From an uncultured Tateyamaria sp. (lineage in GTDB: Bacteria; Pseudomonadota; Alphaproteobacteria; Rhodobacterales; Rhodobacteraceae), in NCBI RefSeq assembly GCF_947496075.1, contig NZ_CANMBJ010000005.1, forward strand, positions 248,001 through 312,000: 64,000 bases of DNA. The letters run 5' to 3'. Numbering within the stretch: the stretch's first letter is position 1; every line of letters starts with the position of its first letter. The translations under genes were made by a program, and so were the position numbers. The notes under the pieces were generated by a model. The model had not been told where the DNA came from and ran no database searches. It saw only the letters and a program-made list of their open reading frames with translations. Shown here one piece after another: positions 1-64,000 of this stretch.

Positions 1-2352
1 AAACATTGCCGCATTCTGTTGGGTGACATGATCCAGTTCATTCACTGCGGCGTTGATCTCGTTCAAGCCCGCTGATTGTTGGCGTGTTGATGTCGCGATT
101 TCGACCATTCGTTCGGAAATATCGGTAACAGAAGATACGATTGCTGACAGCGCGCCCCCTGTCCGATCGACCAGTTCAACGCCGTGCTGGACTTGCTCAG
201 CGCTCGTGGAAATGAGCGTATTGATTTCCCGGGCCGCGTCAGAGGATCTTTGTGCCAACGCGCGCACCTCGGTTGCAACAACGGCAAAACCACGACCAGC
301 CTCACCAGCACGGGCCGCTTCAACCCCTGCATTGAGCGCCAGCAAATTGGTTTGGAACGCGATGTCATCAATCACGGATGTGATCTTGGAAATCTCGTGA
401 GACGACGCCTTGATACCGTCCATTGCACTCACCGCTTGACGTGCAATGTCCCCGCCCTGCTCAGCATTGCGTTTTGCATCTTCAGAGGTTTTGCTCGCCG
501 CATCGGCGCCTTCAGCAGCAGAACGCACAGAAGATGTGAGCTCATCCAATGCAGCTGCCGTTTCTTCGAGAGTGGCGGCCTGTCGTTCCGTCCGACGTGA
601 CAAATCATCCGCAGCGCTGGTGATTTCAGCTGTTTCACTCCGAATGGAGTTCACATTGTGCGTCACAGTGGCCATTGCATCGCGCAGACTGGTGAGTGCC
701 CCGTTAAAATCCAGCCGGAGTTTCTCGTATTCGTCGGGAAACGGATCTTTCAACTCGAGCGTCAAATTGCCTTCGGACAGGTCTTGCAGGCCCTGCCCCA
801 AGGCGGCAACAACGGTGGTCTGATCGCGAGCAATCTGTGCCTGATGATCCCGCGCATCCAGTACTTCCAACTCTGCCTCGGTCACATCCGTTCCGATAAG
901 GATATAGCGCTCAATCGCCGCGTCTTCGGTGCGAACGCAGACAAAACCACCATCAATGACCCGCCTTTCCCCACCGATAGACTTTAGATGTATTTTGCCG
1001 TGCAGCCTTTCTCCTTGCTGCAAGGCAAATAGAACATCGTGCGGAATCTTCGGATCAGGCTGGTCAGCAGCAAACAGGGTGCCCAAAGTTACGTCCGCGA
1101 GATCGCCTGGTTCTATACGCAAGCGCTTTGCGGCAACTCCATTCACGCCAGAACACCGTCCGACATCATCGAACTCTATGCGCATCTGCGTGCTATCTAT
1201 TCCTGCCAATAAGGCTGCGTCTCGTTGTGCCGTCGTCTGATCCGACCATTCAACAACCGCACCAATCGTTCGACCCATATAGTCCTTTGTCTGGCTCAGA
1301 TTAATGCGCACATGCCGTTCGCCAACCCGTAGCACCATGCTGTTGTCGCGCGGACTGCCGGGATCACTCAGGACATCGAGCAGATCTGCAACATCTTTCA
1401 TCTCACCAAGATTGGTACCAATCCATGCATCACACTGAACACCAGGCCATAGTGCATTCAGGTCGGGCAAAAGGCTGTTCAGGAGCGCCGTGCAGGCGGG
1501 GTTGACGAAAATGATCTGATTGGTTTCATCTACCATCATCATTGGTGCGGTCGACCCTTCGAATGCGGCACCTTTGAATGCGCTTTCCCGCTGCCCCTTC
1601 GTTGCCTTGGCCAGTGCCAATCTGAAGCCATCCAAACGGCGGGACATGTTACCGATTTCGTCACCACGCTTTGTGCCCGGAACATCGATCTGATATTCCT
1701 TCCGCGCGATTGCGGACATAGCTTCAGTAAGCCCATTTATTGGGCGCGACACGTCGTACCAAGCGTACGTGATGATCAGGGCCATCGCGAGAACGAAGGC
1801 CGCAGCCGCAACCGCCATCGCCATCATCTGATTGTGTGCAAGAAAGGCGATGACCTGCGCATCGTCCCAAGCCGTGACAACCGCCCCTGCCACCACTGCT
1901 TCCGGCCCGAACTTCACTGGATATGCGACCACCAAACCATTCTCTGACGCCGACACCTGACCAGTCTTGATCGCGCTGGCGGCAAGAGACGCCGCATCCG
2001 GTGCAAGTACATCCATCTCAGGACTACCAAACATCTGCAAGCCAGCTGAATCGACAACCAACGCTCCCTGCACCTCGGGTTCGGCTGCGGCAATCACGCT
2101 TTTGGTTATTTCCTTAACAGCAGCCTCATTTGCAAACTTGATGGAGCCACCCATCTGCATGGCCAGAAGCTCGGTCACGTTTTGCGCACGCGAAGTCAGT
2201 TCTGAGTGCAAGAGCTTGCGTTGCGCCGAGTAGTCAAACGACACCATCGCTGCAAGAACTGAGAGCGTGACCAGCGCAGTCATCAGTACTGCTTTCGCCA
2301 TTAGTGAGTTCAAGCGAGGCAGAACAAGCAGGTTTCGACCTGTGAATTGCAT
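1..2352 (-). CDS. Methyl-accepting chemotaxis protein (C-terminus beyond window)
   Basis: This is a transmembrane chemoreceptor that signals to CheA/CheW. The reading frame is open from the ATG at 2352 to the left edge, giving 784 visible residues. An N-terminal membrane helix lies at about residues 21-39. A periplasmic sensor segment follows, then a second helix at about 173-195 ending in AWYDVSRPI, and a HAMP linker with the motif [16 protein letters not shown]. Two PAS-like cytoplasmic segments come next, each preceding a [10 protein letters not shown] or VVEWSDQT type strand. The signalling domain starts near residue 540 and carries the conserved hairpin tip [17 protein letters not shown] (about 660-676), followed by [18 protein letters not shown]. 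The C-terminal end is missing only because the window stops. The ligand cannot be told. The family assignment is secure. Confidence 0.95.
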
Positions 2353-2601
2353 GGCATGATCCTTGGCATTGCGCGCGACAACACCTGTTGCAGCGACATG
2401 AACTGAACCACGTCCTTAGGTCACCGCACTTACTTCCGCCTTAATGCAACCGCGGAACTCCATTTCCAAATTGCAGAGAATTTTATAAAATTACAAAGAA
2501 CTACGGCCAATTCTGGTTGTTTGGCAGGTCCACACCCTTATGCAACGCCGCGCTTCACTAAAAACGTTGGCAGATTGCAGGGTGACCACATTCTTGGTTT
2601 C
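2353..2601. other. Intergenic region between chemoreceptor and tRNA-Leu
   Basis: No gene is visible. The stretch near 2470-2510 is notably AT-rich for this genome (ttttataaaattacaaag) and probably holds the promoter of the minus-strand chemoreceptor gene. I could not fix -35 and -10 boxes with confidence. Confidence 0.4.
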
Positions 2602-2929
2602 TGGTGCGGACGGCGGGACTCGAACCCGCACGATCATACGATCGAGAGATTTTCTTACCCGCTACGGCTTTCGCCGCCGACGCATCGCGTCGTTTGTGGT
2701 CTGGACTATCCCTTCACCATCCCCGGTCGCCCGGCCTTAGGTGCTGCCCGTCTAGTCTCTACACCTTCCGATCAGGACAAGTATCCAACCGGCTTGGCTC
2801 GGGATTGGCATGGGCTAGGTATGGCCATTAGCTTTCCCCGAATTTGAGCAGTTCTACTCCCGAGGTTTCCCCCGAGGCACTCAAAACATGGCTTAAGTCT
2901 CTTGTGTCTACCGATTCCACCACGTCCGC
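2602..2929 (-). tRNA. tRNA-Leu(UAA), split by a group I intron
   Basis: On the minus strand the 5' exon (2929-2895) begins GCGGACG and contains the D-arm GTGGAATCGGTAGACAC. It ends in the anticodon loop CTT. The 3' exon (2653-2602) resumes with AAAA and TCTCT, then a long variable arm (CGATC/GATCG), a T-arm with GGTTCGAGTCC, an acceptor strand CGTCCGC fully complementary to the 5' end, and an encoded CCA at 2604-2602. Joined, the exons give an 87-nt class II tRNA. The anticodon stem is AGAGA/TCTCT, the loop is CTTAAAA and the anticodon is UAA. The break lies between U34 and A35, the insertion site known from cyanobacterial and plastid tRNA-Leu(UAA) genes. Standard tRNA finders may miss it because of the intron. 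Confidence 0.93.
2654..2894 (-). ncRNA. Group I self-splicing intron in tRNA-Leu(UAA)
   Basis: This 241-nt insert interrupts the anticodon loop and has the hallmarks of a small IC3-type group I intron. The 5' exon end ACUU can pair with an internal guide GAGU (rc of 2879-2882), giving the canonical U.G wobble at the 5' splice site. The conserved core is readable: CAATCCCGAGCCAAGCC (P/Q region), AGAGACTAGACGGGCAG (P7 5' strand near 2760-2744) and AGGGATAGTCCAGAC (P7 3' strand near 2713-2699). GACTA and TAGTC are complementary and form P7. The last intron base is G (2654), as expected. It contains no homing endonuclease ORF. I infer splicing competence from the intact core; it was not folded by computer. 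Confidence 0.9.
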
Positions 2930-3083
2930 ATCTGCGTCGGACGTTGCCATAGATTTTTGATGTTGACCACGGGGGGGTCGTGCAAAACTCTAATACATGT
3001 TTTGCGGAACACAACTGCGATGGAATGCCTGCATCTGACTGAAACTGAGTGTCATTCTTCGCACGCTGGCTCTGACAACAGGA

Positions 3084-3638
3084 CTACAATTCCTGACCTT
3101 CTGGACCAAGCGGCGCCCCATCCGCCAACAAATGACGTTCGGACAGCCACGGGTTGTTTACCAGCGCCTTTTCAAGCTGCGCGCGCGCGTCGTCTCGTCG
3201 GCCAAGGTTCATGAGTGTGAGCGCTCTTCCAGACTGCGCACCTACATGATCGGGGGACAGGTCCAAAGCCCGGTCCAAATCAATCAGTGCAGTAGCAAAA
3301 TCCTCGCGCAGGAAACTGATAAAAGCCCGCTGGTTGTACCCTTCCGCGTAGTCTGGACAGTAACTCACGAGCTTATCAAAGCTGTCATGGGCACCGGCAA
3401 AGTCGAAACTGCTCCGTTGACGCATCCCACGATCCAGAACTTCCTGTGCAGCGGCGTCGGGTGCGCGCAACCACAATTGCCACATCTGGTCAGATGCAAC
3501 CTGCCCGTTGCGTTCATCCGGCGCAGCATTCGCATCGGCGATCAATGCCTGCAACTCGACAGAAATGTCCGGCGCAGGCGGACATGTTTCCGCCAATGCT
3601 GGGCTGGACAACAACAGGGCGACAATAGCGTATCTCAT
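3084..3638 (-). CDS. Secreted/periplasmic TPR-repeat protein
   Basis: A 184-residue protein with a clear Sec signal peptide (MRYAIVALLLSSPALAET, cleavage after ALA). The C-terminal two thirds read as tetratricopeptide helices: FDFAGAHDSFDKLVSYCPDYAEGYNQRAF, then a repeat around DFATALIDLDRALDLSPDHVGA, then a repeat around NLGRRDDARAQLEKALVNNP. TPR domains mediate protein-protein contacts, so a periplasmic scaffold or assembly role is likely, but no partner is indicated. It lies downstream of and parallel to putR, with a gap of about 40 bases, so cotranscription is possible. The specific function is unknown. Confidence 0.8.
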   Translation of the reverse strand: MRYAIVALLLSSPALAETCPPAPDISVELQALIADANAAPDERNGQVASDQMWQLWLRAPDAAAQEVLDRGMRQRSSFDFAGAHDSFDKLVSYCPDYAEGYNQRAFISFLREDFATALIDLDRALDLSPDHVGAQSGRALTLMNLGRRDDARAQLEKALVNNPWLSERHLLADGAPLGPEGQEL

Positions 3639-3680
3639 GCTCGAAAGAATGATGCTCAGACCTCCCCGGTCAAATCACAT

Positions 3681-4208
3681 TTACTCAAGACCGGGCAGCA
3701 TAACTTCTTTGACGGCTTCCATAGCCACATAGGTCGATGTTGACGCTACATGGGGAAGGCTTGAAATCACATCCCCGAGAAATTGACGATACTGCGCCAT
3801 ACTCCGAGTGCGGACCTTCAAGAGATAGTCGAAATGGCTCGCAATCATATGGGCTTGCTCAATCTCCGGGATTTGCTGAACAGCCGTATTGAATCCACGC
3901 AGAGCCGCCTCACGGGTATCACTCAGGCGCACTTCCACAAAGGCCACATGATCAAGCCCCAGCGAAATCGGATCAAGCAGTGCGCGATACCCCATTATGA
4001 TCCCGGCTTTCTCCAACCGCCGCAGCCGCGCCTGTGTCGGGGACTTGGACAGACCAATGCGCGTCGCAAGATCGGTGATGCTGATCCGACCATCCTCGGC
4101 AAGGGCCGTCAGAATCGATTGATCCAGCTTGTCCAATGCATTCGGTTTCTTCGCTTTCGTATCCTGCCTGAAGCTATTCATTTGTTCTGCTGTTTCCGTC
4201 AAATTCAA
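3681..4208 (-). CDS. putR: Lrp/AsnC-family regulator, PutR-type activator of putA
   Basis: A 175-residue Lrp/AsnC regulator. It has an N-terminal winged helix-turn-helix (LDQSILTALAEDGRISITDLATRIGLSKSPTQARLRRLE, about residues 27-65) and a C-terminal RAM ligand-binding and oligomerisation domain ending in ASTSTYVAMEAVKEV. It is divergently transcribed from putA with only 55 bases between the starts. In Rhodobacter and related bacteria this arrangement is known: the Lrp-like PutR activates putA in response to proline and autoregulates. A PutA without its own DNA-binding domain, as here, fits an external regulator. The gene name rests on position and family. Confidence 0.9.
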   Translation of the reverse strand: MNLTETAEQMNSFRQDTKAKKPNALDKLDQSILTALAEDGRISITDLATRIGLSKSPTQARLRRLEKAGIIMGYRALLDPISLGLDHVAFVEVRLSDTREAALRGFNTAVQQIPEIEQAHMIASHFDYLLKVRTRSMAQYRQFLGDVISSLPHVASTSTYVAMEAVKEVMLPGLE

Positions 4209-4263
4209 TCATTTTACCTACTCAACCGATGATACACTTAGCTAAATGGAAAAGGAAAGCGCC

Positions 4264-7200
4264 ATGGTACGAGAAATGAACCGTGAACTGGCTACCCAGC
4301 TTGACAACGGCATGTATGCTGAACCCGACGCCGTTCTGGCGGACCTGATCCAAACCGCCAATCTGTCTGCCATGGACCGGAATGCGATCTGCGAACGCGC
4401 CGCTCATTTGGTCACTGCCATCCGCACCCAAGCCGCACCGGGTCTGATGGAGACCTTCCTGGCTGAATATGGTCTATCGACGGATGAGGGGATCGCTCTC
4501 ATGTGCTTGGCAGAGGCTCTTTTGCGTGTGCCGGATGCCGATACCATCGACGCGCTGATTGAAGACAAGATTGCCCCGTCGAACTGGGGCAAACATTTGG
4601 GCCATTCGACGTCGTCACTGGTGAATGCATCCACATGGGCGCTGATGTTGACCGGGCGCGTACTGGATGACGATCAACCGGGTCCGATTGGCCACCTGCG
4701 TGGGGCGATCAAACGATTGGGCGAGCCCGTGATCCGGGCCGCCGTCTCCCGTGCAATGAAAGAGATGGGGCGACAATTCGTATTGGGCGAGAGCATCGAC
4801 AGCGCCATGGAGCGCGCTGCGGGAATGGAAGCCAAGGGTTTCACCTATTCCTACGATATGCTCGGAGAGGCCGCGATGACCGACGCCGACGCGCGGCGCT
4901 ATCATTTGAGCTATTCCCGCGCCATCTCTGCCATAGCGCGGGCCTGCACCAGCGCAGATATCCGCGAAAACCCCGGCATCTCTGTCAAGTTGTCCGCCCT
5001 GCATCCCCGCTATGAACGCGCACAAGAGGCCGCGGTGATGCGCGATCTTGTACCCCGCTTGCGGTCGCTCGCCCTGCTTGCCGCATCGGCGGGAATGGGT
5101 CTGAATGTGGATGCGGAAGAAGCCGACCGTCTGTCACTGTCCCTGCAGGTGATTGATGCGGTCCTGCGAGAAAAGGCGCTTGCCGGTTGGGACGGGTTCG
5201 GCATCGTGGTTCAGGCTTACGGTCCGCGCGCAGGCACCGCTATCGATGCGATCCACGATATGGCCGCACGGTACGATCGCAAGGTGATGGTGCGGCTGGT
5301 CAAGGGCGCATATTGGGACACTGAAATCAAGCGTGCACAGGTCGAAGGTGTTGCGGGCTTTCCCGTCTTCACCCGCAAGGCCGCAACCGACGTGTCCTAT
5401 ATTTCGAATGCGCGCAAATTGCTGGGTCTGACCGACCGCATCTATCCGCAATTCGCAACCCACAATGCCCACACCGTCGCGGCGATCCTGCATATCGCCA
5501 ATGGGCAACCCTTTGAGTTTCAACGTCTTCACGGGATGGGTGAGGCGTTGCACAGCATGGTGCTGCGCGAAAATGGTACAAGGTGCAGGATTTATGCGCC
5601 CGTGGGCGCACATAGCGATCTCTTGGCCTATCTGGTGCGACGGCTTCTGGAAAACGGCGCCAATTCCAGCTTCGTGAACCAGATCGTCGACGAGGATGTG
5701 CCGCCAGAGGTGGTGGCCGCCGATCCGTTCGCAGCGCTGGAAGACAGCGCGATCACCATCCCAGACGGCCCTGCGCTGTTCGCGCCCGAGCGCCGCAATT
5801 CGCAAGGATTTGACCTGACCCACACACCCACCTTTTCACGGATTGAAAAGGCGCGTCAGGACTTTGCTGCACATCAGTGGAACGCACAATCGCTCACGGT
5901 CAGAACGGGTGATGGCATTCAAAAACCTGTCTTGAACCCAGCCGATCCGGAGGATGTCGTGGGCACCGCCCTTTGGGCCACATCGGACGTGGTGAACAAA
6001 GCCGTCGCAGACGCCAGGGAATGGTCCGTCTCTGCCGAAGAGCGCGCGCGCATCCTGAACGCTGCTGCCGACCTATACGAGGCGGCTTTTGGCGAGCTCT
6101 TTGCTCTTCTCGCTCGCGAGGCGGGCAAAACGCTGCCGGACGCCGTGGCCGAACTGCGCGAAGCCGTGGATTTCCTCCGATACTACGCGACACACTCGGA
6201 CAGCAGCGCTCCTGCAGGCATTTTTGTCTGTATCTCGCCATGGAACTTTCCTCTGGCGATCTTCACTGGACAGATCGCGGCAGCACTGGCCGCCGGCAAT
6301 GCGGTTCTGGCCAAACCGGCGGAACAAACATCCTTGATCGCATACAGAGCCATCGAGTTGTTGCACCAAGCTGGCGTTCCGCGCACCTCCCTGCAATTGC
6401 TTTTGGGCGCGGGCGATATTGGTGCGGCACTGACCAGCCACCCCGATGTCAATGGCGTCGCCTTCACCGGCTCAACAGACACCGCGCTGCGCATCCGAGC
6501 CAATCTGGCCGACCATGCAGCACCCGGCACACCTCTGATCGCCGAAACCGGCGGACTGAACGCGATGATCGTCGACAGCACCGCTTTGCCCGAACAAGTG
6601 GTACGCAGCATCGTTGAAAGCGCATTTCAATCCGCCGGGCAACGCTGCTCCGCCCTGCGCTGCCTCTATGTGCAAGAGGATATCGCACCGCACCTGACCG
6701 AAATGTTGATCGGGGCAATGGACGCTCTAAACGTAAGCACCCCTTGGCAGCTTGCAACCGACATAGGCCCCGTCATCAATCCTGAAGCGCAGGCCGACAT
6801 AGATACATATATTGCCACCGCTCGCACAGAGGGGCGACTGCTGCACCAGCTCGAAACCCCGACCCACGGGTACTTTGTTGCACCCACCCTGATCCGTGTG
6901 GATGGCATCGGAGATATCGAGCGGGAAGTGTTTGGTCCGGTTCTACATATTGCGACTTACGAGGCCGCTGACCTCGATGCCGTGATCGACGCCATCAATG
7001 ACACGGGGTACGGTCTGACTTTCGGCCTCCACACCCGCATAGATGACAGGGTGCAACATGTGACGGACCGCATTGCTGCAGGCAATGTCTATGTCAATCG
7101 CAATCAGATCGGAGCCATCGTGGGCAGTCAGCCCTTTGGTGGACACGGACTGTCGGGGACTGGACCAAAGGCGGGCGGGCCGGACTATCTGTTGCGTTTC

Positions 7201-7677
7201 AGGGCACAAACACCCGAAGCATCATCCGGAACGTGGATCGCCCCCTCAGCGCTACCCCCGCTGCCAGCGAATTCGGATACGGTTCAGGACAGCACCACTC
7301 TGCCCGGCCCAACAGGCGAGTCAAACGTACACAGCCGCTCCCCACGGCCTGCACTGCTTTGCGCCGGCCCAGGCCCCGAAACAGCGGCAGCCCAGATGGC
7401 GGCCGTGACAGCATTGGGAGGTAACGCCGTTGTAGCCAGCGGGGAGATTGACCCCAAAACGCTGACCGACGGCCCTGCGTATGGCGGTGTGCTCTGGTGG
7501 GGTGCAATTGAACCAACGGGCTCCGCCTTGGAAAAGGCCCTCGCCAAGCGCAGCGGCCCGATCATCCCCTTGATCACAGGACAGCCAGACAGAGCACACG
7601 TCTTTGTCGAACGGCATGTCTGCGTGGATACAACCGCTTCGGGTGGGAACGCGGCACTGCTTGGCGCGGCCAGTTGA
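4264..7677 (+). CDS. putA: Bifunctional proline dehydrogenase / L-glutamate-semialdehyde dehydrogenase (type B PutA)
   Basis: It oxidises proline to pyrroline-5-carboxylate (FAD domain), then to glutamate (NAD domain), on the inner face of the membrane. The FAD/PRODH barrel includes RLVKGAYWD beginning at residue 344. The aldehyde dehydrogenase domain shows FTGSTDTA, the base-bearing AETGGLNAMIVD, and the catalytic Cys in SAGQRCSALRC at about residue 795. There is no N-terminal ribbon-helix-helix region, so it is not an autoregulating PutA. A C-terminal extension of roughly 100 residues matches the ALDH-like tail of type B PutAs. I chose the ATG at 4264 because AAGGAA sits 7 bases upstream; an in-frame ATG at 4246 lacks a good ribosome site. 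The length from 4264 is 1137 residues. Confidence 0.96.
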   Translation: MVREMNRELATQLDNGMYAEPDAVLADLIQTANLSAMDRNAICERAAHLVTAIRTQAAPGLMETFLAEYGLSTDEGIALMCLAEALLRVPDADTIDALIEDKIAPSNWGKHLGHSTSSLVNASTWALMLTGRVLDDDQPGPIGHLRGAIKRLGEPVIRAAVSRAMKEMGRQFVLGESIDSAMERAAGMEAKGFTYSYDMLGEAAMTDADARRYHLSYSRAISAIARACTSADIRENPGISVKLSALHPRYERAQEAAVMRDLVPRLRSLALLAASAGMGLNVDAEEADRLSLSLQVIDAVLREKALAGWDGFGIVVQAYGPRAGTAIDAIHDMAARYDRKVMVRLVKGAYWDTEIKRAQVEGVAGFPVFTRKAATDVSYISNARKLLGLTDRIYPQFATHNAHTVAAILHIANGQPFEFQRLHGMGEALHSMVLRENGTRCRIYAPVGAHSDLLAYLVRRLLENGANSSFVNQIVDEDVPPEVVAADPFAALEDSAITIPDGPALFAPERRNSQGFDLTHTPTFSRIEKARQDFAAHQWNAQSLTVRTGDGIQKPVLNPADPEDVVGTALWATSDVVNKAVADAREWSVSAEERARILNAAADLYEAAFGELFALLAREAGKTLPDAVAELREAVDFLRYYATHSDSSAPAGIFVCISPWNFPLAIFTGQIAAALAAGNAVLAKPAEQTSLIAYRAIELLHQAGVPRTSLQLLLGAGDIGAALTSHPDVNGVAFTGSTDTALRIRANLADHAAPGTPLIAETGGLNAMIVDSTALPEQVVRSIVESAFQSAGQRCSALRCLYVQEDIAPHLTEMLIGAMDALNVSTPWQLATDIGPVINPEAQADIDTYIATARTEGRLLHQLETPTHGYFVAPTLIRVDGIGDIEREVFGPVLHIATYEAADLDAVIDAINDTGYGLTFGLHTRIDDRVQHVTDRIAAGNVYVNRNQIGAIVGSQPFGGHGLSGTGPKAGGPDYLLRFRAQTPEASSGTWIAPSALPPLPANSDTVQDSTTLPGPTGESNVHSRSPRPALLCAGPGPETAAAQMAAVTALGGNAVVASGEIDPKTLTDGPAYGGVLWWGAIEPTGSALEKALAKRSGPIIPLITGQPDRAHVFVERHVCVDTTASGGNAALLGAAS

Positions 7678-7768
7678 GCAAAGAGTTGAGCGCGCTGGGT
7701 AGATCCGAATTCACGTTCAATTCGACAAATAATGGCGCCCGCAAAAGCAGACAGAACCGCGAAGTCAC

Positions 7769-8383
7769 TTACACGTTCTTTTGACCTATCTTCGGTTCAG
7801 TTCCCGCTTTGATGCGACGAATGTTTTCGCGGTGCCGCCAGAAGATCAGAAGCGTAAGGATGATCCCCAGGAGCAGTCCATCTGGCGCGCCGAGAAACAT
7901 CATCAGGAATGTACATGAAGCGGCCGCGACCAGCGCACCCATCGACGAAATGCGCGACAGTCCCGCACCGATAAGCCACGCAATGCAGGCCCCTAGCCCG
8001 ACGGGCCAGTGTAGTGCTGTCAGCAGACCAAGAAAGGTTGCAACACCTTTGCCGCCTTTGAAGCTTAGCCAGACTGGATAACAGTGGCCCAGCATCGCAG
8101 CGAGCCCAGCTATCTGTGCTGCGTCTTCTGCTCCCGCAATCATTCGAGCAAGCAGCAACGCTGCGGCCCCCTTTCCGGCGTCCAACACCAAAGTCAGCGC
8201 AGCTGCCAGTTTGTTACCGGTCCGTAAGACATTGGTGGCGCCGATGTTGCCAGATCCAATCTCGCGCAGGTTTCCGAGGTTCATAACCCGCGCCAAAACC
8301 ATGCCAAAAGGGATCGACCCAAGGAGGTAGCCAATCACTGCCCACAGGGCCAGTGTCGCTTGTGTGCTTTCAAGAAGGGGCAT
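7769..8383 (-). CDS. plsY: Glycerol-3-phosphate acyltransferase PlsY
   Basis: It transfers the acyl group of acyl-phosphate to glycerol-3-phosphate, the first acylation of membrane phospholipid synthesis, in the inner membrane. The 204-residue protein has the family's five-helix layout and its three conserved segments: GYLLGSIPFGMVLA followed by GSGNIGATNVLR near the N-terminus, LGHCYPVWLSFKGGKGVAT in the middle, and FWRHRENIRRI near the C-terminus. Its ATG lies immediately after the stop codon of the dihydroorotase-like gene (stop at 8384), so the two are almost certainly cotranscribed and coupled. Confidence 0.96.
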   Translation of the reverse strand: MPLLESTQATLALWAVIGYLLGSIPFGMVLARVMNLGNLREIGSGNIGATNVLRTGNKLAAALTLVLDAGKGAAALLLARMIAGAEDAAQIAGLAAMLGHCYPVWLSFKGGKGVATFLGLLTALHWPVGLGACIAWLIGAGLSRISSMGALVAAASCTFLMMFLGAPDGLLLGIILTLLIFWRHRENIRRIKAGTEPKIGQKNV

Positions 8384-9688
8384 TTAGTCTCTTTTGTATA
8401 CGGATCGTCCAGCGACAAAGGTTTCCAAAACCTTACCCTGCATCCGTGCCCCGTCAAATGGGGTGTTGCGCGATTTCGAATGCAGTGTGGCACGATCCAT
8501 CACAAACGGCGCATGCGGGTCAAAAAGAACAAGGTCCGCCGGGGCGCCCACAGCCAGCCGCCCGGTTTCAAGCCCAAGACGTTTGGCGGGATTCAGCGAC
8601 ATGGCACGCCACAATGTAGGCAGGTCGATTTGGTCGGCGTGAAACAGGCGCATTGCAGCAGGCAGTAACGTCTCAAGCGCGACTGCACCAGACGCGGCCG
8701 CTTCGAAGGGCAGACGCTTGCTCTCTTCATCCTGCGGTGTGTGCATTGAGCTGATGACATCGATAAGGCCGGTCCGAACTGCTTCGGCTATCGCCACGCG
8801 ATCCTCCTCGTCTCGCAGAGGCGGCTTGATCTTGAAAAATGTGCGGTAGTCGGACACATCCAGCGCATTCAGCGCGAGATGATGGATGGACGTCCCCGCG
8901 GTGATGTCAAACCCGTTGTTTTTCGCCCTCTCCAGCGGCGGCAGTGCACGCGCGACAGTGATCTGATCAGCGTGGTAGCGTGCTCCAGTCATCTCGACCA
9001 TCGCGATATCCCGATCAAGTCCCATGCGCTCGGCCATGGGTGACACAGCAGGAAGGCCGCGAAGCGACGCAAACTTGCCCGATGTGGCCGCAGCGCCTGC
9101 GCTCAACCCGGGATCCTGCGGGTGCCCGAGCACCAATGCACCCAGCGAACGGGCATAGGTCAAGGCGCGGGCAAAGACCTTGCTATCAGCGATCACCTGA
9201 TCGCAGTCGGTGAAGGCGACAGCGCCGGCATCCAACAGAAAGCCGATCTCGGTCATCTCGCGTCCCTGCCGCCCCTTTGTCAGAGCAGCCATGGGCAGAA
9301 CATTAACTGGTGCTGCCTCACGGGCACGGCGGATCACGAACTCCAAGGTCTCGGGATTGTCGATGACCGGGTCGGTATCGGGACGGGTGACCATTGTAGT
9401 AACCCCGCCAGCTGCCGCCGCGAGCCCTGCAGACCCAAAGCTTTCTTTGTGCCTTTCCCCAGGCTCGCACACCTTCACACCGACATCCACGATGCCCGGC
9501 GCCAGGTATTTGCGCTGGCAGTCGACAACCTGTGAGAAGTTTGCAGTTGCAGTTTTTTCAGCATTCAATTCAGTGTCTTGCGTGAGCCGTTCCGCAATCC
9601 TTCCAGCGCGCACGACAAGCGACCCCGTGGTCACTGTGCCCGCTTCGGGGTCCACCAGTTTGGCGTTGTTGAACAGGATATCTGTCAT
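8384..9688 (-). CDS. pyrC: Dihydroorotase-like protein (class I), probably lacking catalytic metal ligands
   Basis: A 434-residue amidohydrolase-fold protein of the class I dihydroorotase family. The start at 9688 (MTDILFNNAKLVDPEAG) matches the family N-terminus; an in-frame start at 9742 would add 18 atypical residues. The order of segments is that of PyrC: APGIVDVGVKVCEPGERHKES, AAGGVTTMVTRPDTDP, TSIHHLALN, and the C-terminal NPAKRLGLETGRLAVGAPADLVLFD. The motif normally reading DxHVHxREPG here is DVGVKVCEPG, so the HxH zinc ligands are absent. The DHAPH-type motif is replaced by SSMHTPQDEESK. It may be a non-catalytic partner of aspartate transcarbamoylase, as known for PyrC-prime or PyrX proteins. 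No pyrB is adjacent. The gene symbol denotes family only. Confidence 0.85.
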   Translation of the reverse strand: MTDILFNNAKLVDPEAGTVTTGSLVVRAGRIAERLTQDTELNAEKTATANFSQVVDCQRKYLAPGIVDVGVKVCEPGERHKESFGSAGLAAAAGGVTTMVTRPDTDPVIDNPETLEFVIRRAREAAPVNVLPMAALTKGRQGREMTEIGFLLDAGAVAFTDCDQVIADSKVFARALTYARSLGALVLGHPQDPGLSAGAAATSGKFASLRGLPAVSPMAERMGLDRDIAMVEMTGARYHADQITVARALPPLERAKNNGFDITAGTSIHHLALNALDVSDYRTFFKIKPPLRDEEDRVAIAEAVRTGLIDVISSMHTPQDEESKRLPFEAAASGAVALETLLPAAMRLFHADQIDLPTLWRAMSLNPAKRLGLETGRLAVGAPADLVLFDPHAPFVMDRATLHSKSRNTPFDGARMQGKVLETFVAGRSVYKRD

Positions 9689-10123
9689 GCTGAGCCCCGC
9701 GTCAGTATGGCTTGATCCCGGTTCAGCAGTCGGAGGAAGCAATGACTACCTCTTGTAAACAAGGCAATGAAGCCCGCTTTGACACAGAGAAAGACTGGCA
9801 TGATGCTCCGAAACCGAGACCCCGGTCGCCTTGTCGGACAAAGCAACCATTTTGTCCAGCGAACTGCGCAAGAGCGGCCTCAAATGGTGGGTGTCATAAG
9901 GGCGGACTACCCTCAGCAGCTCATTTGACGGTACGGTTGGATCGAGTTTGGAACACCAGTTCAGGCCTCAAAAAGCAACGCACGGCGTTTTGCCAAAGGT
10001 CTCAGGGACCCTGCGGCAGAGCAGTCCGTATCGCACTTACTCGTCCAAGTGATTGGCGGTAATTACCGAGCAGCTATTGAGCCATGAAGTAAACAAATGC
10101 GCGCTTCCGGTTGCTGGCCGGTC
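9689..10123. other. 435-bp region without recognisable gene
   Basis: Neither strand holds a convincing coding frame. The one longer frame (9712-10062, plus) has a low-complexity, Arg/Pro/Cys-rich product with no family resemblance and no ribosome site. In related genomes one would expect pyrB upstream of the dihydroorotase-like gene; I see no trace of it here. The promoter of pyrC-plsY must lie in this stretch, but I cannot point to its boxes. Confidence 0.5.
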
Positions 10124-10399
10124 TTAACCCAACTCGACAGGGCCGGTTGGTGTGTCACCGTCATACCACTTCATCTCGACTTCAAGGCTGTGTTGAATGC
10201 CTTTGTTTCGCTTCTCCTCGTCCTCGACTTTCAACTCCAGCATCATTCGATCGGGCAAGCTCAGCACGATTTCATCCTGACCTTTCCGCAGGATCACCTC
10301 GGCCGCATCAAAGCGGTCTGCGAGGCCGCGCAAGAAGGTCGCGATTTCGCCACGGCTCTTTGCTTCCTTGCTGCTGAACAGAGTGATTTCACGTCCCAT
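10124..10399 (-). CDS. Amphi-Trp domain-containing protein
   Basis: A small cytoplasmic protein of 91 residues starting MGREITLFSSKEAKSRGEIATFLRGLADRF. The start at 10399 is supported by a GAGGAG ribosome site six bases upstream; a longer frame from 10468 has none. The layout (an N-terminal helix that restricts strand pairing, the strand VILRKGQDEIVLSLPDRMMLELKVEDE, then a tail with LEVEMKW) matches the amphi-Trp domain, a short conserved domain of unknown function found alone in many bacteria. No signal peptide or membrane helix is visible. The neighbours give no clear functional hint. Confidence 0.75.
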   Translation of the reverse strand: MGREITLFSSKEAKSRGEIATFLRGLADRFDAAEVILRKGQDEIVLSLPDRMMLELKVEDEEKRNKGIQHSLEVEMKWYDGDTPTGPVELG

Positions 10400-10875
10400 T
10401 TCTGACTCCTCAATTATTTCGTGGGATGGTTGAGAGACGACAAGTTCCCCCGCCCAAATGCGTCGCAACGCGGGAGGTTATTCAACTCAGTTGTGAATTG
10501 GGGTTTGGAATGACGTGGTTCAAGCAATGCTTGGTGCGACACGTGAGCCACGCGACCAATACGGCCCAGACGCGCCACCGGAACCTAGCTGAAGTGACCC
10601 CCCTGATACCTCAGGTGTGTGGGCGTGCAGCAACGCACAGTAGAAGCGCCCGCTATGAGACCATCTCGCATCCGCAAGAGGACTTGGTCTCGCTCATCCA
10701 CGCCCCATTGGAGGATCGACGCTGCACAACAATCTGGCAAATCAAAACGACAAACAAACGAGGGATGACGTAGGCAAAACCTTCTCGCGCGTTTGCAATT
10801 TTAGCGCAAAGCACGGTGTCATCCGACAATGGCCAACCCGCGTTCATCTCAAGCGCAAGCGTTCGAAAACTTGCG
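10400..10875. other. 476-bp region without recognisable gene
   Basis: No coding frame resembles a known family on either strand. A 7-base inverted repeat (GAGACCA at 10657 and TGGTCTC ending at 10691) is the only structure I noted. The string TGAAGTGACCCCCCTGATACC near 10590-10610 faintly recalls the ends of IS3-type elements, but no second end or transposase remnant is present. The region lies downstream of nusB and so probably contains the riboflavin transcript terminator. Confidence 0.4.
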
Positions 10876-11343
10876 TCAAAACGCTTCCGGTCGCGCCTCC
10901 CGCGCCATGTGGTCCAGCACCGCGTTCACGAATTTCGGTTCTTTCCCTTCCGGAAAAAATGCCCGCGCCACATCCACATATTCCACGATCACCACCTTGG
11001 GCGGCGTCGCGGTATCGCGAAACTCAGCCCCTGCCGCCCGGAACAGCGCCCGCAATGTCGGGTCAATCCGCGCAATCGGCCATTTCGCTACCAGCGCCCG
11101 GTCCGTCATCTGGTCGATCGGCGCCTGGTAGTTCACCGCGTCGTCCATGACCCGCGCAAAATGGTCCGGGTCGCCCTCGGTCATCTCGTCGCCCTCGTAG
11201 GACGCGCCAAAGCGGTGGTCCATGAACTCGACCTTGATCTGATCAACGGTCTGAGCCGTCTGTTCCATCTGGAACAGCGCCTGCACGGCATAGAGACGTG
11301 CGGCCGAGCGCATCTTGCGTTTCTGGTTGCCCGAAAGGGTCAT
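10876..11343 (-). CDS. nusB: Transcription antitermination factor NusB
   Basis: It binds boxA RNA with NusE (S10) and supports rRNA antitermination. The product is 155 residues from the ATG at 11343, which overlaps the ribH stop codon as ATGA; a longer frame to 11424 runs inside ribH and is rejected. NusB features are visible: RSAARLYAVQALFQME at the N-terminus, and in the C-terminal half VVIVEYVDVARAF followed by EPKFVNAVLDHMAREAR. Location at the end of the riboflavin genes, directly after ribH, is the classical bacterial arrangement, so translation is probably coupled to ribH. Confidence 0.96.
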   Translation of the reverse strand: MTLSGNQKRKMRSAARLYAVQALFQMEQTAQTVDQIKVEFMDHRFGASYEGDEMTEGDPDHFARVMDDAVNYQAPIDQMTDRALVAKWPIARIDPTLRALFRAAGAEFRDTATPPKVVIVEYVDVARAFFPEGKEPKFVNAVLDHMAREARPEAF

Positions 11344-11885
11344 GCGGTCGTGGATCCTGTCTTGGATGCCAGCTGGTATTCGGTGGCCGGTTTGAACCCG
11401 ACCCCCTTGCTGGAGCGGCCCCACTTACGGCTGAGCGCGATCAGGTGCAAGGCCGCAGCAGCGGCCCCGCCGCCTTTATTTTGGACTGAGGGATCGGCGC
11501 GCACTTCGGCCTGCTCGGTATTCTCGACCGTCAGAATGCCGTTGCCGATGCACAGGCCCTGAAGGCCCAGAAGCTGGATGGCGCGGGACGAGTCGTTGCA
11601 GACCGTCTCGTAATGCGTCGTCTCGCCCCGGATCACGCAGCCCAGCGCCACGTAACCGTCAAAGTTCGACAGGCGTTCGGCAATGCCGATGGCGGTGGGG
11701 ATCTCAAGCGCGCCCGGCATTTCCACAAGATCCCAGGTGGCGCCTGCGGCCTCGATCTCGGCCTTAGCGCCGGACACGAGGTTGTCTGCGATCTGTTTGT
11801 AATAGGGCGACACGACGATCAGGAGCTTGGTCGGATCATCAAAGCTGGGGCGGTCCAGCACGTGGTGGTCTATGGATGCCATCAT
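11340..11885 (-). CDS. ribH: 6,7-dimethyl-8-ribityllumazine synthase
   Basis: It condenses 5-amino-6-ribitylaminouracil with 3,4-dihydroxy-2-butanone 4-phosphate, the penultimate step of riboflavin synthesis. It is 181 residues long and starts at 11885, where ATGA overlaps the stop of ribB. Signature elements are in order: IVVSPYYKQIADNLV, VEMPGALEIPTAI, GCVIRGETTHYETVCND (with the catalytic His), and GNGILTVENTEQAEVRAD. A second ATG directly follows the first (MMAS), so the true start could be one codon later. It is coupled to ribB upstream and nusB downstream. Confidence 0.97.
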   Translation of the reverse strand: MMASIDHHVLDRPSFDDPTKLLIVVSPYYKQIADNLVSGAKAEIEAAGATWDLVEMPGALEIPTAIGIAERLSNFDGYVALGCVIRGETTHYETVCNDSSRAIQLLGLQGLCIGNGILTVENTEQAEVRADPSVQNKGGGAAAAALHLIALSRKWGRSSKGVGFKPATEYQLASKTGSTTA

Positions 11886-13003
11886 TTCTCTCCGAGGATG
11901 GGGCGGGTGCCGACGATCTCAAGCCCGTAGGCGTCGATGCCCATATAGGTGGTGCGAGGGCTATCGGTCAGAAGGATCAGGCGCGACAGGCCCATGTTCG
12001 AGAGCATCTGGGCGCCAAGGCCCGTATTCTTGACGATGCGCGGGCCCGCCTCTTCATCAGTGAAGAGTGACTTGCGCGGCTCGCGGAAGAGGCAGACAAC
12101 GCCGCGCCCTTCGGCGGCGATCAACTCCATCGCGCGGGGCAGCTCGCCCACGGGTTTGTCGCTGAGACCCAGAATATCCGTCACTTCAGTCAGTGCATGC
12201 GTGCGGACCAGCACCGGTTCATCCGTTGTCAGATCTCCCTTCGACAGGGTCACGTGCTCGATGCCATAGGTTTGGTCGGTGAAAATCCGCATGTCCCAGT
12301 CGCCACCATGCTGAGAGGTTACCATGCGGCGGTCCGTCTCGACCACGAGGTTGTCGTGGCGGCGGCGATAGGCGATGAGATCGGAAATCGTGCCGATCTT
12401 GAGCTTGTGCTTGGCGGCATAATCCACGAGATCGGGCAACCGGGCCATGGTGCCGTCTTCGTTCATGATCTCGCAGATGACGCTGGATGGGTAATGCCCG
12501 GCCAGCCGCGACACGTCACAGCCCGCCTCCGTATGACCCGCGCGGACCAGGACGCCGCCCTTGCGAGCGCGCAGTGGGAACACGTGCCCGGGCGTTGCCA
12601 GTTCGGCAGACGTGGCTTGCGGGTTCACAAGCGTCGAAATTGTCAGGGCACGGTCGCCGGCCGAAATGCCGGTGCTTACGCCCTCGCGTGCTTCCACGGA
12701 CACGGTAAAGGCCGTCTCGTGGCGTGAGGAATTGTGCATTGCCATCATGGGCAGGCCCAGATCGTCGATCCGCTCGGCGGGCAAGGTCACACAGATCAGC
12801 CCGCGCCCGTGGGTCGCCATGAAATTCACGGCAGCCGCATCGGCAAAATTGGCGGGGATCACCAGGTCGCCTTCGTTCTCGCGGTCCTCGTGGTCGACCA
12901 GGATGAACATCCGGCCGTACTTCGCCTCTTCGATGATCTCTTCGATGGGCGAAATGGCAGCGGCGAGGTCAGTCTCGACCGGCCCGGGGGTCTCAAAGCT
13001 CAT
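11882..13003 (-). CDS. ribB: 3,4-dihydroxy-2-butanone 4-phosphate synthase with degenerate GTP cyclohydrolase II domain (RibBX-like)
   Basis: The N-terminal half (about residues 10-210) is a complete DHBP synthase with DHEDRENEGDLV, THGRGLICV and GHTEAGCD; it makes the four-carbon unit for lumazine from ribulose 5-phosphate. The C-terminal half (about 215-373) has the GTP cyclohydrolase II fold: it ends with PRIVKNTGLGAQMLSNMGL. However, the zinc-binding segment that normally reads SECLTGDVFGSLRCDCG is HALTEVTDILGLSDKP, without any Cys. The second activity is therefore probably lost, as described for RibBX hybrids. A separate GTP cyclohydrolase must exist elsewhere. The start ATG overlaps the stop of a small upstream ORF. 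Confidence 0.94.
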   Translation of the reverse strand: MSFETPGPVETDLAAAISPIEEIIEEAKYGRMFILVDHEDRENEGDLVIPANFADAAAVNFMATHGRGLICVTLPAERIDDLGLPMMAMHNSSRHETAFTVSVEAREGVSTGISAGDRALTISTLVNPQATSAELATPGHVFPLRARKGGVLVRAGHTEAGCDVSRLAGHYPSSVICEIMNEDGTMARLPDLVDYAAKHKLKIGTISDLIAYRRRHDNLVVETDRRMVTSQHGGDWDMRIFTDQTYGIEHVTLSKGDLTTDEPVLVRTHALTEVTDILGLSDKPVGELPRAMELIAAEGRGVVCLFREPRKSLFTDEEAGPRIVKNTGLGAQMLSNMGLSRLILLTDSPRTTYMGIDAYGLEIVGTRPILGEK

Positions 13004-13149
13004 GGGTCACCTGTGGCAGCATTGTGCGCGACATAGAGGATCGCGCATATCAATACCAGTGCTACGGCGCGCGCAGGGTCTACGGCCTTCCCCTGCTCCA
13101 AAACATCCTCCCCGAAGGCCCGATCCGCCGCTGCACCCTCGCCTCCCAT
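13000..13149 (-). CDS. Small ORF with C-terminal membrane helix between ribE and ribB
   Basis: This is a 49-codon frame from the ATG at 13149. Its stop TGA overlaps the ribB ATG (CCATGAGC), a coupling typical of real genes in this operon. The product has a short polar N-terminal part (GGEGAAADRAFGEDVLEQG) and one hydrophobic stretch, RAVALVLICAILYVAH, likely a membrane anchor. The same frame is open without interruption back to the ribE stop at 13210 (69 codons) and is in phase with ribE, though no ATG, GTG or TTG occurs before 13149 and I see no ribosome site. The function is unknown. It could be an artefact, but it fills the only gap in an otherwise gapless operon. Confidence 0.5.
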   Translation of the reverse strand: MGGEGAAADRAFGEDVLEQGKAVDPARAVALVLICAILYVAHNAATGDP

Positions 13150-13209
13150 GATGCGAGCACGAGGGAAAGGCGCGCCAGGAATGACGTCGGGCGCAGCCTG
13201 TTCTTTGGA

Positions 13210-13797
13210 TCAACCCGCCTCTGCCAGCCGCGCGACATAACGGGCGAGTGTGTCGATCTCGAGGTTGACCGCATCCCCGACTGCAACATCGCCCCATGTT
13301 GTCACCTCTTTAGTATGCGGGATGAAATTAATGCCAAAGATGGCGTCCTGCACCTCGTTCACCGTCAGGGACGTGCCATTCAGCGCGACGGATCCCTTAG
13401 GCGCAATGAAACGCGCCAGATCATCCGGGGCACGCAACTGCACCCGCGTGCTGTCGCCCTCGTCGACAACGGACACCACCTCTGCCACGCCGTCTACATG
13501 GCCTGATACGATATGCCCGCCCAGTTCATCGCCGACGCGCAGCGCACGTTCCAGATTCACCCGGCGCCCAACGGCCCAGGCCGACAGGTTGGTTTTTGAG
13601 ACCGTCTCGGCGCTTACCTGCACGTCGTACCAGTCCGGACCAAGGTCGACGACAGTTAGGCAAACCCCGTCAGAGGCAATGGATGCCCCCATATCGATTC
13701 CCGACGTGTCATATCCTGTCTGGATGCGCACACGCAGGTCGCCCTCTTGCTTCAGATCCGTGATGGTACCGATATCGGTGACAATGCCCGTAAACAT
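13210..13797 (-). CDS. ribE: Riboflavin synthase, alpha subunit
   Basis: It catalyses dismutation of two 6,7-dimethyl-8-ribityllumazine molecules to riboflavin. The 195-residue protein has the two-fold internal repeat of the family. The N-terminal barrel starts MFTGIVTDIGTI and includes ASDGVCLTVV. The second starts at GHIVSGHVDGVAEV and includes ALNGTSLTVNEV. It heads the second block of the riboflavin genes (ribE, small ORF, ribB, ribH, nusB), and its start faces the divergent capsule genes across 153 bases. I looked for an FMN riboswitch in this gap and found none of its conserved boxes. Confidence 0.96.
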   Translation of the reverse strand: MFTGIVTDIGTITDLKQEGDLRVRIQTGYDTSGIDMGASIASDGVCLTVVDLGPDWYDVQVSAETVSKTNLSAWAVGRRVNLERALRVGDELGGHIVSGHVDGVAEVVSVVDEGDSTRVQLRAPDDLARFIAPKGSVALNGTSLTVNEVQDAIFGINFIPHTKEVTTWGDVAVGDAVNLEIDTLARYVARLAEAG

Positions 13798-13950
13798 GAT
13801 TGCGCTCCTTGCCGTTCTGACCCGAGGTAACTGTGCATATCACCAAGGGCAAGTGTCACAGAAGTTGCAGATTTTTACCGCTTGAGCCATAAATCCGCCC
13901 CAGTCAGGTGTTCATCATGGGTCAAGACATTGCCGAGTATCAGGGACCAG

Positions 13951-15243
13951 ATGACACTGCACGCCCCCGAAGACAGGGTGTTCCTGTTTCTGCAGGGACC
14001 CCATGGCCCATTTTTCAACCGCCTTGGCGCGATGTTGCGCCGTGCGGGGACAACCGTGTGGCGTGTCGGGTTCAACGCGGGGGATCGCGCGTTCTGGTTT
14101 CATCGCAGCAGCTACATCCCCTTCACCGGCACTACCGCCGAGTGGCCCTTCACGTTTTCCCAACTGCTAAACGACAAGGGCGTGACCGACGTCGTTCTTT
14201 ACGGTGATGTGCGCCCCATCCACGCGCAAGCTGTGGCCGAGGCCAAGCGGCGCGGCATCACCGTACACGTCTTCGAGGAAGGCTACATGCGTCCCTACTG
14301 GGTCACCTACGAACGCGGCGGCTCCAATGGCCATTCACGCCTAATGGACATGTCAGTAACCCAGATGCAGGAAGCGCTGGCCCTGTCGGACATGGAGGCG
14401 CCGCTGCCTCCCAGCACTTGGGGCGACATGCGTCAGCACATATTTTACGGCGCGCTGTACCACTGGTTTGTGATGTTCCGAAATGGCAGTTATCGCAACT
14501 TTCAACCGCATCGTGCATTAAGCGTCTCGCGTGAATTTCAGCTGTATCTCAAGCGCTTGTTTCTGATGCCGATCCAAACGATGGATAGGGTGCAAGCCAC
14601 GTTGCGTATCCGGTACGGTGGGTTCCCGTATCACCTCGCGTTACTTCAGTTGGAACATGACAGCAGCTTTCAGGAACACTCGCCCTTCAAAACCATGCAA
14701 GAGTTCCTGGACCTTGTGATCCGCGGCTTTGCCGAAGGCGCCCTGGCCCATCATCACCTTGTCATCAAAGCGCACCCCCTGGAAGACGGGCGTGCGCCGA
14801 TCCGCAAAACCATTCGAACATTGGCCCGGGAACTGGGCCTGCAGGGGCGAATTCATTACGTGCGTGGCGGCAAGCTGGCGCAGCTTCTGAATGATGCCCG
14901 CAGCGCGGTCACCGTGAATTCTACGGCTGCACAACAGGTGTTGTGGCGCGGTATTCCGCTCAAGGTCTTTGGAAAAGCCGTTTTCGCAAAGCCGGAATTT
15001 GTAAGTGATCAACCCCTGCCAGCCTTCTTTACCGGGGCGGGCCGTCCCGACAACCGCGCATACAGGGACTATCGCCGCTATCTGCTGGAAACCAGTCAAA
15101 TCGCTGGCGGTTTCTATTCAGCCCGTGGCCGGCGCCAGTTGTTGCGCCAAGTTGTCGACATGATGCTTTCGCCGGACGATCCCTACGATGCGCTGGCATC
15201 AGGCACCGCGGCCCCAAGGCAACAGTTGCGGTTAGTAACCTGA
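13951..15243 (+). CDS. kpsS: KpsS-like capsular polysaccharide Kdo-transferase
   Basis: A family member that helps build the poly-Kdo linker joining capsular polysaccharide to its lipid anchor in the cytoplasm before export. The chosen start is the ATG at 13951 (MTLHAPEDRVF) because AGGGA lies just upstream; an in-frame start at 13882 gives 23 extra residues with no family look. Recognisable features are FLFLQGPHGPFFNRLGAML, WRVGFNAGDRAFW, VHVFEEGYMRPYW, VIKAHPLEDGR and the late VNSTAAQQVLWRGIP. The length is 430 residues. It lies on the strand opposite ribE and precedes the export lipoprotein and kpsC genes. Confidence 0.9.
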   Translation: MTLHAPEDRVFLFLQGPHGPFFNRLGAMLRRAGTTVWRVGFNAGDRAFWFHRSSYIPFTGTTAEWPFTFSQLLNDKGVTDVVLYGDVRPIHAQAVAEAKRRGITVHVFEEGYMRPYWVTYERGGSNGHSRLMDMSVTQMQEALALSDMEAPLPPSTWGDMRQHIFYGALYHWFVMFRNGSYRNFQPHRALSVSREFQLYLKRLFLMPIQTMDRVQATLRIRYGGFPYHLALLQLEHDSSFQEHSPFKTMQEFLDLVIRGFAEGALAHHHLVIKAHPLEDGRAPIRKTIRTLARELGLQGRIHYVRGGKLAQLLNDARSAVTVNSTAAQQVLWRGIPLKVFGKAVFAKPEFVSDQPLPAFFTGAGRPDNRAYRDYRRYLLETSQIAGGFYSARGRRQLLRQVVDMMLSPDDPYDALASGTAAPRQQLRLVT

Positions 15244-15390
15244 CCACCACAACCCCTATGGCTAGATTTTATTACGGGACTCCGGTAGCTTGACGACAAA
15301 TCAGCGGCGGAAAACCGTCGCAAATACAAAAATGGGTGCGGATCAACCTGCACTCGAGGCAGAACAAAAACAGGTCGAGGAGACCGAGCA

Positions 15391-16527
15391 GTGATTTTCC
15401 AACCGTTCCGCTGGGCGCGCGTGGGTGCGTCGTTGGCCCTTCTAGGGATTCTGGCCTCTTGCGGCTTGCCGCAGATCGGCCCGAACAAACGTCAGATTTT
15501 CTCGGGCTCGGTCCAGCGCGAGGGCGATGCGTTCATCGTATCGGTCAATGACCGAGTGACCGAAGCCACCGCTGTTACCCCGGCTCTTGGTTTTTCAGAC
15601 GCGTTTCGGAATGTAGGCGTACTGGGATCAGACACCATCCAACCGGGCGACGTTCTGGGCCTGACCATCTGGGAAAACGTTGACGATGGTCTGCTGGCTG
15701 GAGAATCTCTGAATTCGACCATCCTGGAAGAGGTGCAGGTTGACGGCGCCGGTTTCATCTTTGTCCCATATGCGGGCCGAATCCGCGCTGCTGGCAACAC
15801 ACCGGACGCCATTCGCCGGATCATCACCACGAAACTTGATGACCAAACACCCGACCCGCAGGTGCAGGTGCGCCGGGTGGCCGGGGACGGATCGACCGTG
15901 TCGCTGATCGGTTCTGTGGGCGCGCAGGGCGTCTATGCCATTGAGCGTCCAACGCGCACGTTGTCGACCATGCTTGCCCGCGCTGGTGGCGTGACCATCG
16001 TGCCCGAGATTGCACGTGTCACCGTAATCCGTGGTGATGTGCGCAGTCAGGTGTGGTTCCAGGATATCTATGATCACCCCGAGTTGGACATCGCCCTACG
16101 TGGCGGAGATCGCGTGCTGGTCGAGGAAGACACCCGCGCCTTTACAGCATTGGGTGCCACTGGCGGACAGGCCCGCGTACCCTTTGAAAGTCAAACCCTG
16201 AGCGCGCTTGAAGCTCTTGCCCAAGTGGGCGGGCTGCAAACCAATACGTCGGACCCGACTGGGATTTTCGTGTTCCGAAACGAGCCTGCCGAAGTGGCCA
16301 ATGTCGTATTGGGACGCGATGACCTGATTGGCGCCCAGCGTCTGGTCTATGTTCTGGACCTCACGCAGCCCAACGGCATGTTCCAGGCCCGTGATTTCGT
16401 GATCCGCGACGGCGACACGCTTTATGTAACTGAAGCGCCGTACACCCAGTTCGCCAAGATCATCACGTCGATCACGACACCGATCACAGGCGTCAACACG
16501 CTTGCCAATGGTGTGACCGGCAACTGA
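15391..16527 (+). CDS. Polysaccharide export outer-membrane lipoprotein (Wza/KpsD-like)
   Basis: This is the outer-membrane channel component for capsule or exopolysaccharide export. It starts with GTG at 15391, preceded by GAGGAG. The 378-residue protein has a lipoprotein signal peptide with lipobox LASC (Cys24). Poly_export and SLBB-type segments follow: QPGDVLGLTIWENV, VQVDGAGFIFVPYAGRIRAAGNTPDAIRRII, and two later SLBB-like repeats (SLIGSVGAQGVYAIE and the one near ALEALAQVGGLQTNTSD). It sits between the kpsS-like and kpsC genes, six bases before kpsC. The matching inner-membrane ABC exporter is not in the window. Confidence 0.92.
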   Translation: MIFQPFRWARVGASLALLGILASCGLPQIGPNKRQIFSGSVQREGDAFIVSVNDRVTEATAVTPALGFSDAFRNVGVLGSDTIQPGDVLGLTIWENVDDGLLAGESLNSTILEEVQVDGAGFIFVPYAGRIRAAGNTPDAIRRIITTKLDDQTPDPQVQVRRVAGDGSTVSLIGSVGAQGVYAIERPTRTLSTMLARAGGVTIVPEIARVTVIRGDVRSQVWFQDIYDHPELDIALRGGDRVLVEEDTRAFTALGATGGQARVPFESQTLSALEALAQVGGLQTNTSDPTGIFVFRNEPAEVANVVLGRDDLIGAQRLVYVLDLTQPNGMFQARDFVIRDGDTLYVTEAPYTQFAKIITSITTPITGVNTLANGVTGN

Positions 16528-16532
16528 CACCG

Positions 16533-18545
16533 ATGAAACGGTCAAACGACTCCGCTGCCGGACCCGAAAGGGCCCGGCGGCTTTATGTTTACAATGGCGG
16601 TTTTCTGGCCCGGGGGCGTGTGCGGCGTATTGTCGAGCTTGCGGGTTATGACATCGCGCTTGGTCTGCCCCAGCCCGACGGGATGGTGGGTGTTTGGGGT
16701 AACTCTCCGACGGCCCATCGGGGCGAATCCGTCGCCAACCGGCGCGACGCCAACCTGGTGCGGGTTGAGGATGCGTTCTTGCGCTCTGTCCTACCCGGTC
16801 GCGCGGGAAGTCCGCCAATGGGGCTTCTGATCGATCATAAGGGGGTGCATTTTGATCCATCTACCCCGTCCGACCTTGAAGAGATACTGGCCACAGATCC
16901 GCTGGACGACACAGTCATCCTGAACACGGCACGCGGGGCAATGGCGCGGATGCAGGAGGCACACCTAAGCAAATACACCGGCTTTGATCCCAGCGCCCCG
17001 GTGCCCGATCCCGGTTATGTTCTGGTGATTGACCAGACGCGAAGGGACGCATCGGTGACGGCATGTGGGGCTGATCGGAACCGGTTTCTCGAAATGCTGT
17101 TTGTCGCGCAGGATGAACACCCCGGCGCCCGCATCCTGATCAAGACGCACCCGGAAACCCTACAGGGCTTTCGCGAAGGCTACTTCAGCCAGGATGATTG
17201 CAACGATCGTGTATCGCTTTTTTCGGACCCAGTCAGCCCATGGGCCCTGATGGAGGGGGCGGTGGCCGTCTACACCGTGTCGTCCGGGCTGGGGTTCGAG
17301 GCGATCATCGCGGGCCACAAGCCGCGCGTGTTCGGCCAGCCCTTCTATGCGGGATGGGGGCTAACGACAGACGAGTTTCCGGTGCAGCGCCGCCAGCGCA
17401 CACTGACCCGTGCACAACTGTTTGCCGGGGCCATGATCCTTTACCCGACATGGTACGATCCGCACCGTGATTGTCTGTGCGACCTTGCCGCAACGATGGA
17501 AGCGCTGGCTGCAGAGACGCGCGCGTGGCGTGCTGATCACAAGGGGTGGGTCGCCAGCGGCATGCGGCTTTGGAAGCGGCAACCGTTGCAGAACGTTTTT
17601 GGTCGCTATGCGCCCGTGCGCTTTCAGGATGACCCCGGTCGCGCCCGCGCGATGGACCGCCCTTGGATGGTGTGGGCAGGCAAGGCGGATGTGGGTCACG
17701 AAAATGCTGTTCGGGTCGAGGACGGATTCCTGCGCTCGCGTGGTTTGGGTGCCGCGTTGATCCCGCCGCTGTCCCTGGTCACGGATGATCTGGGGATTTA
17801 CTATGACCCTGCGCGCCCCAGCCGGTTGGAGCATCTGATCCGCGCGCGCCGCAGCTTGCGCCCGGATCAGACACAGCGCGTGGAACGGCTGATACGCAGC
17901 CTGACCGAGGAGGGTTTGAGCAAGTACAACCTGTCAGGTGACGTGCCCGACTTGCCCGCCGGGCGGCGCGTTCTGGTGGTCGGGCAGGTCGAGGATGATG
18001 CGTCAATCCGGCTGGGGGCCGGCCAAGTGTGCACCAACGCAGCGCTGCTTGAGGCGGCACGGGCCGCGCGGCCAGACGACATCCTGATCTACAAGCCTCA
18101 CCCGGATGTGGAGGCCGGTCTGCGTGAGGGTGCGTGCGACGCTGGAGCGCTGGCTGATGTGGTTGCCACGCAGGCCGACATCGGGGCCCTGTTGGCGCGC
18201 GTGGACGAGCTGTGGACCATGACATCACTGACCGGTTTCGAGGCTCTGCTGCGCGGTGTGCGCGTCGTGACAACAGGTGCACCTTTCTATGCGGGATGGG
18301 GGCTGACCGAGGATCTTGGCGATGTGCCGCCAAGGCGGCGCGAGGACATTCCGCTCAGCGGTCTGGTGCACGCCACCCTGATTGACTATCCGCGCTATTT
18401 CGACCCCGTGACCGGCACCGCCTGCCCGGTCGAAGTTGTTGTCGACCGGCTGCGGAACGGACCTTTGCCAAGGCCGGGATTTGCCAACCGGGTGCTGTCA
18501 AAGCTGCAGGGCCTGCTGGCCAGTCGCGCGCATCTGTGGCGTTAG
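16533..18545 (+). CDS. kpsC: KpsC-like capsular polysaccharide beta-Kdo transferase (duplicated domains)
   Basis: A 670-residue protein made of two related glycosyltransferase halves, as in KpsC, which elongates the poly-Kdo linker of group 2 type capsules. Each half repeats the same series: VRVEDAFLRS then VRVEDGFLRSRGLG, SKYTGFD then SKYNLSG, IKTHPE then YKPHPDVEAG, and the strongly conserved FYAGWGLT (once near residue 270 and once near 590). It starts five bases after the export lipoprotein gene. Its stop overlaps the end of ribD, which runs the other way, by four bases. Confidence 0.94.
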   Translation: MKRSNDSAAGPERARRLYVYNGGFLARGRVRRIVELAGYDIALGLPQPDGMVGVWGNSPTAHRGESVANRRDANLVRVEDAFLRSVLPGRAGSPPMGLLIDHKGVHFDPSTPSDLEEILATDPLDDTVILNTARGAMARMQEAHLSKYTGFDPSAPVPDPGYVLVIDQTRRDASVTACGADRNRFLEMLFVAQDEHPGARILIKTHPETLQGFREGYFSQDDCNDRVSLFSDPVSPWALMEGAVAVYTVSSGLGFEAIIAGHKPRVFGQPFYAGWGLTTDEFPVQRRQRTLTRAQLFAGAMILYPTWYDPHRDCLCDLAATMEALAAETRAWRADHKGWVASGMRLWKRQPLQNVFGRYAPVRFQDDPGRARAMDRPWMVWAGKADVGHENAVRVEDGFLRSRGLGAALIPPLSLVTDDLGIYYDPARPSRLEHLIRARRSLRPDQTQRVERLIRSLTEEGLSKYNLSGDVPDLPAGRRVLVVGQVEDDASIRLGAGQVCTNAALLEAARAARPDDILIYKPHPDVEAGLREGACDAGALADVVATQADIGALLARVDELWTMTSLTGFEALLRGVRVVTTGAPFYAGWGLTEDLGDVPPRRREDIPLSGLVHATLIDYPRYFDPVTGTACPVEVVVDRLRNGPLPRPGFANRVLSKLQGLLASRAHLWR

Positions 18546-19639
18546 ACGCGCGCCCATCTGTGACACACGTCCACCCCCATGCGGGACACTGATTTCAGGG
18601 TGTAGCGCTGCGCAGCGGCGAGCGTTTCCAGCCCAAGTGCACCGATATTTGGCAGCCCTTCGGCACCAATCACCAACCCGGCGGTGAAGCCCACAAGCTC
18701 GTCCACCAGATCCGTCTCAATCAGGGATGCGGCAAGTGCGCCGCCCCCTTCGCAGAACACGCGGGTGACGCCGTGGCTGCCCAACTGCTGCAATATGTCC
18801 CGCGGATCAAGCTGAGCCCCGGATGTGCCGCAAGGCAGCAAGGTTGCGCCCAGGTCAAGCCATGTGTCCTGAAGCATCGGGTCGGCGTCGCGCCCGTGGC
18901 ACAGGATAACGGGAACGTCCTTGGCCGTGCGGGCCAATGTGGACATAAGCGGCAGGTCCAGCCTGCGTGACACGACCACACGGGTGGGTTGCGGCACATC
19001 ACCAAAGCCGCGCACCGTCAGAGACGGGTCATCGTGCCGCGCCGTGCCACCACCAACCATCACCGCATCGTGTCGGGCGCGCATGGCGTGAACACACCTG
19101 CGCGCTTGCGGCCCGGTGATCCACTGACTTTCACCTGTGCCGGTGGCGATGCGCCCGTCGAAACTGCTGGCGAGCTTGAGGGTCACGAACGGACGGCCCT
19201 GTTCGGTGCGCAGGGTAAAACCGATATGGTCGGCCTCCGCCTCGGCCTCGCAGATGCCGGTGGTCACCTCGATCCCCGCTGCTTGCAGGATCGCGATGCC
19301 CTGCCCGTCCACCCGTGTGTCGCTGTCGCGCATGGCGATCACGGCGCGACGGATGCCTGCGGCCACGAGCGCCTCAGCACAGGGGGGGGTTTTGCCGTGA
19401 TGGGCGCAAGGTTCAAGGGTGACATAGGCGGTAGCCCCTGCCGCATCGCTGCCCGCCTGCGCGAGCGCTTCGGTTTCGGCATGGGGTCTGCCGCCCAGCT
19501 GGGTCCAACCCCGCCCTATGATACGTTCGTCCTTGACGATCACGCAGCCCACGGCGGGGTTCGGGGCCGTTTGCCCCATTCCGCGCCGCCCGAGGGACAG
19601 CGCCAGTGACATAAAGCGGATATCCTCCGCTTTGCTCAC
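18542..19639 (-). CDS. ribD: Bifunctional riboflavin deaminase/reductase RibD
   Basis: It performs the second and third steps of the pyrimidine branch: deamination of the GTP cyclohydrolase product and NADPH-dependent reduction of its ribose. The deaminase half (about residues 1-150) shows the zinc motif pair PHAETEA and [16 protein letters not shown]. The reductase half includes [30 protein letters not shown] and [13 protein letters not shown]. It starts with GTG at 19639, overlapping the nrdR stop, and is 365 residues long. It is separated from ribE by three capsule genes of opposite direction, so the riboflavin genes cannot form one transcript here. Confidence 0.96.
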
Positions 19640-20103
19640 TCGTCTGATGGAGTGTCTGGTCGCAGCTCGGCCACGAACTTGTCGAAGTCATCCGCCGCCT
19701 GGAAGTTTTTGTAAACGCTGGCAAAGCGAACGTAGGCCACCGTGTCGATGCGGTTTAGCGCTTCCATCACGATCTCGCCGATCTGCTTGGACTGGATGTC
19801 GGTTTCGCCCATGCTTTCAAGGCGCCGCACGATGCCCGAGATCATCTGATCGATGCGTTCGGGATCGATGGGCCGCTTCTGCATCGAGATGCGGATGGAG
19901 CGTTCGAGCTTGTCGCGGTCGAAATCCTCGCGCTTGCCATTGGACTTGATGACCACCAAGTCGCGCAGTTGGACACGTTCATATGTGGTAAACCGCCCAC
20001 CGCACGCCGGACAGAAGCGCCTGCGCCGGATCGAAACGTGATCCTCTGCCGGTCGGCTGTCTTTTACCTGTGTGTCAATATTGCCGCAAAACGGACAGCG
20101 CAT
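19636..20103 (-). CDS. nrdR: Transcriptional repressor NrdR
   Basis: An ATP/dATP-sensing repressor of ribonucleotide reductase genes. The start at 20103 gives the invariant N-terminus MRCPFCG; the longer frame to 20157 is rejected. The zinc ribbon is CPFCG and [13 protein letters not shown]. The ATP-cone follows with [20 protein letters not shown] and ends near [11 protein letters not shown]. At 155 residues it has the usual length. It overlaps ribD, the common alphaproteobacterial arrangement. I did not find a convincing pair of NrdR boxes in its own upstream region. Confidence 0.96.
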
Positions 20104-20226
20104 CGCCCATCCCCTTGTTTCAGTCCCGCCTGTAGTGGGGGTTTTCCCCCGTTCCACGAAACTATAGGCGGTTGTCCAAGTTTTGGGTAGAGGGGAAATG
20201 ACACCGCTACATAAGCGGTGCCAACC

Positions 20227-20655
20227 TTAGCGCCGTACAAGCTGGTTGTTTGAGATGCGGACCCTCAGGAACGGCAGGTTACGGCATAACGCATAGGCAT
20301 GGGCCATGGAAAACACCTTGCCCGTGCGACGCACCCCTTGGCTGACAGAGGAGAATGCGTTTGGCACGGGTTGCGTGCTGAACGTCACGCCCTTGCGGCC
20401 CGGCGCTGTCTGTGCGTCGCCGCGTCCTTGCGCGATGTAAAGGTCGCCGCCCCGCACGCCGAGGACATTGCGGGCATAGATACCCGCCGCGCACCACATC
20501 TGCGTGCCACCTGCCGCGTCGGCCTCGATGACTTCGAACGTGGTGCCGTCGATCTGGTTGACCGGAATCGTGAATCTTTCTCGGCGAGCGAAATCCTGGG
20601 CATGTCCCAAGGTCGGCAACGTTATGGCAATGGCAAGGGCAATAGGTTTGAACAT
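20227..20655 (-). CDS. Secreted conserved protein, tandem paralogue A
   Basis: A 142-residue protein with a signal peptide (MFKPIALAIAITLPTLGHAQ) and a strong AAGGAGAT ribosome site. The mature part shares a pattern with the next minus-strand gene at 20872-21297: TFEVIE-D-AGGTQMWCAAG-Y, then RGG, PGRK-V-F-T-PV-N, SS-SQGVR, and HA-ALCR. Two Cys residues are conserved between the copies (in WCAAG and LCR), so a disulfide in the periplasm is plausible. I do not recognise a named domain. The copies are diverged (about half identical over the core), so the duplication is not recent. Confidence 0.75.
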   Translation of the reverse strand: MFKPIALAIAITLPTLGHAQDFARRERFTIPVNQIDGTTFEVIEADAAGGTQMWCAAGIYARNVLGVRGGDLYIAQGRGDAQTAPGRKGVTFSTQPVPNAFSSVSQGVRRTGKVFSMAHAYALCRNLPFLRVRISNNQLVRR

Positions 20656-20871
20656 CGGGTATCTCCTTTGTTCAAAGGATGTAGGAAGCTTGCACTGAAA
20701 TGAAAATCACCTTGCGGCGACATGGATTTCAACCGGTCAAAGGCGATTGCACTAAAGTCCCATGCGCAGGTTGGCCGCCTTTGGGACCGAGGTGATGAAA
20801 ACGCCGCGCAGAAACGCGCTTTGTCACGATGCGGAGCCTTGCATGTTGGCCGCCAGCCTTGACCCTTCGGG

Positions 20872-21297
20872 TCAGGGTACGAGCACGCGCACCTTGATGT
20901 ACAAATCGTGGCGGGACCGGCAAAGCGCATTTGCATGGGTCGTGCTGAACGTCTGGCCCGCTGTGCGCACGCCCTGCGAGGTCGAGCTGATGCTGTTTTC
21001 GACGGGCTTGGTGGTGAACATCACGCTTTTGCGCCCGGGATAGGCGACCGAGGACGCCCGCGGGGTGAGGACAGTGATGCTGCCTCCGCGTTGCCGCTGG
21101 TAATCGCGCACGTACTTTCCCGCGGCACACCACATCTGTGTACCGCCTGCGCCATCATTCTCGATCACTTCGAATGTGTCGGTGTCGATAGGACGCACAG
21201 GAATGATCATGATTTCGCGCAGGAAAAACCGTTGTGCCAGCACCGTGGTGGGCAGCAGGATGGCGAGGAAGATCAGGATCAGGGTGCGTGGGCGCAT
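20872..21297 (-). CDS. Secreted conserved protein, tandem paralogue B
   Basis: A 141-residue protein with a signal peptide (MRPRTLILIFLAILLPTTVLAQ) and a GGAGAAG ribosome site. It is the second member of the pair with 20227-20655, sharing the TFEVIENDGAGGTQMWCAAG and SQGVR blocks and the C-terminal HANALCR. It lacks the short basic tail of the other copy. The two genes are separated by about 215 bases, so each may have its own promoter. Function unknown; export to the periplasm is the only firm inference. Confidence 0.75.
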   Translation of the reverse strand: MRPRTLILIFLAILLPTTVLAQRFFLREIMIIPVRPIDTDTFEVIENDGAGGTQMWCAAGKYVRDYQRQRGGSITVLTPRASSVAYPGRKSVMFTTKPVENSISSTSQGVRTAGQTFSTTHANALCRSRHDLYIKVRVLVP

Positions 21298-21361
21298 GGG
21301 GCTTCTCCGCTTTGTAAGGCCAGCATAGACCAGCGACGACGTGGCCCCAAATCACCTTTGG

Positions 21362-21772
21362 TCACGTGAGGCCCAGATGCGCAACAACCCGACGATGGTG
21401 AGGTGCATCGCGATGTTCGAACAGGTAGATCCCCTGCCAGGTGCCCAACTGTGGTTGTCCGTGCTGCACCGGAATTTGCAGGCTGACGGGCAGCAGCGCC
21501 GCCTTGATATGCGCTGGCATGTCGTCCGGTCCCTCGTAGGTGTGGGTGAGGTAGGACATGGACGGGTCCGTGGTGGGCGGCACGAGGCGCGCAAAGAAGT
21601 TTTTCAGGTCCGTCTGCACCTCGGGGTCGGCGTTTTCCTGGATCAGCAGGGAACAGGAGGTGTGTTGAACAAAGAGCGTCAGCAGGCCGTCGCCCGTACA
21701 CCAGTTCGTCACGTCGCGGGTGAATTCGTAGAGCCCCTGCCCGGCTGTGGTGATCTGAAAGGTCGTTTGCAT
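21362..21772 (-). CDS. YjbQ-family (UPF0047) protein
   Basis: A 136-residue cytoplasmic protein with the complete signature of the secondary thiamine-phosphate synthase / UPF0047 family: LLTLFVQHTSCSLLIQENADPEV in the first half, then SYLTHTYEGPDDMPAHIKAAL, and the C-terminal GTWQGIYLFEHRDAPHHRRV. Members have weak thiamine-phosphate synthase activity in tests, but the physiological role is unsettled. No thiamine gene is adjacent. It precedes the tandem secreted pair on the same strand. Confidence 0.93.
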   Translation of the reverse strand: MQTTFQITTAGQGLYEFTRDVTNWCTGDGLLTLFVQHTSCSLLIQENADPEVQTDLKNFFARLVPPTTDPSMSYLTHTYEGPDDMPAHIKAALLPVSLQIPVQHGQPQLGTWQGIYLFEHRDAPHHRRVVAHLGLT

Positions 21773-21811
21773 GACTTGATCCTGCGCCGGATGCAGATGG
21801 GTTGCAAACCG

Positions 21812-22359
21812 TCACATGTCGCCTTGAGCGCCGCCTCTCAAGCTCACCGTATCGGATGCCCGCATGAGGGTGCCGTTGTAGTCGATAACGCACCCAAGCC
21901 CCATGACCCTGGATGACACATGAAAGGTGATCTGCCCGTCCTTGTCCACCGCTTCACGCCCGCCGCTCCCGCGGAACAGGCGGCGCGGCAAGAGCACGCC
22001 AAACATGCGTATTCCCGTGACCGGCATGTTAAGGCCAGCCTGCGTGACGGACCGACACATATGCACCTCGAAGGGGCCGAACCGTTCTGCGACCTGTATG
22101 GGCGAAACCTGCCGCATGGTTGAGGACAGGATATGCCCGTCGAAGTCACGGTTCCACCGTTCGCCCTTTGATCCGCAAGCAATCGACATGGCATGGGTCG
22201 TTTGGTCATTGGCGCAGGGAAATCACCCAACCGGCACAGGAGCCGAACCAATGCGTTGCCCTGCCGAACCGTGACAGTCCCGATATAGGCGGCATCACAT
22301 TCACCCCTGTGAAAGGCCAGCAAGGCAGCAGGCAGGTCCCGCGCCCGATCCCCCAACAC
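21812..22359 (-). pseudogene. DUF4166 domain gene broken by a frameshift
   Basis: Two overlapping frames each carry half of a DUF4166 domain. The first (from a GTG at 22359) reads LGDRARDLPAALLAFHRGE, then YIGTVTVRQGNALVRLLCRLGDFP. The continuation is in another frame: SIACGSKGERWNRDFDG, then VAERFGPFEVHM, and the end MGLGCVIDYNGTLM. The switch falls at a run of three G (22217-22219 on the plus strand). One more G there would restore a single frame reading GDFPCANDQTTHAM. It is either a genuine inactivating deletion or a sequencing error. The gene directly follows a DCC-family gene. Its start is uncertain and may lie upstream, inside that gene. Confidence 0.7.
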
Positions 22360-22376
22360 GCTGAGGACCGCACCGG

Positions 22377-22799
22377 TCAGGTCCAGCCCCCTGCAATGAA
22401 CCGCGACCGCAGGCCCGCATCGGGCATCATGCAGGTGTCGTAGCGACCGAAGATGGCATACCTGTTACGCGCGATAAGATGGTAGAGTGGGTTCTTGATG
22501 ACGCCGGGTAGAAACCGGCAGACTGACAACGCTTTCCACGGCCATCCGAGGCAGCGCATAGCGGCGGCAAAGGCGTCGAGCCGTTGATGTACCTGCCCGT
22601 CAACGACAACGAGGTTGGTTTCGAAATCGTCCGTTGGCAGGTCCAGCGACCTGTAAAGGTCGGCCCCAAGCCGCGATTGCGCCAGAACGAAATCAAACCG
22701 CTGGCGACGATCATGGCGCAGCATGAACTTGAAAAACCCCGAACACAGTATGCATTCGCCATCAAACACGATTATATCGCGCTGGTTAAACCGGTCCAT
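22377..22799 (-). CDS. DCC-family thiol-disulfide oxidoreductase-like protein (DUF393)
   Basis: A 140-residue protein with the family's name-giving motif near the N-terminus, IIVFDGECILCSGFFKFMLRHD, in which the spaced Cys and the following residues define the DCC group. A thioredoxin-like fold is predicted for the family. The C-terminal segment VIKNPLYHLIARNRYAIFG is also typical. The ATG at 22799 is preferred over an upstream TTG at 22814. It is followed by the broken DUF4166 gene, with which it may have formed a pair. The substrate is unknown. Confidence 0.88.
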   Translation of the reverse strand: MDRFNQRDIIVFDGECILCSGFFKFMLRHDRRQRFDFVLAQSRLGADLYRSLDLPTDDFETNLVVVDGQVHQRLDAFAAAMRCLGWPWKALSVCRFLPGVIKNPLYHLIARNRYAIFGRYDTCMMPDAGLRSRFIAGGWT

Positions 22800-22908
22800 C
22801 AGATCAGGCGACAACGGGATCGGGCGTGGCTTGAATTACCCCTTCATGCCCGAAAGCTAGTGGGTTTCGTATGCATTGGCACCGCGGTCTGGTGACGCAA
22901 GTTCAGTG

Positions 22909-23394
22909 TCAATCCGGGCAGTGTTGCGCGTATGTGCCTGTCGCCCGATCCACGCAATAGCCTGCCGCTTGCATGGCGTCCGCGATGGCAAAGACACCAA
23001 CCTCTGCCGTTCCCGTTTTGCAGTCCAGATCGGCCAGTTTCTGTTCGCCCTGCGCCACGATCACGCCGCCTCTGGTCGGCAAGTCCTCGGCCATGCGGTC
23101 CACCGAAATCCAGGCGGTGTAACGCGTGCCGACATTTTCAAAGGTGATGTCCTCCCAGATCGAACGGCTGACGCCCGGCCAAGGCGTGGCTTGCACCTGA
23201 CCCAAGGGGCGGGTCAGGGACAATTCCGGTGATCCGGCAGGACCGAAGGCATAGCTCGCCTGCCCTTCACCCACGCAGACGGTGAGGGTTTTGCTTCCGA
23301 TCTGGCAATTCAGGACAACGTCCAGACTGCCGCATTGCGCCGCTGCCAACCCGGGGGTCAGCGCCAGCGCAAGGGCGACAGACAGCCCCCTCAC
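22909..23394 (-). CDS. Secreted hypothetical protein coupled to rpoD
   Basis: A 161-residue protein with a Sec signal peptide ([18 protein letters not shown]) starting at a GTG that overlaps the rpoD stop codon (CAGTGAGG). The mature part has four to six Cys (QCGSLD, LNCQIG, TVCVGEG, LDCKTG, YCVDR, HCPD), suggesting disulfides in the periplasm. No known domain is recognised. The overlap with rpoD implies cotranscription with the sigma factor, which need not mean related function. Confidence 0.7.
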
Positions 23395-25376
23395 TGATCG
23401 AGGAAGCTGCGCAGTTTGCGGCTGCGGCTGGGGTGCTTGAGTTTGCGCAGAGCCTTGGCTTCGATCTGGCGGATCCGTTCGCGGGTCACGCTGAACTGCT
23501 GGCCCACCTCTTCGAGCGTGTGGTCCGTGTTCATGCCGATACCAAAGCGCATGCGCAACACACGTTCCTCGCGTGGGGTGAGCGAGGCCAGAACCCGCGT
23601 AGTAGTTTCCTTGAGGTTTTCCTGAATGGCGCTGTCCAAGGGCAGCACGGCATTCTTGTCCTCGATGAAATCGCCAAGCTGGCTGTCTTCCTCGTCCCCG
23701 ATGGGGGTTTCGAGCGAAATCGGCTCCTTGGCGATTTTCATCACCTTGCGGACCTTTTCGAGCGGCATTTGCAGCTTTTCAGCCAGTTCCTCGGGCGTGG
23801 GTTCGCGCCCGATCTCGTGCAGCATCTGGCGGCCAGTTCGGACCAGTTTGTTGATCGTTTCGATCATGTGCACGGGGATACGGATGGTGCGCGCCTGGTC
23901 CGCGATGGACCGGGTGATCGCCTGACGGATCCACCATGTCGCGTAGGTCGAGAACTTGTAGCCGCGGCGGTATTCGAACTTATCGACCGCTTTCATCAGG
24001 CCGATGTTGCCTTCCTGAATCAGGTCGAGGAATTGCAGGCCGCGATTGGTATACTTCTTGGCGATCGAGATCACGAGGCGGAGGTTGGCTTCGACCATCT
24101 CTTTCTTGGCCTGACGGGCTTCTTTCTCGCCCTTCTGAACCTGCTGCACGATGCGACGGAATTCAGAGATGTCGAGGCCGACATACTGGCCAACCTGTGC
24201 CATGTCCGCGCGCAGTTCTTCGACCTTCTCGGCCGAGCGTTCGATGAACATCTGCCAGCCGCGCCCGGACTTTTCGCCCATCTCGTCCAGCCAGTTCGGG
24301 TCCAGTTCGCGCCCGCGATAGGAGTCGACAAACTCCCTGCGGTTGATCCGCGCCTGGTCTGCCAGCTTCACGATAGAGCTGTCGATCTGCATGATCCGGC
24401 GGTTGATGCCATAAAGCTGGTCAATCAGTGCCTCGATCCGGTTGTTGTGCAGATGCAGTTCGTTGACCAGTAACACAATCTCGGCCCGCAGCTTCTGATA
24501 GGTCTCTTCGTCGCCTTTGCTGAACGAACCGTCTTCGTTCAGCGTTGCCGAAATCCGGCTATCCTGCATTTCGGACAGCAGGGAATAATCGTGTGCGATG
24601 ACTTCCAGCGCTTCGAGCACTTGCGGCTTAAGCGCAGCTTCCATCGCGGCGAGCGACATGTTCGCCTGTTCGTCTTCGTCGTCGTCATCATCTTTGGCGA
24701 TGGGGTTGCCATCTGCATCAAGCTCGGGACCGGCATCCGCCTTATCCTCGGGTTTGGCACTGGTATCGACAACCGGTTCAGACACCTCTTCGCCGTCTTC
24801 GCCCATCTGGTTGCCAAAGGTAGCTTCGAGGTCGATGACGTCGCGCAGCAAAATCTCTTCGCTGAGAAGTTCATCCCGCCAGATGGTGATCGCCTGGAAG
24901 GTCAGCGGGCTTTCGCACAGGCCCGCGATCATGGTGTTGCGGCCAGCTTCGATCCGCTTGGCAATGGCGATCTCGCCTTCGCGGGACAGCAGTTCGACGC
25001 TGCCCATCTCGCGCAGGTACATGCGCACCGGGTCGTCGGTGCGGTCGAGTTTTTCCTGGCCCGTCGCGCCCAGCGTCAGGTCCCGGGTGCCTTCGGTGGT
25101 CGTGACCTCGGTCGAGCCCTTTTGCTCTTCCTCTTCGGCCTCTTCGTCTTCGATGATATTGATGCCCATTTCGGACAACATCGACATCACGTCTTCGATC
25201 TGCTCAGAGCTGACCTGATCGGGCGGCAGCACAGTATTGAGCTGATCATAGGTGATGTAGCCCTTGTCACGGGCTTCCGATATCATCTTTTTGACGGCTG
25301 CCTGGCTCATGTCCAGCGAGTGGGCGCTGTCCTGATCTTCGGTCTTAGCGTCTTCGTTCGTGTCTTTTGCGGCCAT
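23391..25376 (-). CDS. rpoD: RNA polymerase primary sigma factor RpoD (sigma-70)
   Basis: The housekeeping sigma factor. The start at 25376 ([11 protein letters not shown]) has an AAAGGAG site seven bases upstream; the frame to 25418 is rejected. It is 661 residues long. Region 1.1 is followed by an acidic stretch ([11 protein letters not shown]), part of the long non-conserved region seen in proteobacterial primary sigmas. Region 2 holds [21 protein letters not shown] and [17 protein letters not shown]. Region 3 and region 4 follow, with [19 protein letters not shown] as the -35-binding helix-turn-helix. It follows dnaG on the same strand. Confidence 0.98.
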
Positions 25377-25504
25377 ACTGGGCTCCTTTACCGGGGCTCC
25401 TTGGTGATTCGTCCCCACGAATCACTCCCAGAAACATTTAGTGCTTTGGGTGATTCGGCCACCCATGTACGTGCATTTTCTTTATGTTTTGAGACCAAAT
25501 CGCA

Positions 25505-27460
25505 TCAGTTGCGGCGTTTTGAGAAGCTGATCTGGTCCATGAGCGCCGCAAAAGCATCTCGCTCACTGCGACTGATTCGGGCGCCGTTGTCGCCCGTATC
25601 GTATTCCGAATCATCTTCTTTCCCGCTGCGGCTGGCCTGAGCTGCGGCTTGAGCCGCTTGGCTGAGGCGCCATGTCACGCCTTCATCAGCCACACCTTCG
25701 AGGTCCTGCACCGCATCCGCGATCTCGGCATCCAGTCCCTTCGCCGCGCTGAGTTTTGCGAGCTCTTCGGCCACGGTCATGCGGGCCATGTCGGCATCGC
25801 CGGGTGTGCGGATACACGGGACAATTGCCACATGGCGTGAAGAGAGCAGGTTATCAAGGGCATCCGGCCCCAGCGCGCTGAAAATCTTTTCGCGCAACAC
25901 CTCCGCACCGGCATTCCCGTGGTGCAGAATCAGGTCGCGCAAGACGGCATGGTCCGGATCAGCACAAACCAGACTTTCAAGCCCAGTTTCAAAGTCTTCG
26001 GCCACCTCGGGCGTGCAGATCAGCGCCGCAAGGATCACCCTTTCCCGCAAGTGATCAGTCACCTGCGCATCGCCCGAAGCCAGTGCGGATGTCTTGGTGC
26101 TGGGCATGGGCACCGGTGGCGCTTGCCAGCCGCGACCCGGTTGCCAGTTGCGCTTTGGTCCCCCGCCCCCGCGCTGCGGACGGAAAAGTTGCCAGCGCAT
26201 GTCTTTGACCGCCTGCCCATAGTGCTGGCGGATCGACGGGTCCTGGATCAGCTTGATCTTGTCACGCAGCACCTTGTCGAGCGCCGCCTTGCGTTCGGGA
26301 CTGTCGAACGTTTTCCCTTCCGTCTCGCGTTGCCAGAGCAGTTGGACCATTGGCATCGCGGCATCGAGCAGCTTTTGCAGGGCTGGCGCGCCTTGCGCTT
26401 TGAGCAGATCGTCCGGGTCCTGCCCTTCGGGCATCAGCGCAAAGCGCAGGGATTTGCCTGCCTCCAGCATGGGCAGCGCGAGGTCGATCAGGCGCATGGC
26501 GGCGCGCAGGCCCGCCTTGTCCCCGTCCAGTGCGATGATGGGTTCATCTGCGATGCGCCAGAGCATCGCGAGCTGGTTCTCGGTCACGGCAGTGCCCAAG
26601 GGCGCGACGGACGCGCCAAAGCCGTGTTCGGTCAGCGCGATGACGTCCATGTAGCCCTCAGCCACGATCAGAGGCTGGCCCTTACCCGCCGCCGTCCGCG
26701 CTGGTCCGTGGTTGTAGAGGCTGCGGCCCTTGTCAAAAAGCTCAGTCTCGGGAGAGTTCAAATACTTGGCGTTGTCGTTCGGGTCCATCGCCCGCCCACC
26801 AAAGGCGATGCAGCGACCGCGCGCGTCACGGATCGGGAACATGATGCGGCCGCGGAAGGTGTCATAAGGCTTGCCACCCTTCTGGCTGGGTTTGGCAAGG
26901 CCCGCGTCAAGGATCAGGTCATCTTCGACCTCCTTGCCCTTGAGAGAGTCCCACAAGCCCTGCCACGCATCGGGCGCGAAGCCGATCTCCCACCTGTCTT
27001 GTGCTGCCGGATCAAGGCCGCGTCGTTCGAGATAGTCACGCGCTGGACCGGCCACGCCGGTTTTGAGTTGCAGCCGGAAGTGCTGGACGGCCATTTCCAT
27101 AACGTCGGCAAGCTGTGTCCGTTTGTCAGCCTTTTCCTGCGCGCGCGGATCGCGCTCCGGCATCGACATACCGGCCTCACCCGCGAGGATTTCGACGGCC
27201 TCCATGAAGCCCACATTCTCGGTCTCGCGGACAAAGGAGATTGCGTCGCCCTTGGCGTGGCAACCGAAGCAGTAATAGTAGCCCTTGCGATCGTCGACGT
27301 GAAAGCTGGCCGTCTTTTCGTGGTGGAACGGGCATGGCGCCCAAAGATCTCCCTTGCCCTGATTGGACTTGCGCGCGTCCCACATGACCTTGCGCCCAAC
27401 CACCTGCCCGAGGGACAGACGCGTGCGCAATTCATCAAGAAATCCGGGGGGCAGGCTCAT
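25505..27460 (-). CDS. dnaG: DNA primase DnaG
   Basis: It synthesises RNA primers for replication. The 651-residue protein has the N-terminal zinc-binding domain (APCPFHHEKTASFHV and YYCFGCHAKGDAISFV), the catalytic core with the TOPRIM motifs VAEGYMDVIAL and IALDGDKAGLRAA, and a C-terminal helicase-binding region. The ATG at 27460 begins MSLPPGFLDELRTRLSLGQVVGRKV, the expected N-terminus. It lies upstream of rpoD on the same strand with about 130 bases between, the conserved macromolecular-synthesis pairing (rpsU is not here). Confidence 0.97.
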   Translation of the reverse strand: MSLPPGFLDELRTRLSLGQVVGRKVMWDARKSNQGKGDLWAPCPFHHEKTASFHVDDRKGYYYCFGCHAKGDAISFVRETENVGFMEAVEILAGEAGMSMPERDPRAQEKADKRTQLADVMEMAVQHFRLQLKTGVAGPARDYLERRGLDPAAQDRWEIGFAPDAWQGLWDSLKGKEVEDDLILDAGLAKPSQKGGKPYDTFRGRIMFPIRDARGRCIAFGGRAMDPNDNAKYLNSPETELFDKGRSLYNHGPARTAAGKGQPLIVAEGYMDVIALTEHGFGASVAPLGTAVTENQLAMLWRIADEPIIALDGDKAGLRAAMRLIDLALPMLEAGKSLRFALMPEGQDPDDLLKAQGAPALQKLLDAAMPMVQLLWQRETEGKTFDSPERKAALDKVLRDKIKLIQDPSIRQHYGQAVKDMRWQLFRPQRGGGGPKRNWQPGRGWQAPPVPMPSTKTSALASGDAQVTDHLRERVILAALICTPEVAEDFETGLESLVCADPDHAVLRDLILHHGNAGAEVLREKIFSALGPDALDNLLSSRHVAIVPCIRTPGDADMARMTVAEELAKLSAAKGLDAEIADAVQDLEGVADEGVTWRLSQAAQAAAQASRSGKEDDSEYDTGDNGARISRSERDAFAALMDQISFSKRRN

Positions 27461-27496
27461 GCCCTTAATATTGGTGGTGTGAGCACCGAAGTCGAG

Positions 27497-27799
27497 TCAC
27501 TGCTGAAGGCACAACTCAGTCCACGCATCCGACAGGCTTTCATTGCGCAACACGCGGCGCTTTTGTTCGTAGACCCATGGTGTCATCAGCGGGATCGCGT
27601 TGTTGTATTGCGCGGGCCATTCGGGGTTCTGCGCCAGAATATGACCTTGCACGTCACGCTCACTGACCCGGTCAAGGCGGGCTTGCTGGATCGCACCAAC
27701 CACCTGCGCTTGGTAGCCACAGCTTTCTTCTTTGCTGTCTTGGGCAAAGGCGGGGGCGGTAGACATTGCGATGGCGGCGATAACGGCAAAACGGATCAT
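27497..27799 (-). CDS. Small secreted hypothetical protein
   Basis: A 100-residue protein with a clean signal peptide (MIRFAVIAAIAMSTAPAFAQ). The mature part of about 80 residues has two Cys (EESCGYQ near the new N-terminus and TELCLQQ at the end), so a single intramolecular disulfide is plausible. The rest is helical and rich in Gln and Glu. No domain is recognised. It lies between soxG and dnaG, all on the minus strand. Confidence 0.65.
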   Translation of the reverse strand: MIRFAVIAAIAMSTAPAFAQDSKEESCGYQAQVVGAIQQARLDRVSERDVQGHILAQNPEWPAQYNNAIPLMTPWVYEQKRRVLRNESLSDAWTELCLQQ

Positions 27800-27836
27800 G
27801 GATGGCTCCAGTCACTAGGGAATCAGTTTTACCGTT

Positions 27837-28376
27837 TTATCGCCGTGTCGCGACGCTTGCCATGGCCCTTTCCAGATCGTGTAAAAGCGTGCCCGCCATG
27901 GATCGGAAGACCATGAGAAGGAATGTGTCACTGCCGATGCGGGTAATCGATCCGGCCATGTGCTGGATTTGGCTACGCGCTGTATGCCCGCGCTTGAAGT
28001 GTGCGGCTGACAGATCCAGGGGGACGAGGCGGGCCAAGACGTCCTCGGCATCGTCCCCGGACAGGGTAACCGCCGTCCATGCGTCAGACTGATCTGTCAG
28101 CGCGGCGTGTTCGGCAAGTGTCGGATCGGGCTTTGGACCGGCCAAAAGCACCATCTCGCGTCCGAACCAGATGGCGCGTGCACCTGCCTTGCCCGTAGCG
28201 CGGTTCGGGGCGGGCCAGGCCATGCCATGCGTGGCCTTGAACGGTTCGGCGATCTTGACCTGTGCGTAGGGCGCGATCGAGGTCAGGATGCCCAGATCAA
28301 CCTCGGCCAGTGTAAGGGTGCCGGTGGTGAGCGGCGTCATGTCATCCAGCGGCGTTTTTGCAATAAGTTCAGCCAC
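27837..28376 (-). CDS. soxG: Sarcosine oxidase gamma subunit
   Basis: The small gamma subunit of heterotetrameric sarcosine oxidase. The likely start is the GTG at 28376, which overlaps the soxA stop (GTGGCTGA); a longer frame to 28415 runs inside soxA. The product is 179 residues. The family pattern is visible in the C-terminal half: LDLSAAHFKRGHTARSQIQHMAGSITRIGSDTFLLMVFRSMAGTLLHDLERAM, related to the folate-binding fold of the GcvT superfamily. It is the last gene of soxB-soxD-soxA-soxG. Confidence 0.93.
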   Translation of the reverse strand: MAELIAKTPLDDMTPLTTGTLTLAEVDLGILTSIAPYAQVKIAEPFKATHGMAWPAPNRATGKAGARAIWFGREMVLLAGPKPDPTLAEHAALTDQSDAWTAVTLSGDDAEDVLARLVPLDLSAAHFKRGHTARSQIQHMAGSITRIGSDTFLLMVFRSMAGTLLHDLERAMASVATRR

Positions 28377-31302
28377 GTGTGCGCTCTCCGTCCGGGTCAA
28401 AGAACACAGGATCACAAAGTTCCACCCGCGTCTGGATGCCCCTGACGTGATCTACCATGTTCAGCACTTCGCCATGCCGGGCCAGCCCGTCCCGCACAAA
28501 CCCAAGACCAATGAAATGCCCGAGGGTCGGGGAGAAACCGACAGAGGTGACGTAGCCCTGATCATGCGCCCGTACGGGTTCCTCCCCGTCGGTGTAGATG
28601 TGCGCGCCCGCGGTCAGCTGTTTGACAGGTCCCACCGGCTTCATGCCAACAAGCTGTTCGCGCCCCTCTTCGGTCAGGCCGGGCCGCTGCGCCATCGTTG
28701 CCCCGATGAAATCCTTCTTCTTGGACAACATACGTTCCATCCCGATATCTTGCGCCGTCACGCGGCCATCGATCTCGGCGTGAGTAATGAATCCTTTTTC
28801 GATGCGCAGGACGTTCAGCGCCTCCATGCCGTAAGCGCCGCCGCCCAATGCCTCGGCCCTCGCCACCAGCAGTCGGAAGAGGCTGTCGCCATAGCGGGAT
28901 GGCACCGCAACTTCATAGGCGTGCTCGCCAGAGAAAGAGATGCGGAAGAGCCGCCCCTTGACCCCTTGTACATCCACCGAACCACAGGACATGAACGGCC
29001 ATGTATCATTGTCGATAGGTTTATCGAGCAAGCCGTTCAGCAACTCACGCGCCTTCGGCCCGGCAACAGCAAACTGCGCCCATTGCTCGGTGACCGACAT
29101 GATGCGCACGTCCCACTCGGGGTGTAAGGCCTGCGTCACGAATTCGAGGTGCCGCATCACCTGCCCAGCCGCGGCGGTGGTCGTTGTCATGACATAGTGG
29201 TTCGGACCTAGCCGCGCCGTAGTCCCGTCATCCATGACGAACCCGTCCTCGCGCAGCATGAGACCATAGCGCACACGGTTCTCTTTCAGGGTCGAGAACA
29301 TGTTAATGTAGACAAAGTCGAGGAGCCGTGCGGCGTCTGGTCCCTGAATATCAATCTTGCCCAACGTGCTGACATCGCAGATGCCAACCGCTTGTCGAAC
29401 CCAACCTACCTCACGGTCGCAGGACTGGCGCCATGTCTTTTCATCCGGCAGCGGATAGTAGGACGGGCGATACCAAAGCCCTGCCTCGATCATCGGAGCA
29501 CCCGCAGCAATGGTGGCTGCGCGGCTGGTGGTCTTGCGTTCCGGCGCGAACCCTTTGCCCTGCGCCCCGGCACCCAGCGCTGCGAGCGCCACGGGGCTGT
29601 ACGGTGGGCGGAATGTTGTCGTGCCAGTTTCCGGGATGCCACGGCCCGTTGCGTCCGCCAGAAGGGCCAGCGCCGCGACGTTCGAATTCTTGCCCTGATC
29701 GGTCGCCATGCCTTGGGTCGTGTAGCGCTTCATGTGCTCGACGGACCTGAAGTTCTCTTGCGCAGCCTGCTTGACGTCCTTCACGCTCACATCGTTCTGG
29801 AAATCGAGCCACGCGCGGCCTTTGCCCGGCACGGCCCAGAGCGGGTCAATGGCATAAACGCTGTCATCAGCATCGGGCAGATCAACCTCAGCGGGCTTGA
29901 GGCCAAGTGCTTCAAGGCTCCTTTTGGCCGCCTCAACACCCTCGGTCAGACAGCCCGTTGTCGAAAAGGTCCCGTTGCATGCCCCAGCAGTTTCCATCCC
30001 CGGGATTGCTCCGGGCGTCGGTACGAAGCTGGCAATGTTTTCATGCCAAGTGGGCCGCCCGTTCATATGGCAGGTGAGGTGCACGGTCGGGTTCCACCCG
30101 CCCGACACAGCAAGACAATCAGTGGCAATCTTTTCTGTACCTGAGGCTGTCTGGACGTTGATGGCCTCCAGACCACGGCGCCCATAACCGCCCGAGACCA
30201 TTGCACCGCTCATCAGGCGGTAATCCCCCAAGGCCGCCGCATCTGCACGGCTGTCAATAACAGCGGCGATGTGCACGCCCGCCTCCTGCAGGTCCATGGC
30301 CGTGCGATGCGCGTCGTCATTGTTGGCAAAGACGGTTACTGCCTTGCCCGGACTGACGCCAAACCGGTTGAGATAGGCGCGCACGGCACCTGCGGCCATG
30401 ATGCCGGGACGGTCATTGTTCTGAAACGCGATGTGACGCTCAATGGCCCCCGCCGCCAGAACCGAGCGTTTGGCGACGATGCGCCAGAAGGTTTCTTTGA
30501 CCCCGCCACGCGGCACGTCCTTCACGTGATGCGAGACCCGCTCGAGGGCGCCGAATGTGCCGCCATCATGCGCACCGGAGATTGTTGTTCGCGACATGAG
30601 CCGGACATTGTCCATCGCTGAGAGTTTTGTGACCATGTGCGCCGCCCAGTCCGCAGCCGACAGGCCGTCCACAGTCAAGGTTTCCGCATTCAAGCGACCA
30701 CCCATCAAACTGTCTTCGTCCGCCAAAATGACTCTGACACCGGACTGCGCGGCCACCCACGCGGCCATCAAGCCAGCGGGCCCTGCGCCGATCACCAACA
30801 CATCACAGAACGCGTAGGCCTTTTCGTAGTGATCGGCGTCTTGCGTACCGCTCAGTGCACCCAGGCCCGCCGCACGTCGGATGAAAGGTTCATAAACCCT
30901 TTCCCAGAAAGCCCTCGGCCACATGAAGGTCTTGTAGTAGAAGCCCGTACCCAGAAATGGCGCAGCGAGATCATTCACACTAAGCAGATCAAAAGCCAGC
31001 GATGGCCACGCATTCTGGCTGCGCGCCTCTAGCCCATCATAGAGCTCCTGCACCGTTGCGCGGACGTTCGGATCGGTTGCCGCCCCGTGCCCGATGGTCA
31101 TCAAGGCATTGGGTTCTTCCGACCCGGCGGTGAGAATACCGCGCGGGCGGTGATACTTGAACGACCGCGCCACGTGCCGCACGTCATTGGCCAACAAGGC
31201 CGACGCCAGCGTATCCCCTGCAAACCCACGATAGGTGTTGCCGTCAAAGCGGAAGGAGACCGGCTGTGATCGGTCGATCAACCCCTTGCCATCAATCCTC
31301 AT
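28369..31302 (-). CDS. soxA: Sarcosine oxidase alpha subunit
   Basis: The large subunit, which carries NAD+ and a binding site for the tetrahydrofolate that accepts the methyl carbon of sarcosine. The start at 31302 (MRIDGKGLIDRSQPVSF) overlaps the soxD stop as ATGA and gives 977 residues. The N-terminal part has a ferredoxin-like fold (FAGDTLASALLANDV, RSFKYHRPRGI). The central part has the nucleotide-binding VLVIGAGPAGLMAAWVAAQSG. The C-terminal 400 residues are GcvT-like (QGPDAARLLDFVYINMFSTL, FRISFSGEHAYEVAVPS, EKGFITHAEIDG). No folate enzyme gene follows, unlike many sox operons. Confidence 0.97.
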   Translation of the reverse strand: MRIDGKGLIDRSQPVSFRFDGNTYRGFAGDTLASALLANDVRHVARSFKYHRPRGILTAGSEEPNALMTIGHGAATDPNVRATVQELYDGLEARSQNAWPSLAFDLLSVNDLAAPFLGTGFYYKTFMWPRAFWERVYEPFIRRAAGLGALSGTQDADHYEKAYAFCDVLVIGAGPAGLMAAWVAAQSGVRVILADEDSLMGGRLNAETLTVDGLSAADWAAHMVTKLSAMDNVRLMSRTTISGAHDGGTFGALERVSHHVKDVPRGGVKETFWRIVAKRSVLAAGAIERHIAFQNNDRPGIMAAGAVRAYLNRFGVSPGKAVTVFANNDDAHRTAMDLQEAGVHIAAVIDSRADAAALGDYRLMSGAMVSGGYGRRGLEAINVQTASGTEKIATDCLAVSGGWNPTVHLTCHMNGRPTWHENIASFVPTPGAIPGMETAGACNGTFSTTGCLTEGVEAAKRSLEALGLKPAEVDLPDADDSVYAIDPLWAVPGKGRAWLDFQNDVSVKDVKQAAQENFRSVEHMKRYTTQGMATDQGKNSNVAALALLADATGRGIPETGTTTFRPPYSPVALAALGAGAQGKGFAPERKTTSRAATIAAGAPMIEAGLWYRPSYYPLPDEKTWRQSCDREVGWVRQAVGICDVSTLGKIDIQGPDAARLLDFVYINMFSTLKENRVRYGLMLREDGFVMDDGTTARLGPNHYVMTTTTAAAGQVMRHLEFVTQALHPEWDVRIMSVTEQWAQFAVAGPKARELLNGLLDKPIDNDTWPFMSCGSVDVQGVKGRLFRISFSGEHAYEVAVPSRYGDSLFRLLVARAEALGGGAYGMEALNVLRIEKGFITHAEIDGRVTAQDIGMERMLSKKKDFIGATMAQRPGLTEEGREQLVGMKPVGPVKQLTAGAHIYTDGEEPVRAHDQGYVTSVGFSPTLGHFIGLGFVRDGLARHGEVLNMVDHVRGIQTRVELCDPVFFDPDGERTRG

Positions 31303-31562
31303 CGTTTGACATCCCGCGCCAGCACCGCAGCTTTGATCTCGTGGGTCGACACGTTCCGGGTCACCCTGAGCCATGCACCGCAGCCCGCGTCATGGCTCCA
31401 CAGTTCATCCAGATCACCTGCCGGGTTCTCGCGTAGGTGCAGATAGTCATCCCACGCCGCCTCACCTGCATCCGGTGCAGGCCGGTCCAGCATGACCGCA
31501 GCCCCCTGATAGTAGAACTCGCGCCGGTCGCGCTCTCCGCAAATCGGACATGGCAGGCGCAT
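31299..31562 (-). CDS. soxD: Sarcosine oxidase delta subunit
   Basis: A small zinc-binding subunit of 87 residues. The four ligands are readable: the N-terminal CPICGERD and the pair in SHDAGCGAW. The intervening sequence, REFYYQGAAVMLDRPAP, is also typical of the family. It sits between soxB and soxA, coupled to soxA by an ATGA overlap. Confidence 0.96.
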   Translation of the reverse strand: MRLPCPICGERDRREFYYQGAAVMLDRPAPDAGEAAWDDYLHLRENPAGDLDELWSHDAGCGAWLRVTRNVSTHEIKAAVLARDVKR

Positions 31563-31647
31563 CAGACCTCTCTATCAGGGTGCACGGTATACCCCTTCCC
31601 TGTTTCAAAAAAATCCCCGCCGGAGGCTCCCGTCATCTCAACCATTC

Positions 31648-32901
31648 CTAGTGCAGATTGTGCTGAGACCCGGTCGCCTCTTCATCCATGATGCCGCGGC
31701 CTGTGCGGAACCGATCCAAACGGTGGTGCAAGGTTGTAGGGTGTGGATGACCCGTAGCAAGCAGGTGGGCAAAGGTGTGGCCCGAGGCCGGCGTCGCCTT
31801 GAAACCGCCGTAGCACCAACCCGTGTTGACAAACAGGCCTTCGATATCCGTCTTGTCGATGATGAAGGACCCGTCGGGCGACATGTCCATGACACCGCCC
31901 CAGCTGCGCAGTATCTTGGCCTTGCCGATCACCGGCATCAGGGTCATCGCAGCCTCTGCTACATGCTCAACCAGCGGCAGGTTCCCGCGCGCAGCATAGC
32001 TTGCGTACATATCCAGATCACCCCCGAACACGAGGCCCCCCTTGTCGGATTGACTGATATAGAAGTGTCCCATCCCGTAGGTAACAACGCGATCCAGGCA
32101 AGGTTTCAGCCCTTCTGTGACAAAAGCCTGCAGCACATGGCTTTCGATAGGAAGACGTAGCCCGGCCATGGCGGCAACCTGGCTGGATCGTCCAGCTGCG
32201 ACCATGCCGACCTTCCTGGCGCGGATCGGCCCCTTTGTGGTCTGCACACCCTTTACGACACCATTTACAACATCGATGCCCGTGACTTCGCATTGCTGGA
32301 TCAGATCGACGCCGCGATCGCTAGCCGAACGGGCAAAGCCCCATGCCACCGCATCATGTCGAGCTGTACCGCCGCGTTTGTGATAGAGACCACCATAAAT
32401 CGGAAAGCGGGTCTGGTCGAAATCTAGGAACGGCAGTAGCTTCTTTACCCCTGCACGGTCCAGCATCGCACCGTCATCCCCCTGCCCGCACATCGAATTG
32501 GCCCGGCGTACAAAGGCGTCGCGCTGGCCGTCCGAATGGACAAGGTTGATAATGCCACGCTGCGAGTGCATGACGTTGTAGTTCAGGTCTTCTTCCAAAC
32601 CCTCCCACAGCTTCAGCGAATGGGAATAGAATTCGGAGTTGCCGTGCAGCATGTAATTGGCACGAACAATCGTCGTGTTCCGGCCGACATTCCCGCCGCC
32701 AAGATACCCTTTTTCGAGTACTGCAATGTTGGTCAAGCCATGCACCTTGGCCAAATAATGAGCCGTGGCCAGACCGTGACCACCACCACCAATCAGTACA
32801 ATATCGTATTCGGACTTTGGTTCGGGACTGCGCCAATGCGGACTCCAGCCTTTGTTACCGGTTAGTCCTTCGGCCAACACTTTCAGCCCTGAAAAGCGCA
32901 T
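31648..32901 (-). CDS. soxB: Sarcosine oxidase beta subunit
   Basis: The catalytic flavin subunit, oxidising sarcosine to glycine. The ATG at 32901 is chosen because GGAGGT lies just upstream; a GTG two codons earlier is in frame. The Rossmann motif is IVLIGGGGHGLATAHYLA. The covalent-FMN His is expected in GGTARHDAVAWGF. The C-terminal substrate and FAD region ends with NTGWCYGGFKATPASGHTFAHLLA. The length of 417 residues is normal. It is the first gene of the sox operon, and a divergent secreted hydrolase-like gene starts about 170 bases away. Confidence 0.97.
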   Translation of the reverse strand: MRFSGLKVLAEGLTGNKGWSPHWRSPEPKSEYDIVLIGGGGHGLATAHYLAKVHGLTNIAVLEKGYLGGGNVGRNTTIVRANYMLHGNSEFYSHSLKLWEGLEEDLNYNVMHSQRGIINLVHSDGQRDAFVRRANSMCGQGDDGAMLDRAGVKKLLPFLDFDQTRFPIYGGLYHKRGGTARHDAVAWGFARSASDRGVDLIQQCEVTGIDVVNGVVKGVQTTKGPIRARKVGMVAAGRSSQVAAMAGLRLPIESHVLQAFVTEGLKPCLDRVVTYGMGHFYISQSDKGGLVFGGDLDMYASYAARGNLPLVEHVAEAAMTLMPVIGKAKILRSWGGVMDMSPDGSFIIDKTDIEGLFVNTGWCYGGFKATPASGHTFAHLLATGHPHPTTLHHRLDRFRTGRGIMDEEATGSQHNLH

Positions 32902-33070
32902 GCGCACCTCCGCCCTTTCATGGCACCACCATCACCATCCTGACAGGTCTAGCAAGAGCAGTATTTTACCTCGTGGCGCTTTTCGACACGGGCAGGTCTG
33001 CCAGCGACGAATTGCAAAGCTCACGTAGTATTTTGTTTGATGAAACATCACTTTGGCGTTCAATGCCTTT

Positions 33071-33964
33071 ATGACCTTGCTTCGCACACTTGCCTTCGCC
33101 CTCAGTGCAGTTCTGCCGGCCCAAATTTCTGCCCAGTCTTCGGACTTTGTTTCACCGTCGATTGTCATCCTCGGCGACAGTCAAATTCCGTTTGGCTCCG
33201 GCCCCGCCTTTCTCGAGTTCTTCGAAAACATCAAATCCCACTGCCCACCGACGCCTAAGCAGGCCGCTAACTTGGAAGTGCTGGCGGATATGAAGGTTGC
33301 GGTCATCGGTGTTCGTTCAACGTCGCTGCACTCATGGACAGCCAAGATGGGCAAGGCCAAAGGGGCAATCTGTGACGTTGATCCCAAATGGAAAGTCAAC
33401 GCGGGCACCTACGGCTTCATCAACACGACGGGAAACAAGTACAAGCAAATTGGTAAGGGGGATGCCTACCAGTTTTGCAAGATGGACATGTCTGCCTTTC
33501 AGACCATGTTTCGCCCCGGTTACTACGAACCGAAGTTGATACTTCTGTCGTTCTTGGGAAATTCGGCGAAACGCTGGGCGAGCAGTTACGATCAGGCAAT
33601 AAAAGATGTCGAGACGATGAATGCGCAATTGCCTGCGGGCGTTCCTTGCATTTTCATGACAACGGCCCCGAGCTACTCAAAGAAGATCACCGATTTGCGC
33701 CTGAAGGCGCAAGCGAATGTGAAACGCGCATTTGCAGAAACGGGCAGCCAGTGCAGTTTTGTTGAGGGGGCAACCCCCGAGACGGTCGCCGCAAACCAGG
33801 GGAACAAGACGTACTTTCGTCTTTCGAAATCTGGCAAGGTCAAGGATCCGTATCACCCAAATGAAAAAGCGGCCAAAACCTTCTTCATGATCGCAATGGA
33901 CGATATTTGTACTGCGGTTTACGAACAGATCGAAGCCGCCATGCCGGAATTGGCCGCCCGTTAG
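33071..33964 (+). CDS. Secreted SGNH/GDSL-type hydrolase-like protein
   Basis: A 297-residue protein with a signal peptide (MTLLRTLAFALSAVLPAQISAQ). The first conserved block is SIVILGDSQIPFGSG, with the GDSx nucleophile motif. The last block is KDPYHPNEKAAKTFF, the expected Asp-x-x-His pair. Middle blocks include LLSFLGNSAKRW, in which Gly and Asn may match block III. An esterase, lipase or carbohydrate deacetylase in the periplasm is likely, but the substrate is not evident. The ATG at 33071 is preferred over an upstream TTG at 33053 because it directly begins the signal peptide; no strong ribosome site is present for either. Confidence 0.72.
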   Translation: MTLLRTLAFALSAVLPAQISAQSSDFVSPSIVILGDSQIPFGSGPAFLEFFENIKSHCPPTPKQAANLEVLADMKVAVIGVRSTSLHSWTAKMGKAKGAICDVDPKWKVNAGTYGFINTTGNKYKQIGKGDAYQFCKMDMSAFQTMFRPGYYEPKLILLSFLGNSAKRWASSYDQAIKDVETMNAQLPAGVPCIFMTTAPSYSKKITDLRLKAQANVKRAFAETGSQCSFVEGATPETVAANQGNKTYFRLSKSGKVKDPYHPNEKAAKTFFMIAMDDICTAVYEQIEAAMPELAAR

Positions 33965-34045
33965 ACAAGCATCGACGATGCAGCGATTACTTTCACACCT
34001 GTGAAGACGTTGGCGTATGTAGGGAGCTGACGTAAATCTTCGTAA

Positions 34046-34082
34046 GGTATGCCAGCGCCGTTTTTGTTCGCGCTGGCATACC
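34046..34082. terminator. Hairpin between convergent genes
   Basis: A perfect 13-bp stem (GGTATGCCAGCGC with GCGCTGGCATACC) and an 11-base loop. It lies between the SGNH gene and the end of the glutamate dehydrogenase gene, which converge. A T-run follows neither arm well, so it may act as a bidirectional terminator of the weak-tail type or as an mRNA end stabiliser. Confidence 0.6.
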
Positions 34083-34091
34083 GTCTCAGAA

Positions 34092-35522
34092 CTACAATCC
34101 TTTGGCGCGATAGCTTTCAGCCACCTTCCCAATCGAAACAAGATACGCTGCCGTACGCAAATCATCAACATCGCCACGGTCATGCCAAACTGACGCCATG
34201 GACTGATAAGCCGCCCGCATCGTGTCATCGAGACCAGAACGAACCAATTCCAGCTCATCCGCGCCCCGCAGATACTTGTCCTTGAAGTCCGGGGTCATGG
34301 ACCAAGAATCGCCCAAGTGGCGGCTGAGCCGCTCCAGTTCATCCACCACCAATTGGTGCCGTGCCTCTTCCTGGCGGCGTTGCATGCGACCGAACCGAAT
34401 ATGGCTAAGGTTCTTGACCCATTCGAAATAGGAAACAGTAACACCGCCAGCGTTGGCATACATGTCCGGGATGATGACGGTGCCCTTCTCACGCAATACA
34501 GAGTCCGCACCAGCTGTGACCGGCCCGTTCGCCGCCTCGATGATCAAAGGTGCCGTTATCCGCGCCGCGTTCGACAGGTTAATCACACCTTCAAGTGCAG
34601 CTGGCACAAGGATTTCACAATCCTTTTCCAGAACTGAACTGCCGTTTTCCACATATGTGCCATCAGGATACCCGGAGACGCCGCCGTGGCCACCAATCCA
34701 GTTGCGTACGGCGTCCACGTCCAACCCCCGGTCATCCACAAGCGCACCATCGCGTTCAATGATGCCAACAATCTTGCATCCGTCCTCATCCGCGAGGAAC
34801 TTCGCTGCGTGGTAACCCACATTGCCCAGCCCCTGCACAACGATACGTTTGCCGTCCAGAGTACCGGACATGCCCGCTTTCTCAACGCCGGTTGCATCGC
34901 GGAAAAACTCGCGCAGAGCATACTGGACGCCGCGTCCCGTGGCCTCGGTCCTACCTTGAATACCACCCGCGTTGGTCGGTTTGCCAGTAACACAGGCCAC
35001 CCCGTTGATGTCAGTCGTGTTCATCCGCTTGTACTGGTCCGCGATCCAGGCCATCTCGCGCTCACCGGTTCCCATGTCGGGGGCAGGCACGTTCTGAGCG
35101 GGGTTGATCATGTCGCGCTTGATCAGCTCGTATGCAAAACGGCGGGTGATCAACTCCATCTCGTGCTCATCATATTCACGCGGATCAACATGCAATCCGC
35201 CCTTCGAGCCACCGAATGGAGCTTCGACCAGTGCGCACTTGTATGTCATGAGCGCAGCAAGAGCCTCGACTTCATCCTGATTGACGCCCAGCGCAAAGCG
35301 AATACCGCCCTTCACAGGTTCCATATGCTCCGAATGTACGGAACGGTATCCCGTGAAGGTCTGGATTTGCCCGCGCAACCGCACACCGAACCGAACGGTG
35401 TAGGTTGCGTTGCACACCCTGATCTTCTCTTCCAAGCCCGGTGGAAGGTCCATCAGTGCAACAGCACGGTTGAACATGATGTCCACGCTCTCACGAAAAC
35501 TGGGCTCATTGGGGGTGCTCAT
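34092..35522 (-). CDS. Glu/Leu/Phe/Val-family glutamate dehydrogenase
   Basis: It catalyses reversible oxidative deamination of glutamate to 2-oxoglutarate. The start at 35522 (MSTPNEPSFRESVD) has AAGGAGAT upstream and gives 476 residues; a frame to 35552 lacks support. The N-terminal domain has PVKGGIRF, ALMTYKCALVEAPFGGSKGG (with the catalytic Lys) and NVPAPDMGT. The Rossmann domain has RIVVQGLGNVGYHAAKFL, and later NPVTAGAD-like residues in EAANGPVTAGAD. Cofactor preference (NAD or NADP) cannot be told with certainty. Glutamate made by PutA could feed this enzyme. Confidence 0.94.
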   Translation of the reverse strand: MSTPNEPSFRESVDIMFNRAVALMDLPPGLEEKIRVCNATYTVRFGVRLRGQIQTFTGYRSVHSEHMEPVKGGIRFALGVNQDEVEALAALMTYKCALVEAPFGGSKGGLHVDPREYDEHEMELITRRFAYELIKRDMINPAQNVPAPDMGTGEREMAWIADQYKRMNTTDINGVACVTGKPTNAGGIQGRTEATGRGVQYALREFFRDATGVEKAGMSGTLDGKRIVVQGLGNVGYHAAKFLADEDGCKIVGIIERDGALVDDRGLDVDAVRNWIGGHGGVSGYPDGTYVENGSSVLEKDCEILVPAALEGVINLSNAARITAPLIIEAANGPVTAGADSVLREKGTVIIPDMYANAGGVTVSYFEWVKNLSHIRFGRMQRRQEEARHQLVVDELERLSRHLGDSWSMTPDFKDKYLRGADELELVRSGLDDTMRAAYQSMASVWHDRGDVDDLRTAAYLVSIGKVAESYRAKGL

Positions 35523-35821
35523 CCGGGATCTCCTTTTTCCGGCACGACTCATTTGGGTCCGAGTCTGTGGAGCCAGCCTATGACGGTTCCGTTAATCAGT
35601 GCGAATTTTTTGTGCGCGTTGAAAACATCACGCGCTTTCGCGCCATTTCTTAATGAATCGTAAACAGTGAGGCATACGCGCACGGATTGACGACAATTGG
35701 ATCGAAATCACCCCAGAGGTTTCCCCCTTTTGCCCGATTTCAGCCACATTCAGAGCCCACACCCAACGTTGGACAAAAGGCTGTCAAAGCCTGTGATGAC
35801 CAAAAAACAATAAGGTGCATT

Positions 35822-37237
35822 ATGTTAATGATGTGGACACGGAAATTGACGACGAAGGCAGGGCTGAAAAGCAGCGTTGCCGGATTTGCGCGCGACGACT
35901 CGGGGTCCATGACCATTTTCGCCGTCGCGATGTTTTTCATGATGATTTTAGTTGGCGGTATCGGCGTCGACCTCATGCGCAACGAAATGGAACGTACGCG
36001 CATGCAAGCAACGGTCGACCGCGCCGTTCTGGCGGCTGCGGACTTGGATCAGCCACTTGAGCCCGAGGCAGTCGTACGCGACTACTTTAATAAAGCCGGG
36101 ATGAGCGACTACCTGTCCTCGGTTACCGTTGATCAGGGTCTGAACTATCGGACAGTGACAGCATCCGCCAACATGTCGACGAGCACGCAGTTCATGCACC
36201 TGATGGGTGTTAGCGAGTTGCCGGTACCTGCGTTGGGCCAGGCGGAAGAGCGCGTGTCGAACGTAGAGATTTCGATGGTTCTCGATATTTCCGGCTCCAT
36301 GGGCTGGAACAACAAGATGGCCAACCTTCAGGATGCAGCGAAAACCTTTGTCGACACTGTTGTCCGCGCGGAAAACGAAGATCTGATCTCAATCTCGCTG
36401 ATCCCTTACACCGCGCAGGTGAATGCCGGCTACGACATCTTCTCGCGGATGGAGACGAACCATCTGCACAACTACTCATATTGCGTCGACTTCGAAATCG
36501 ACGACTTCTCGTCAAGCGGGTTGGATCTGGATTCACCCTATGAACAGATGCAGCATTTTGACGAGGGGTGGGACTACTCCAACCCGGTCAACAACCCGGG
36601 CTGCCCCAAACGCGATTTTGAAGAGATTGTGCCGTTCAGCCAGAACGCAACGACACTCAAGAACACGATCGACGATTACCGCGCCCGCGCGAATACTTCG
36701 ATCCACCTTGGGATGAAATGGGGTGTGGCACTGCTGGACCCGTCATTCCGCCCGATCGTTCAAGATCTGGCCGGACCTGACGAAAACATCGTGGATGACG
36801 CATTTGCAAGCCGCCCGGCCGCCTACTCGGATGTCGAAACGCTGAAGACAGTGGTTCTGATGACAGACGGCCAGAACGTGGACACCACCCGCATCCAGCC
36901 GTGGTATTATGCCAATTCATCCCACTACGCACACTGGAGCCGTTACCCGCTGCACTGGTACCTGAACAACTACGTTCGTGGGAGCTGGTCTAACTGGCGC
37001 TACACCAAGTATACCTCGTCTCAAGCTGACTCCATGCTCGCAAACATCTGCAGCGCAGCAAAGGACCAAGGCATTGTGGTGTGGTCCGTCGGCTTCGAGG
37101 TCACAGACTACTCGGCCGGTGTGATGGAAGACTGCGCTTCCTCTCCAAGCCACTTCTTCCGGGTGGAAGGCGTCGAAATTACCGAAGCCTTCGAGGCAAT
37201 TGCCAAGCAAATCAACCAACTGAGGCTGACCCAATGA
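35822..37237 (+). CDS. TadG-like pseudopilin-type protein with von Willebrand A domain
   Basis: A 471-residue protein from the ATG at 35822, with AAGGTG just upstream; an in-frame start at 35687 has no support. The N-terminus has the TadE/TadG processing-like segment DSGSMTIFAVAMFFMMILVGGIGVDLMRNEMERTRMQATVDRAVLAAADL. The following vWA domain has the MIDAS motif DISGSMGW and later VVLMTDGQN. The region between is rich in Tyr and Trp (HYAHWSRYPLHWY). It is the first of three coupled genes related to Flp/Tad pili, where TadG is an adhesin or assembly factor. No tad machinery genes are in the window. Confidence 0.9.
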   Translation: MLMMWTRKLTTKAGLKSSVAGFARDDSGSMTIFAVAMFFMMILVGGIGVDLMRNEMERTRMQATVDRAVLAAADLDQPLEPEAVVRDYFNKAGMSDYLSSVTVDQGLNYRTVTASANMSTSTQFMHLMGVSELPVPALGQAEERVSNVEISMVLDISGSMGWNNKMANLQDAAKTFVDTVVRAENEDLISISLIPYTAQVNAGYDIFSRMETNHLHNYSYCVDFEIDDFSSSGLDLDSPYEQMQHFDEGWDYSNPVNNPGCPKRDFEEIVPFSQNATTLKNTIDDYRARANTSIHLGMKWGVALLDPSFRPIVQDLAGPDENIVDDAFASRPAAYSDVETLKTVVLMTDGQNVDTTRIQPWYYANSSHYAHWSRYPLHWYLNNYVRGSWSNWRYTKYTSSQADSMLANICSAAKDQGIVVWSVGFEVTDYSAGVMEDCASSPSHFFRVEGVEITEAFEAIAKQINQLRLTQ

Positions 37238-37770
37238 CCTTCAATCCCAAATCATTCCTGCGTCGTTTCCGGCGTGAAGAGGATGGCCAGATGGTGGTGG
37301 AATTCGCCCTTGCAGTCCCCCTCATGTTCACTCTCTTCATGACCTCGGTCGAACTCGGCATCTACTCGGTACGCCAAGGATTTCTGGACCGGGGCCTGGA
37401 TATGGCGGTCCGCAATGTCCGCCTGAACACCGGAGCCAACTATACCCACGGCGACATCAAGACGATGGTGTGTGAGTATTCAGGCTTCCTCGAAGACTGC
37501 GACTCGGCCCTGAAGCTGGAAATGAAGCCAGTGTCGGCACGCAATTTCGCAGGTTTCCCAGACTCCCCTGACTGTGCTGACGTGTCACTGGCCGTTACAC
37601 CTTCGACCACTTTCGTACATGGAGCGGAGCACCAGCTCATGATGCTGCGCGCATGTTACTCGTTCCAACCGGTATTCCCGATGACAGGCCTCGGCGCTTC
37701 GTTCTCGAAGGATGGTGCGGGCCGCGTCAAGATGGTCTCGATGTCCGGATTTGTGCAGGAGCCAAGCTGA
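37234..37770 (+). CDS. TadE-like pilus-assembly protein
   Basis: The ATG at 37234 overlaps the previous stop (ATGA), giving 178 residues; the longer frame from 37081 is inside the vWA gene and is rejected. The N-terminal segment REEDGQMVVEFALAVPLMFTLFMTSVELGIYSVRQGFLDRGLDMAVRNVR is the TadE signature, with a Gly before the hydrophobic helix and a Glu five residues into it, as in type IV pilin-like signals. The rest is a periplasmic domain with several Cys. It is likely a minor pseudopilin of the Tad pilus. Confidence 0.88.
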   Translation: MTFNPKSFLRRFRREEDGQMVVEFALAVPLMFTLFMTSVELGIYSVRQGFLDRGLDMAVRNVRLNTGANYTHGDIKTMVCEYSGFLEDCDSALKLEMKPVSARNFAGFPDSPDCADVSLAVTPSTTFVHGAEHQLMMLRACYSFQPVFPMTGLGASFSKDGAGRVKMVSMSGFVQEPS

Positions 37771-38321
37771 TGAAACGTCTTATCGCAACACTACAGTCCT
37801 TCCGCGACGACGAGCGTGGCAGCCTTGCGGTCGAAACCGTGCTGATCATTCCCGTCCTGTTTTGGGCCTACCTGTCGATGTTCGCCATCTTTGATGCGTA
37901 TCGCCAGCACTCGATCAACCAAAAGGCGGCATATACGATCGGCGACATCATATCGCGTGAGACGACGCCGCTGGACAATGACTACCTGAATGGCACGCGC
38001 GATATTCTTGCCTACCTGACGGCCAACACCGAAAGTGACGTGGCGGTGCGTGTGACCAGCGTGAAGTATGACGGTAATAATGACGTCTACAAACGCGACT
38101 GGTCCCAGGCCAAAGGGTGGAAACCTGCGCTGAGCAACAGTGACGTCGGCAAGCTGAAGGACCTGCTGCCTGTCATGCCCCACAATGAGCGGGTGATGGT
38201 GGTGGAAACGTTCGTGAAGTACGACCCACCATTCGCAACCGGCCTGCAAGACCGCGAGATTGAGAACTTCGTGTTCACACGTCCTCGCTACGCACCCCGC
38301 GTGCTTTGGTTGAGCCAATAA
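37770..38321 (+). CDS. TadE/TadF-like pseudopilin
   Basis: The ATG at 37770 shares one base with the previous stop (TGATG), giving 183 residues. The N-terminus is DDERGSLAVETVLIIPVLFWAYLSMFAIFDAYRQHSINQKAAYTIGD, the TadE/TadF pseudopilin pattern with a Glu in the helix. The C-terminal part is periplasmic. With the two genes upstream it forms a tightly coupled TadG/TadE/TadF-like trio, likely one operon. The stop lies one base before the end of the next gene, which converges on it. Confidence 0.88.
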   Translation: MKRLIATLQSFRDDERGSLAVETVLIIPVLFWAYLSMFAIFDAYRQHSINQKAAYTIGDIISRETTPLDNDYLNGTRDILAYLTANTESDVAVRVTSVKYDGNNDVYKRDWSQAKGWKPALSNSDVGKLKDLLPVMPHNERVMVVETFVKYDPPFATGLQDREIENFVFTRPRYAPRVLWLSQ

Positions 38322-38816
38322 TCAGTCGGGCAATCGCTCCGCAATCATGGCCGAGAGTATCTCGGCCATGAATTTTGCTTGGTGACCGGGTGTCATTCCA
38401 CCAACGCCAACCCGATTTCCAAGCCGCCACCAAAGACCGGGACGCCACGCGCGTCCCTTCGAGGTGTTCAGCCGCACAAGAAACCCATTCGATGGTTTGA
38501 AGGCGAACATGCCACGATCCAGCGATTGAATGTCACAGGTCCGTGCGACAATCTCGCCTGAGCTGTCTCGCAACACTTCTGGCGTCAACTCCAGTGTCAG
38601 GGCTGTCGCGCGTCGCATCTTTTCGGCAATCCAGATTGAGCCGCCGCCCAACGCGAACAGGAACAATTGCCAGCCAATCTCGGGTGGGCGCACGATGCCG
38701 ACGTAAATCACCAACAATGACAGCACCCAAAGCGAACCAATGCCCAGGATGCGCCGCCCTGGCGATGCCGTGATCGTTGCGATCACTTCGCCTTCTTTGA
38801 AATCCAGACCTTGCAT
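38322..38816 (-). CDS. Conserved membrane protein with two helices and a PH-like C-terminal part
   Basis: A 164-residue protein. Two adjacent membrane helices lie at about residues 22-40 (ILGIGSLWVLSLLVIYVGIV) and 47-63 (GWQLFLFALGGGSIWIA). The rest is a beta-rich cytoplasmic domain with LELTPEVLRDSSGEIVARTCDIQSLDRGMFAFKPSNGFLVRL, recalling bacterial PH-like domains. No enzymatic motif is seen. It runs opposite to and abuts the Tad trio, and follows the 3-hydroxyisobutyrate dehydrogenase-like gene on the same strand. Confidence 0.7.
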   Translation of the reverse strand: MQGLDFKEGEVIATITASPGRRILGIGSLWVLSLLVIYVGIVRPPEIGWQLFLFALGGGSIWIAEKMRRATALTLELTPEVLRDSSGEIVARTCDIQSLDRGMFAFKPSNGFLVRLNTSKGRAWRPGLWWRLGNRVGVGGMTPGHQAKFMAEILSAMIAERLPD

Positions 38817-38856
38817 GGTCCGCCCTTAGCTTGGCCGATGCGTGCGGACAAGGGGA

Positions 38857-39801
38857 TCAACGTCGAACGATGACCTCGGCCCCCTGCTCTTCCGGTTCAT
38901 AATCGGTCATTTCCGCCGGGAAGCCGGGGGCAGTTACGTCCAGGCCCGTCGCCTCTTCGAGCCGCTTGATGATGTTGGGCGACAGCTCACGTGGGCCAAA
39001 GCGGTCAATGGCATCGTTGAACAGCCGGATCAGTAACGGGTTGAGGTCCAGCGGCACCCCCGCCCGGTCTGCCACGTCCTGAAACAGACCAATGTCCTTG
39101 GCCACCAGGTCCATCGTGAAAGAGATGTCGCGGCTGCCATTCAAGATCACCTGGCTTTCGGTTTCATGGACAAAGGAAGTGCCCGAACTGATCGCCATGG
39201 CTTCGTAAGCGACGCCAAGGTCCATGCCCGCCCCCTTGGCGACCGTGAGTGCCTCGGCACAACTGACAAGGTTTGCAGTAGCAAGGTAGTTGGTCAGCAC
39301 TTTGAGCACAGACGCCGAACCCAGATCGCCGGTGTGCAGCACGCGGCGTCCCATCGTTGAGAGCAGCGGCAGTATACGCTCAAATGTGGCGCGATCGCAG
39401 CCTGCAAAAATACTGATGTTGCCGGTATCCGCCCGGTGGCATCCTCCCGACACGGGGCAATCTACTGCTGCACCCCCAGCTTCGATAACCTGCGCGCCGA
39501 TCCGTTTGACCTCGGCTTCGTCCGTCGTCGACATCTCCATCCAGATTTTGCCGGGACCGACATGCAGTAGCATCTCTTCCATCACCGCAGCAGAGGCCGC
39601 GGGGCTCGGAAGACAAGTGATAACCGCGTCACAGGCCTGCATCATGGCGGCGGGGCTTACCCCGTTCTGGGCGCCTGCTGCGACCTTGTCCGCCACGAAA
39701 ACCGCGTTCAGATCATGCACGGCTACGTCATGTCCATTGCGGATCAAGCTGCCGGACAACTTTCCACCGACATTGCCCAGACCGATAAACCCGATTTTCA
39801 T
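38857..39801 (-). CDS. NAD(P)-dependent oxidoreductase, 3-hydroxyisobutyrate dehydrogenase family
   Basis: It acts on a small 2-hydroxymethyl or 3-hydroxy acid. The start at 39801 (MKIGFIGLGNVGGKLSGSL) is the Rossmann start of the family; the frame to 39855 is rejected. It is 314 residues long. Signatures in order are FIGLGNVG, VDCPVSGGCHRADTGNISIFAG (the substrate-binding PVSGG) and the catalytic Lys in GSASVLKVLTNYLA. The exact substrate is unknown. It follows the M19 dipeptidase gene and the FAD oxidoreductase gene, so it may handle a product of the same pathway. Confidence 0.9.
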   Translation of the reverse strand: MKIGFIGLGNVGGKLSGSLIRNGHDVAVHDLNAVFVADKVAAGAQNGVSPAAMMQACDAVITCLPSPAASAAVMEEMLLHVGPGKIWMEMSTTDEAEVKRIGAQVIEAGGAAVDCPVSGGCHRADTGNISIFAGCDRATFERILPLLSTMGRRVLHTGDLGSASVLKVLTNYLATANLVSCAEALTVAKGAGMDLGVAYEAMAISSGTSFVHETESQVILNGSRDISFTMDLVAKDIGLFQDVADRAGVPLDLNPLLIRLFNDAIDRFGPRELSPNIIKRLEEATGLDVTAPGFPAEMTDYEPEEQGAEVIVRR

Positions 39802-39867
39802 GGCCGCCACCCTCCCTTGCGCCTTTCGCCCAAAGGGATATGGACGCGCCGACACTGTCCGTCCTGT

Positions 39868-40842
39868 TTACGACGCCGGACCAAAATTCTCGGCGTAAAA
39901 CCGATACCAGTTGCCGCCCATGATCCCAGCGACCTCGTCTTCCGACATTCCAGTGGCGCGCAGACCATTTTCGATGTTTCCGAAATCGCGATTATCGCGG
40001 AACCAATCGGGTTGTGGCGGAAAGCCCGGATCGGCGGCGGATCCTTCTCCATAGTCTACCTCTTTCGACCAGCGGCCCACGCGCATCCATTCCACCACGC
40101 TGTCGGGCTGGTCCTGGCACAGGTCAGAGCCAATGCCGATTGTGTCCGTGCCGTAGCGGTCTGCCGTGCGGGCCACCGCCTCACAAAACGATTGCAGCGT
40201 GCACTTTGACCCATCCTTGAGGTGGTGCGGGTAGAGCGAAAACCCAAGCATCCCGCCATTCGACGTCACAGCCCGGATCACGTCGTCACGCTTGTTGCGC
40301 AGGGCCGGGTGCCAGTCATGCGGGTTGGCGTGGGTGATCGCGATGGGCCGTTCCGAGATATCTGCCGCCTCAATGGTGGAGCGATCCGCCGAATGGCTCA
40401 TGTCCACCACCAGGCCCACGCGGTTCATTTCCTTGATCACCTGCCGCCCCATCCGAGTGATGCCGGTGTCGTTATCCTCGTAGCACCCTGTCGCGAGCAG
40501 GGACTGGTTATTGTAAGTCAGCTGCATGAAGCGCGCGCCGAGCGTATGTACGATTTCAACCAACCCGATATCATCCTCGATGGGACTGGGGTTTTGGAAA
40601 CCAAAGAAGATTGCGGTCCTGCCATCAGCTTTGGCCCGATCAATATCGCTGACCGAAGACCCCTTGATGATCAAGTCAGGATAAAGCTCGAACCAGCGGT
40701 TCCACGCCTCGAAATTCAGCACTGTTTCACGAAAATTCTCGTGGTAGGCGACGGTGACATGCACAGCATCCACACCGCCCTCACGCATCTGACGAAAGAT
40801 CTTTTCGGACCAGTTGCAGTATTGAAGGTTGTCGATACGCAT
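39868..40842 (-). CDS. Divergent M19-family (membrane) dipeptidase
   Basis: A 324-residue protein with the M19 renal dipeptidase layout: TGITRMGRQVIKEMNRVGLVVDMSH, ITHANPHDWHPALRNKRDDVIRAV and GGMLGFSLYPH. Two of the metal-binding His residues (in VDMSH and ITHAN) are in place. However, the usual N-terminal DGHxDxP metal motif is replaced by IDNLQYCNW, and the Glu of the EGG motif reads as FGFQNP. It may bind one metal or use another chemistry, acting on an unusual amide. It lies between an FAD oxidoreductase and a dehydrogenase, so an amide or opine-like substrate is possible; this is inference. Confidence 0.82.
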   Translation of the reverse strand: MRIDNLQYCNWSEKIFRQMREGGVDAVHVTVAYHENFRETVLNFEAWNRWFELYPDLIIKGSSVSDIDRAKADGRTAIFFGFQNPSPIEDDIGLVEIVHTLGARFMQLTYNNQSLLATGCYEDNDTGITRMGRQVIKEMNRVGLVVDMSHSADRSTIEAADISERPIAITHANPHDWHPALRNKRDDVIRAVTSNGGMLGFSLYPHHLKDGSKCTLQSFCEAVARTADRYGTDTIGIGSDLCQDQPDSVVEWMRVGRWSKEVDYGEGSAADPGFPPQPDWFRDNRDFGNIENGLRATGMSEDEVAGIMGGNWYRFYAENFGPAS

Positions 40843-40865
40843 GGTGCGGCCCTTTTCCCGATCTA

Positions 40866-42074
40866 TCAGATCACTGCTTTTTCTATGATGGGACGGCCCG
40901 CGACAATCCTGTCATATCTGAATGGAGAGAGATCAAGACTGCGGAACGCCCCATAAGTCACCCATTCGGCGGTGCCACGCCCCATCGCCGGTGATTGTTG
41001 CAGTCCGTGGCCGGAAAAACCGTTCAGAAAGATGAAGTTTTCGACCTCACTGTGTGGACCGACGATCGCGTTATGGTCAAATGTGTTCATAGCATAGTGG
41101 CCTGCCCATTCACTGGTCACCTTGATTGCCTCGAACTGCGGGATGCGCGTGGCAAGGATTGGCCAGACATGGCTTTCCCAGATGCTGTGATCCATTGCGA
41201 AATCGTCATAATCGACTGCCGGATCAACGTCCGAGTGTCCGCCCGCCTGGTAAGTGCCGCCCCCGTTTTCACGAACATGAACTCCGGATGGATCGATTGT
41301 CAGTGGTAAATCGCGCTCAAGCGGTTGTTCGGCCTTGAACACCCACGAATAACGTTTGCGGGGTTCCACCGGCACATCGATCCCCGCCATACGTGCTGTG
41401 CGCGCAGCACGCGGGCCTGACGCGTTGACAACTTGGCCGCAAGAAATGACCTCTCCGCAGGCCAGCGTGACACTTTCCACACGTGTACCTGCAGCGTTGC
41501 GTGCCATCGCCACAACTTCGTTTTCAATGTATTCAACACCGCGCTCTCGACTTTGCCTCCGCCACCAGTCAAAGACAGCAGCACCATCCCAATACCCTTC
41601 ATCCACCGTGTTGATGGACCCCAACACGATATCATCGACATTGTAGAACGGATAAGCCGCCTTGATTTGATCCGGTGTCATCAATTGCGTTGCCGCACCA
41701 GCCGTGCGCTGTACTTCGATATTTTCACGCAGCGTGTCGGCAAACCCCACGGTATCGGCCAAGTACATGTAGCCAAAGCTGCGGATTCCCAACTCGGGCA
41801 CCCGGTCGTCACCCCCCATGTACTGGCGAATATTCTTTACGAAATCAGCAGCGAACTGGCTGATATGAACATTCAGTTCGCTGGAAAATTGCTGCCGCAT
41901 GCAGCTGTTTGTGTGGGTAGTCGAGCATGCGGAATATGTCGAATCCCGTTCAACCACGAGAACACGACCGTCGAAGTCAGCGTTGTCTGTCAGGAACCAA
42001 GCCGTTGATGCGCCCATTATAGCGCCTCCGACGATCACCACATCGTATGTGCTGTATTCCGGTGCATTTGCCAT
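40866..42074 (-). CDS. FAD-dependent oxidoreductase (D-amino acid / sarcosine oxidase-like, DAO family)
   Basis: A 402-residue flavoprotein of the glycine oxidase/DAO group. It has the N-terminal nucleotide-binding motif TYDVVIVGGAIMGASTAWFLT, the CSTTHTNSCMRQQFS segment typical of sarcosine oxidase-like members, VVNASGPRAARTARMAG in the middle, and the C-terminal NFIFLNGFSGHGLQQSPAMGRG. It oxidises an N-methyl or N-alkyl amino acid, substrate unknown. It heads a minus-strand set with the M19 dipeptidase and the dehydrogenase, spaced by about 20 to 70 bases. The next gene upstream, nasT, runs the other way. Confidence 0.9.
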   Translation of the reverse strand: MANAPEYSTYDVVIVGGAIMGASTAWFLTDNADFDGRVLVVERDSTYSACSTTHTNSCMRQQFSSELNVHISQFAADFVKNIRQYMGGDDRVPELGIRSFGYMYLADTVGFADTLRENIEVQRTAGAATQLMTPDQIKAAYPFYNVDDIVLGSINTVDEGYWDGAAVFDWWRRQSRERGVEYIENEVVAMARNAAGTRVESVTLACGEVISCGQVVNASGPRAARTARMAGIDVPVEPRKRYSWVFKAEQPLERDLPLTIDPSGVHVRENGGGTYQAGGHSDVDPAVDYDDFAMDHSIWESHVWPILATRIPQFEAIKVTSEWAGHYAMNTFDHNAIVGPHSEVENFIFLNGFSGHGLQQSPAMGRGTAEWVTYGAFRSLDLSPFRYDRIVAGRPIIEKAVI

Positions 42075-42289
42075 CTGGCCTATTTCCGTCTTTTCAGTTT
42101 ACCGGCGGTGACTGTGCGGCGGAATTGAATAGCGCACCAGACCTTTGTTTGACGGTTGCACATTTTTTGATCGCCTCGCCCAACTATTGGGATGGCGCCT
42201 TGATGTGCTGCGACATCGCGCTGCGTCTGAGCGCGCAGTCAATGGATCAAAGCTGTGACTTGACCCACCACAGTTCAGTGACCAAGACC

Positions 42290-42862
42290 ATGAAGATAGC
42301 CGTCATTGAATCTGACCCCGACCGCGCCCGCGATATCATCGACGCGCTGATGGAGGGCGGATGGACCGATGTGGTTGTGTTGGGCGATGTCACAGGGCTT
42401 GCCCGCAAACTGGCAGCCCTCGACCCGGACCTTGTCTTGATCGATCTGGCCAACCCCAGCAGGGATGCATTGGAGCAGGTCAGCGTTGCATCCGAAGCAC
42501 AAAGTCGCCCCGTGGCAATGTTTGTCGATCGCTCTGACGATGAGATGACCCAAGCGGCAGTGGCCGCCGGACTGTCGGCTTATGTCGTGGGCGAATTGCA
42601 GCCCGAACGTATCAAGCCCGTTTTGCAAACGGCCATTGCCCGGTTCCAGATGATGAGCCAGATGCGCAACGAGCTTGAAGCCGCCAAGCAGGCGCTGGCA
42701 GACCGTAAGACCGTTGATCGCGCCAAGGGCATGATCATGCGCGCTCGCGGTGTGAGCGAGGAAGAGGCCTATGCCCTTCTACGTAAGACCGCGATGTCGC
42801 AGAACCGCAAGGTGATCGACGTGGCCCAGGCCCTGTTGACGGCATCGGATCTTTTGACATGA
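42290..42862 (+). CDS. nasT: NasT: response-regulator ANTAR antiterminator of nitrate assimilation
   Basis: A 190-residue protein with an N-terminal receiver-like domain (MKIAVIESDPDRARDIIDAL) and a C-terminal ANTAR RNA-binding domain: ADRKTVDRAKGMIMRARGVSEEEAYALLRKTAMSQNRKVIDVAQALL. The start at 42290 removes the unrelated first 81 residues of a longer frame. In Paracoccus, Azotobacter and others NasT binds the leader of the nas transcript and prevents termination, and NasS sequesters it when nitrate is absent. The ATGA junction with nasS shows coupling. The leader it should act on lies just downstream, at 44157-44251. Confidence 0.95.
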   Translation: MKIAVIESDPDRARDIIDALMEGGWTDVVVLGDVTGLARKLAALDPDLVLIDLANPSRDALEQVSVASEAQSRPVAMFVDRSDDEMTQAAVAAGLSAYVVGELQPERIKPVLQTAIARFQMMSQMRNELEAAKQALADRKTVDRAKGMIMRARGVSEEEAYALLRKTAMSQNRKVIDVAQALLTASDLLT

Positions 42863-44037
42863 GCGTTTCACGCCTCAATCTGGGGTACGTGCCTTTGGTC
42901 GACAGTGCGCCGCTGATTGTCGCTCAAGAGCTCAACTTTGCGGCGGATGAAGGCCTGTCGCTCAACCTTCTGCGCCAACCCTCGTGGGCCGCGTTGCGCG
43001 ACTTGCTGGCTCTCGGTCATCTTGACGCCGCGCATATGCTGGCGCCGATGCCGACCGCTATGTCGCTTGGCCTGAGCGGACCGATCGCGCGGATCGACGC
43101 ACTGATGGTGTTATCCGTCAACGGCACTGTCATCGGAGTGTCGAACGCAATGGCGGCGGCTATGCGAGACCGCGGATGGCCCGGTGGCTTTGGAACGCCG
43201 TATGACACTGTGATCCCGCTTTTGAAGGCGCTTGATGGTCCGTTGCGGGTCGGGGTGCCGTTCCCCTACTCGATGCATCGACTGCTATTCGAGTACTGGA
43301 TTGCGCACACCGGCGCATTGCAATCAGCAGACATCAGGATCATCACAACACCGCCCCCCTTGATGGCCAACGCCGTGGCCATAGGAGAGATCGACGTATT
43401 TTGTGTTGGCGAACCGTGGGGATCGGTCGCCGTAGCGGACAACGTGGGCGAACTGATCATGCCCGGGGCCGCGATATGGGCGCATGCCCCGGAAAAGGTA
43501 CTGGCCGCCCGACACGAATGGATAGAAGAGAACACGCCTGCCGTGGGCGCGTTGATGCGCGCGGTGGCGCGCGCAGCTGCATGGCTGGACACGCCCAAAA
43601 ACCGTCCCCTCGCCATCGAAATCCTGGCCCGCAGTGCACATCTGGACCTTCCGCATGCCGCGTTGGATCATGCGTTGATGGGCCGGTTCGCGACGCAGTT
43701 TGGTGCGGCGCCAGTGGATGTACCGGGCTTTCTGCGCTTTCATGACCGCGCGGCAAATTTCCCCTGGCGCAGCCAAGCTGCATGGATCGGGGCAGAGATC
43801 GCCCGCCTCACCGGTATTGATCGCAAGCACGCCATTGCAGTGGCGCAAGGCACGATGCGGCCAGACTGCTATCGTCAGCACCTTGGTCCAATTGGCGTCG
43901 ATATGCCCGGCGCATCCGCCAAGATCGAAGGCGCTCTGAACCATCCAATGGCTGTTGCATCGACACGGGGCCAGATGATTCTTGGGCCAGATGCTTTTTT
44001 TGATGGCGAAACTTTTGATTTCACCCTGTCTGAGTGA
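42859..44037 (+). CDS. nasS: NasS: cytoplasmic nitrate sensor
   Basis: A 392-residue protein of the nitrate-binding NrtA/CmpA fold but without a signal peptide, as expected of NasS. It starts RLNLGYVPLVDSAPLIVAQELNFAADEGLSLNLLRQPSWAALRDLLALG and continues with the ligand region HMLAPMPTAMSLGL. In the known system it binds NasT and releases it when nitrate or nitrite binds. The start overlaps the nasT stop as ATGA. Its relation to the transported substrate-binding protein encoded next (nrtA) is visible in the shared order of motifs, e.g. DAAHMLAP here and DGAHMLAG there. Confidence 0.94.
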   Translation: MSVSRLNLGYVPLVDSAPLIVAQELNFAADEGLSLNLLRQPSWAALRDLLALGHLDAAHMLAPMPTAMSLGLSGPIARIDALMVLSVNGTVIGVSNAMAAAMRDRGWPGGFGTPYDTVIPLLKALDGPLRVGVPFPYSMHRLLFEYWIAHTGALQSADIRIITTPPPLMANAVAIGEIDVFCVGEPWGSVAVADNVGELIMPGAAIWAHAPEKVLAARHEWIEENTPAVGALMRAVARAAAWLDTPKNRPLAIEILARSAHLDLPHAALDHALMGRFATQFGAAPVDVPGFLRFHDRAANFPWRSQAAWIGAEIARLTGIDRKHAIAVAQGTMRPDCYRQHLGPIGVDMPGASAKIEGALNHPMAVASTRGQMILGPDAFFDGETFDFTLSE

Positions 44038-44156
44038 CCAATTTTTGAGCAGTTGCTGCATTGCAGCGAATTTCATCAGAATAACGGAGTTTCTTGTTAG
44101 ACGCTGAACAAGGCGGCCGCTAGGTTCATGCCAACGAAGCAAAGAAGCTTCCCTCT

Positions 44157-44174
44157 GCTCCCAGCGATGGGGGC
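44157..44174 (+). promoter_or_regulatory. ANTAR leader hairpin 1 (hexaloop AGCGAT)
   Basis: A 6-bp stem (GCTCCC with GGGGGC, one wobble pair) closes the hexaloop AGCGAT. ANTAR-responsive RNAs have two hairpins whose six-base loops carry A at position 1 and G at position 4; this one does. It lies in the untranslated leader between nasS and nrtA. Confidence 0.75.
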
Positions 44175-44182
44175 TCACTGAA

Positions 44183-44196
44183 GAGCAAAGCCGCTC
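44183..44196 (+). promoter_or_regulatory. ANTAR leader hairpin 2 (hexaloop AAAGCC)
   Basis: A 4-bp stem (GAGC/GCTC) closes the hexaloop AAAGCC, again with A at position 1 and G at position 4. It is eight bases after hairpin 1. Its loop and 3' arm are part of the 5' arm of the terminator that follows, so the two structures exclude each other. NasT binding should stabilise this hairpin and prevent the terminator. Confidence 0.8.
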
Positions 44197-44251
44197 GTTC
44201 TGCCTGCGTACACCTCCTCCCGTGCGCATTGTGGAACGGGCGGCTTTTTTT
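44188..44251 (+). terminator. NasT-controlled intrinsic terminator in the nrtA leader
   Basis: A 13-bp stem (AAGCCGCTCGTTC at 44188-44200 with GAACGGGCGGCTT at 44234-44246, one T.G pair) is followed by seven T (44245-44251). A smaller internal hairpin (TGCG.../CGCA) may form in the long loop. Its 5' arm overlaps ANTAR hairpin 2. Without active NasT the nitrate transport, reductase and siroheme genes downstream should be shut off here. Confidence 0.85.
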
Positions 44252-44271
44252 ATAAAAAAAGGACCGACAGG

Positions 44272-45642
44272 ATGACCCGTCTCTCTACATTTGCAGGTGC
44301 CATGGCTGCCCTGCTTGGCACGGCGGCCCACGCCGAGCTGCTGGATCTGGAAAAGGATGAATTGAAGTTCGGCTTCATAAAGCTGACCGACATGGCACCG
44401 CTCGCCATCGCCTACGAGAATGGCTACTTCGAGGACGAAGGCCTGTTCGTCACGCTGGAAGCGCAAGCGAACTGGAAAGTGCTGCTGGACGGCGTGATCG
44501 ACGGGCAACTGGACGGCGCGCACATGCTGGCCGGCCAGCCGCTGGCCGCTACCATCGGCTACGGCACCGAGGCGCATATCATCACGCCCTTTTCCATGGA
44601 CCTGAATGGCAACGGTATCACAGTTTCCAACGAAATCTGGGAAGAGATGAAGCCCCACGTGCCGCTGATGGACGATGGTCGCCCGCAACATCCGATCAGC
44701 GCCGAAGCGCTCGCGCCGGTCGTCGAGGACTATAAAGACCAAGGCCTGCCCTTCAACATGGGCATGGTATTCCCCGTCTCGACCCACAACTATGAAATCC
44801 GCTACTGGCTGGCCGCCGGCGGTCTGGAACCCGGCTATTACAGCCCGGACAACATCACCGGCCAGATCGGCGCGGACGTGCTATTAAGCGTGACTCCACC
44901 CCCACAGATGCCAGCAACGATGGAAGCAGGCACCATATATGGCTACGCCGTGGGTGAGCCGTGGAACCAGCAGGCCGTGTTCAAAGGCATCGGTGTACCG
45001 GTCATCACTGACTATGACATGTGGAAAAACAACCCGGAAAAGGTCTTTGGCATCACCAACGAGTTCGCCGAAGAGTACCCCAACACAACCAAGGCCATCA
45101 CCAAGGCGCTGATCCGTGCCGCCATCTGGCTGGACGAGAACGACAACGCCAACCGCGAGGAGGCGGTCGAGATCCTGAGCCGCTCGGAATATGTGGGCGC
45201 GGATTACGATGTGATCGCCAACTCGATGACCGGTTTCTTTGAATTCGAGAAGGGCGACCGCCGTCCGGCCCCCGACTTCAACGTGTTCTTCCGCTACAAC
45301 GCGACCTACCCGTTCTACTCGGATGCGATCTGGTACCTGACCCAGATGCGCCGCTGGGGTCAGATTTCCGAAGCGAAGTCCGACCAGTGGTACTTCGACA
45401 TGGCCGCCAAGGTCTATAAGCCCGAGATTTACCTCGAAGCAGCCCGTCTGCTGGTGGACGAAGGGCTGGCGGATGAGGCCGACTTCCCCTGGGACAGCGA
45501 CGGCTTCAAGGCGCCGACGCCTGCTGCCGATATCATCGACAGTATCGCCTATGACGGGAAGGCACCGAACGCCTATATCGACAGCCTGCCTATCGGTCTG
45601 AAGGGTGACCAGAAGGTCGTCGGCAACGCGGTCGAAGGTTGA
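44272..45642 (+). CDS. nrtA: Nitrate ABC transporter, substrate-binding protein
   Basis: A periplasmic nitrate-binding protein of the NrtA/CmpA family, 456 residues. It has a signal peptide ([22 protein letters not shown]). The conserved path is [60 protein letters not shown], followed by [13 protein letters not shown] and [13 protein letters not shown]. It starts about 20 bases after the leader terminator, with AGGA upstream. It supplies the permease NrtB and the ATPase encoded next. Nitrate rather than bicarbonate or taurine is inferred from the neighbours. Confidence 0.94.
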
Positions 45643-45887
45643 AAGCCATGAGGGGGTGGGCAGCATTGCCCACCCGACGCTGCCCCGCAGCAAATTGGCC
45701 CCAACGGCGGGGCGTCTGCTCAAAATTCAGGCACGCTGCTGTGCCGCAAGAGCCCCCAACACCCCGGTGTCACCCCACGTGCACCCCCCGTACACCCCCT
45801 ATGCACCGCCGCAGTGCAGCATAGCCCGCCACACACAAGATATGGGGTTTTGACCGCCCCGCCCGATCCCGCCGAGGAGGCCCTGAC
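45643..45887. other. Intergenic region in the nitrate operon with a strong hairpin
   Basis: No gene. Right after the nrtA stop lies a 9-bp inverted repeat (45654-45675). The remainder is Pro-codon-like C-rich DNA (accccccgtacaccccctatgcaccgccgc) and the ribosome site GAGGAGG of nrtB. The hairpin may protect the nrtA message and lower expression of the genes after it, as is usual for binding-protein genes. Confidence 0.6.
45654..45675. repeat. Palindrome downstream of nrtA (shared with 55845-55863)
   Basis: A stem of 9 bp (GGGTGGGCA with TGCCCACCC) and loop GCAT. Nineteen bases of it, GGTGGGCAGCATTGCCCAC, recur exactly at 55845-55863. As an ANTAR-type loop it fails, because position 4 of the alternative hexaloop AGCATT is A. 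It may be a small dispersed palindromic element. Confidence 0.65.
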
Positions 45888-46967
45888 ATGACCGCCATCG
45901 ACCCATCCGATCTGGACGCCACAGCGCGCGAAGAGCGCAAACAGCGGACCTTTACCCGCATCAATGCTGCCGACAAATGGTTTCAGGTTCTGGGCCTGGC
46001 CTGGCTGACTCCGGTGCTAAAGGCCGCCGCGGGTGACAACCCCAAAGCGCAGGGGCGCGAAATCTGGCGTCTGCTGGGTGTGCCGCTACTGGCGATTGGT
46101 TTGTTTCTGGCCGCGTGGGCGTCGCTGGCACCGACAGTGCAAACATCGCTGGGCGCCATCCCCGGACCGGCACAGGTCTGGGAGCAGGTTGGCAAACTGC
46201 ACCAAGACGCACAGCGCGAGAAGGAAAAGGAAGCCGCGTTTTACGTCCGTCAGGACGAGCGCAACGCCAAGCTAATCGCGGACGGACAAGCCGACCGCGT
46301 GAAAGAGCGGGTCTATACCGGCAAGCCGACCTATTACGACCAAATCTGGACGTCGATCCTGACCGTGTTCTTTGGCTTTCTGATCGCATCCGCCGTGGCC
46401 ATCCCGCTGGGCATCGCCGCTGGTCTGAGCCCGACAGTGAATGCAGCCATCAACCCGCTGATCCAGATCTTCAAACCGGTGTCACCGCTGGCGTGGTTGC
46501 CCATTGTGACCATGATCGTGTCGGCCACCTATGCTTCGGACGGCTGGTTCGCCAAATCATTCCTGACCTCGGCCATCACCGTGACCCTCTGTTCGCTGTG
46601 GCCCACGCTGATCAACACGGCCCTTGGTGTGGCCAGCATCGACAAGGATCTGGTGAGTGTGTCCAAGGTTCTGAAAATGAACACCTGGACCAAGATCACC
46701 AAGCTGGTCCTGCCCTCGGCCCTACCGCTGATCTTTACAGGTCTGCGTTTATCGCTCGGTGTGGGTTGGATGGTTCTGATCGCCGCCGAGATGCTGGCGC
46801 AGAACCCCGGTCTGGGCAAGTTCGTGTGGGATGAGTTCCAGAACGGGTCCTCGCAATCGCTGGCCAAGATCATGGTGGCCGTGTTCACAATCGGCATCAT
46901 CGGCTTCCTGCTGGACCGCCTGATGTACGCCATCCAGTCCATGTTCACCTTCACGAACAACCGGTGA
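45888..46967 (+). CDS. nrtB: Nitrate ABC transporter, permease
   Basis: A 359-residue inner-membrane permease of the NrtB/CmpB/SsuC type. An N-terminal cytoplasmic and helical part is followed by five to six helices. The binding-protein-dependent transport signature sits in [45 protein letters not shown]. The start has a GGAGG site upstream (CGAGGAGG). Its stop overlaps the GTG start of the ATPase gene. The N-terminal stretch with many charged residues ([19 protein letters not shown]) is a periplasmic or cytoplasmic insertion known in this subfamily. Confidence 0.94.
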
Positions 46968-48649
46968 GCGCCATGAGCATGATCGAGTTCAAGAACGTAT
47001 CGAAGCATTTCGAGGCAGGCACCGAGCGGACGGAGGTTTTGAAAGACATCTCTCTGTCCGTGGAAGAGGGCGAGTTTCTGGTTCTGCTGGGCTTTTCCGG
47101 CACCGGCAAGACGACCCTGATCAACTTGATGGCTGGTTTGGATATGCCGTCCTCCGGTGAGGTGACGTTCAAGGGCGCGCCGATCACCGGGCCGGGGCCG
47201 GAGCGTGGCGTGATCTTTCAGAGCTATTCGCTGATGCCGTGGCTGACGGTGAACGGGAATGTGGGCCTGGCGGTCGATACCATCTTTCCCAACCTGTCGA
47301 AGGCGGAGCGGGCCGAGAAGGTGGATCACTATGTCAAGATGGTGGGTCTTGGTCATGCCACGGGCCGTCGTCCGGCGGAGTTGTCGGGAGGGATGCGTCA
47401 GCGGGTGAATGTCGCCCGTGCGTTGGCGATGAACCCCGAAGTGTTGCTGCTGGATGAGCCTTTGTCTGCGCTGGATGCACTGACCCGCGCCAATCTGGCC
47501 GACGAGATTGAGCATATCTGGGAGGCCGACAAGAAGACCTGTGTGCTGATCACCAATGACGTGGATGAGGCTATTATCTTGGCCGATCGCATCATTGCGC
47601 TGAACCCGGATGGGACGTTGGGTAACGAGTTCTCTGTTTCCATTCCACGCCCGCGCGACCGGATGGAGATGAACCATAACGAGCAGTTCAAGCGGTTGCG
47701 TGCGGATGTAACCAAATACCTGATGGATGTGGGGATCGAGGCGAAGGTCGAGGGCACCAAGTCCTTGCCGGATGTGACGCCCATCCATGGTGTGCCATCT
47801 GCTGTCGCCGACGCGCAGAAGGGTATGATTGAGAACCGTTTCCTCGACTTCAGCCAGTTGCACAAGGTGTATCCGACGCCCAAGGGGCCGCTGACGGTCG
47901 TCGAGGATTTTGATCTGAAGATCAACAAGGGCGAGTTTATCTCGCTGATTGGGCATTCGGGATGCGGGAAATCTACGGTCCTGACGATGGCAGCGGGGCT
48001 GAACGAGATCTCCAAGGGAGCCATCAAGCTGGATGGTCGCCATGTTGAGGGGGCGGACCCTGAACGCGCCGTGGTGTTCCAGTCGCCCAACCTTTTCCCA
48101 TGGCTGACCGCCAAGGAGAACGTGGCGATCGGGGCGGACAAGGTCTACCCGCGCGCCTCGCGCGAGGAACGGCAGGATGTGATCGAGTACTACCTGGAGC
48201 GTGTGGGTCTGGCCGATGCGATGGACAAGCAAGCGGCGTCCTTGTCGAACGGGATGAAACAGCGGGTGGGGATCGCGCGGGCCTTTGCATTGTCTCCGAA
48301 GCTGCTGCTGCTGGATGAACCGTTCGGGATGCTGGACAGCCTGACACGGTGGGAGTTGCAGGAAGTGCTGATGGAGGTGTGGTCGCGCACGAAGGTGACC
48401 GCCATCTGTGTGACGCATGACGTGGACGAGGCCATTTTGCTGGCCGACCGCGTCGTAATGATGACCAACGGGCCTCAGGCGACCATCGGCAAGATCGTGG
48501 ATGTGGACCTGCCCCGCCCGCGCACGCGCAAGGCACTGCTCGAACATCCCGACTACTACACCTACCGGCAGGACGTTCTGGATTTCCTTGAGGAATACGA
48601 GCACGGCGCGAAGCCCAAATCAAAACCCACAGCGATCGCGGCGGAGTAA
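46964..48649 (+). CDS. Nitrate ABC transporter ATPase, two fused ATP-binding domains (NrtC/NrtD-like)
   Basis: A 561-residue protein with two complete ABC ATPases in one chain. The first has Walker [10 protein letters not shown], signature LSGGMRQR and Walker [14 protein letters not shown]. The second, after a linker near residues 260-290, has Walker [10 protein letters not shown], signature LSNGMKQR and Walker [14 protein letters not shown]. In Synechococcus NrtC and NrtD are separate and NrtC has a NrtA-like tail; here both ATPases are joined and no such tail is present. The GTG at 46964 overlaps the nrtB stop; ATG codons at 46973 and 46979 are in frame. Confidence 0.93.
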
Positions 48650-48782
48650 GTCAAATGCACCTCCATTCATCCCTGTCGCGCCCGGCACCGCCGGGCAGCC
48701 CCCGACCCTCCCCCCGGGAGGGGGCTATCACCCCCACCCAGGGCCGGGGCCTTCCCTCTGATGCGCAAAGCGGAGCAGATAC
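48650..48782. repeat. Two GC-rich hairpins between nrtCD and nirB
   Basis: Two adjacent inverted repeats fill this 133-base gap. The first (48681-48695) has a 6-bp stem CCCGGC/GCCGGG. The second (48697-48726) has a 7-bp stem AGCCCCC/GGGGGCT with a further inner stem. They resemble the palindromic intergenic elements common in these genomes and may set the relative expression of transport and reductase genes. The nirB ribosome site (GGAG) follows. Confidence 0.55.
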
Positions 48783-51215
48783 ATGACCCAAGAAATCATC
48801 GTCATAGGTGCTGGCATGGCCTCGGGCCGTGCGCTGGAGCATCTGTTTGACGCAGGCGCCGACGTGAACGTCACGCTGTTCAACGCAGAGCCGCGCGGGA
48901 ACTATAACCGCATCATGCTGTCCCCCGTTCTGGCGGGCGACAAAACCTACGAAGAGATCGTGACCCACGATGTTGACTGGTACGAGGCTAACGGTGTCAC
49001 CTGCCGCTTTGGGGAGCGGGTGGCCTCGGTGGACCGTGCGGCCAAGACCGTGACGGCAAAGAACGGAGACGTGCTGCCCTACGACAAGTTGATCTTCGGT
49101 ACAGGCTCCAACCCTTTCATGATCCCCCTGCCCGGGCATGATCTGAACGGCGTGATTGCTTATCGTGATCTGGAAGATACCGAATTGATGATGTCGATGG
49201 GGCCGCAGAACAAAGTGGTTGTCATCGGTGGCGGCCTGTTGGGTCTGGAAGCCGCAGCAGGAATGGCCGCGCGCGGTGTGGACGTGACCGTTGTGCACAT
49301 CATGGGCCACCTGATGGAGCGTCAACTTGACGAGGCGGCAGGCTACCTGCTGCGCAAAGCGTTGGTGGACAAGGGCATTACGGTGCTGTGTCAGGCAAAC
49401 TCCAAGGAGATCCTTGGGGAGGATGGCAAGGTACGCGCGCTGCTGCTCGACGATGGGACCAAACTGCCCTGCGATTTGCTCGTGATGGCGGTGGGTATCC
49501 GGCCCAACGTGGCTCTGGCGCAGGACGCTGGATTGGCCGTGGGCAAGGGTATTCATGTGGACGACCAGATGGTGACGTCGGATGAAGACATCCTCGCCGT
49601 TGGGGAATGTGTCGAACACAACGGCGCGATCTTTGGTCTTGTTGCCCCTTTATACGATCAGGCAAAGGTGGCCGCTCAGACGATCCTTGGGGAAGACGCA
49701 GCATTTGTTCAAAAGGAGCTGAGCACGAAGCTGAAGGTCACCGGGTGTGATCTGTTCTCTGCCGGGGATTTTGCCGATGGCGAGGGACGCGAGGACATTG
49801 TGTTCCGGGACCCCGGGCGCGGGGTCTATCGAAGGCTTGTGATCGAGGGCAACGTGGTTGTCGGCACCGTCATGTATGGCGACACCGCCGACAGCAATTG
49901 GTTCTTTGGCCTGATCCGCGACAAGACCGACATCGCCGAGATGCGCGATACCGTTATCTTCGGGCCAGCTTACCAAGGGGGTGCCCCCGTGGACCCTTTA
50001 GCAGCCGTTGCAGCCTTACCGCGTGATGCGGAAATCTGTGGCTGCAACGGCATTTGCAAAGGCACTATCGTAGACGCCATCGAGGGCGGCGCGACCGATC
50101 TGACCGCGGTGCGCGCGGTGACGAAGGCGTCGGGGTCCTGCGGGACCTGTACCGGGTTGGTCGAACAGGTTTTGGCGGTGACATTGGGCGACGATTTCGT
50201 ATTGCCCGGTGCGCAACCGATCTGTGGCTGCACCGACATGACGCATGAAGATGTGCGGCGCATGATCAAATCCCAGGAACTCAAGTCCATGGCTGCCGTC
50301 TGGCAGGAATGCGCGTGGAAGACGGTGGATGGCTGCCACGTGTGCCGCCCTGCCCTGAACTACTACCTGATTGCGGATTGGCCGCTGGAATACCTGGACG
50401 ACCCGCAAAGCCGTTTCATCAACGAACGCAAGCACGCGAACATTCAGAAGGACGGGACATTTTCGGTGGTGCCGCGCATGTGGGGTGGGATCACAACCCC
50501 GGATGAGCTGCGCGCGATTGCCGATGCCGCCGACAAATACGACGTGCCGACCGTGAAAGTGACGGGCGGGCAGCGCATCGACCTGTTGGGCGTGAAAGGT
50601 GAGGACCTGCCGAGCATCTGGGCCGATCTGAACGACGCCGGGATGGTGTCGGGACATGCCTATTCCAAAGGGCTGCGCACGGTCAAAACTTGCGTGGGCA
50701 CCGATCACTGCCGCTTCGGGACGCAGGATTCGACCGGCCTTGGCATCAAGTTGGAGAAAGCGTTGTGGGGGTCGTGGACACCGCACAAGCTGAAACTGGG
50801 TGTGTCGGGCTGCCCGCGCAACTGTGCGGAAGCGACCTGCAAGGACATCGGGATTGTCTGTGTCGACAGCGGCTTTCAGATCGGCATCGGCGGGGCAGCA
50901 GGCATGGATGTGCGCGAGGTCGAACGCCTGATCGACGTCGAGACCGAAGAGGAAACCATCATCGCAATCAAGGCGATGACGCAGCTGTATCGTGAGAATG
51001 CCAAATATCTCGACCGTATTTACAAGTGGATGAACAAGGTGGGGCTCGATTGGATACGAGAGCGTATTGCCAACACGGCAGAACGGGAGGCCTTGGCCGC
51101 GCGCTTTGATCTGTCCCAAACCGTCTATCAGAAAGACCCCTGGGCCGAGCATGCACAGAAAAAGGCAGCGATTTATCGGCCTGTTGCAAACCTGAGCCTG
51201 GAGGCAGCGGAATGA
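48783..51215 (+). CDS. nirB: NADH-dependent nitrite reductase, large subunit
   Basis: It reduces nitrite to ammonium in the cytoplasm with NirD. The 810-residue protein has an FAD/NAD-binding N-terminus (IIVIGAGMASGRALEHLFDAG; VVVIGGGLLGLEAAAGMAARG). A BFD-like [2Fe-2S] domain follows, with CGCNGICKGT and SGSCGTCTGLVEQVL, and then a second partial repeat (CGCTDMTHEDVRRMI, VDGCHVCRP). The sulfite/nitrite reductase part ends with the siroheme and [4Fe-4S] ligands in TCVGTDHCRFG and GVSGCPRNCAEA. It is coupled to nirD by an ATGA overlap. Siroheme is supplied by the last gene of the cluster. Confidence 0.97.
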   Translation: MTQEIIVIGAGMASGRALEHLFDAGADVNVTLFNAEPRGNYNRIMLSPVLAGDKTYEEIVTHDVDWYEANGVTCRFGERVASVDRAAKTVTAKNGDVLPYDKLIFGTGSNPFMIPLPGHDLNGVIAYRDLEDTELMMSMGPQNKVVVIGGGLLGLEAAAGMAARGVDVTVVHIMGHLMERQLDEAAGYLLRKALVDKGITVLCQANSKEILGEDGKVRALLLDDGTKLPCDLLVMAVGIRPNVALAQDAGLAVGKGIHVDDQMVTSDEDILAVGECVEHNGAIFGLVAPLYDQAKVAAQTILGEDAAFVQKELSTKLKVTGCDLFSAGDFADGEGREDIVFRDPGRGVYRRLVIEGNVVVGTVMYGDTADSNWFFGLIRDKTDIAEMRDTVIFGPAYQGGAPVDPLAAVAALPRDAEICGCNGICKGTIVDAIEGGATDLTAVRAVTKASGSCGTCTGLVEQVLAVTLGDDFVLPGAQPICGCTDMTHEDVRRMIKSQELKSMAAVWQECAWKTVDGCHVCRPALNYYLIADWPLEYLDDPQSRFINERKHANIQKDGTFSVVPRMWGGITTPDELRAIADAADKYDVPTVKVTGGQRIDLLGVKGEDLPSIWADLNDAGMVSGHAYSKGLRTVKTCVGTDHCRFGTQDSTGLGIKLEKALWGSWTPHKLKLGVSGCPRNCAEATCKDIGIVCVDSGFQIGIGGAAGMDVREVERLIDVETEEETIIAIKAMTQLYRENAKYLDRIYKWMNKVGLDWIRERIANTAEREALAARFDLSQTVYQKDPWAEHAQKKAAIYRPVANLSLEAAE

Positions 51216-51547
51216 CCGACTGGATTGACATTGCATCTCTCGATGACATTCCGCAGCGTGGTGCCCGCGTGGTTAAGACGCGGGCAGGCTGTGTGGCTGT
51301 GTTTCGGACGGCAGCGGACGAGGTCTTTGCTCTCGACAACGCATGCCCGCACAAGCAGGGGCCGCTGGCCGAGGGGATCGTGCATGGCAGCGCCGTGACA
51401 TGCCCGCTGCACAACTGGGTGATCTCGCTTGAGACCGGGTTGGTACAGGGCAATGATGAAGGGCAGGTTGCGACCTATCCGGCGCGGGTCGAGGGTGGGC
51501 GTATACTGTTGGACACAACGTTCCTGCAAGCGCGGTCAGCGGCATGA
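51212..51547 (+). CDS. nirD: NADH-dependent nitrite reductase, small subunit
   Basis: A 111-residue Rieske-type protein, the small subunit of NirBD. The Rieske ligand motifs are CPHKQGPLAEG and CPLHNWVI; the family often keeps both Cys-His pairs, as here. It starts at the nirB stop (ATGA) and its stop overlaps the nasA start the same way, so the three reductase genes are tightly coupled. Confidence 0.95.
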   Translation: MTDWIDIASLDDIPQRGARVVKTRAGCVAVFRTAADEVFALDNACPHKQGPLAEGIVHGSAVTCPLHNWVISLETGLVQGNDEGQVATYPARVEGGRILLDTTFLQARSAA

Positions 51548-54144
51548 GCACCTGCACCACCTGCCCTTATTGTGGCGTAGGGTGCGGGATCATTGCATCG
51601 CCAGATGGCAGCATCAAGGGCGATCCGACGCATCCCGCAAACCTCGGGCGGCTGTGTTCCAAGGGCGCGGCCCTGGGAGAAACGATTGATCTAGAGGGAC
51701 GTTTGCTGGCCCCGACTGTTGGCGGGATCGAGACGGATTGGGATGAGGCGACCGCCCTGGTTGCGCGGAAGTTCTCGGAGACCATTCGGGATCATGGTCC
51801 GGACTCGGTCGCGTTTTATGTGTCGGGTCAATTGCTGACCGAGGACTACTACGTCGCTAACAAGCTGATGAAAGGGTTCATCGGGTCCGGGAATATCGAC
51901 ACGAATTCACGGCTGTGCATGGCGTCATCGGTGGCGGGCCACAAACGTGCCTTTGGTGCGGATACGGTTCCGGGGACCTATGAAGATCTGGAAGAGGCCA
52001 ACCTGATCGTGCTGGTGGGCTCGAACCTGGCGTGGTGTCATCCGGTCCTGCATCAGCGCATTGCCGCCGCGAAAGAAGCGCGGCCCGAAATGCGGATCGT
52101 CAATGTTGATCCTAGGCGCACCGCGACATCTCATTTGGCTGATCTCCATCTGAGCATTGCGCCTGATGGCGATGTGGCCCTGTTCAATGGGCTCTTGGCG
52201 CATCTGAACGCGACAGGCCGCGTAAACAGGGCTTATGTGAATGCCCATGTGACCGGGTTCGACATTGCGGTTGAGGCCGCGCGCGCAACCGACCCCGCAG
52301 CCAGCGGGCTGTCGGCGGATGATCTGGCTGTGTTCTATTCCATGTGGGCAAGCACCGGGAAAGTTGTGACCGTCTATTCCCAAGGGGTGAACCAATCGGC
52401 CTGCGGCACCGACAAGGTCAACGCTATCCTAAACTGCCATCTGGCCACGGGCCGCATTGGCCGTCCGGGCATGGGCCCGTTTTCGGTCACCGGTCAGCCC
52501 AATGCCATGGGTGGGCGCGAGGTTGGTGGTCTGGCCAATATGCTGGCCAACCATCTGGACATCGAAAACGCAGATCATCGGGATGCGGTACAGGAGTTCT
52601 GGGCCAGTCCCACCATGTGCACTGCACCGGGGTTGAAAGCCGTGGATCTGTTCCAGGCCTGTGCCGATGGGCGCATCAAGGCCCTGTGGGTGATGTCGAC
52701 CAACCCCGCCGTCAGCCTGCCCGATGCTCAAGGTGTGGCCGACGCAATTGCCAACGTCCCCTTCACTGTTGTGTCTGACATCATGGCCCGCACAGATACG
52801 GGCGATCTGGCCGACGTATTGCTGCCCGCCGCCGCATGGGGTGAAAAAAGCGGAACCGTCACCAACTCGGAACGCCGCATTTCGCGTCAGCGCCCGTTCC
52901 TGCCCATGCCGGGACAGGCGCGACCCGATTGGCAAATCATCAGCGAGGTGGCACGGGCAATGGGGTGGGAGAAAGCGTTTGATTATACCTCCCCTGCAGC
53001 GGTGTTTCGGGAACATGCGCAGTTGTCGGCCGCGATGCGACCCTTTGGACGCGACTTTGACATCAGCGGCCTCGCCAGCCTGACCGACACCGAATACAAC
53101 GCGCTTGAACCCGTTCAGTGGCCCGTGCCGGAGACTGGGAAGGGGCAACGCCGTTTCTTTGCCGATGGTGGTTTCTTCCACGCGGACGGCAAAGCGCGCA
53201 TGCTGCCCCTGACCGCTCCGAACGCACTTGAGGACGGCACGTTCCACCTGAACACGGGGCGCAATCGCGATCAGTGGCACACGATGACACGCACGGGCAA
53301 ATCGCCCCGGCTAGGCGCACATCTGGCGGAACCCTATGTGGAGATTCACCCGGAAGATGCAACAAAGGTGGGTCTGGGCACTGCCGAGCTGTGCGTTCTG
53401 AGCGATGGGCGCAACACGACCGTCCTACGCACCCTGCCCACAGACCGCGTTGCACGTGGTACTCTCTTTGCTCCGATGCACTGGACGCGGCAAGTGTCGG
53501 CCAGCGGGCCGGTGAACGCCGTTGTTCAGGCCGGCACCGATCCAGTATCCGGCCAACCCGCCCTGAAGTTCGGCCGCGTGAGCGCGCAGCGTTTTGCCGC
53601 CCGCTGGTACGGGTTTGCCACCTCCGCGACCGAGATGCAGCTGTACGGTGACTACTGTGCAGTCGCCCGGACTGAGACGGGATGGCAGGCCGAGCTGGCA
53701 GGCCTGACAGATCTCGAAGACCTGCAAACCATGCTGTCGCAGCTTGTCGGACCACTTGCCGGGTCCATCAGTGTGGTGAGTGACGGTGCCACCGGGATGC
53801 AGCGTGTAGCGCATCACGCGGATGGGCGCTTGACCGCCCTGCTGTTCCTTGCGCCTGAACCCGTACAACTGTCGCGCGCCCACGCCGTCGCAGCCATCGG
53901 GCAAGCAAGCCCCGCTGGGGCTGCCTTGGCCGGGCGTGCAGCGGGCGGTCAAGCGGATTCCGGCCCCACGGTCTGCGCCTGCATGAGCGTCGGTCTGAAT
54001 GATCTGAAACGCGCCATCGCCGATGGTGCGGCAAGTGTTGACGCGCTGGGCCAATGCACCGGTGCAGGTACGAATTGCGGCGCTTGCAAGCCCGAGCTTG
54101 CGGCCTTGCTGCCTGCCCACCCCACCGCCGTTGCGGCGGAATAG
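51544..54144 (+). CDS. nasA: Assimilatory nitrate reductase catalytic subunit
   Basis: A molybdopterin enzyme that reduces nitrate to nitrite. The 866-residue protein starts with the [4Fe-4S] ligands CTTCPYCGVGCGI and LCSKGAALGET. The molybdopterin oxidoreductase body contains SSVAGHKRAFGAD and GVNQSACGTDKVNAI, then a dinucleotide-binding domain. The end is a BFD-like [2Fe-2S] domain: VCACMSVGLNDLKRAI and CTGAGTNCGACKPEL. This extra domain marks the NADH- or ferredoxin-linked NasA type and is inferred to receive electrons. It overlaps nirD by ATGA. Confidence 0.96.
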   Translation: MSTCTTCPYCGVGCGIIASPDGSIKGDPTHPANLGRLCSKGAALGETIDLEGRLLAPTVGGIETDWDEATALVARKFSETIRDHGPDSVAFYVSGQLLTEDYYVANKLMKGFIGSGNIDTNSRLCMASSVAGHKRAFGADTVPGTYEDLEEANLIVLVGSNLAWCHPVLHQRIAAAKEARPEMRIVNVDPRRTATSHLADLHLSIAPDGDVALFNGLLAHLNATGRVNRAYVNAHVTGFDIAVEAARATDPAASGLSADDLAVFYSMWASTGKVVTVYSQGVNQSACGTDKVNAILNCHLATGRIGRPGMGPFSVTGQPNAMGGREVGGLANMLANHLDIENADHRDAVQEFWASPTMCTAPGLKAVDLFQACADGRIKALWVMSTNPAVSLPDAQGVADAIANVPFTVVSDIMARTDTGDLADVLLPAAAWGEKSGTVTNSERRISRQRPFLPMPGQARPDWQIISEVARAMGWEKAFDYTSPAAVFREHAQLSAAMRPFGRDFDISGLASLTDTEYNALEPVQWPVPETGKGQRRFFADGGFFHADGKARMLPLTAPNALEDGTFHLNTGRNRDQWHTMTRTGKSPRLGAHLAEPYVEIHPEDATKVGLGTAELCVLSDGRNTTVLRTLPTDRVARGTLFAPMHWTRQVSASGPVNAVVQAGTDPVSGQPALKFGRVSAQRFAARWYGFATSATEMQLYGDYCAVARTETGWQAELAGLTDLEDLQTMLSQLVGPLAGSISVVSDGATGMQRVAHHADGRLTALLFLAPEPVQLSRAHAVAAIGQASPAGAALAGRAAGGQADSGPTVCACMSVGLNDLKRAIADGAASVDALGQCTGAGTNCGACKPELAALLPAHPTAVAAE

Positions 54145-54154
54145 GAGGATTGCG

Positions 54155-55552
54155 ATGAAAACCTTCCCCATGTTTCTGACCATGACAGGCCGACGGGTGG
54201 TCATCCTTGGTGGCGGCGAACAGGCGACTCAGAAATGCCGCCTGATGCTCAAGACCGAGGCAAAGATCGAGGTGTTCGCGCCTGAATTGGATGTCGAATT
54301 GCAATCGCTGGCCGATGGTGGCCGGATCACCCATCGGATGGACCGGATCACTGCGGATGCGCTGCGCGGCGCACCACTTGTGTTTGTCGGTACAGGCTGC
54401 CCAGGCATCGACGCGGCACTGCACGCCATTGCGACAGACGCAGGCGGGCTGGTGAATGTGGTGGATCAACCCGATCTGTGCGATGCGATCACACCCGCCA
54501 TCGTGGATCGGGATCCGGTTGTGGTCGCCATAGGCACAGAGGGTACGGCACCGGTGATGGCGCGACAGATCAAGACTGCGCTTGAACGCATGCTAGATCC
54601 GCGTTTGGGTGATCTGGCTGCATTGGCCGGACGTTTGCGCGACTTTGCGGCCCAGCGTCTTGCACCCCGTCAACGGCGCGATTTGTGGCGCTGGGTGTTC
54701 AACGGCCCATTGCGCGCCCAGCATGCGCGTGAGGGCGATGCGCCCGTTGCCCGCGCGATCAAGGACGTCATTCGCACCGGCAAAGTGCCCGCCGCTGCCC
54801 CTTCCTCGGTCGCGCTGGTTGGCGCAGGACCAGGCGCAAGTGATCTGATCACCCTGCGCGGCGTGCAGCGGTTGCAAGAGGCGGACATCATCTTTTACGA
54901 CCGCCTGGTCGATCCGGGTGTGCTGGAATTGGCCCGCCGCGATGCCGAACGTGTGTTCGTGGGCAAGGAACCCGGTTACCACGCCTGGCCACAGGACAAG
55001 ATCAACACGGTCATCGTCGCCGCCGCCAAGCGCGGTCAGCGCGTTGTGCGTCTGAAATGCGGTGATCCGGGTGTGTTTGCCCGCGGCGCAGAAGAGGCAG
55101 ACGCGTTGCGCGCGGCGGGACTTGAATACGAAGTCGTACCGGGCGTGACTGCCGCCAGCGGGGCGGCTGCCGCCGTCGGGGGCTTCCTGACCGAGCGTGG
55201 CAAGAGCGACACGCTGGTTCTGACCACAGGCCGCTGTGCGGATGGCAACGGTACACCGGACTGGGTCACGCATCTGACCCAGCGCAGCAATGTCGCCGTC
55301 TACATGGGGGTGGCGGCAGCGCCCAAGATCGCCGAATGTCTTCGGCGCGCTGACTTGCTGGATCAGGTAGAGGTGACAGCCGTCGGCAACGCCCAGCGCG
55401 CGGATCAAAAAGTCTTGCGCTGTGTCGGTCGGGATATGGTGTCCAAACTGGCAATCGCAGGCATTGAAAGCCCAGCAATACTGTTCCTGTCACGGCCAGA
55501 CGCGGCAGAGACAGAGGTACAAGCGCCAGCGCCCCGACTTGTGGCAGTGTGA
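54155..55552 (+). CDS. cysG: Siroheme synthase (fused precorrin-2 dehydrogenase / ferrochelatase and uroporphyrinogen III methyltransferase)
   Basis: It makes siroheme for NirB (and for sulfite reductase) from uroporphyrinogen III. The start at 54155 has an AGGAGG site six bases upstream and gives 465 residues; a longer frame runs inside nasA. The N-terminal dehydrogenase/ferrochelatase part has RRVVILGGGEQATQKCRLML. The C-terminal methyltransferase part has ALVGAGPGASDLITLRGVQRLQEAD, VRLKCGDPGVFARGAEEADAL and VPGVTAASGAAAAVG. It ends the nitrate assimilation run, ten bases after nasA. Confidence 0.96.
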   Translation: MKTFPMFLTMTGRRVVILGGGEQATQKCRLMLKTEAKIEVFAPELDVELQSLADGGRITHRMDRITADALRGAPLVFVGTGCPGIDAALHAIATDAGGLVNVVDQPDLCDAITPAIVDRDPVVVAIGTEGTAPVMARQIKTALERMLDPRLGDLAALAGRLRDFAAQRLAPRQRRDLWRWVFNGPLRAQHAREGDAPVARAIKDVIRTGKVPAAAPSSVALVGAGPGASDLITLRGVQRLQEADIIFYDRLVDPGVLELARRDAERVFVGKEPGYHAWPQDKINTVIVAAAKRGQRVVRLKCGDPGVFARGAEEADALRAAGLEYEVVPGVTAASGAAAAVGGFLTERGKSDTLVLTTGRCADGNGTPDWVTHLTQRSNVAVYMGVAAAPKIAECLRRADLLDQVEVTAVGNAQRADQKVLRCVGRDMVSKLAIAGIESPAILFLSRPDAAETEVQAPAPRLVAV

Positions 55553-55604
55553 TCGCGCCTTGGTCTGGCGTCATCGCCGGTTCCAAAGCGCCGGTTCATC
55601 TGCC

Positions 55605-56174
55605 TTAGGCACGCTGAGGTTCTGTTGCCAACTCGACACGTGCCTTTCGGCGGGAACTTAGGGCACGGATCAGCGCTTTGGCTTCGACGGGCGGTTCCTG
55701 CTCAATTCTGCAATAGTTTGTCCCGTCCTTGTCTCGGGTTAACAAACCGCATGAGATCATTGTCCGTCGCAATGTCGCCGGGTCCCTAAAAAGATGTTCG
55801 TCTGCCAGATGCGTGCTCACCTCGCGCTCGTCCAATGCCTGATTGGTGGGCAGCATTGCCCACATCGCCCAAAGCGCGAGGGTTTGCGTGGCGCGTTTGG
55901 ATGGCCATTGAAGGAGCCGTCCGAGCGCATCGAATTGATGCAGCGCACGTTCAACCGCACGCGCGTCTACTGTGGCGGGTTCGGTCTGATTATCCAACCG
56001 CTTTGCCGCCGCGGACACCGCGCGCAAGTGCTGAACATTCTGAAACCCGGCAGATCGGGCCACCATGTTCATCAGGGTCAAATGTTTGGGACTTGTGTCC
56101 CCCAGTTGTCGGGACAGCGCGCGTGTGAAGGCGGTCATATCGTCCACGCGCAATGGGACAGGTGTTTTGGTCAT
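55605..56174 (-). CDS. DUF2087 domain-containing protein
   Basis: A 189-residue cytoplasmic protein. The C-terminal half carries the DUF2087 pattern: LLQWPSKRATQTLALWAMWAML, then EREVSTHLADEHLFRDPATLRRTMISCGLLTRDKDGTNYCRI. The fold resembles a winged helix, and family members are often fused to DNA-binding domains. The N-terminal part (TAFTRALSRQLGDTSPKHLTLMNMVARSAGFQNVQHLRA) is also a recurrent helix. A regulatory role is possible but unproven. Its codons for WAMLPT contain the second copy of the palindrome found after nrtA. It converges with cysG. Confidence 0.85.
   Translation of the reverse strand: MTKTPVPLRVDDMTAFTRALSRQLGDTSPKHLTLMNMVARSAGFQNVQHLRAVSAAAKRLDNQTEPATVDARAVERALHQFDALGRLLQWPSKRATQTLALWAMWAMLPTNQALDEREVSTHLADEHLFRDPATLRRTMISCGLLTRDKDGTNYCRIEQEPPVEAKALIRALSSRRKARVELATEPQRA
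55845..55863. repeat. Second copy of palindrome GGTGGGCAGCATTGCCCAC
   Basis: This 19-base sequence is identical to 45655-45673 in the nrtA-nrtB gap. Here it is within the DUF2087 coding frame, on the minus strand reading as part of AMLPTNQ. Two exact copies of a 19-base palindrome within 10 kb are unlikely by chance. Confidence 0.6.
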
Positions 56175-56483
56175 AATGCATCCAAGTCGGGCGTATTGCT
56201 CACTCGTCGGTCGCTGGCTTGACGAAAGACGCCCTACTTCATGCGATTTCGTTTTGGTTCGTTGGCAGGTTTAGCACTCTGGTAAGAGCAGCGACGCCTC
56301 GGTGTCTGCCGACCGTGCCTGACGGGTATCAAACGCGGGGTCTTTTGCCAAGCTGTGGATGCCCGGATCACTTGTTTTGTCCGGCCCGACCGATCCGGAC
56401 GCATCTCTTGTCCCAATCACTCAAATGGCATGTAGCGGGCCGATGCGTCCGTCCAATTTCCGACTTCGACAAGGATTGACACC
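56175..56483. other. 309-bp intergenic region between divergent DUF2087 and RTX hydrolase genes
   Basis: No coding frame of note and no obvious repeats. It must contain promoters for both directions. The start of the RTX hydrolase follows the weak site AAGGAT at 56470. I saw nothing else. Confidence 0.4.
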
Positions 56484-58355
56484 ATGTCCCTATTTGACCC
56501 TGACGCCCTGAACTCCGGCCCTGCAGAAGCCTTGGAGGAATTTGCAAACAGCAACGAAGCGCCTGCGGTGCTACTTGAAATCGTGCGCGACGGCTTGTCC
56601 GTTCGTAATGCGGCCGGAACGACTGAGCGTTTTGGTGACCAGGCCGCCAGCACTGACAATACATTTGAGGTCGGGTCACAGACCAAAATGATGACATCAG
56701 TGATCGTGCAACAGCTGGTCGGTGAAGGTGCTATTGATTTCAACGCACCCCTGGCAGAACAGATGGACATCACCGGCCTCGAAGACATTCCCAACATTGG
56801 TGAAGTCACGGTGCGCGAATTGCTGGCAAACAGGTCCGGTATCCCTGATTTCGACACGATCCCAGGTCAGGGAGATTTGCCGGCATTCATCGAACAACTT
56901 TTGGCCAATCCAACGCAGCCATTGGGGCCTGACGGTTTGTTGGCGCTTGTCTCAGATCAGCCTGCTGACTTTGCGCCGGGCGAAGCCTACGGGTATTCAA
57001 ATACGAACTACCTGCTTCTGCAAAAGCTGATCGAACAAAAGACTGGTGATAGTTTTGCAGAAGTGGTGTCCGACCGTATTTTCTCGGTTGCTGGCATGGA
57101 TGACAGCTCAATGAGATCCGAAGGCCAGACAGACGGTATGCTGCGGTCCTATGCGGAGCTTTTCCCCGACAATGTCCTGGACGTCACAGATGTACCCATT
57201 GATTTTGGTGCAGCTGGCGGTGCTGTATCGACGACTTCAGACATGATCCGCTTCATGGATGCGTTACTGGTCTCTCGCACGCTGCTGCCACCCGAGCAAC
57301 TCGAGGAGATGCTGGACTTCCGTGCAGAGGATGGCACCCCAAGTCTGGATGGAGAAAGCCTTGGTCTGTCATCGGGCATCGCGTATGGTCAACAGTTCAT
57401 TGGGTTCGCGGGCGGTACCCTGGGGACAAACACAGCGACTTTCCTGCATGTCGAATCCGGTACAATCTTCTCGCTAGCGGCGACGCTTTCCGAAGTCGAA
57501 CCAACCTATCTTTTGCTTCAGGCGTTTTCCGCAATTTACAATGACGATAGCTGGGCCAACTTCGACCCATCGGACGAAAGCTTTACCATCGCCGGTACAG
57601 CGGCCGAGATTTCGCTGACAGAGGATGAAGATGCACCAGGCGGACCAGAAACTGTGTTGGAACTAGGTAACGCCAGCCTGACCTTTGAAGGCAGACTGGG
57701 TGATCTGGATACGGGTCGCTTCACCTTTTCGGACGGCTCGACCCTGTCGATCGGCACCGATGGTCGAGACTTCACTGACGTTCTTCGCCAAACACCAGAT
57801 GCAGCGCACAGCGACAACCAACTGATTGGCGGCGCCGGCAATGATCATCTGCGTGGTGGCTATGGCGACGACAAAATTGACGGGGGTCACGGCCGCGATT
57901 TCATCCAAGGGCGCGATGGTGATGACAACATTTCCGGCGGCGATGGCAACGATTTTCTGCTCGGCGATCATGGCGATGACAAAATCGACGGGGGTGACGG
58001 ACGCGATCATGTCCGTGGCGGTCACGGCGACGATACGCTGTCCGGCGGAGATGGTAATGACATGATCCGTGGTGGCGAGGGTGACGACATTCTGAACGGT
58101 GGTGCCGGACGTGATTTGATGTGGGGCGGCGAAGGAGCAGACACCTTTGTCTTTCAGGCCAATGCCGGACATGATCGCATCTTTGGCTTCAACGCCGATG
58201 AGGACCTTTTGGATTTCTCACAAACCGGACTCAGCTTCGAAGATCTGCAAATCGACAGCTATGGATCACACACGCGCGTCAGCTATGGCGACAACGAGGT
58301 TGCCATCTTCTCAACCTCTTGCGAGCCCTTGACGGAAGACAGTTTTATCTTCTGA
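56484..58355 (+). CDS. Secreted serine hydrolase (class C beta-lactamase-like) with C-terminal RTX calcium repeats
   Basis: A 623-residue protein with no Sec signal peptide. The N-terminal 350 residues are a serine beta-lactamase/DD-peptidase-fold hydrolase: nucleophile motif SQTK (Ser65, Lys68) and Tyr in YSN (171-173). After a linker domain come twelve nonapeptides of the GGxGxDxxx type (about residues 448-555), e.g. GGYGDDKID, GGDGNDFLL, GGEGDDILN. The end, ADTFVFQANAGHDRIFGFNADEDLLDF, is the usual post-RTX secretion tail. Such proteins leave the cell through a type I secretion system, not in this window. The substrate is unknown; esterase or peptidase activity is possible. Confidence 0.9.
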   Translation: MSLFDPDALNSGPAEALEEFANSNEAPAVLLEIVRDGLSVRNAAGTTERFGDQAASTDNTFEVGSQTKMMTSVIVQQLVGEGAIDFNAPLAEQMDITGLEDIPNIGEVTVRELLANRSGIPDFDTIPGQGDLPAFIEQLLANPTQPLGPDGLLALVSDQPADFAPGEAYGYSNTNYLLLQKLIEQKTGDSFAEVVSDRIFSVAGMDDSSMRSEGQTDGMLRSYAELFPDNVLDVTDVPIDFGAAGGAVSTTSDMIRFMDALLVSRTLLPPEQLEEMLDFRAEDGTPSLDGESLGLSSGIAYGQQFIGFAGGTLGTNTATFLHVESGTIFSLAATLSEVEPTYLLLQAFSAIYNDDSWANFDPSDESFTIAGTAAEISLTEDEDAPGGPETVLELGNASLTFEGRLGDLDTGRFTFSDGSTLSIGTDGRDFTDVLRQTPDAAHSDNQLIGGAGNDHLRGGYGDDKIDGGHGRDFIQGRDGDDNISGGDGNDFLLGDHGDDKIDGGDGRDHVRGGHGDDTLSGGDGNDMIRGGEGDDILNGGAGRDLMWGGEGADTFVFQANAGHDRIFGFNADEDLLDFSQTGLSFEDLQIDSYGSHTRVSYGDNEVAIFSTSCEPLTEDSFIF

Positions 58356-58373
58356 ACACACCAAGGAAAAAGC

Positions 58374-58400
58374 GGGGGCACGCAAGTCATGTGTGCCCCC
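58374..58400 (+). terminator. Likely terminator after the RTX hydrolase gene
   Basis: An 8-bp perfect stem GGGGGCAC/GTGCCCCC with an 11-base loop, 18 bases after the stop codon. The following sequence (ctcttcg) has only a weak T-run, so termination may be partial, with read-through into the regulator gene. Confidence 0.55.
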
Positions 58401-58424
58401 CTCTTCGTGGATGGCGAACACCTC

Positions 58425-59627
58425 ATGGACCCCACTCAGTTGAATTTTGACATTGAAAGTATGCGGCTCGCTGCGGGGATTGGTTTACTCGTCCTGTCAG
58501 CGTTTTGCGGACACCTCCTCTTGCTGCAAGATGGTCATCGGCACGTGCGCGTGCCACTTGCCCTGTTCTTTTGGGCCAATGCGATTGAGTTGCTGGCGCT
58601 GCCAGTCAGTATTCTCAGCCTTGGGAGCACCCTGCCCCTTCTCAACCTCGCACTTGAATTGGCGGAAGTGCCGTTGACGATGGCAAAGCCCTTTTTGCTC
58701 TGGCTTTATGTGCATCGGCTGACCTGTGATCCGACCCAACACTCTGAACAACCGCGCTGGCGATGGCATGCCATGCCTATCGTGTTCGCCTGCATCGTCT
58801 ATCTGTATGTTCTGGTCCTGCCCGCCGAACTAAAGGCCAGCCTGTATCCAGACGCGCCCGACCACCTTGTCTGGCAAACCATTGCCTTTGCTGGACTGTA
58901 TGCTGCGACGGCCTTGTTCTATGTGCTGGTACCGATCTACGCGATATTGATCATGCTGCGGTTGCGGCAATACCGAACCCGCCTGAAGGATTTGTTTGCC
59001 AGCACGGAAGGCAGGGAGATGGCCTGGGCCCGGTGGTTGGCGGCTGCAGTCATCGTCTTCTGGTGCTTTAACCTGATCCCGATTGTCGCCTCTTTGGCTG
59101 AGTTCTCATTTCCCGGGGCGGCGGTGTTTGACTCACTTGTTGCCATGATCATCGTGCAGTACGCGCTCATATGGAGCATTGCGCTTTGGGGCACGCGGCA
59201 GCGGCCGGGCATCACGCCGTCACCCAAACCGGATACGCCTGTGCCCGAGGAAACAGAGCCGCAACGAAAATACGGCAAAAGCGGGCTGAGCGAGATGCGT
59301 CTGGACAGGATCGCAAACAAGATCGACACGTTGATGTCCGAACAGAAACTCTATCTCGAGCCTGATCTATCGCTGTGGGATCTGGCCGGGCGGATTGGCG
59401 TCACAACTCACTATGCCTCGCAAGCCCTGAACGAAAAAATCGGGATACGCTTCTTTGACTACATCAACGGTTGGCGAATTCGGGATGCGGCAGAGCGGCT
59501 GCGTACCACCAATGCGACCATTCTGGCCATCGCCTACGACGTCGGGTTCAACTCGCGATCCTCTTTCTATACGGCGTTCAAACGCGAGCTTGGGATGACC
59601 CCGTCGCAGTATCGCGCGAATGGATAA
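58425..59627 (+). CDS. Membrane-anchored AraC-family transcriptional regulator
   Basis: A 400-residue protein from the ATG at 58425 (MDPTQLNFDIESM); a frame from 58389 begins inside the upstream hairpin. The N-terminal 240 residues are hydrophobic, with about seven membrane helices (e.g. LAAGIGLLVLSAFCGHLLLL; AMPIVFACIVYLYVLVLP; LFYVLVPIYAILIML). The C-terminal 110 residues are an AraC double helix-turn-helix: LSLWDLAGRIGVTTHYASQALNEKIGIRFFDYINGWRI and TILAIAYDVGFNSRSSFYTAFKRELGMTPSQYR. It probably senses a signal in or across the membrane. It may regulate the RTX hydrolase next to it. Confidence 0.9.
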   Translation: MDPTQLNFDIESMRLAAGIGLLVLSAFCGHLLLLQDGHRHVRVPLALFFWANAIELLALPVSILSLGSTLPLLNLALELAEVPLTMAKPFLLWLYVHRLTCDPTQHSEQPRWRWHAMPIVFACIVYLYVLVLPAELKASLYPDAPDHLVWQTIAFAGLYAATALFYVLVPIYAILIMLRLRQYRTRLKDLFASTEGREMAWARWLAAAVIVFWCFNLIPIVASLAEFSFPGAAVFDSLVAMIIVQYALIWSIALWGTRQRPGITPSPKPDTPVPEETEPQRKYGKSGLSEMRLDRIANKIDTLMSEQKLYLEPDLSLWDLAGRIGVTTHYASQALNEKIGIRFFDYINGWRIRDAAERLRTTNATILAIAYDVGFNSRSSFYTAFKRELGMTPSQYRANG

Positions 59628-59668
59628 GGACAGCCGATGTCCGACAGTCTGACCATTCTGTTTATCTC

Positions 59669-59702
59669 AAAAAAAGGAGGCCGCTCTGAACCGAGCGGCC
59701 TC
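59669..59702 (-). terminator. Intrinsic terminator of the alanine symporter transcript
   Basis: A 10-bp perfect stem (GAGGCCGCTC/GAGCGGCCTC) with a 6-base loop is followed, on the minus strand, by seven T (opposite a59669-59675). It lies about 20 bases beyond the symporter stop. On the plus strand it lies about 40 bases after the AraC-type gene, so it may serve both. Confidence 0.85.
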
Positions 59703-59722
59703 GCAAACACATCTCCGATGGT

Positions 59723-61279
59723 TTAGTGCGCGAACTTCTTGATCTCGCCTGACTTCAGACGATCACTGTAAGAGTTCAGTTCTGCCCGCACCACTTTCAT
59801 CAGGAAGTAGAGGCAGAAGATGTTTACCACAGCCATCGCAAAGATCGCCGCATCCGAGAAGTCGATGACTGGCCCAAGGCTTGCCGCCGCTCCGATGACG
59901 ATGAAGATGCAGAAGATGATCTTGAACACAAGTTCCGTCGTTTTGCCTTCGCCAAACAGATAGGTCCATGCCTTCAGCCCGTAGTAGGACCACGATATCA
60001 TCGTCGAGAAGGCAAACAGGATCACTGCAATCGCAAGGACAAACGGGAACCAGCCGATCGCGGACCCGAACGCCGCCGACGTCAACGCCACACCGGAATT
60101 GCCGTCTACTGTCGCAATTGCACTGCCCGCTTCATTCAGCATGTAGTTGCCTGTTGCCTGATCAACGATCAGTTGTTGCGAGATGATGATAACCAGGGCC
60201 GTCATCGTGCAGATCACAACCGTATCGATCAATGGCTCAAGCAAGGACACGAACCCCTCGGTAATCGGCTCTTTGGTTTTCACCGCCGAGTGCGCAATCG
60301 CTGCAGAGCCCACGCCCGCCTCGTTCGAGAAGGCCGCGCGTTTGAAGCCTTGGATCAGCGCACCGACAAGTCCGCCTGCCACGCCAAGCCCGGTGAACGC
60401 GCCGACAAATATCTGGCTGATGGCCCAGCCGATCATGTCATAGTTGACGATCAGAACGATCAGCGCCGCGCCGACATACATGATGCCCATGAACGGCACG
60501 ACCTTCTCGGTCACTTTCGCGATGGACTTGATCCCACCTACGATCACCGCAAAGACAACGGCTGCAAAGATGACGCCTGTGATCCAGCCCGGATAATCGC
60601 CGGTGATCACAGTGATCTGCACATGTGCTTGGTTGGCCTGGAACATGTTCCCGCCGCCAAGGGCCCCAAGGATACAGAACACCGAAAACAGCACGGCGAG
60701 GATCTTGCCACCCGGCAGGCCCAGTTCATCAAATCCTTTGGATATGTAGTACATCGGACCGCCGGACACGGTGCCATCCGGGTATTCATTGCGGTACTTC
60801 ACACCCAAGGTGCATTCGGTGAACTTGGACGCCATGCCCAAGAGACCTGCAAGGATCATCCAGAATGTCGCCCCTGGCCCACCGATCCCAACGGCAACGG
60901 CAACGCCTGCGATATTCCCAAGACCAACTGTCCCTGAAAGTGCAGTTGCAAGCGCCTGAAAGTGGCTGACTTCGCCTGCGTCATCCGGGTCGGAATAGTC
61001 GCCTTTAACCAAGCCGATAGCGTGTCCGAAAAACCGAAACTGCACTGCGGCAAAGTAGATCGTGAACACGGTTGCACCAATGACGAGCCACATCACGATC
61101 CATGGAAAGGACGTGCCGGGGATCGGGGCAAAGATGAAATTCACGAAGGGGCCGGTGAAATTGGCGAAGGCTTCGTTCACACGCGCATCCAGCGACGGTG
61201 CCGCATCCTGCGCCTGCGCAGGTATGGTGAAAGCAACAAGCGCCGACAGCGCGAGGAGTATCCAATAAATCTTTTTCAT
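59723..61279 (-). CDS. Alanine/glycine:cation symporter (AGCS family)
   Basis: A sodium-coupled amino-acid symporter, 518 residues from the ATG at 61279 (a TTG at 61288 is in frame). It starts with an apparent signal sequence (MKKIYWILLALSALVAFTIPAQAQ), then about ten helices. The AGCS signatures are FQALATALSGTVGLGNIAGVAVAV, GPGATFWMILAGLLGMASKFTECTLGVKYR, VSGGPMYYI and GLVGALIQGFKRAAFSNEAGVGSAAIAHSA. It lies 12 bases after the UspA-type gene, so they form one transcript. The substrate is presumed alanine or glycine. Confidence 0.95.
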   Translation of the reverse strand: MKKIYWILLALSALVAFTIPAQAQDAAPSLDARVNEAFANFTGPFVNFIFAPIPGTSFPWIVMWLVIGATVFTIYFAAVQFRFFGHAIGLVKGDYSDPDDAGEVSHFQALATALSGTVGLGNIAGVAVAVGIGGPGATFWMILAGLLGMASKFTECTLGVKYRNEYPDGTVSGGPMYYISKGFDELGLPGGKILAVLFSVFCILGALGGGNMFQANQAHVQITVITGDYPGWITGVIFAAVVFAVIVGGIKSIAKVTEKVVPFMGIMYVGAALIVLIVNYDMIGWAISQIFVGAFTGLGVAGGLVGALIQGFKRAAFSNEAGVGSAAIAHSAVKTKEPITEGFVSLLEPLIDTVVICTMTALVIIISQQLIVDQATGNYMLNEAGSAIATVDGNSGVALTSAAFGSAIGWFPFVLAIAVILFAFSTMISWSYYGLKAWTYLFGEGKTTELVFKIIFCIFIVIGAAASLGPVIDFSDAAIFAMAVVNIFCLYFLMKVVRAELNSYSDRLKSGEIKKFAH

Positions 61280-61291
61280 TTTCTGCAATCC

Positions 61292-61723
61292 TTATGCGAC
61301 GACAGTGACAGGAACGCGGGCGTTCATGACAAGATTTGCGGTCGAGCTGCCGAAGATGCGCGATGTCAATCCACCGGCACTGCTGCGGGCGACGATGATC
61401 TGGCTCGCACCCTCTTTGTGAGCAATGTCGTCTATGGTGTCAGCCACATCCCCGTGCCGTACAATTGCCCGTGCCGACAATCCGGCCTCAGTCAACGACG
61501 CCACCGCCGGATTAACGACCCTTTCTGTTGCAACGGCAATCTCTTCCTCGCGCCGTTTGTGCCGTTCTGCGTTTTCCTCTGCGGTCTGGAAAGAAAACGG
61601 CGACCATTCGATCACGTAGACAATGATCAACTCGCAAGCAGTCGTTTTGGCTGCCAAATCCTTGGCAAAGTCGAGGGCTTTGTCCCCCGAGCTTTGCCCG
61701 TCTAGGCCGATAACTAACTTCAT
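61292..61723 (-). CDS. Universal stress protein (UspA family)
   Basis: A 143-residue protein with the UspA fold: N-terminal MKLVIGLDGQSSGDKALDFAKDLA, and C-terminal ASQIIVARSSAGGLTSRIFGSSTANLVMNARVPVTVV. The ATP-binding G-2x-G-9x-G(S/T) pattern is present in altered form in this C-terminal block. It directly precedes the alanine symporter gene. Usp-transporter pairs of this kind are known and suggest that it modulates the transporter, but no specific data are available here. Confidence 0.94.
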   Translation of the reverse strand: MKLVIGLDGQSSGDKALDFAKDLAAKTTACELIIVYVIEWSPFSFQTAEENAERHKRREEEIAVATERVVNPAVASLTEAGLSARAIVRHGDVADTIDDIAHKEGASQIIVARSSAGGLTSRIFGSSTANLVMNARVPVTVVA

Positions 61724-62086
61724 GAGGCTGTCCCTATTTTGTAAGTTCTTATGATCTATTCACGAGAGTGGCGTGGCACCTCCGTATGCCTGCATTATTC
61801 TGCTGCTCTGACGGTAGGCTATGGGATAGATGCCAACCGGTCCACCACATTGACGGGAATCTTGATTGGGTCACACTTCCGGACTGCACAATTGCTCGAA
61901 TGGCGGGCGCACGAACACCCGTCTGCAGACCTCGCAGAGTTCCGACCTTACACGGCGCGTATCAACTGATCTTGCACCCCAACCCTGGAAGCGAGGATGC
62001 CGCGTAGGGAATAGAAAAGCACCCTGCAACAGTGTGCTGGCCCTGAGGCAGTTCCTCATCTTGGGTATCGACACTGAGGCATTTCA
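61724..62086. other. 363-bp intergenic region
   Basis: No gene is recognised. The longest frame here (61751-61969, plus, 72 codons) has no family resemblance, and no ribosome site precedes it. The promoter of the UspA/symporter pair must lie near 61730-61790; I cannot identify its boxes with confidence. Confidence 0.4.
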
Positions 62087-62968
62087 TCAGTTCTTTTTCT
62101 TCTCGGCTGCTGCGAACAAAGCGCCCGCCAAAAACAAAGGAACCGCGAAAATGAATGCCGTCGACAGCTGTAGCCTGAAAATGAACAGGTCCGCCAAAAA
62201 CGGCCACAGAAGCGCCACGTATTCGAATGGCGCTAGACGCGAGGCCTCGGCGTAACGAAACGCAAGTGTCATCGCTATATGGGCAAATCCACCGAACACA
62301 CCTGCAGCGATCAACAGGAGCAGTGTCTGAATGTCTGGGATGACCCAGCCCCAAGGCAGCGTAAACAACGCACCGATCATGGAGGCCAAGACAAAATAGA
62401 GTGCTATGGCGCCCGGGCTTTCAGTTTTGTTGAGGCTGCGCACCATGATAAGTGCCAGAGCTGACAAGACCGCAGACACCAGGCCAATTGCGTATCCCAG
62501 CAACCTTGCACTGTTTTTGGATCCGCCATCCAATTCCGGCCAGACCAGTACAACAACGCCGGAAAACCCCAGAACCAGCCCGCCTAGCCGCCATTGGGTT
62601 ATCCTTTCCGAGAGCAGGAATACTGCAGCCACAGAAACCAGTACAGGGGTCAACTGCGCAATCAGGATGGCCTCGGCCAAGTTCAGACGATCAATCGCGG
62701 CAAAGGATGTAAAAAGTGCCAGTGCGCCGAAACCGGACCGGATGAAATGAGCGCCGGGTCGTCTTGTTACCAAGCCACCGGGAAACTCATTCCTGATCCA
62801 AAGAAACATCACCAAAGGTACAAGCGCAAAGAAGGAGCGGAAAAAGACGATCTCGCCCAATGGAACCTTGTCGCTGACGGCCTTTACACTGACGAACATT
62901 CCCGCACCCAGAAGGCCAGACAGCAGGCGCAATGTGATACCGAAGGCTGGGCGATCAGTGCCGCTCAT
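62087..62968 (-). CDS. EamA/DMT-family transporter
   Basis: A 293-residue inner-membrane protein of the drug/metabolite transporter superfamily, with two EamA repeats of about five helices each. The first contains GLLGAGMFVSVKAVSDKVPLGEIVFFRSFFALVPLV and LNLAEAILIAQLTPVLVSVAAVFLLSERITQWRLGGLVLGFSGVVVLV. The second begins near LLGYAIGLVSAVLSALALIMVR. The ATG at 62968 overlaps the stop of the permease gene before it (ATGA); the longer frame to 63355 is rejected. The substrate is unknown. Coupling to peptide permeases suggests metabolite export or uptake. Confidence 0.93.
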   Translation of the reverse strand: MSGTDRPAFGITLRLLSGLLGAGMFVSVKAVSDKVPLGEIVFFRSFFALVPLVMFLWIRNEFPGGLVTRRPGAHFIRSGFGALALFTSFAAIDRLNLAEAILIAQLTPVLVSVAAVFLLSERITQWRLGGLVLGFSGVVVLVWPELDGGSKNSARLLGYAIGLVSAVLSALALIMVRSLNKTESPGAIALYFVLASMIGALFTLPWGWVIPDIQTLLLLIAAGVFGGFAHIAMTLAFRYAEASRLAPFEYVALLWPFLADLFIFRLQLSTAFIFAVPLFLAGALFAAAEKKKN

Positions 62969-63759
62969 TGCTCGGCGTCTTTTTCCGTCAAAGCATCCCG
63001 GAGCGCGTCCCCGGCAAGGTTGATGGCAAGAACACTGGTTACCACCGCCAAACCGGGCCAGATCATTTGCAGCGGCGTCGACCGCATGTGGATACGGGCA
63101 TCCAAAAGCATCGTTCCCCATTCCGGCATCGGTGGTTGGACACCGAAACCAAGGAACCCAAGCGCGGAGATGCCCAGAATGGCGCGAGCAAACATCCCGG
63201 TCCACACTACTGTGAGCGAGGGTAAGAGAGACGGTAAATAGTGCCAGCGTGCGATCGCCCAAGGAGGCACTCCAGCGAGTTTCGCTTGAATCACATAGCC
63301 CCGGGTTTTGAGTGAAAGCCCAACGCCTCTGGCAACCCGTGCGTATCTCATCCACCCGGTCGCGCTAAGGGCGAAGATCAAGCTCCATGTGCCAGCGCCC
63401 ATTAGCCCGGCAATCACGACGGCCGCCACCAGATCGGGAAAGGCAAGGAATGTATCGGTTGTTCGCATAACGGCCCAATCTGCCAACTTGCCGCCCAGCG
63501 CGGCGGCCAGGCCGATTGCCGTGCCGACACAAAGGCCAATGACCGAAATCAGGAACGCCAGCCCCAGGGACCACCGCGCTCCATGAAGCAGGCGGGACAG
63601 GATATCGCGACCAAGGGCGTCGGTTCCGAGCAAAAACTCCATGCTGGGTGGGCTGAGACGGTTGCGGATGTCGATCATTGTCGGCTCATACGGAGCAAAG
63701 ACGGGTCCAAACACGACGAGTAGTGCAATGATCCCTGCAAGCGCGACAACGCTACGCAT
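62965..63759 (-). CDS. Oligopeptide/nickel-type ABC transporter permease (DppC/NikC family)
   Basis: A 264-residue permease from the ATG at 63759, which overlaps the stop of the preceding permease by eight bases; a longer frame to 63825 is inside that gene. The family order is FAPYEPTMIDIRNRLSPPS, then FLLGTDALGRDILSRLLHGARWSLGLAFLISVIGLCVGTAIGLAA, and the ABC-interaction loop YVIQAKLAGVPPWAIARWHYLPSLLPSLTV. The last part, LGFLGFGVQPPMPEWGTML, is characteristic. The partner ATPases and binding protein are outside the window. Confidence 0.94.
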   Translation of the reverse strand: MRSVVALAGIIALLVVFGPVFAPYEPTMIDIRNRLSPPSMEFLLGTDALGRDILSRLLHGARWSLGLAFLISVIGLCVGTAIGLAAALGGKLADWAVMRTTDTFLAFPDLVAAVVIAGLMGAGTWSLIFALSATGWMRYARVARGVGLSLKTRGYVIQAKLAGVPPWAIARWHYLPSLLPSLTVVWTGMFARAILGISALGFLGFGVQPPMPEWGTMLLDARIHMRSTPLQMIWPGLAVVTSVLAINLAGDALRDALTEKDAEQ

Positions 63760-64000
63760 CTTGCTCTCCAATGCGCGGGTCAAGTGCGCGGTAGATGACA
63801 TCAATGACCAGATTGACGGTGACAAATAGCAGTGCTGTCAGGATGACCACGGCCTGCACTTGTGGAAAGTCACGTGCTTCGATGGCCGTTACCAGAAAGG
63901 TTCCCAGACCTGGACGGCCGAAGATGATTTCGACCATGACCGCCCCTTCGAGGAGGAAGGCCATTTCTAAGCCCAATACAGTAAGTACCGGGATCGCAGC
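63752..64000 (-). CDS. Oligopeptide-type ABC transporter permease, DppB/NikB family (N-terminus beyond window)
   Basis: Only the last 82 residues are in the window; the frame is open to the right edge. The visible part reads AAIPVLTVLGLEMAFLLEGAVMVEIIFGRPGLGTFLVTAIEARDFPQVQAVVILTALLFVTVNLVIDVIYRALDPRI. The segments GAVMVEIIFGRPGLGTFLV and NLVIDVIYRALDPRI are the C-terminal hallmark of DppB-type permeases. It precedes and overlaps the DppC-type gene. Confidence 0.93.
   Translation of the reverse strand, partial: AAIPVLTVLGLEMAFLLEGAVMVEIIFGRPGLGTFLVTAIEARDFPQVQAVVILTALLFVTVNLVIDVIYRALDPRIGEQDA

What the first reader, a model, noticed from the sequence alone, without database searches (positions are those of the whole stretch)
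2602..2929. tRNA-Leu(UAA) interrupted by a 241-nt group I intron in an alphaproteobacterium
Both exons fold to a perfect 87-nt class II tRNA, the break is between U34 and A35, and the insert has group I core motifs, P7 pairing, a U.G wobble at the 5' splice site and a terminal G. This position is classical for cyanobacterial and plastid tRNA-Leu introns. In proteobacteria, introns are best known from tRNA-Arg(CCU) and tRNA-Ile(CAU). A tRNA-Leu(UAA) intron here raises the question of vertical descent or transfer. Automatic tRNA callers may drop this essential gene.
Basis: partly seen in the sequence, partly recalled or inferred. Interest (0 to 1): 0.75.

Follow-up and report, generated by a model that had tools for sequence, protein, structure and literature searches.

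The report
Self-splicing intron in imported leucine tRNA
The bacterium's only known tRNA for the leucine codon UUA is split by a probable self-cutting RNA, seems to have arrived as a whole gene from other bacteria, and belongs to a family carried by integrating DNA islands that destroy the host's copy of this tRNA gene and bring a replacement.

Summary
Window 2929-2602 (minus) is tRNA-Leu(UAA) with a 241-nt group I intron between U34 and A35; RF00028 gives 46.5 bits, just under its cut-off. No other UUA reader was found in the genome. Such introns prove widespread in Alphaproteobacteria.

What is new is how they move. Of 20 genomes of the genus, 16 have an uninterrupted gene; the 4 intron-bearing ones have none, sit at the same locus and have foreign exons (87/87 identical to a record labelled Hoeflea, at best 71/87 to congeners). 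The whole gene was replaced.

In 13 of 131 intron-bearing loci a relic 5' half of an uninterrupted tRNA-Leu(UAA) lies upstream on the same strand; in 12 it breaks off at the anticodon loop. Five islands (22-58 kb) keep both native halves. Their crossover, CTTAAAA, is where the intron sits in the replacement tRNA: an island counterpart of phage 'tRNA-dependent lysogeny'. I propose that the intron hides the replacement from the integrase.

The window copy shows no integrase or relic; its island origin rests on the tree, where the three nearest rows outside its clade are island-borne or lie beside the integrase. Splicing and att-masking are untested.

The parts
2602..2929 (-). tRNA-Leu(UAA) gene interrupted by a group I intron (whole gene incl. 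encoded CCA)
2895..2929 (-). 5' exon, 35 nt, ends ...GAGACUU (U33, U34)
2654..2894 (-). group I intron, 241 nt, too short for a homing endonuclease gene; ends in G
   Evidence: pair counts
2602..2653 (-). 3' exon, 52 nt, starts A35 A36 A37 A38, long variable arm, CCA
2700..2853 (-). catalytic core P3-P8 (hit of covariance model R1, 156.6 bits)
2879..2898 (-). P1: exon ACUU and intron AA paired with UUGAGU, U.G at the splice site
2704..2757 (-). span of P7 (GACUA 2757-2753 with UAGUC 2708-2704)
3084..3638 (-). TPR protein, conserved upstream neighbour of the tRNA locus in the genus
3681..4208 (-). Lrp/AsnC-type regulator, conserved neighbour
4246..7677 (+). PutA-type proline dehydrogenase/aldehyde dehydrogenase, conserved neighbour; 0 UUA in 1144 codons

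Best explanation
Window 2929-2602 minus is a working tRNA-Leu(UAA) gene whose precursor removes a 241-nt group I intron (IC3 type, the label recalled), with guanosine as cofactor, from between U34 and A35. The tRNA was not interrupted where it stood. A complete intron-bearing gene came in by horizontal transfer and took the place of the native, uninterrupted gene at the native locus in one branch of the genus. Genes of this kind are spread in Alphaproteobacteria by integrative elements. Their tyrosine integrases cut the host tRNA-Leu(UAA) in the anticodon loop (CTTAAAA) without rebuilding it, and the element supplies the intron-bearing tRNA-Leu(UAA) as replacement. Shown by sequence: intron, structure, no second copy found, exclusive occurrence at the same locus, foreign exons, element anatomy in other genomes. 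Inferred: splicing in vivo, island origin of this particular copy, and the order of events.
For: Gene and intron. No other UUA reader found: an RF00005 search gives Leu UAG, CAA, GAG and CAG but no UAA; UUA occurs 15 times in 13,974 codons, in 10 of 26 long ORFs picked by length. Replacement: 16 of 20 congeners have an uninterrupted anticodon arm, the 4 intron-bearing ones none; in the family 13 of 14 intron-bearing genomes have none, against 166 of 184 others that have one, Fisher p 3.4e-11, kinship not corrected. Same locus. Exons 87/87 identical to L092 (labelled Hoeflea) and 71/87 at best to five distinct congener sequences. Polyphyly. Elements: 13 of 131 loci with an upstream relic 5' half; 13 loci with a related integrase, all upstream on the same strand, 11 of them 48-149 nt from the tRNA; five islands with both native halves and complementary stems; integrase-side search. 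In the careful tree the window clade (11 rows, bootstrap/SH-aLRT 99/97) has island-borne L130 as next row (100/85), then L467 (integrase beside it) and L478 (relic and integrase) (99/76).
Against: None of five integrases matches the window or the 20 kb before it, and no relic half is there. Ten ORFs beside six close relatives gave no integrase. So the link of this copy to islands is a tree position only; the bootstrap of that tree had not settled, and an earlier quick tree placed L169 there instead of L467 and L478. Splicing has not been observed. One family genome (G138) has both an intron-bearing and an uninterrupted copy. The RF00005 list lacks Tyr, Ile(GAU) and Ala(UGC), so it is not complete by itself.
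Confidence: 0.82

Rival explanations
1. Vertical descent: the alphaproteobacterial ancestor had the intron-bearing gene, and most lineages lost the intron (or regained an intronless gene).
For: Same position as in cyanobacteria and in many Alphaproteobacteria; the four genus members as one clade are not rejected (AU p 0.85; 0.45), so descent inside the genus is likely. Same locus as in relatives L107, L111, L012, L016, L010.
Against: Family introns as one clade rejected (p 0.0116; 0.0002); exons of intron-bearing and intronless congeners differ in acceptor arm, D loop and variable arm, which precise intron loss would not cause; 87/87 identical exons in a record labelled Hoeflea and 83/87 in Carnimonas, a gammaproteobacterium.
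Confidence: 0.1
2. The intron alone moved into the resident tRNA (homing or reverse splicing), the exons being native.
For: Transposition was claimed for tRNA-Arg(CCU) introns of alpha-purple bacteria (Paquin 1999, title seen in a reference list); Daredevil's tRNA-Lys shows that a relative sits in another tRNA.
Against: No room for an endonuclease gene in 241 nt; exons are closer to intron-bearing genes of other families (87/87, 83/87, 79/87) than to congeners (71/87 at best).
Confidence: 0.07
3. [quoted passage not shown]
For: 118 of 131 loci show no relic in the stretch held, though only 83 hold 2.3 kb or more upstream; 71 of 94 IMG/VR stretches carry an intron-bearing tRNA-Leu(UAA) with no attP-like arm in the held stretch; a viral contig replaces tRNA-Leu(CAA) by an uninterrupted copy.
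Against: Fixed order and strand (13 of 13 relics, 13 of 13 integrases); disrupted native halves with the complete intron-bearing gene just inside the element; crossover point equals intron site. All 3 integrase loci found from the integrase side that show a relic UAA half carry the intron-bearing tRNA (one of them cut by the contig end), while 19 of the 385 genomes searched have such a gene.
Confidence: 0.4
4. Dead or decaying gene.
For: Below the Rfam gathering score.
Against: The written stems pair, with covariation; no other UUA reader found; the joined exons fold as a tRNA.
Confidence: 0.02

Closest known systems
[quoted passage not shown]
   Same: Same tRNA, same position U34|A35; aligned and placed in one tree with 28 cyanobacterial rows.
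   Different: Cyanobacteria fall in a separate, long-branched group (SH-aLRT 100), with one MAG labelled Tatlockia inside. [quoted passage not shown]
tRNA-Arg(CCU) and tRNA-Ile(CAU) introns of proteobacteria
   Same: Related core; L019, L022, L023 are called tRNA-Arg(CCU) introns in the same host family and match the core model. [quoted passage not shown]
   Different: Other tRNA and position; no element association was examined here.
Phage tRNA-dependent lysogeny (PMC10865867, mBio 2024; abstract and passages read)
   Different: Reported for actinobacteriophages, no tRNA intron named in the passages seen; here islands of Alphaproteobacteria with an intron-bearing tRNA. [quoted passage not shown] an intron-bearing tRNA-Lys(UUU) lies beside its integrase.
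Archaeal idea that MGE att sites carry tRNA introns (Sugahara 2012, as told in PMC8371274, passage read)
   Same: Mobile elements as vectors of tRNA introns.
   Different: Archaeal tRNA introns and an intron-bearing attP; here a complete replacement gene apart from the crossover site.

Membership tests
Group I intron (RF00028) | Conserved P3-P9 fold with P7 guanosine site | tested here: met
   46.5 bits, E 1.4e-10, but under the gathering score 50; pair counts
Group I intron (RF00028) | U.G at the 5' splice site and terminal G | tested here: met
   both in 24 of 24 aligned sequences
Group I intron (RF00028) | Guanosine-dependent self-splicing | not testable with these tools
   needs in vitro transcription
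tRNA-Leu(UAA) intron family | Insertion between U34 and A35 of tRNA-Leu(UAA) | tested here: met
tRNA-Leu(UAA) intron family | Descent from the cyanobacterial lineage | tested here: inconclusive
   unrooted trees, cyanobacteria apart
tRNA-dependent integration (relatives' islands) | Host tRNA disrupted at a short core and not rebuilt | tested here: met
   five islands
tRNA-dependent integration (relatives' islands) | Element supplies a same-isotype tRNA needed for survival | tested here: inconclusive
   tRNA present; need not tested
tRNA-dependent integration (the window copy itself) | Integrase, relic halves, element ends at the locus | tested here: not met
   none found: the window gene is not filed as an island, only as a relative of island-borne genes

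The most novel reading that the evidence does not exclude
The intron is an integrase shield. An element that destroys tRNA-Leu(UAA) must carry a replacement, yet an uninterrupted replacement would itself be an attachment site and would invite self-excision, deletion or superinfection. A group I intron placed exactly at the crossover point splits the site in DNA and is spliced out in RNA, so the tRNA works but cannot be attacked. This would give selection for group I introns in bacterial tRNA anticodon loops and a vehicle for their spread without homing endonucleases. Once a host keeps such a gene, as in the window, its essential tRNA is also protected from later elements of this kind.
Probability: 0.45. 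Interest if true: 0.88.

Novelty: new variant of a known kind. Interest (0 to 1): 0.7.

Why it matters
Why bacterial group I introns sit in tRNA anticodon loops, and how ones without an endonuclease spread, is an old open question. The island anatomy gives a concrete vehicle (replacement tRNA of tRNA-destroying elements) and a testable benefit (the intron splits the attachment site). It also warns annotators: default tRNA and Rfam scans miss a probably essential gene here, and a published phage said to have no tRNA of its own carries such a gene.

Tried and rejected
Rejected: recent transfer from cyanobacteria (separate branch); pseudogene; intron-only homing as the main story (exons foreign); a relic or integrase at the window locus (none found).

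Led nowhere: no protein of known structure matched the L150 integrase by sequence at E 0.01. A viral scan with it gave one relative. No integrase among 8 ORFs tested in the G608 island. Ten ORFs around six close relatives of the window gene showed none.

Corrected on checking: the quick tree was not the best one (met a better one), so I built a careful tree. The grouping of L169 with the window clade seen did not hold; L130 held, and L467 and L478 joined.

Dropped rows: in the tree six rows taken as near-copies (L003, L005, L153, L101, L134, L175) were left out and only 9 of 71 parsed viral genes used; for five long rows (L202, Daredevil, L161, L295, L358) were also removed. Of 119 pattern stretches 110 parsed; of the nine not parsed, five gave no core-model hit (L097, L118, L120, L122, L145), two gave one although cut by the stretch end (L112, L135), two were not examined. 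Relic hits L018 (a tRNA-Leu(CAA)) and L093 (a second intron-bearing copy) were not counted among the 13; L123's relic lacks one T of the loop and reads further into the 3' stem.

Full report
THE OBSERVATION. The reverse strand of window 2929-2602 reads as an 87-nt class II tRNA-Leu(UAA) broken by 241 nt. ARAGORN without introns finds no tRNA in the window, and Rfam at gathering thresholds does not report the intron. With E-values it does: RF00028, 46.5 bits against a cut-off of 50, E 1.4e-10, model positions 1-253; it is the only RF00028 match at E up to 10 in the 4.94-Mb genome of 11 contigs. Two further checks, which share sequences and are not independent: on 24 relatives the helices P1-P9 pair in 98.3% of cells (shuffles 88.9%, slid partners 27.5-43.9%), and 19 of 47 pairs show changes on both sides; a covariance model of the P3-P8 core (23 sequences, window included) gives the window 156.6 bits. 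The helix names are mine, from general knowledge of group I introns.

IS IT THE WORKING GENE? A search of the own genome with RF00005 gave 39 tRNAs; the leucine ones read UAG, CAA, GAG and CAG, none UAA. The list lacks Tyr, Ile(GAU) and Ala(UGC), so it is not complete. But BLAST with the gene and a pattern for an uninterrupted tRNA-Leu(UAA) anticodon arm also found no second copy. UUA codons are rare but occur: 15 in 13,974 codons, in 10 of 26 ORFs of 250 aa or more, picked by length and not verified as genes. So the interrupted gene is very probably essential and must be spliced. Splicing itself was not observed.

REPLACEMENT, NOT INTERRUPTION. In the genus, 20 genomes were searched. Four carry the intron-bearing gene at 89-100% identity, and exactly these four lack an uninterrupted arm, which the other 16 have (Fisher p 2.1e-4). 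In the family, 14 of 198 genomes have a full-length relative by BLAST; 13 of these lack an uninterrupted arm, while 166 of the other 184 have one (p 3.4e-11). Kinship is not corrected for in either test. The exception, G138, has an intact copy beside a tRNA-Met on a 60-kb contig. The locus is the same: the upstream TPR, Lrp/AsnC and PutA-type genes are collinear between the window, intron-bearing and intronless congeners, while the downstream side varies. Yet the exons differ. The window's spliced tRNA is 87/87 identical to L092 (record labelled Hoeflea), 86/87 to L107 and L111, 83/87 to L108 (Carnimonas, a gammaproteobacterium), but at best 71/87 to five distinct sequences of intronless congeners, which rank 41st or lower of 160. 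L107 and L111 share the locus with about 66-73% identical flanks but about 90% identical tRNA genes.

DISTRIBUTION AND TREE. By record title 63 of the 110 are Alphaproteobacteria, 28 cyanobacteria, 6 Bacteroidota, 3 beta- and 2 gammaproteobacteria, 1 each Thermodesulfobacteriota and Acidobacteriota, 6 without class. In a BLAST search of 385 alphaproteobacterial genomes 31 match at E 1e-10, 19 of them from the start of the gene into the intron, the own genome included (a lower bound). A first, quick tree of 151 introns proved not to be the best one, so I built a careful tree of 146 (its bootstrap had not settled). There the 17 rows of the host family need 12 changes, at least 5 forced by well-supported branches, and holding them together is rejected (AU p 0.0002; quick tree 0.0116). 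The four genus rows as one clade are not rejected (p 0.45; quick 0.85). The window's clade (genus, L111, L107, L092, L007, L104, L157, L108) has bootstrap/SH-aLRT 99/97. With the tree rooted on a cyanobacterium, my choice, the next row is L130 from an island (100/85), then L467 and L478, both beside an integrase and L478 with a relic half (99/76). L169, which one search put there, is elsewhere. The 22 rows known to be beside a relic or integrase are scattered (18 changes).

THE ELEMENTS. I scanned the 131 parsed loci for further tRNA halves. Thirteen have a relic 5' half of an uninterrupted tRNA-Leu(UAA), always upstream on the same strand, about 0.2, 1.4-1.5 or 2.2 kb away; in 12 the likeness to a tRNA ends at GACTTAAAA or within three bases after it, as read from the printed sequences. 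This is a lower bound: 83 of 131 loci hold 2.3 kb or more upstream. In L150 and L102 the space holds a tyrosine recombinase of 434 and 426 aa (PF00589 at E 2e-5 and 2.7e-4, under the curated cut-off). With these two as queries 13 of 132 loci (the window included) are hit, all upstream on the same strand, 11 of them ending 48-149 nt before the tRNA; L158 and L004 have cut or fragmentary hits at 204 and 311 nt. Twenty-one other loci in the same search, 17 of them with an uninterrupted tRNA-Leu(UAA), gave none.

From the integrase side, 385 alphaproteobacterial genomes gave 15 places in 13 genomes. Three (L208, L211, L216) have a relic UAA half, and all three carry the intron-bearing tRNA, in L216 cut by the contig end. 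L212 carries it without a relic found, and in G583 (L209) it lies about 2 kb downstream of the integrase. The rest lie beside intact tRNA-Met(CAU) (L210, L213, L217, L218, L219, L221), Leu(UAG) (L214), Arg(ACG) (L215) or no tRNA that was found (L220, L222); the genomes of L214 and L220 have an intron-bearing gene elsewhere. A viral contig (L223) has a relic Leu(CAA) half, the integrase and an uninterrupted replacement that differs by one base in the loop.

The displaced 3' halves were sought in 12 genomes. Five islands keep both halves on one contig in the right order, with complementary anticodon stems: G599 about 49.5 kb, G608 34.6 kb, G610 31.4 kb, G603 22.2 kb, G609 58.4 kb. In G610 even the acceptor stem tells native (GCCCGCG/CGCGGGC) from replacement (GCTCGCG/CGCGAGC). 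Both junctions share CTTAAAA, the anticodon loop, so the crossover lies where the intron sits. G606 has an orphan 3' half, but no relic 5' half was found. In G609 and G610 a tyrosine integrase with an arm-binding domain lies at the far end, next to the displaced half; so different integrases go with the same arrangement. In G608 none was found among 8 ORFs tested.

HOW IT PROBABLY WORKS. The element destroys an essential tRNA and supplies a replacement, as described in 2024 for actinobacteriophages as tRNA-dependent lysogeny (PMC10865867, abstract and passages). That paper speculates that an introduced tRNA gene can itself serve as attachment site. A group I intron at the crossover point would prevent this without loss of the tRNA. 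The review PMC8371274 (passages) says that the 7-bp anticodon loop and its stem match the overlap region and core organisation of tyrosine recombinases. Support for the shield is positional only. Against it: the uninterrupted Leu(CAA) replacement of L223, intron-bearing tRNA-Leu(UAA) genes in 71 parsed of 94 IMG/VR stretches without an attP-like arm in the held stretch, and 118 of 131 loci without a relic in the stretch held.

DAREDEVIL. Gordonia phage Daredevil is said to integrate at tRNA-Lys-TTT and not to encode its own tRNA. Beside its integrase lies a tRNA-Lys(UUU) with a group I intron between positions 34 and 35 (core model 110 bits, E 1.2e-25; not found by RF00028 at E 0.001), about 150 nt from an uninterrupted copy of the anticodon arm. 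The paper reports clear plaques for this phage, as expected without a tRNA, so whether this gene works is open.

WHAT IS KNOWN AND NEW. [quoted passage not shown] in proteobacteria a gammaproteobacterial case of 2002 is recalled, not read. Transfer of the whole tRNA locus was proposed for cyanobacteria (Rudi 2002, title in a reference list). New here, as far as ten searches of an open-licence library show: the link of these introns to tRNA-destroying integrative islands, and the coincidence of intron site and crossover. The window copy is a relative, perhaps a descendant, of such genes, now resident without any element found.

Noticed in passing
L006 (NC_048021.1, Gordonia phage Daredevil) 3879-4190 and about 3709-3727: Unannotated tRNA-Lys(UUU) with a group I intron next to integrase gp54 and an attP-like anticodon arm; [quoted passage not shown]
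   Followed up: partly
L002, L003, L005 (enterobacterial and Acinetobacter plasmids), match at 6001-6300: 1276 of 72,556 plasmid records match the window gene (1270 over at least 80% of it), mostly Escherichia and Klebsiella; in 3 of 4 plasmid records looked at it lies near aac(3)-IId. L002's intron is nearest by path to island-borne L095 and L137. Described only.
   Followed up: partly
L270-L363 (IMG/VR contigs): 71 of 94 stretches parse as intron-bearing tRNA-Leu(UAA), many with the same 5' exon; no attP-like arm in the held stretch. A 2014 review (PMC3984707, passages) says phage introns observed to that date were all in protein genes.
   Followed up: partly
L021, L024, L025: Group I introns with the same core in other tRNAs of the family; ARAGORN calls Thr(GGU), Ser(GCU) and Pro(CGG), not verified.
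   Followed up: no
L223 3832-5449 (IMG/VR): Relic tRNA-Leu(CAA) half, an integrase match with stops in the frame tried, and an uninterrupted replacement tRNA-Leu(CAA) with a changed base in the loop.
   Followed up: partly
L093 5533 and about 6268: Two intron-bearing tRNA-Leu(UAA) 5' exons of different types on opposite strands within 0.8 kb in one MAG.
   Followed up: no
window 56263-56315, minus: COG3860 RNA motif (RF02940), 63.6 bits, the only Rfam hit over its cut-off in the window.
   Followed up: no
   Followed up: no
L498 11430-18670 against window about 2220-2577: Downstream of the tRNA an intronless congener has about 7 kb that the window lacks; the locus seems variable on its 3' side.
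   Followed up: partly
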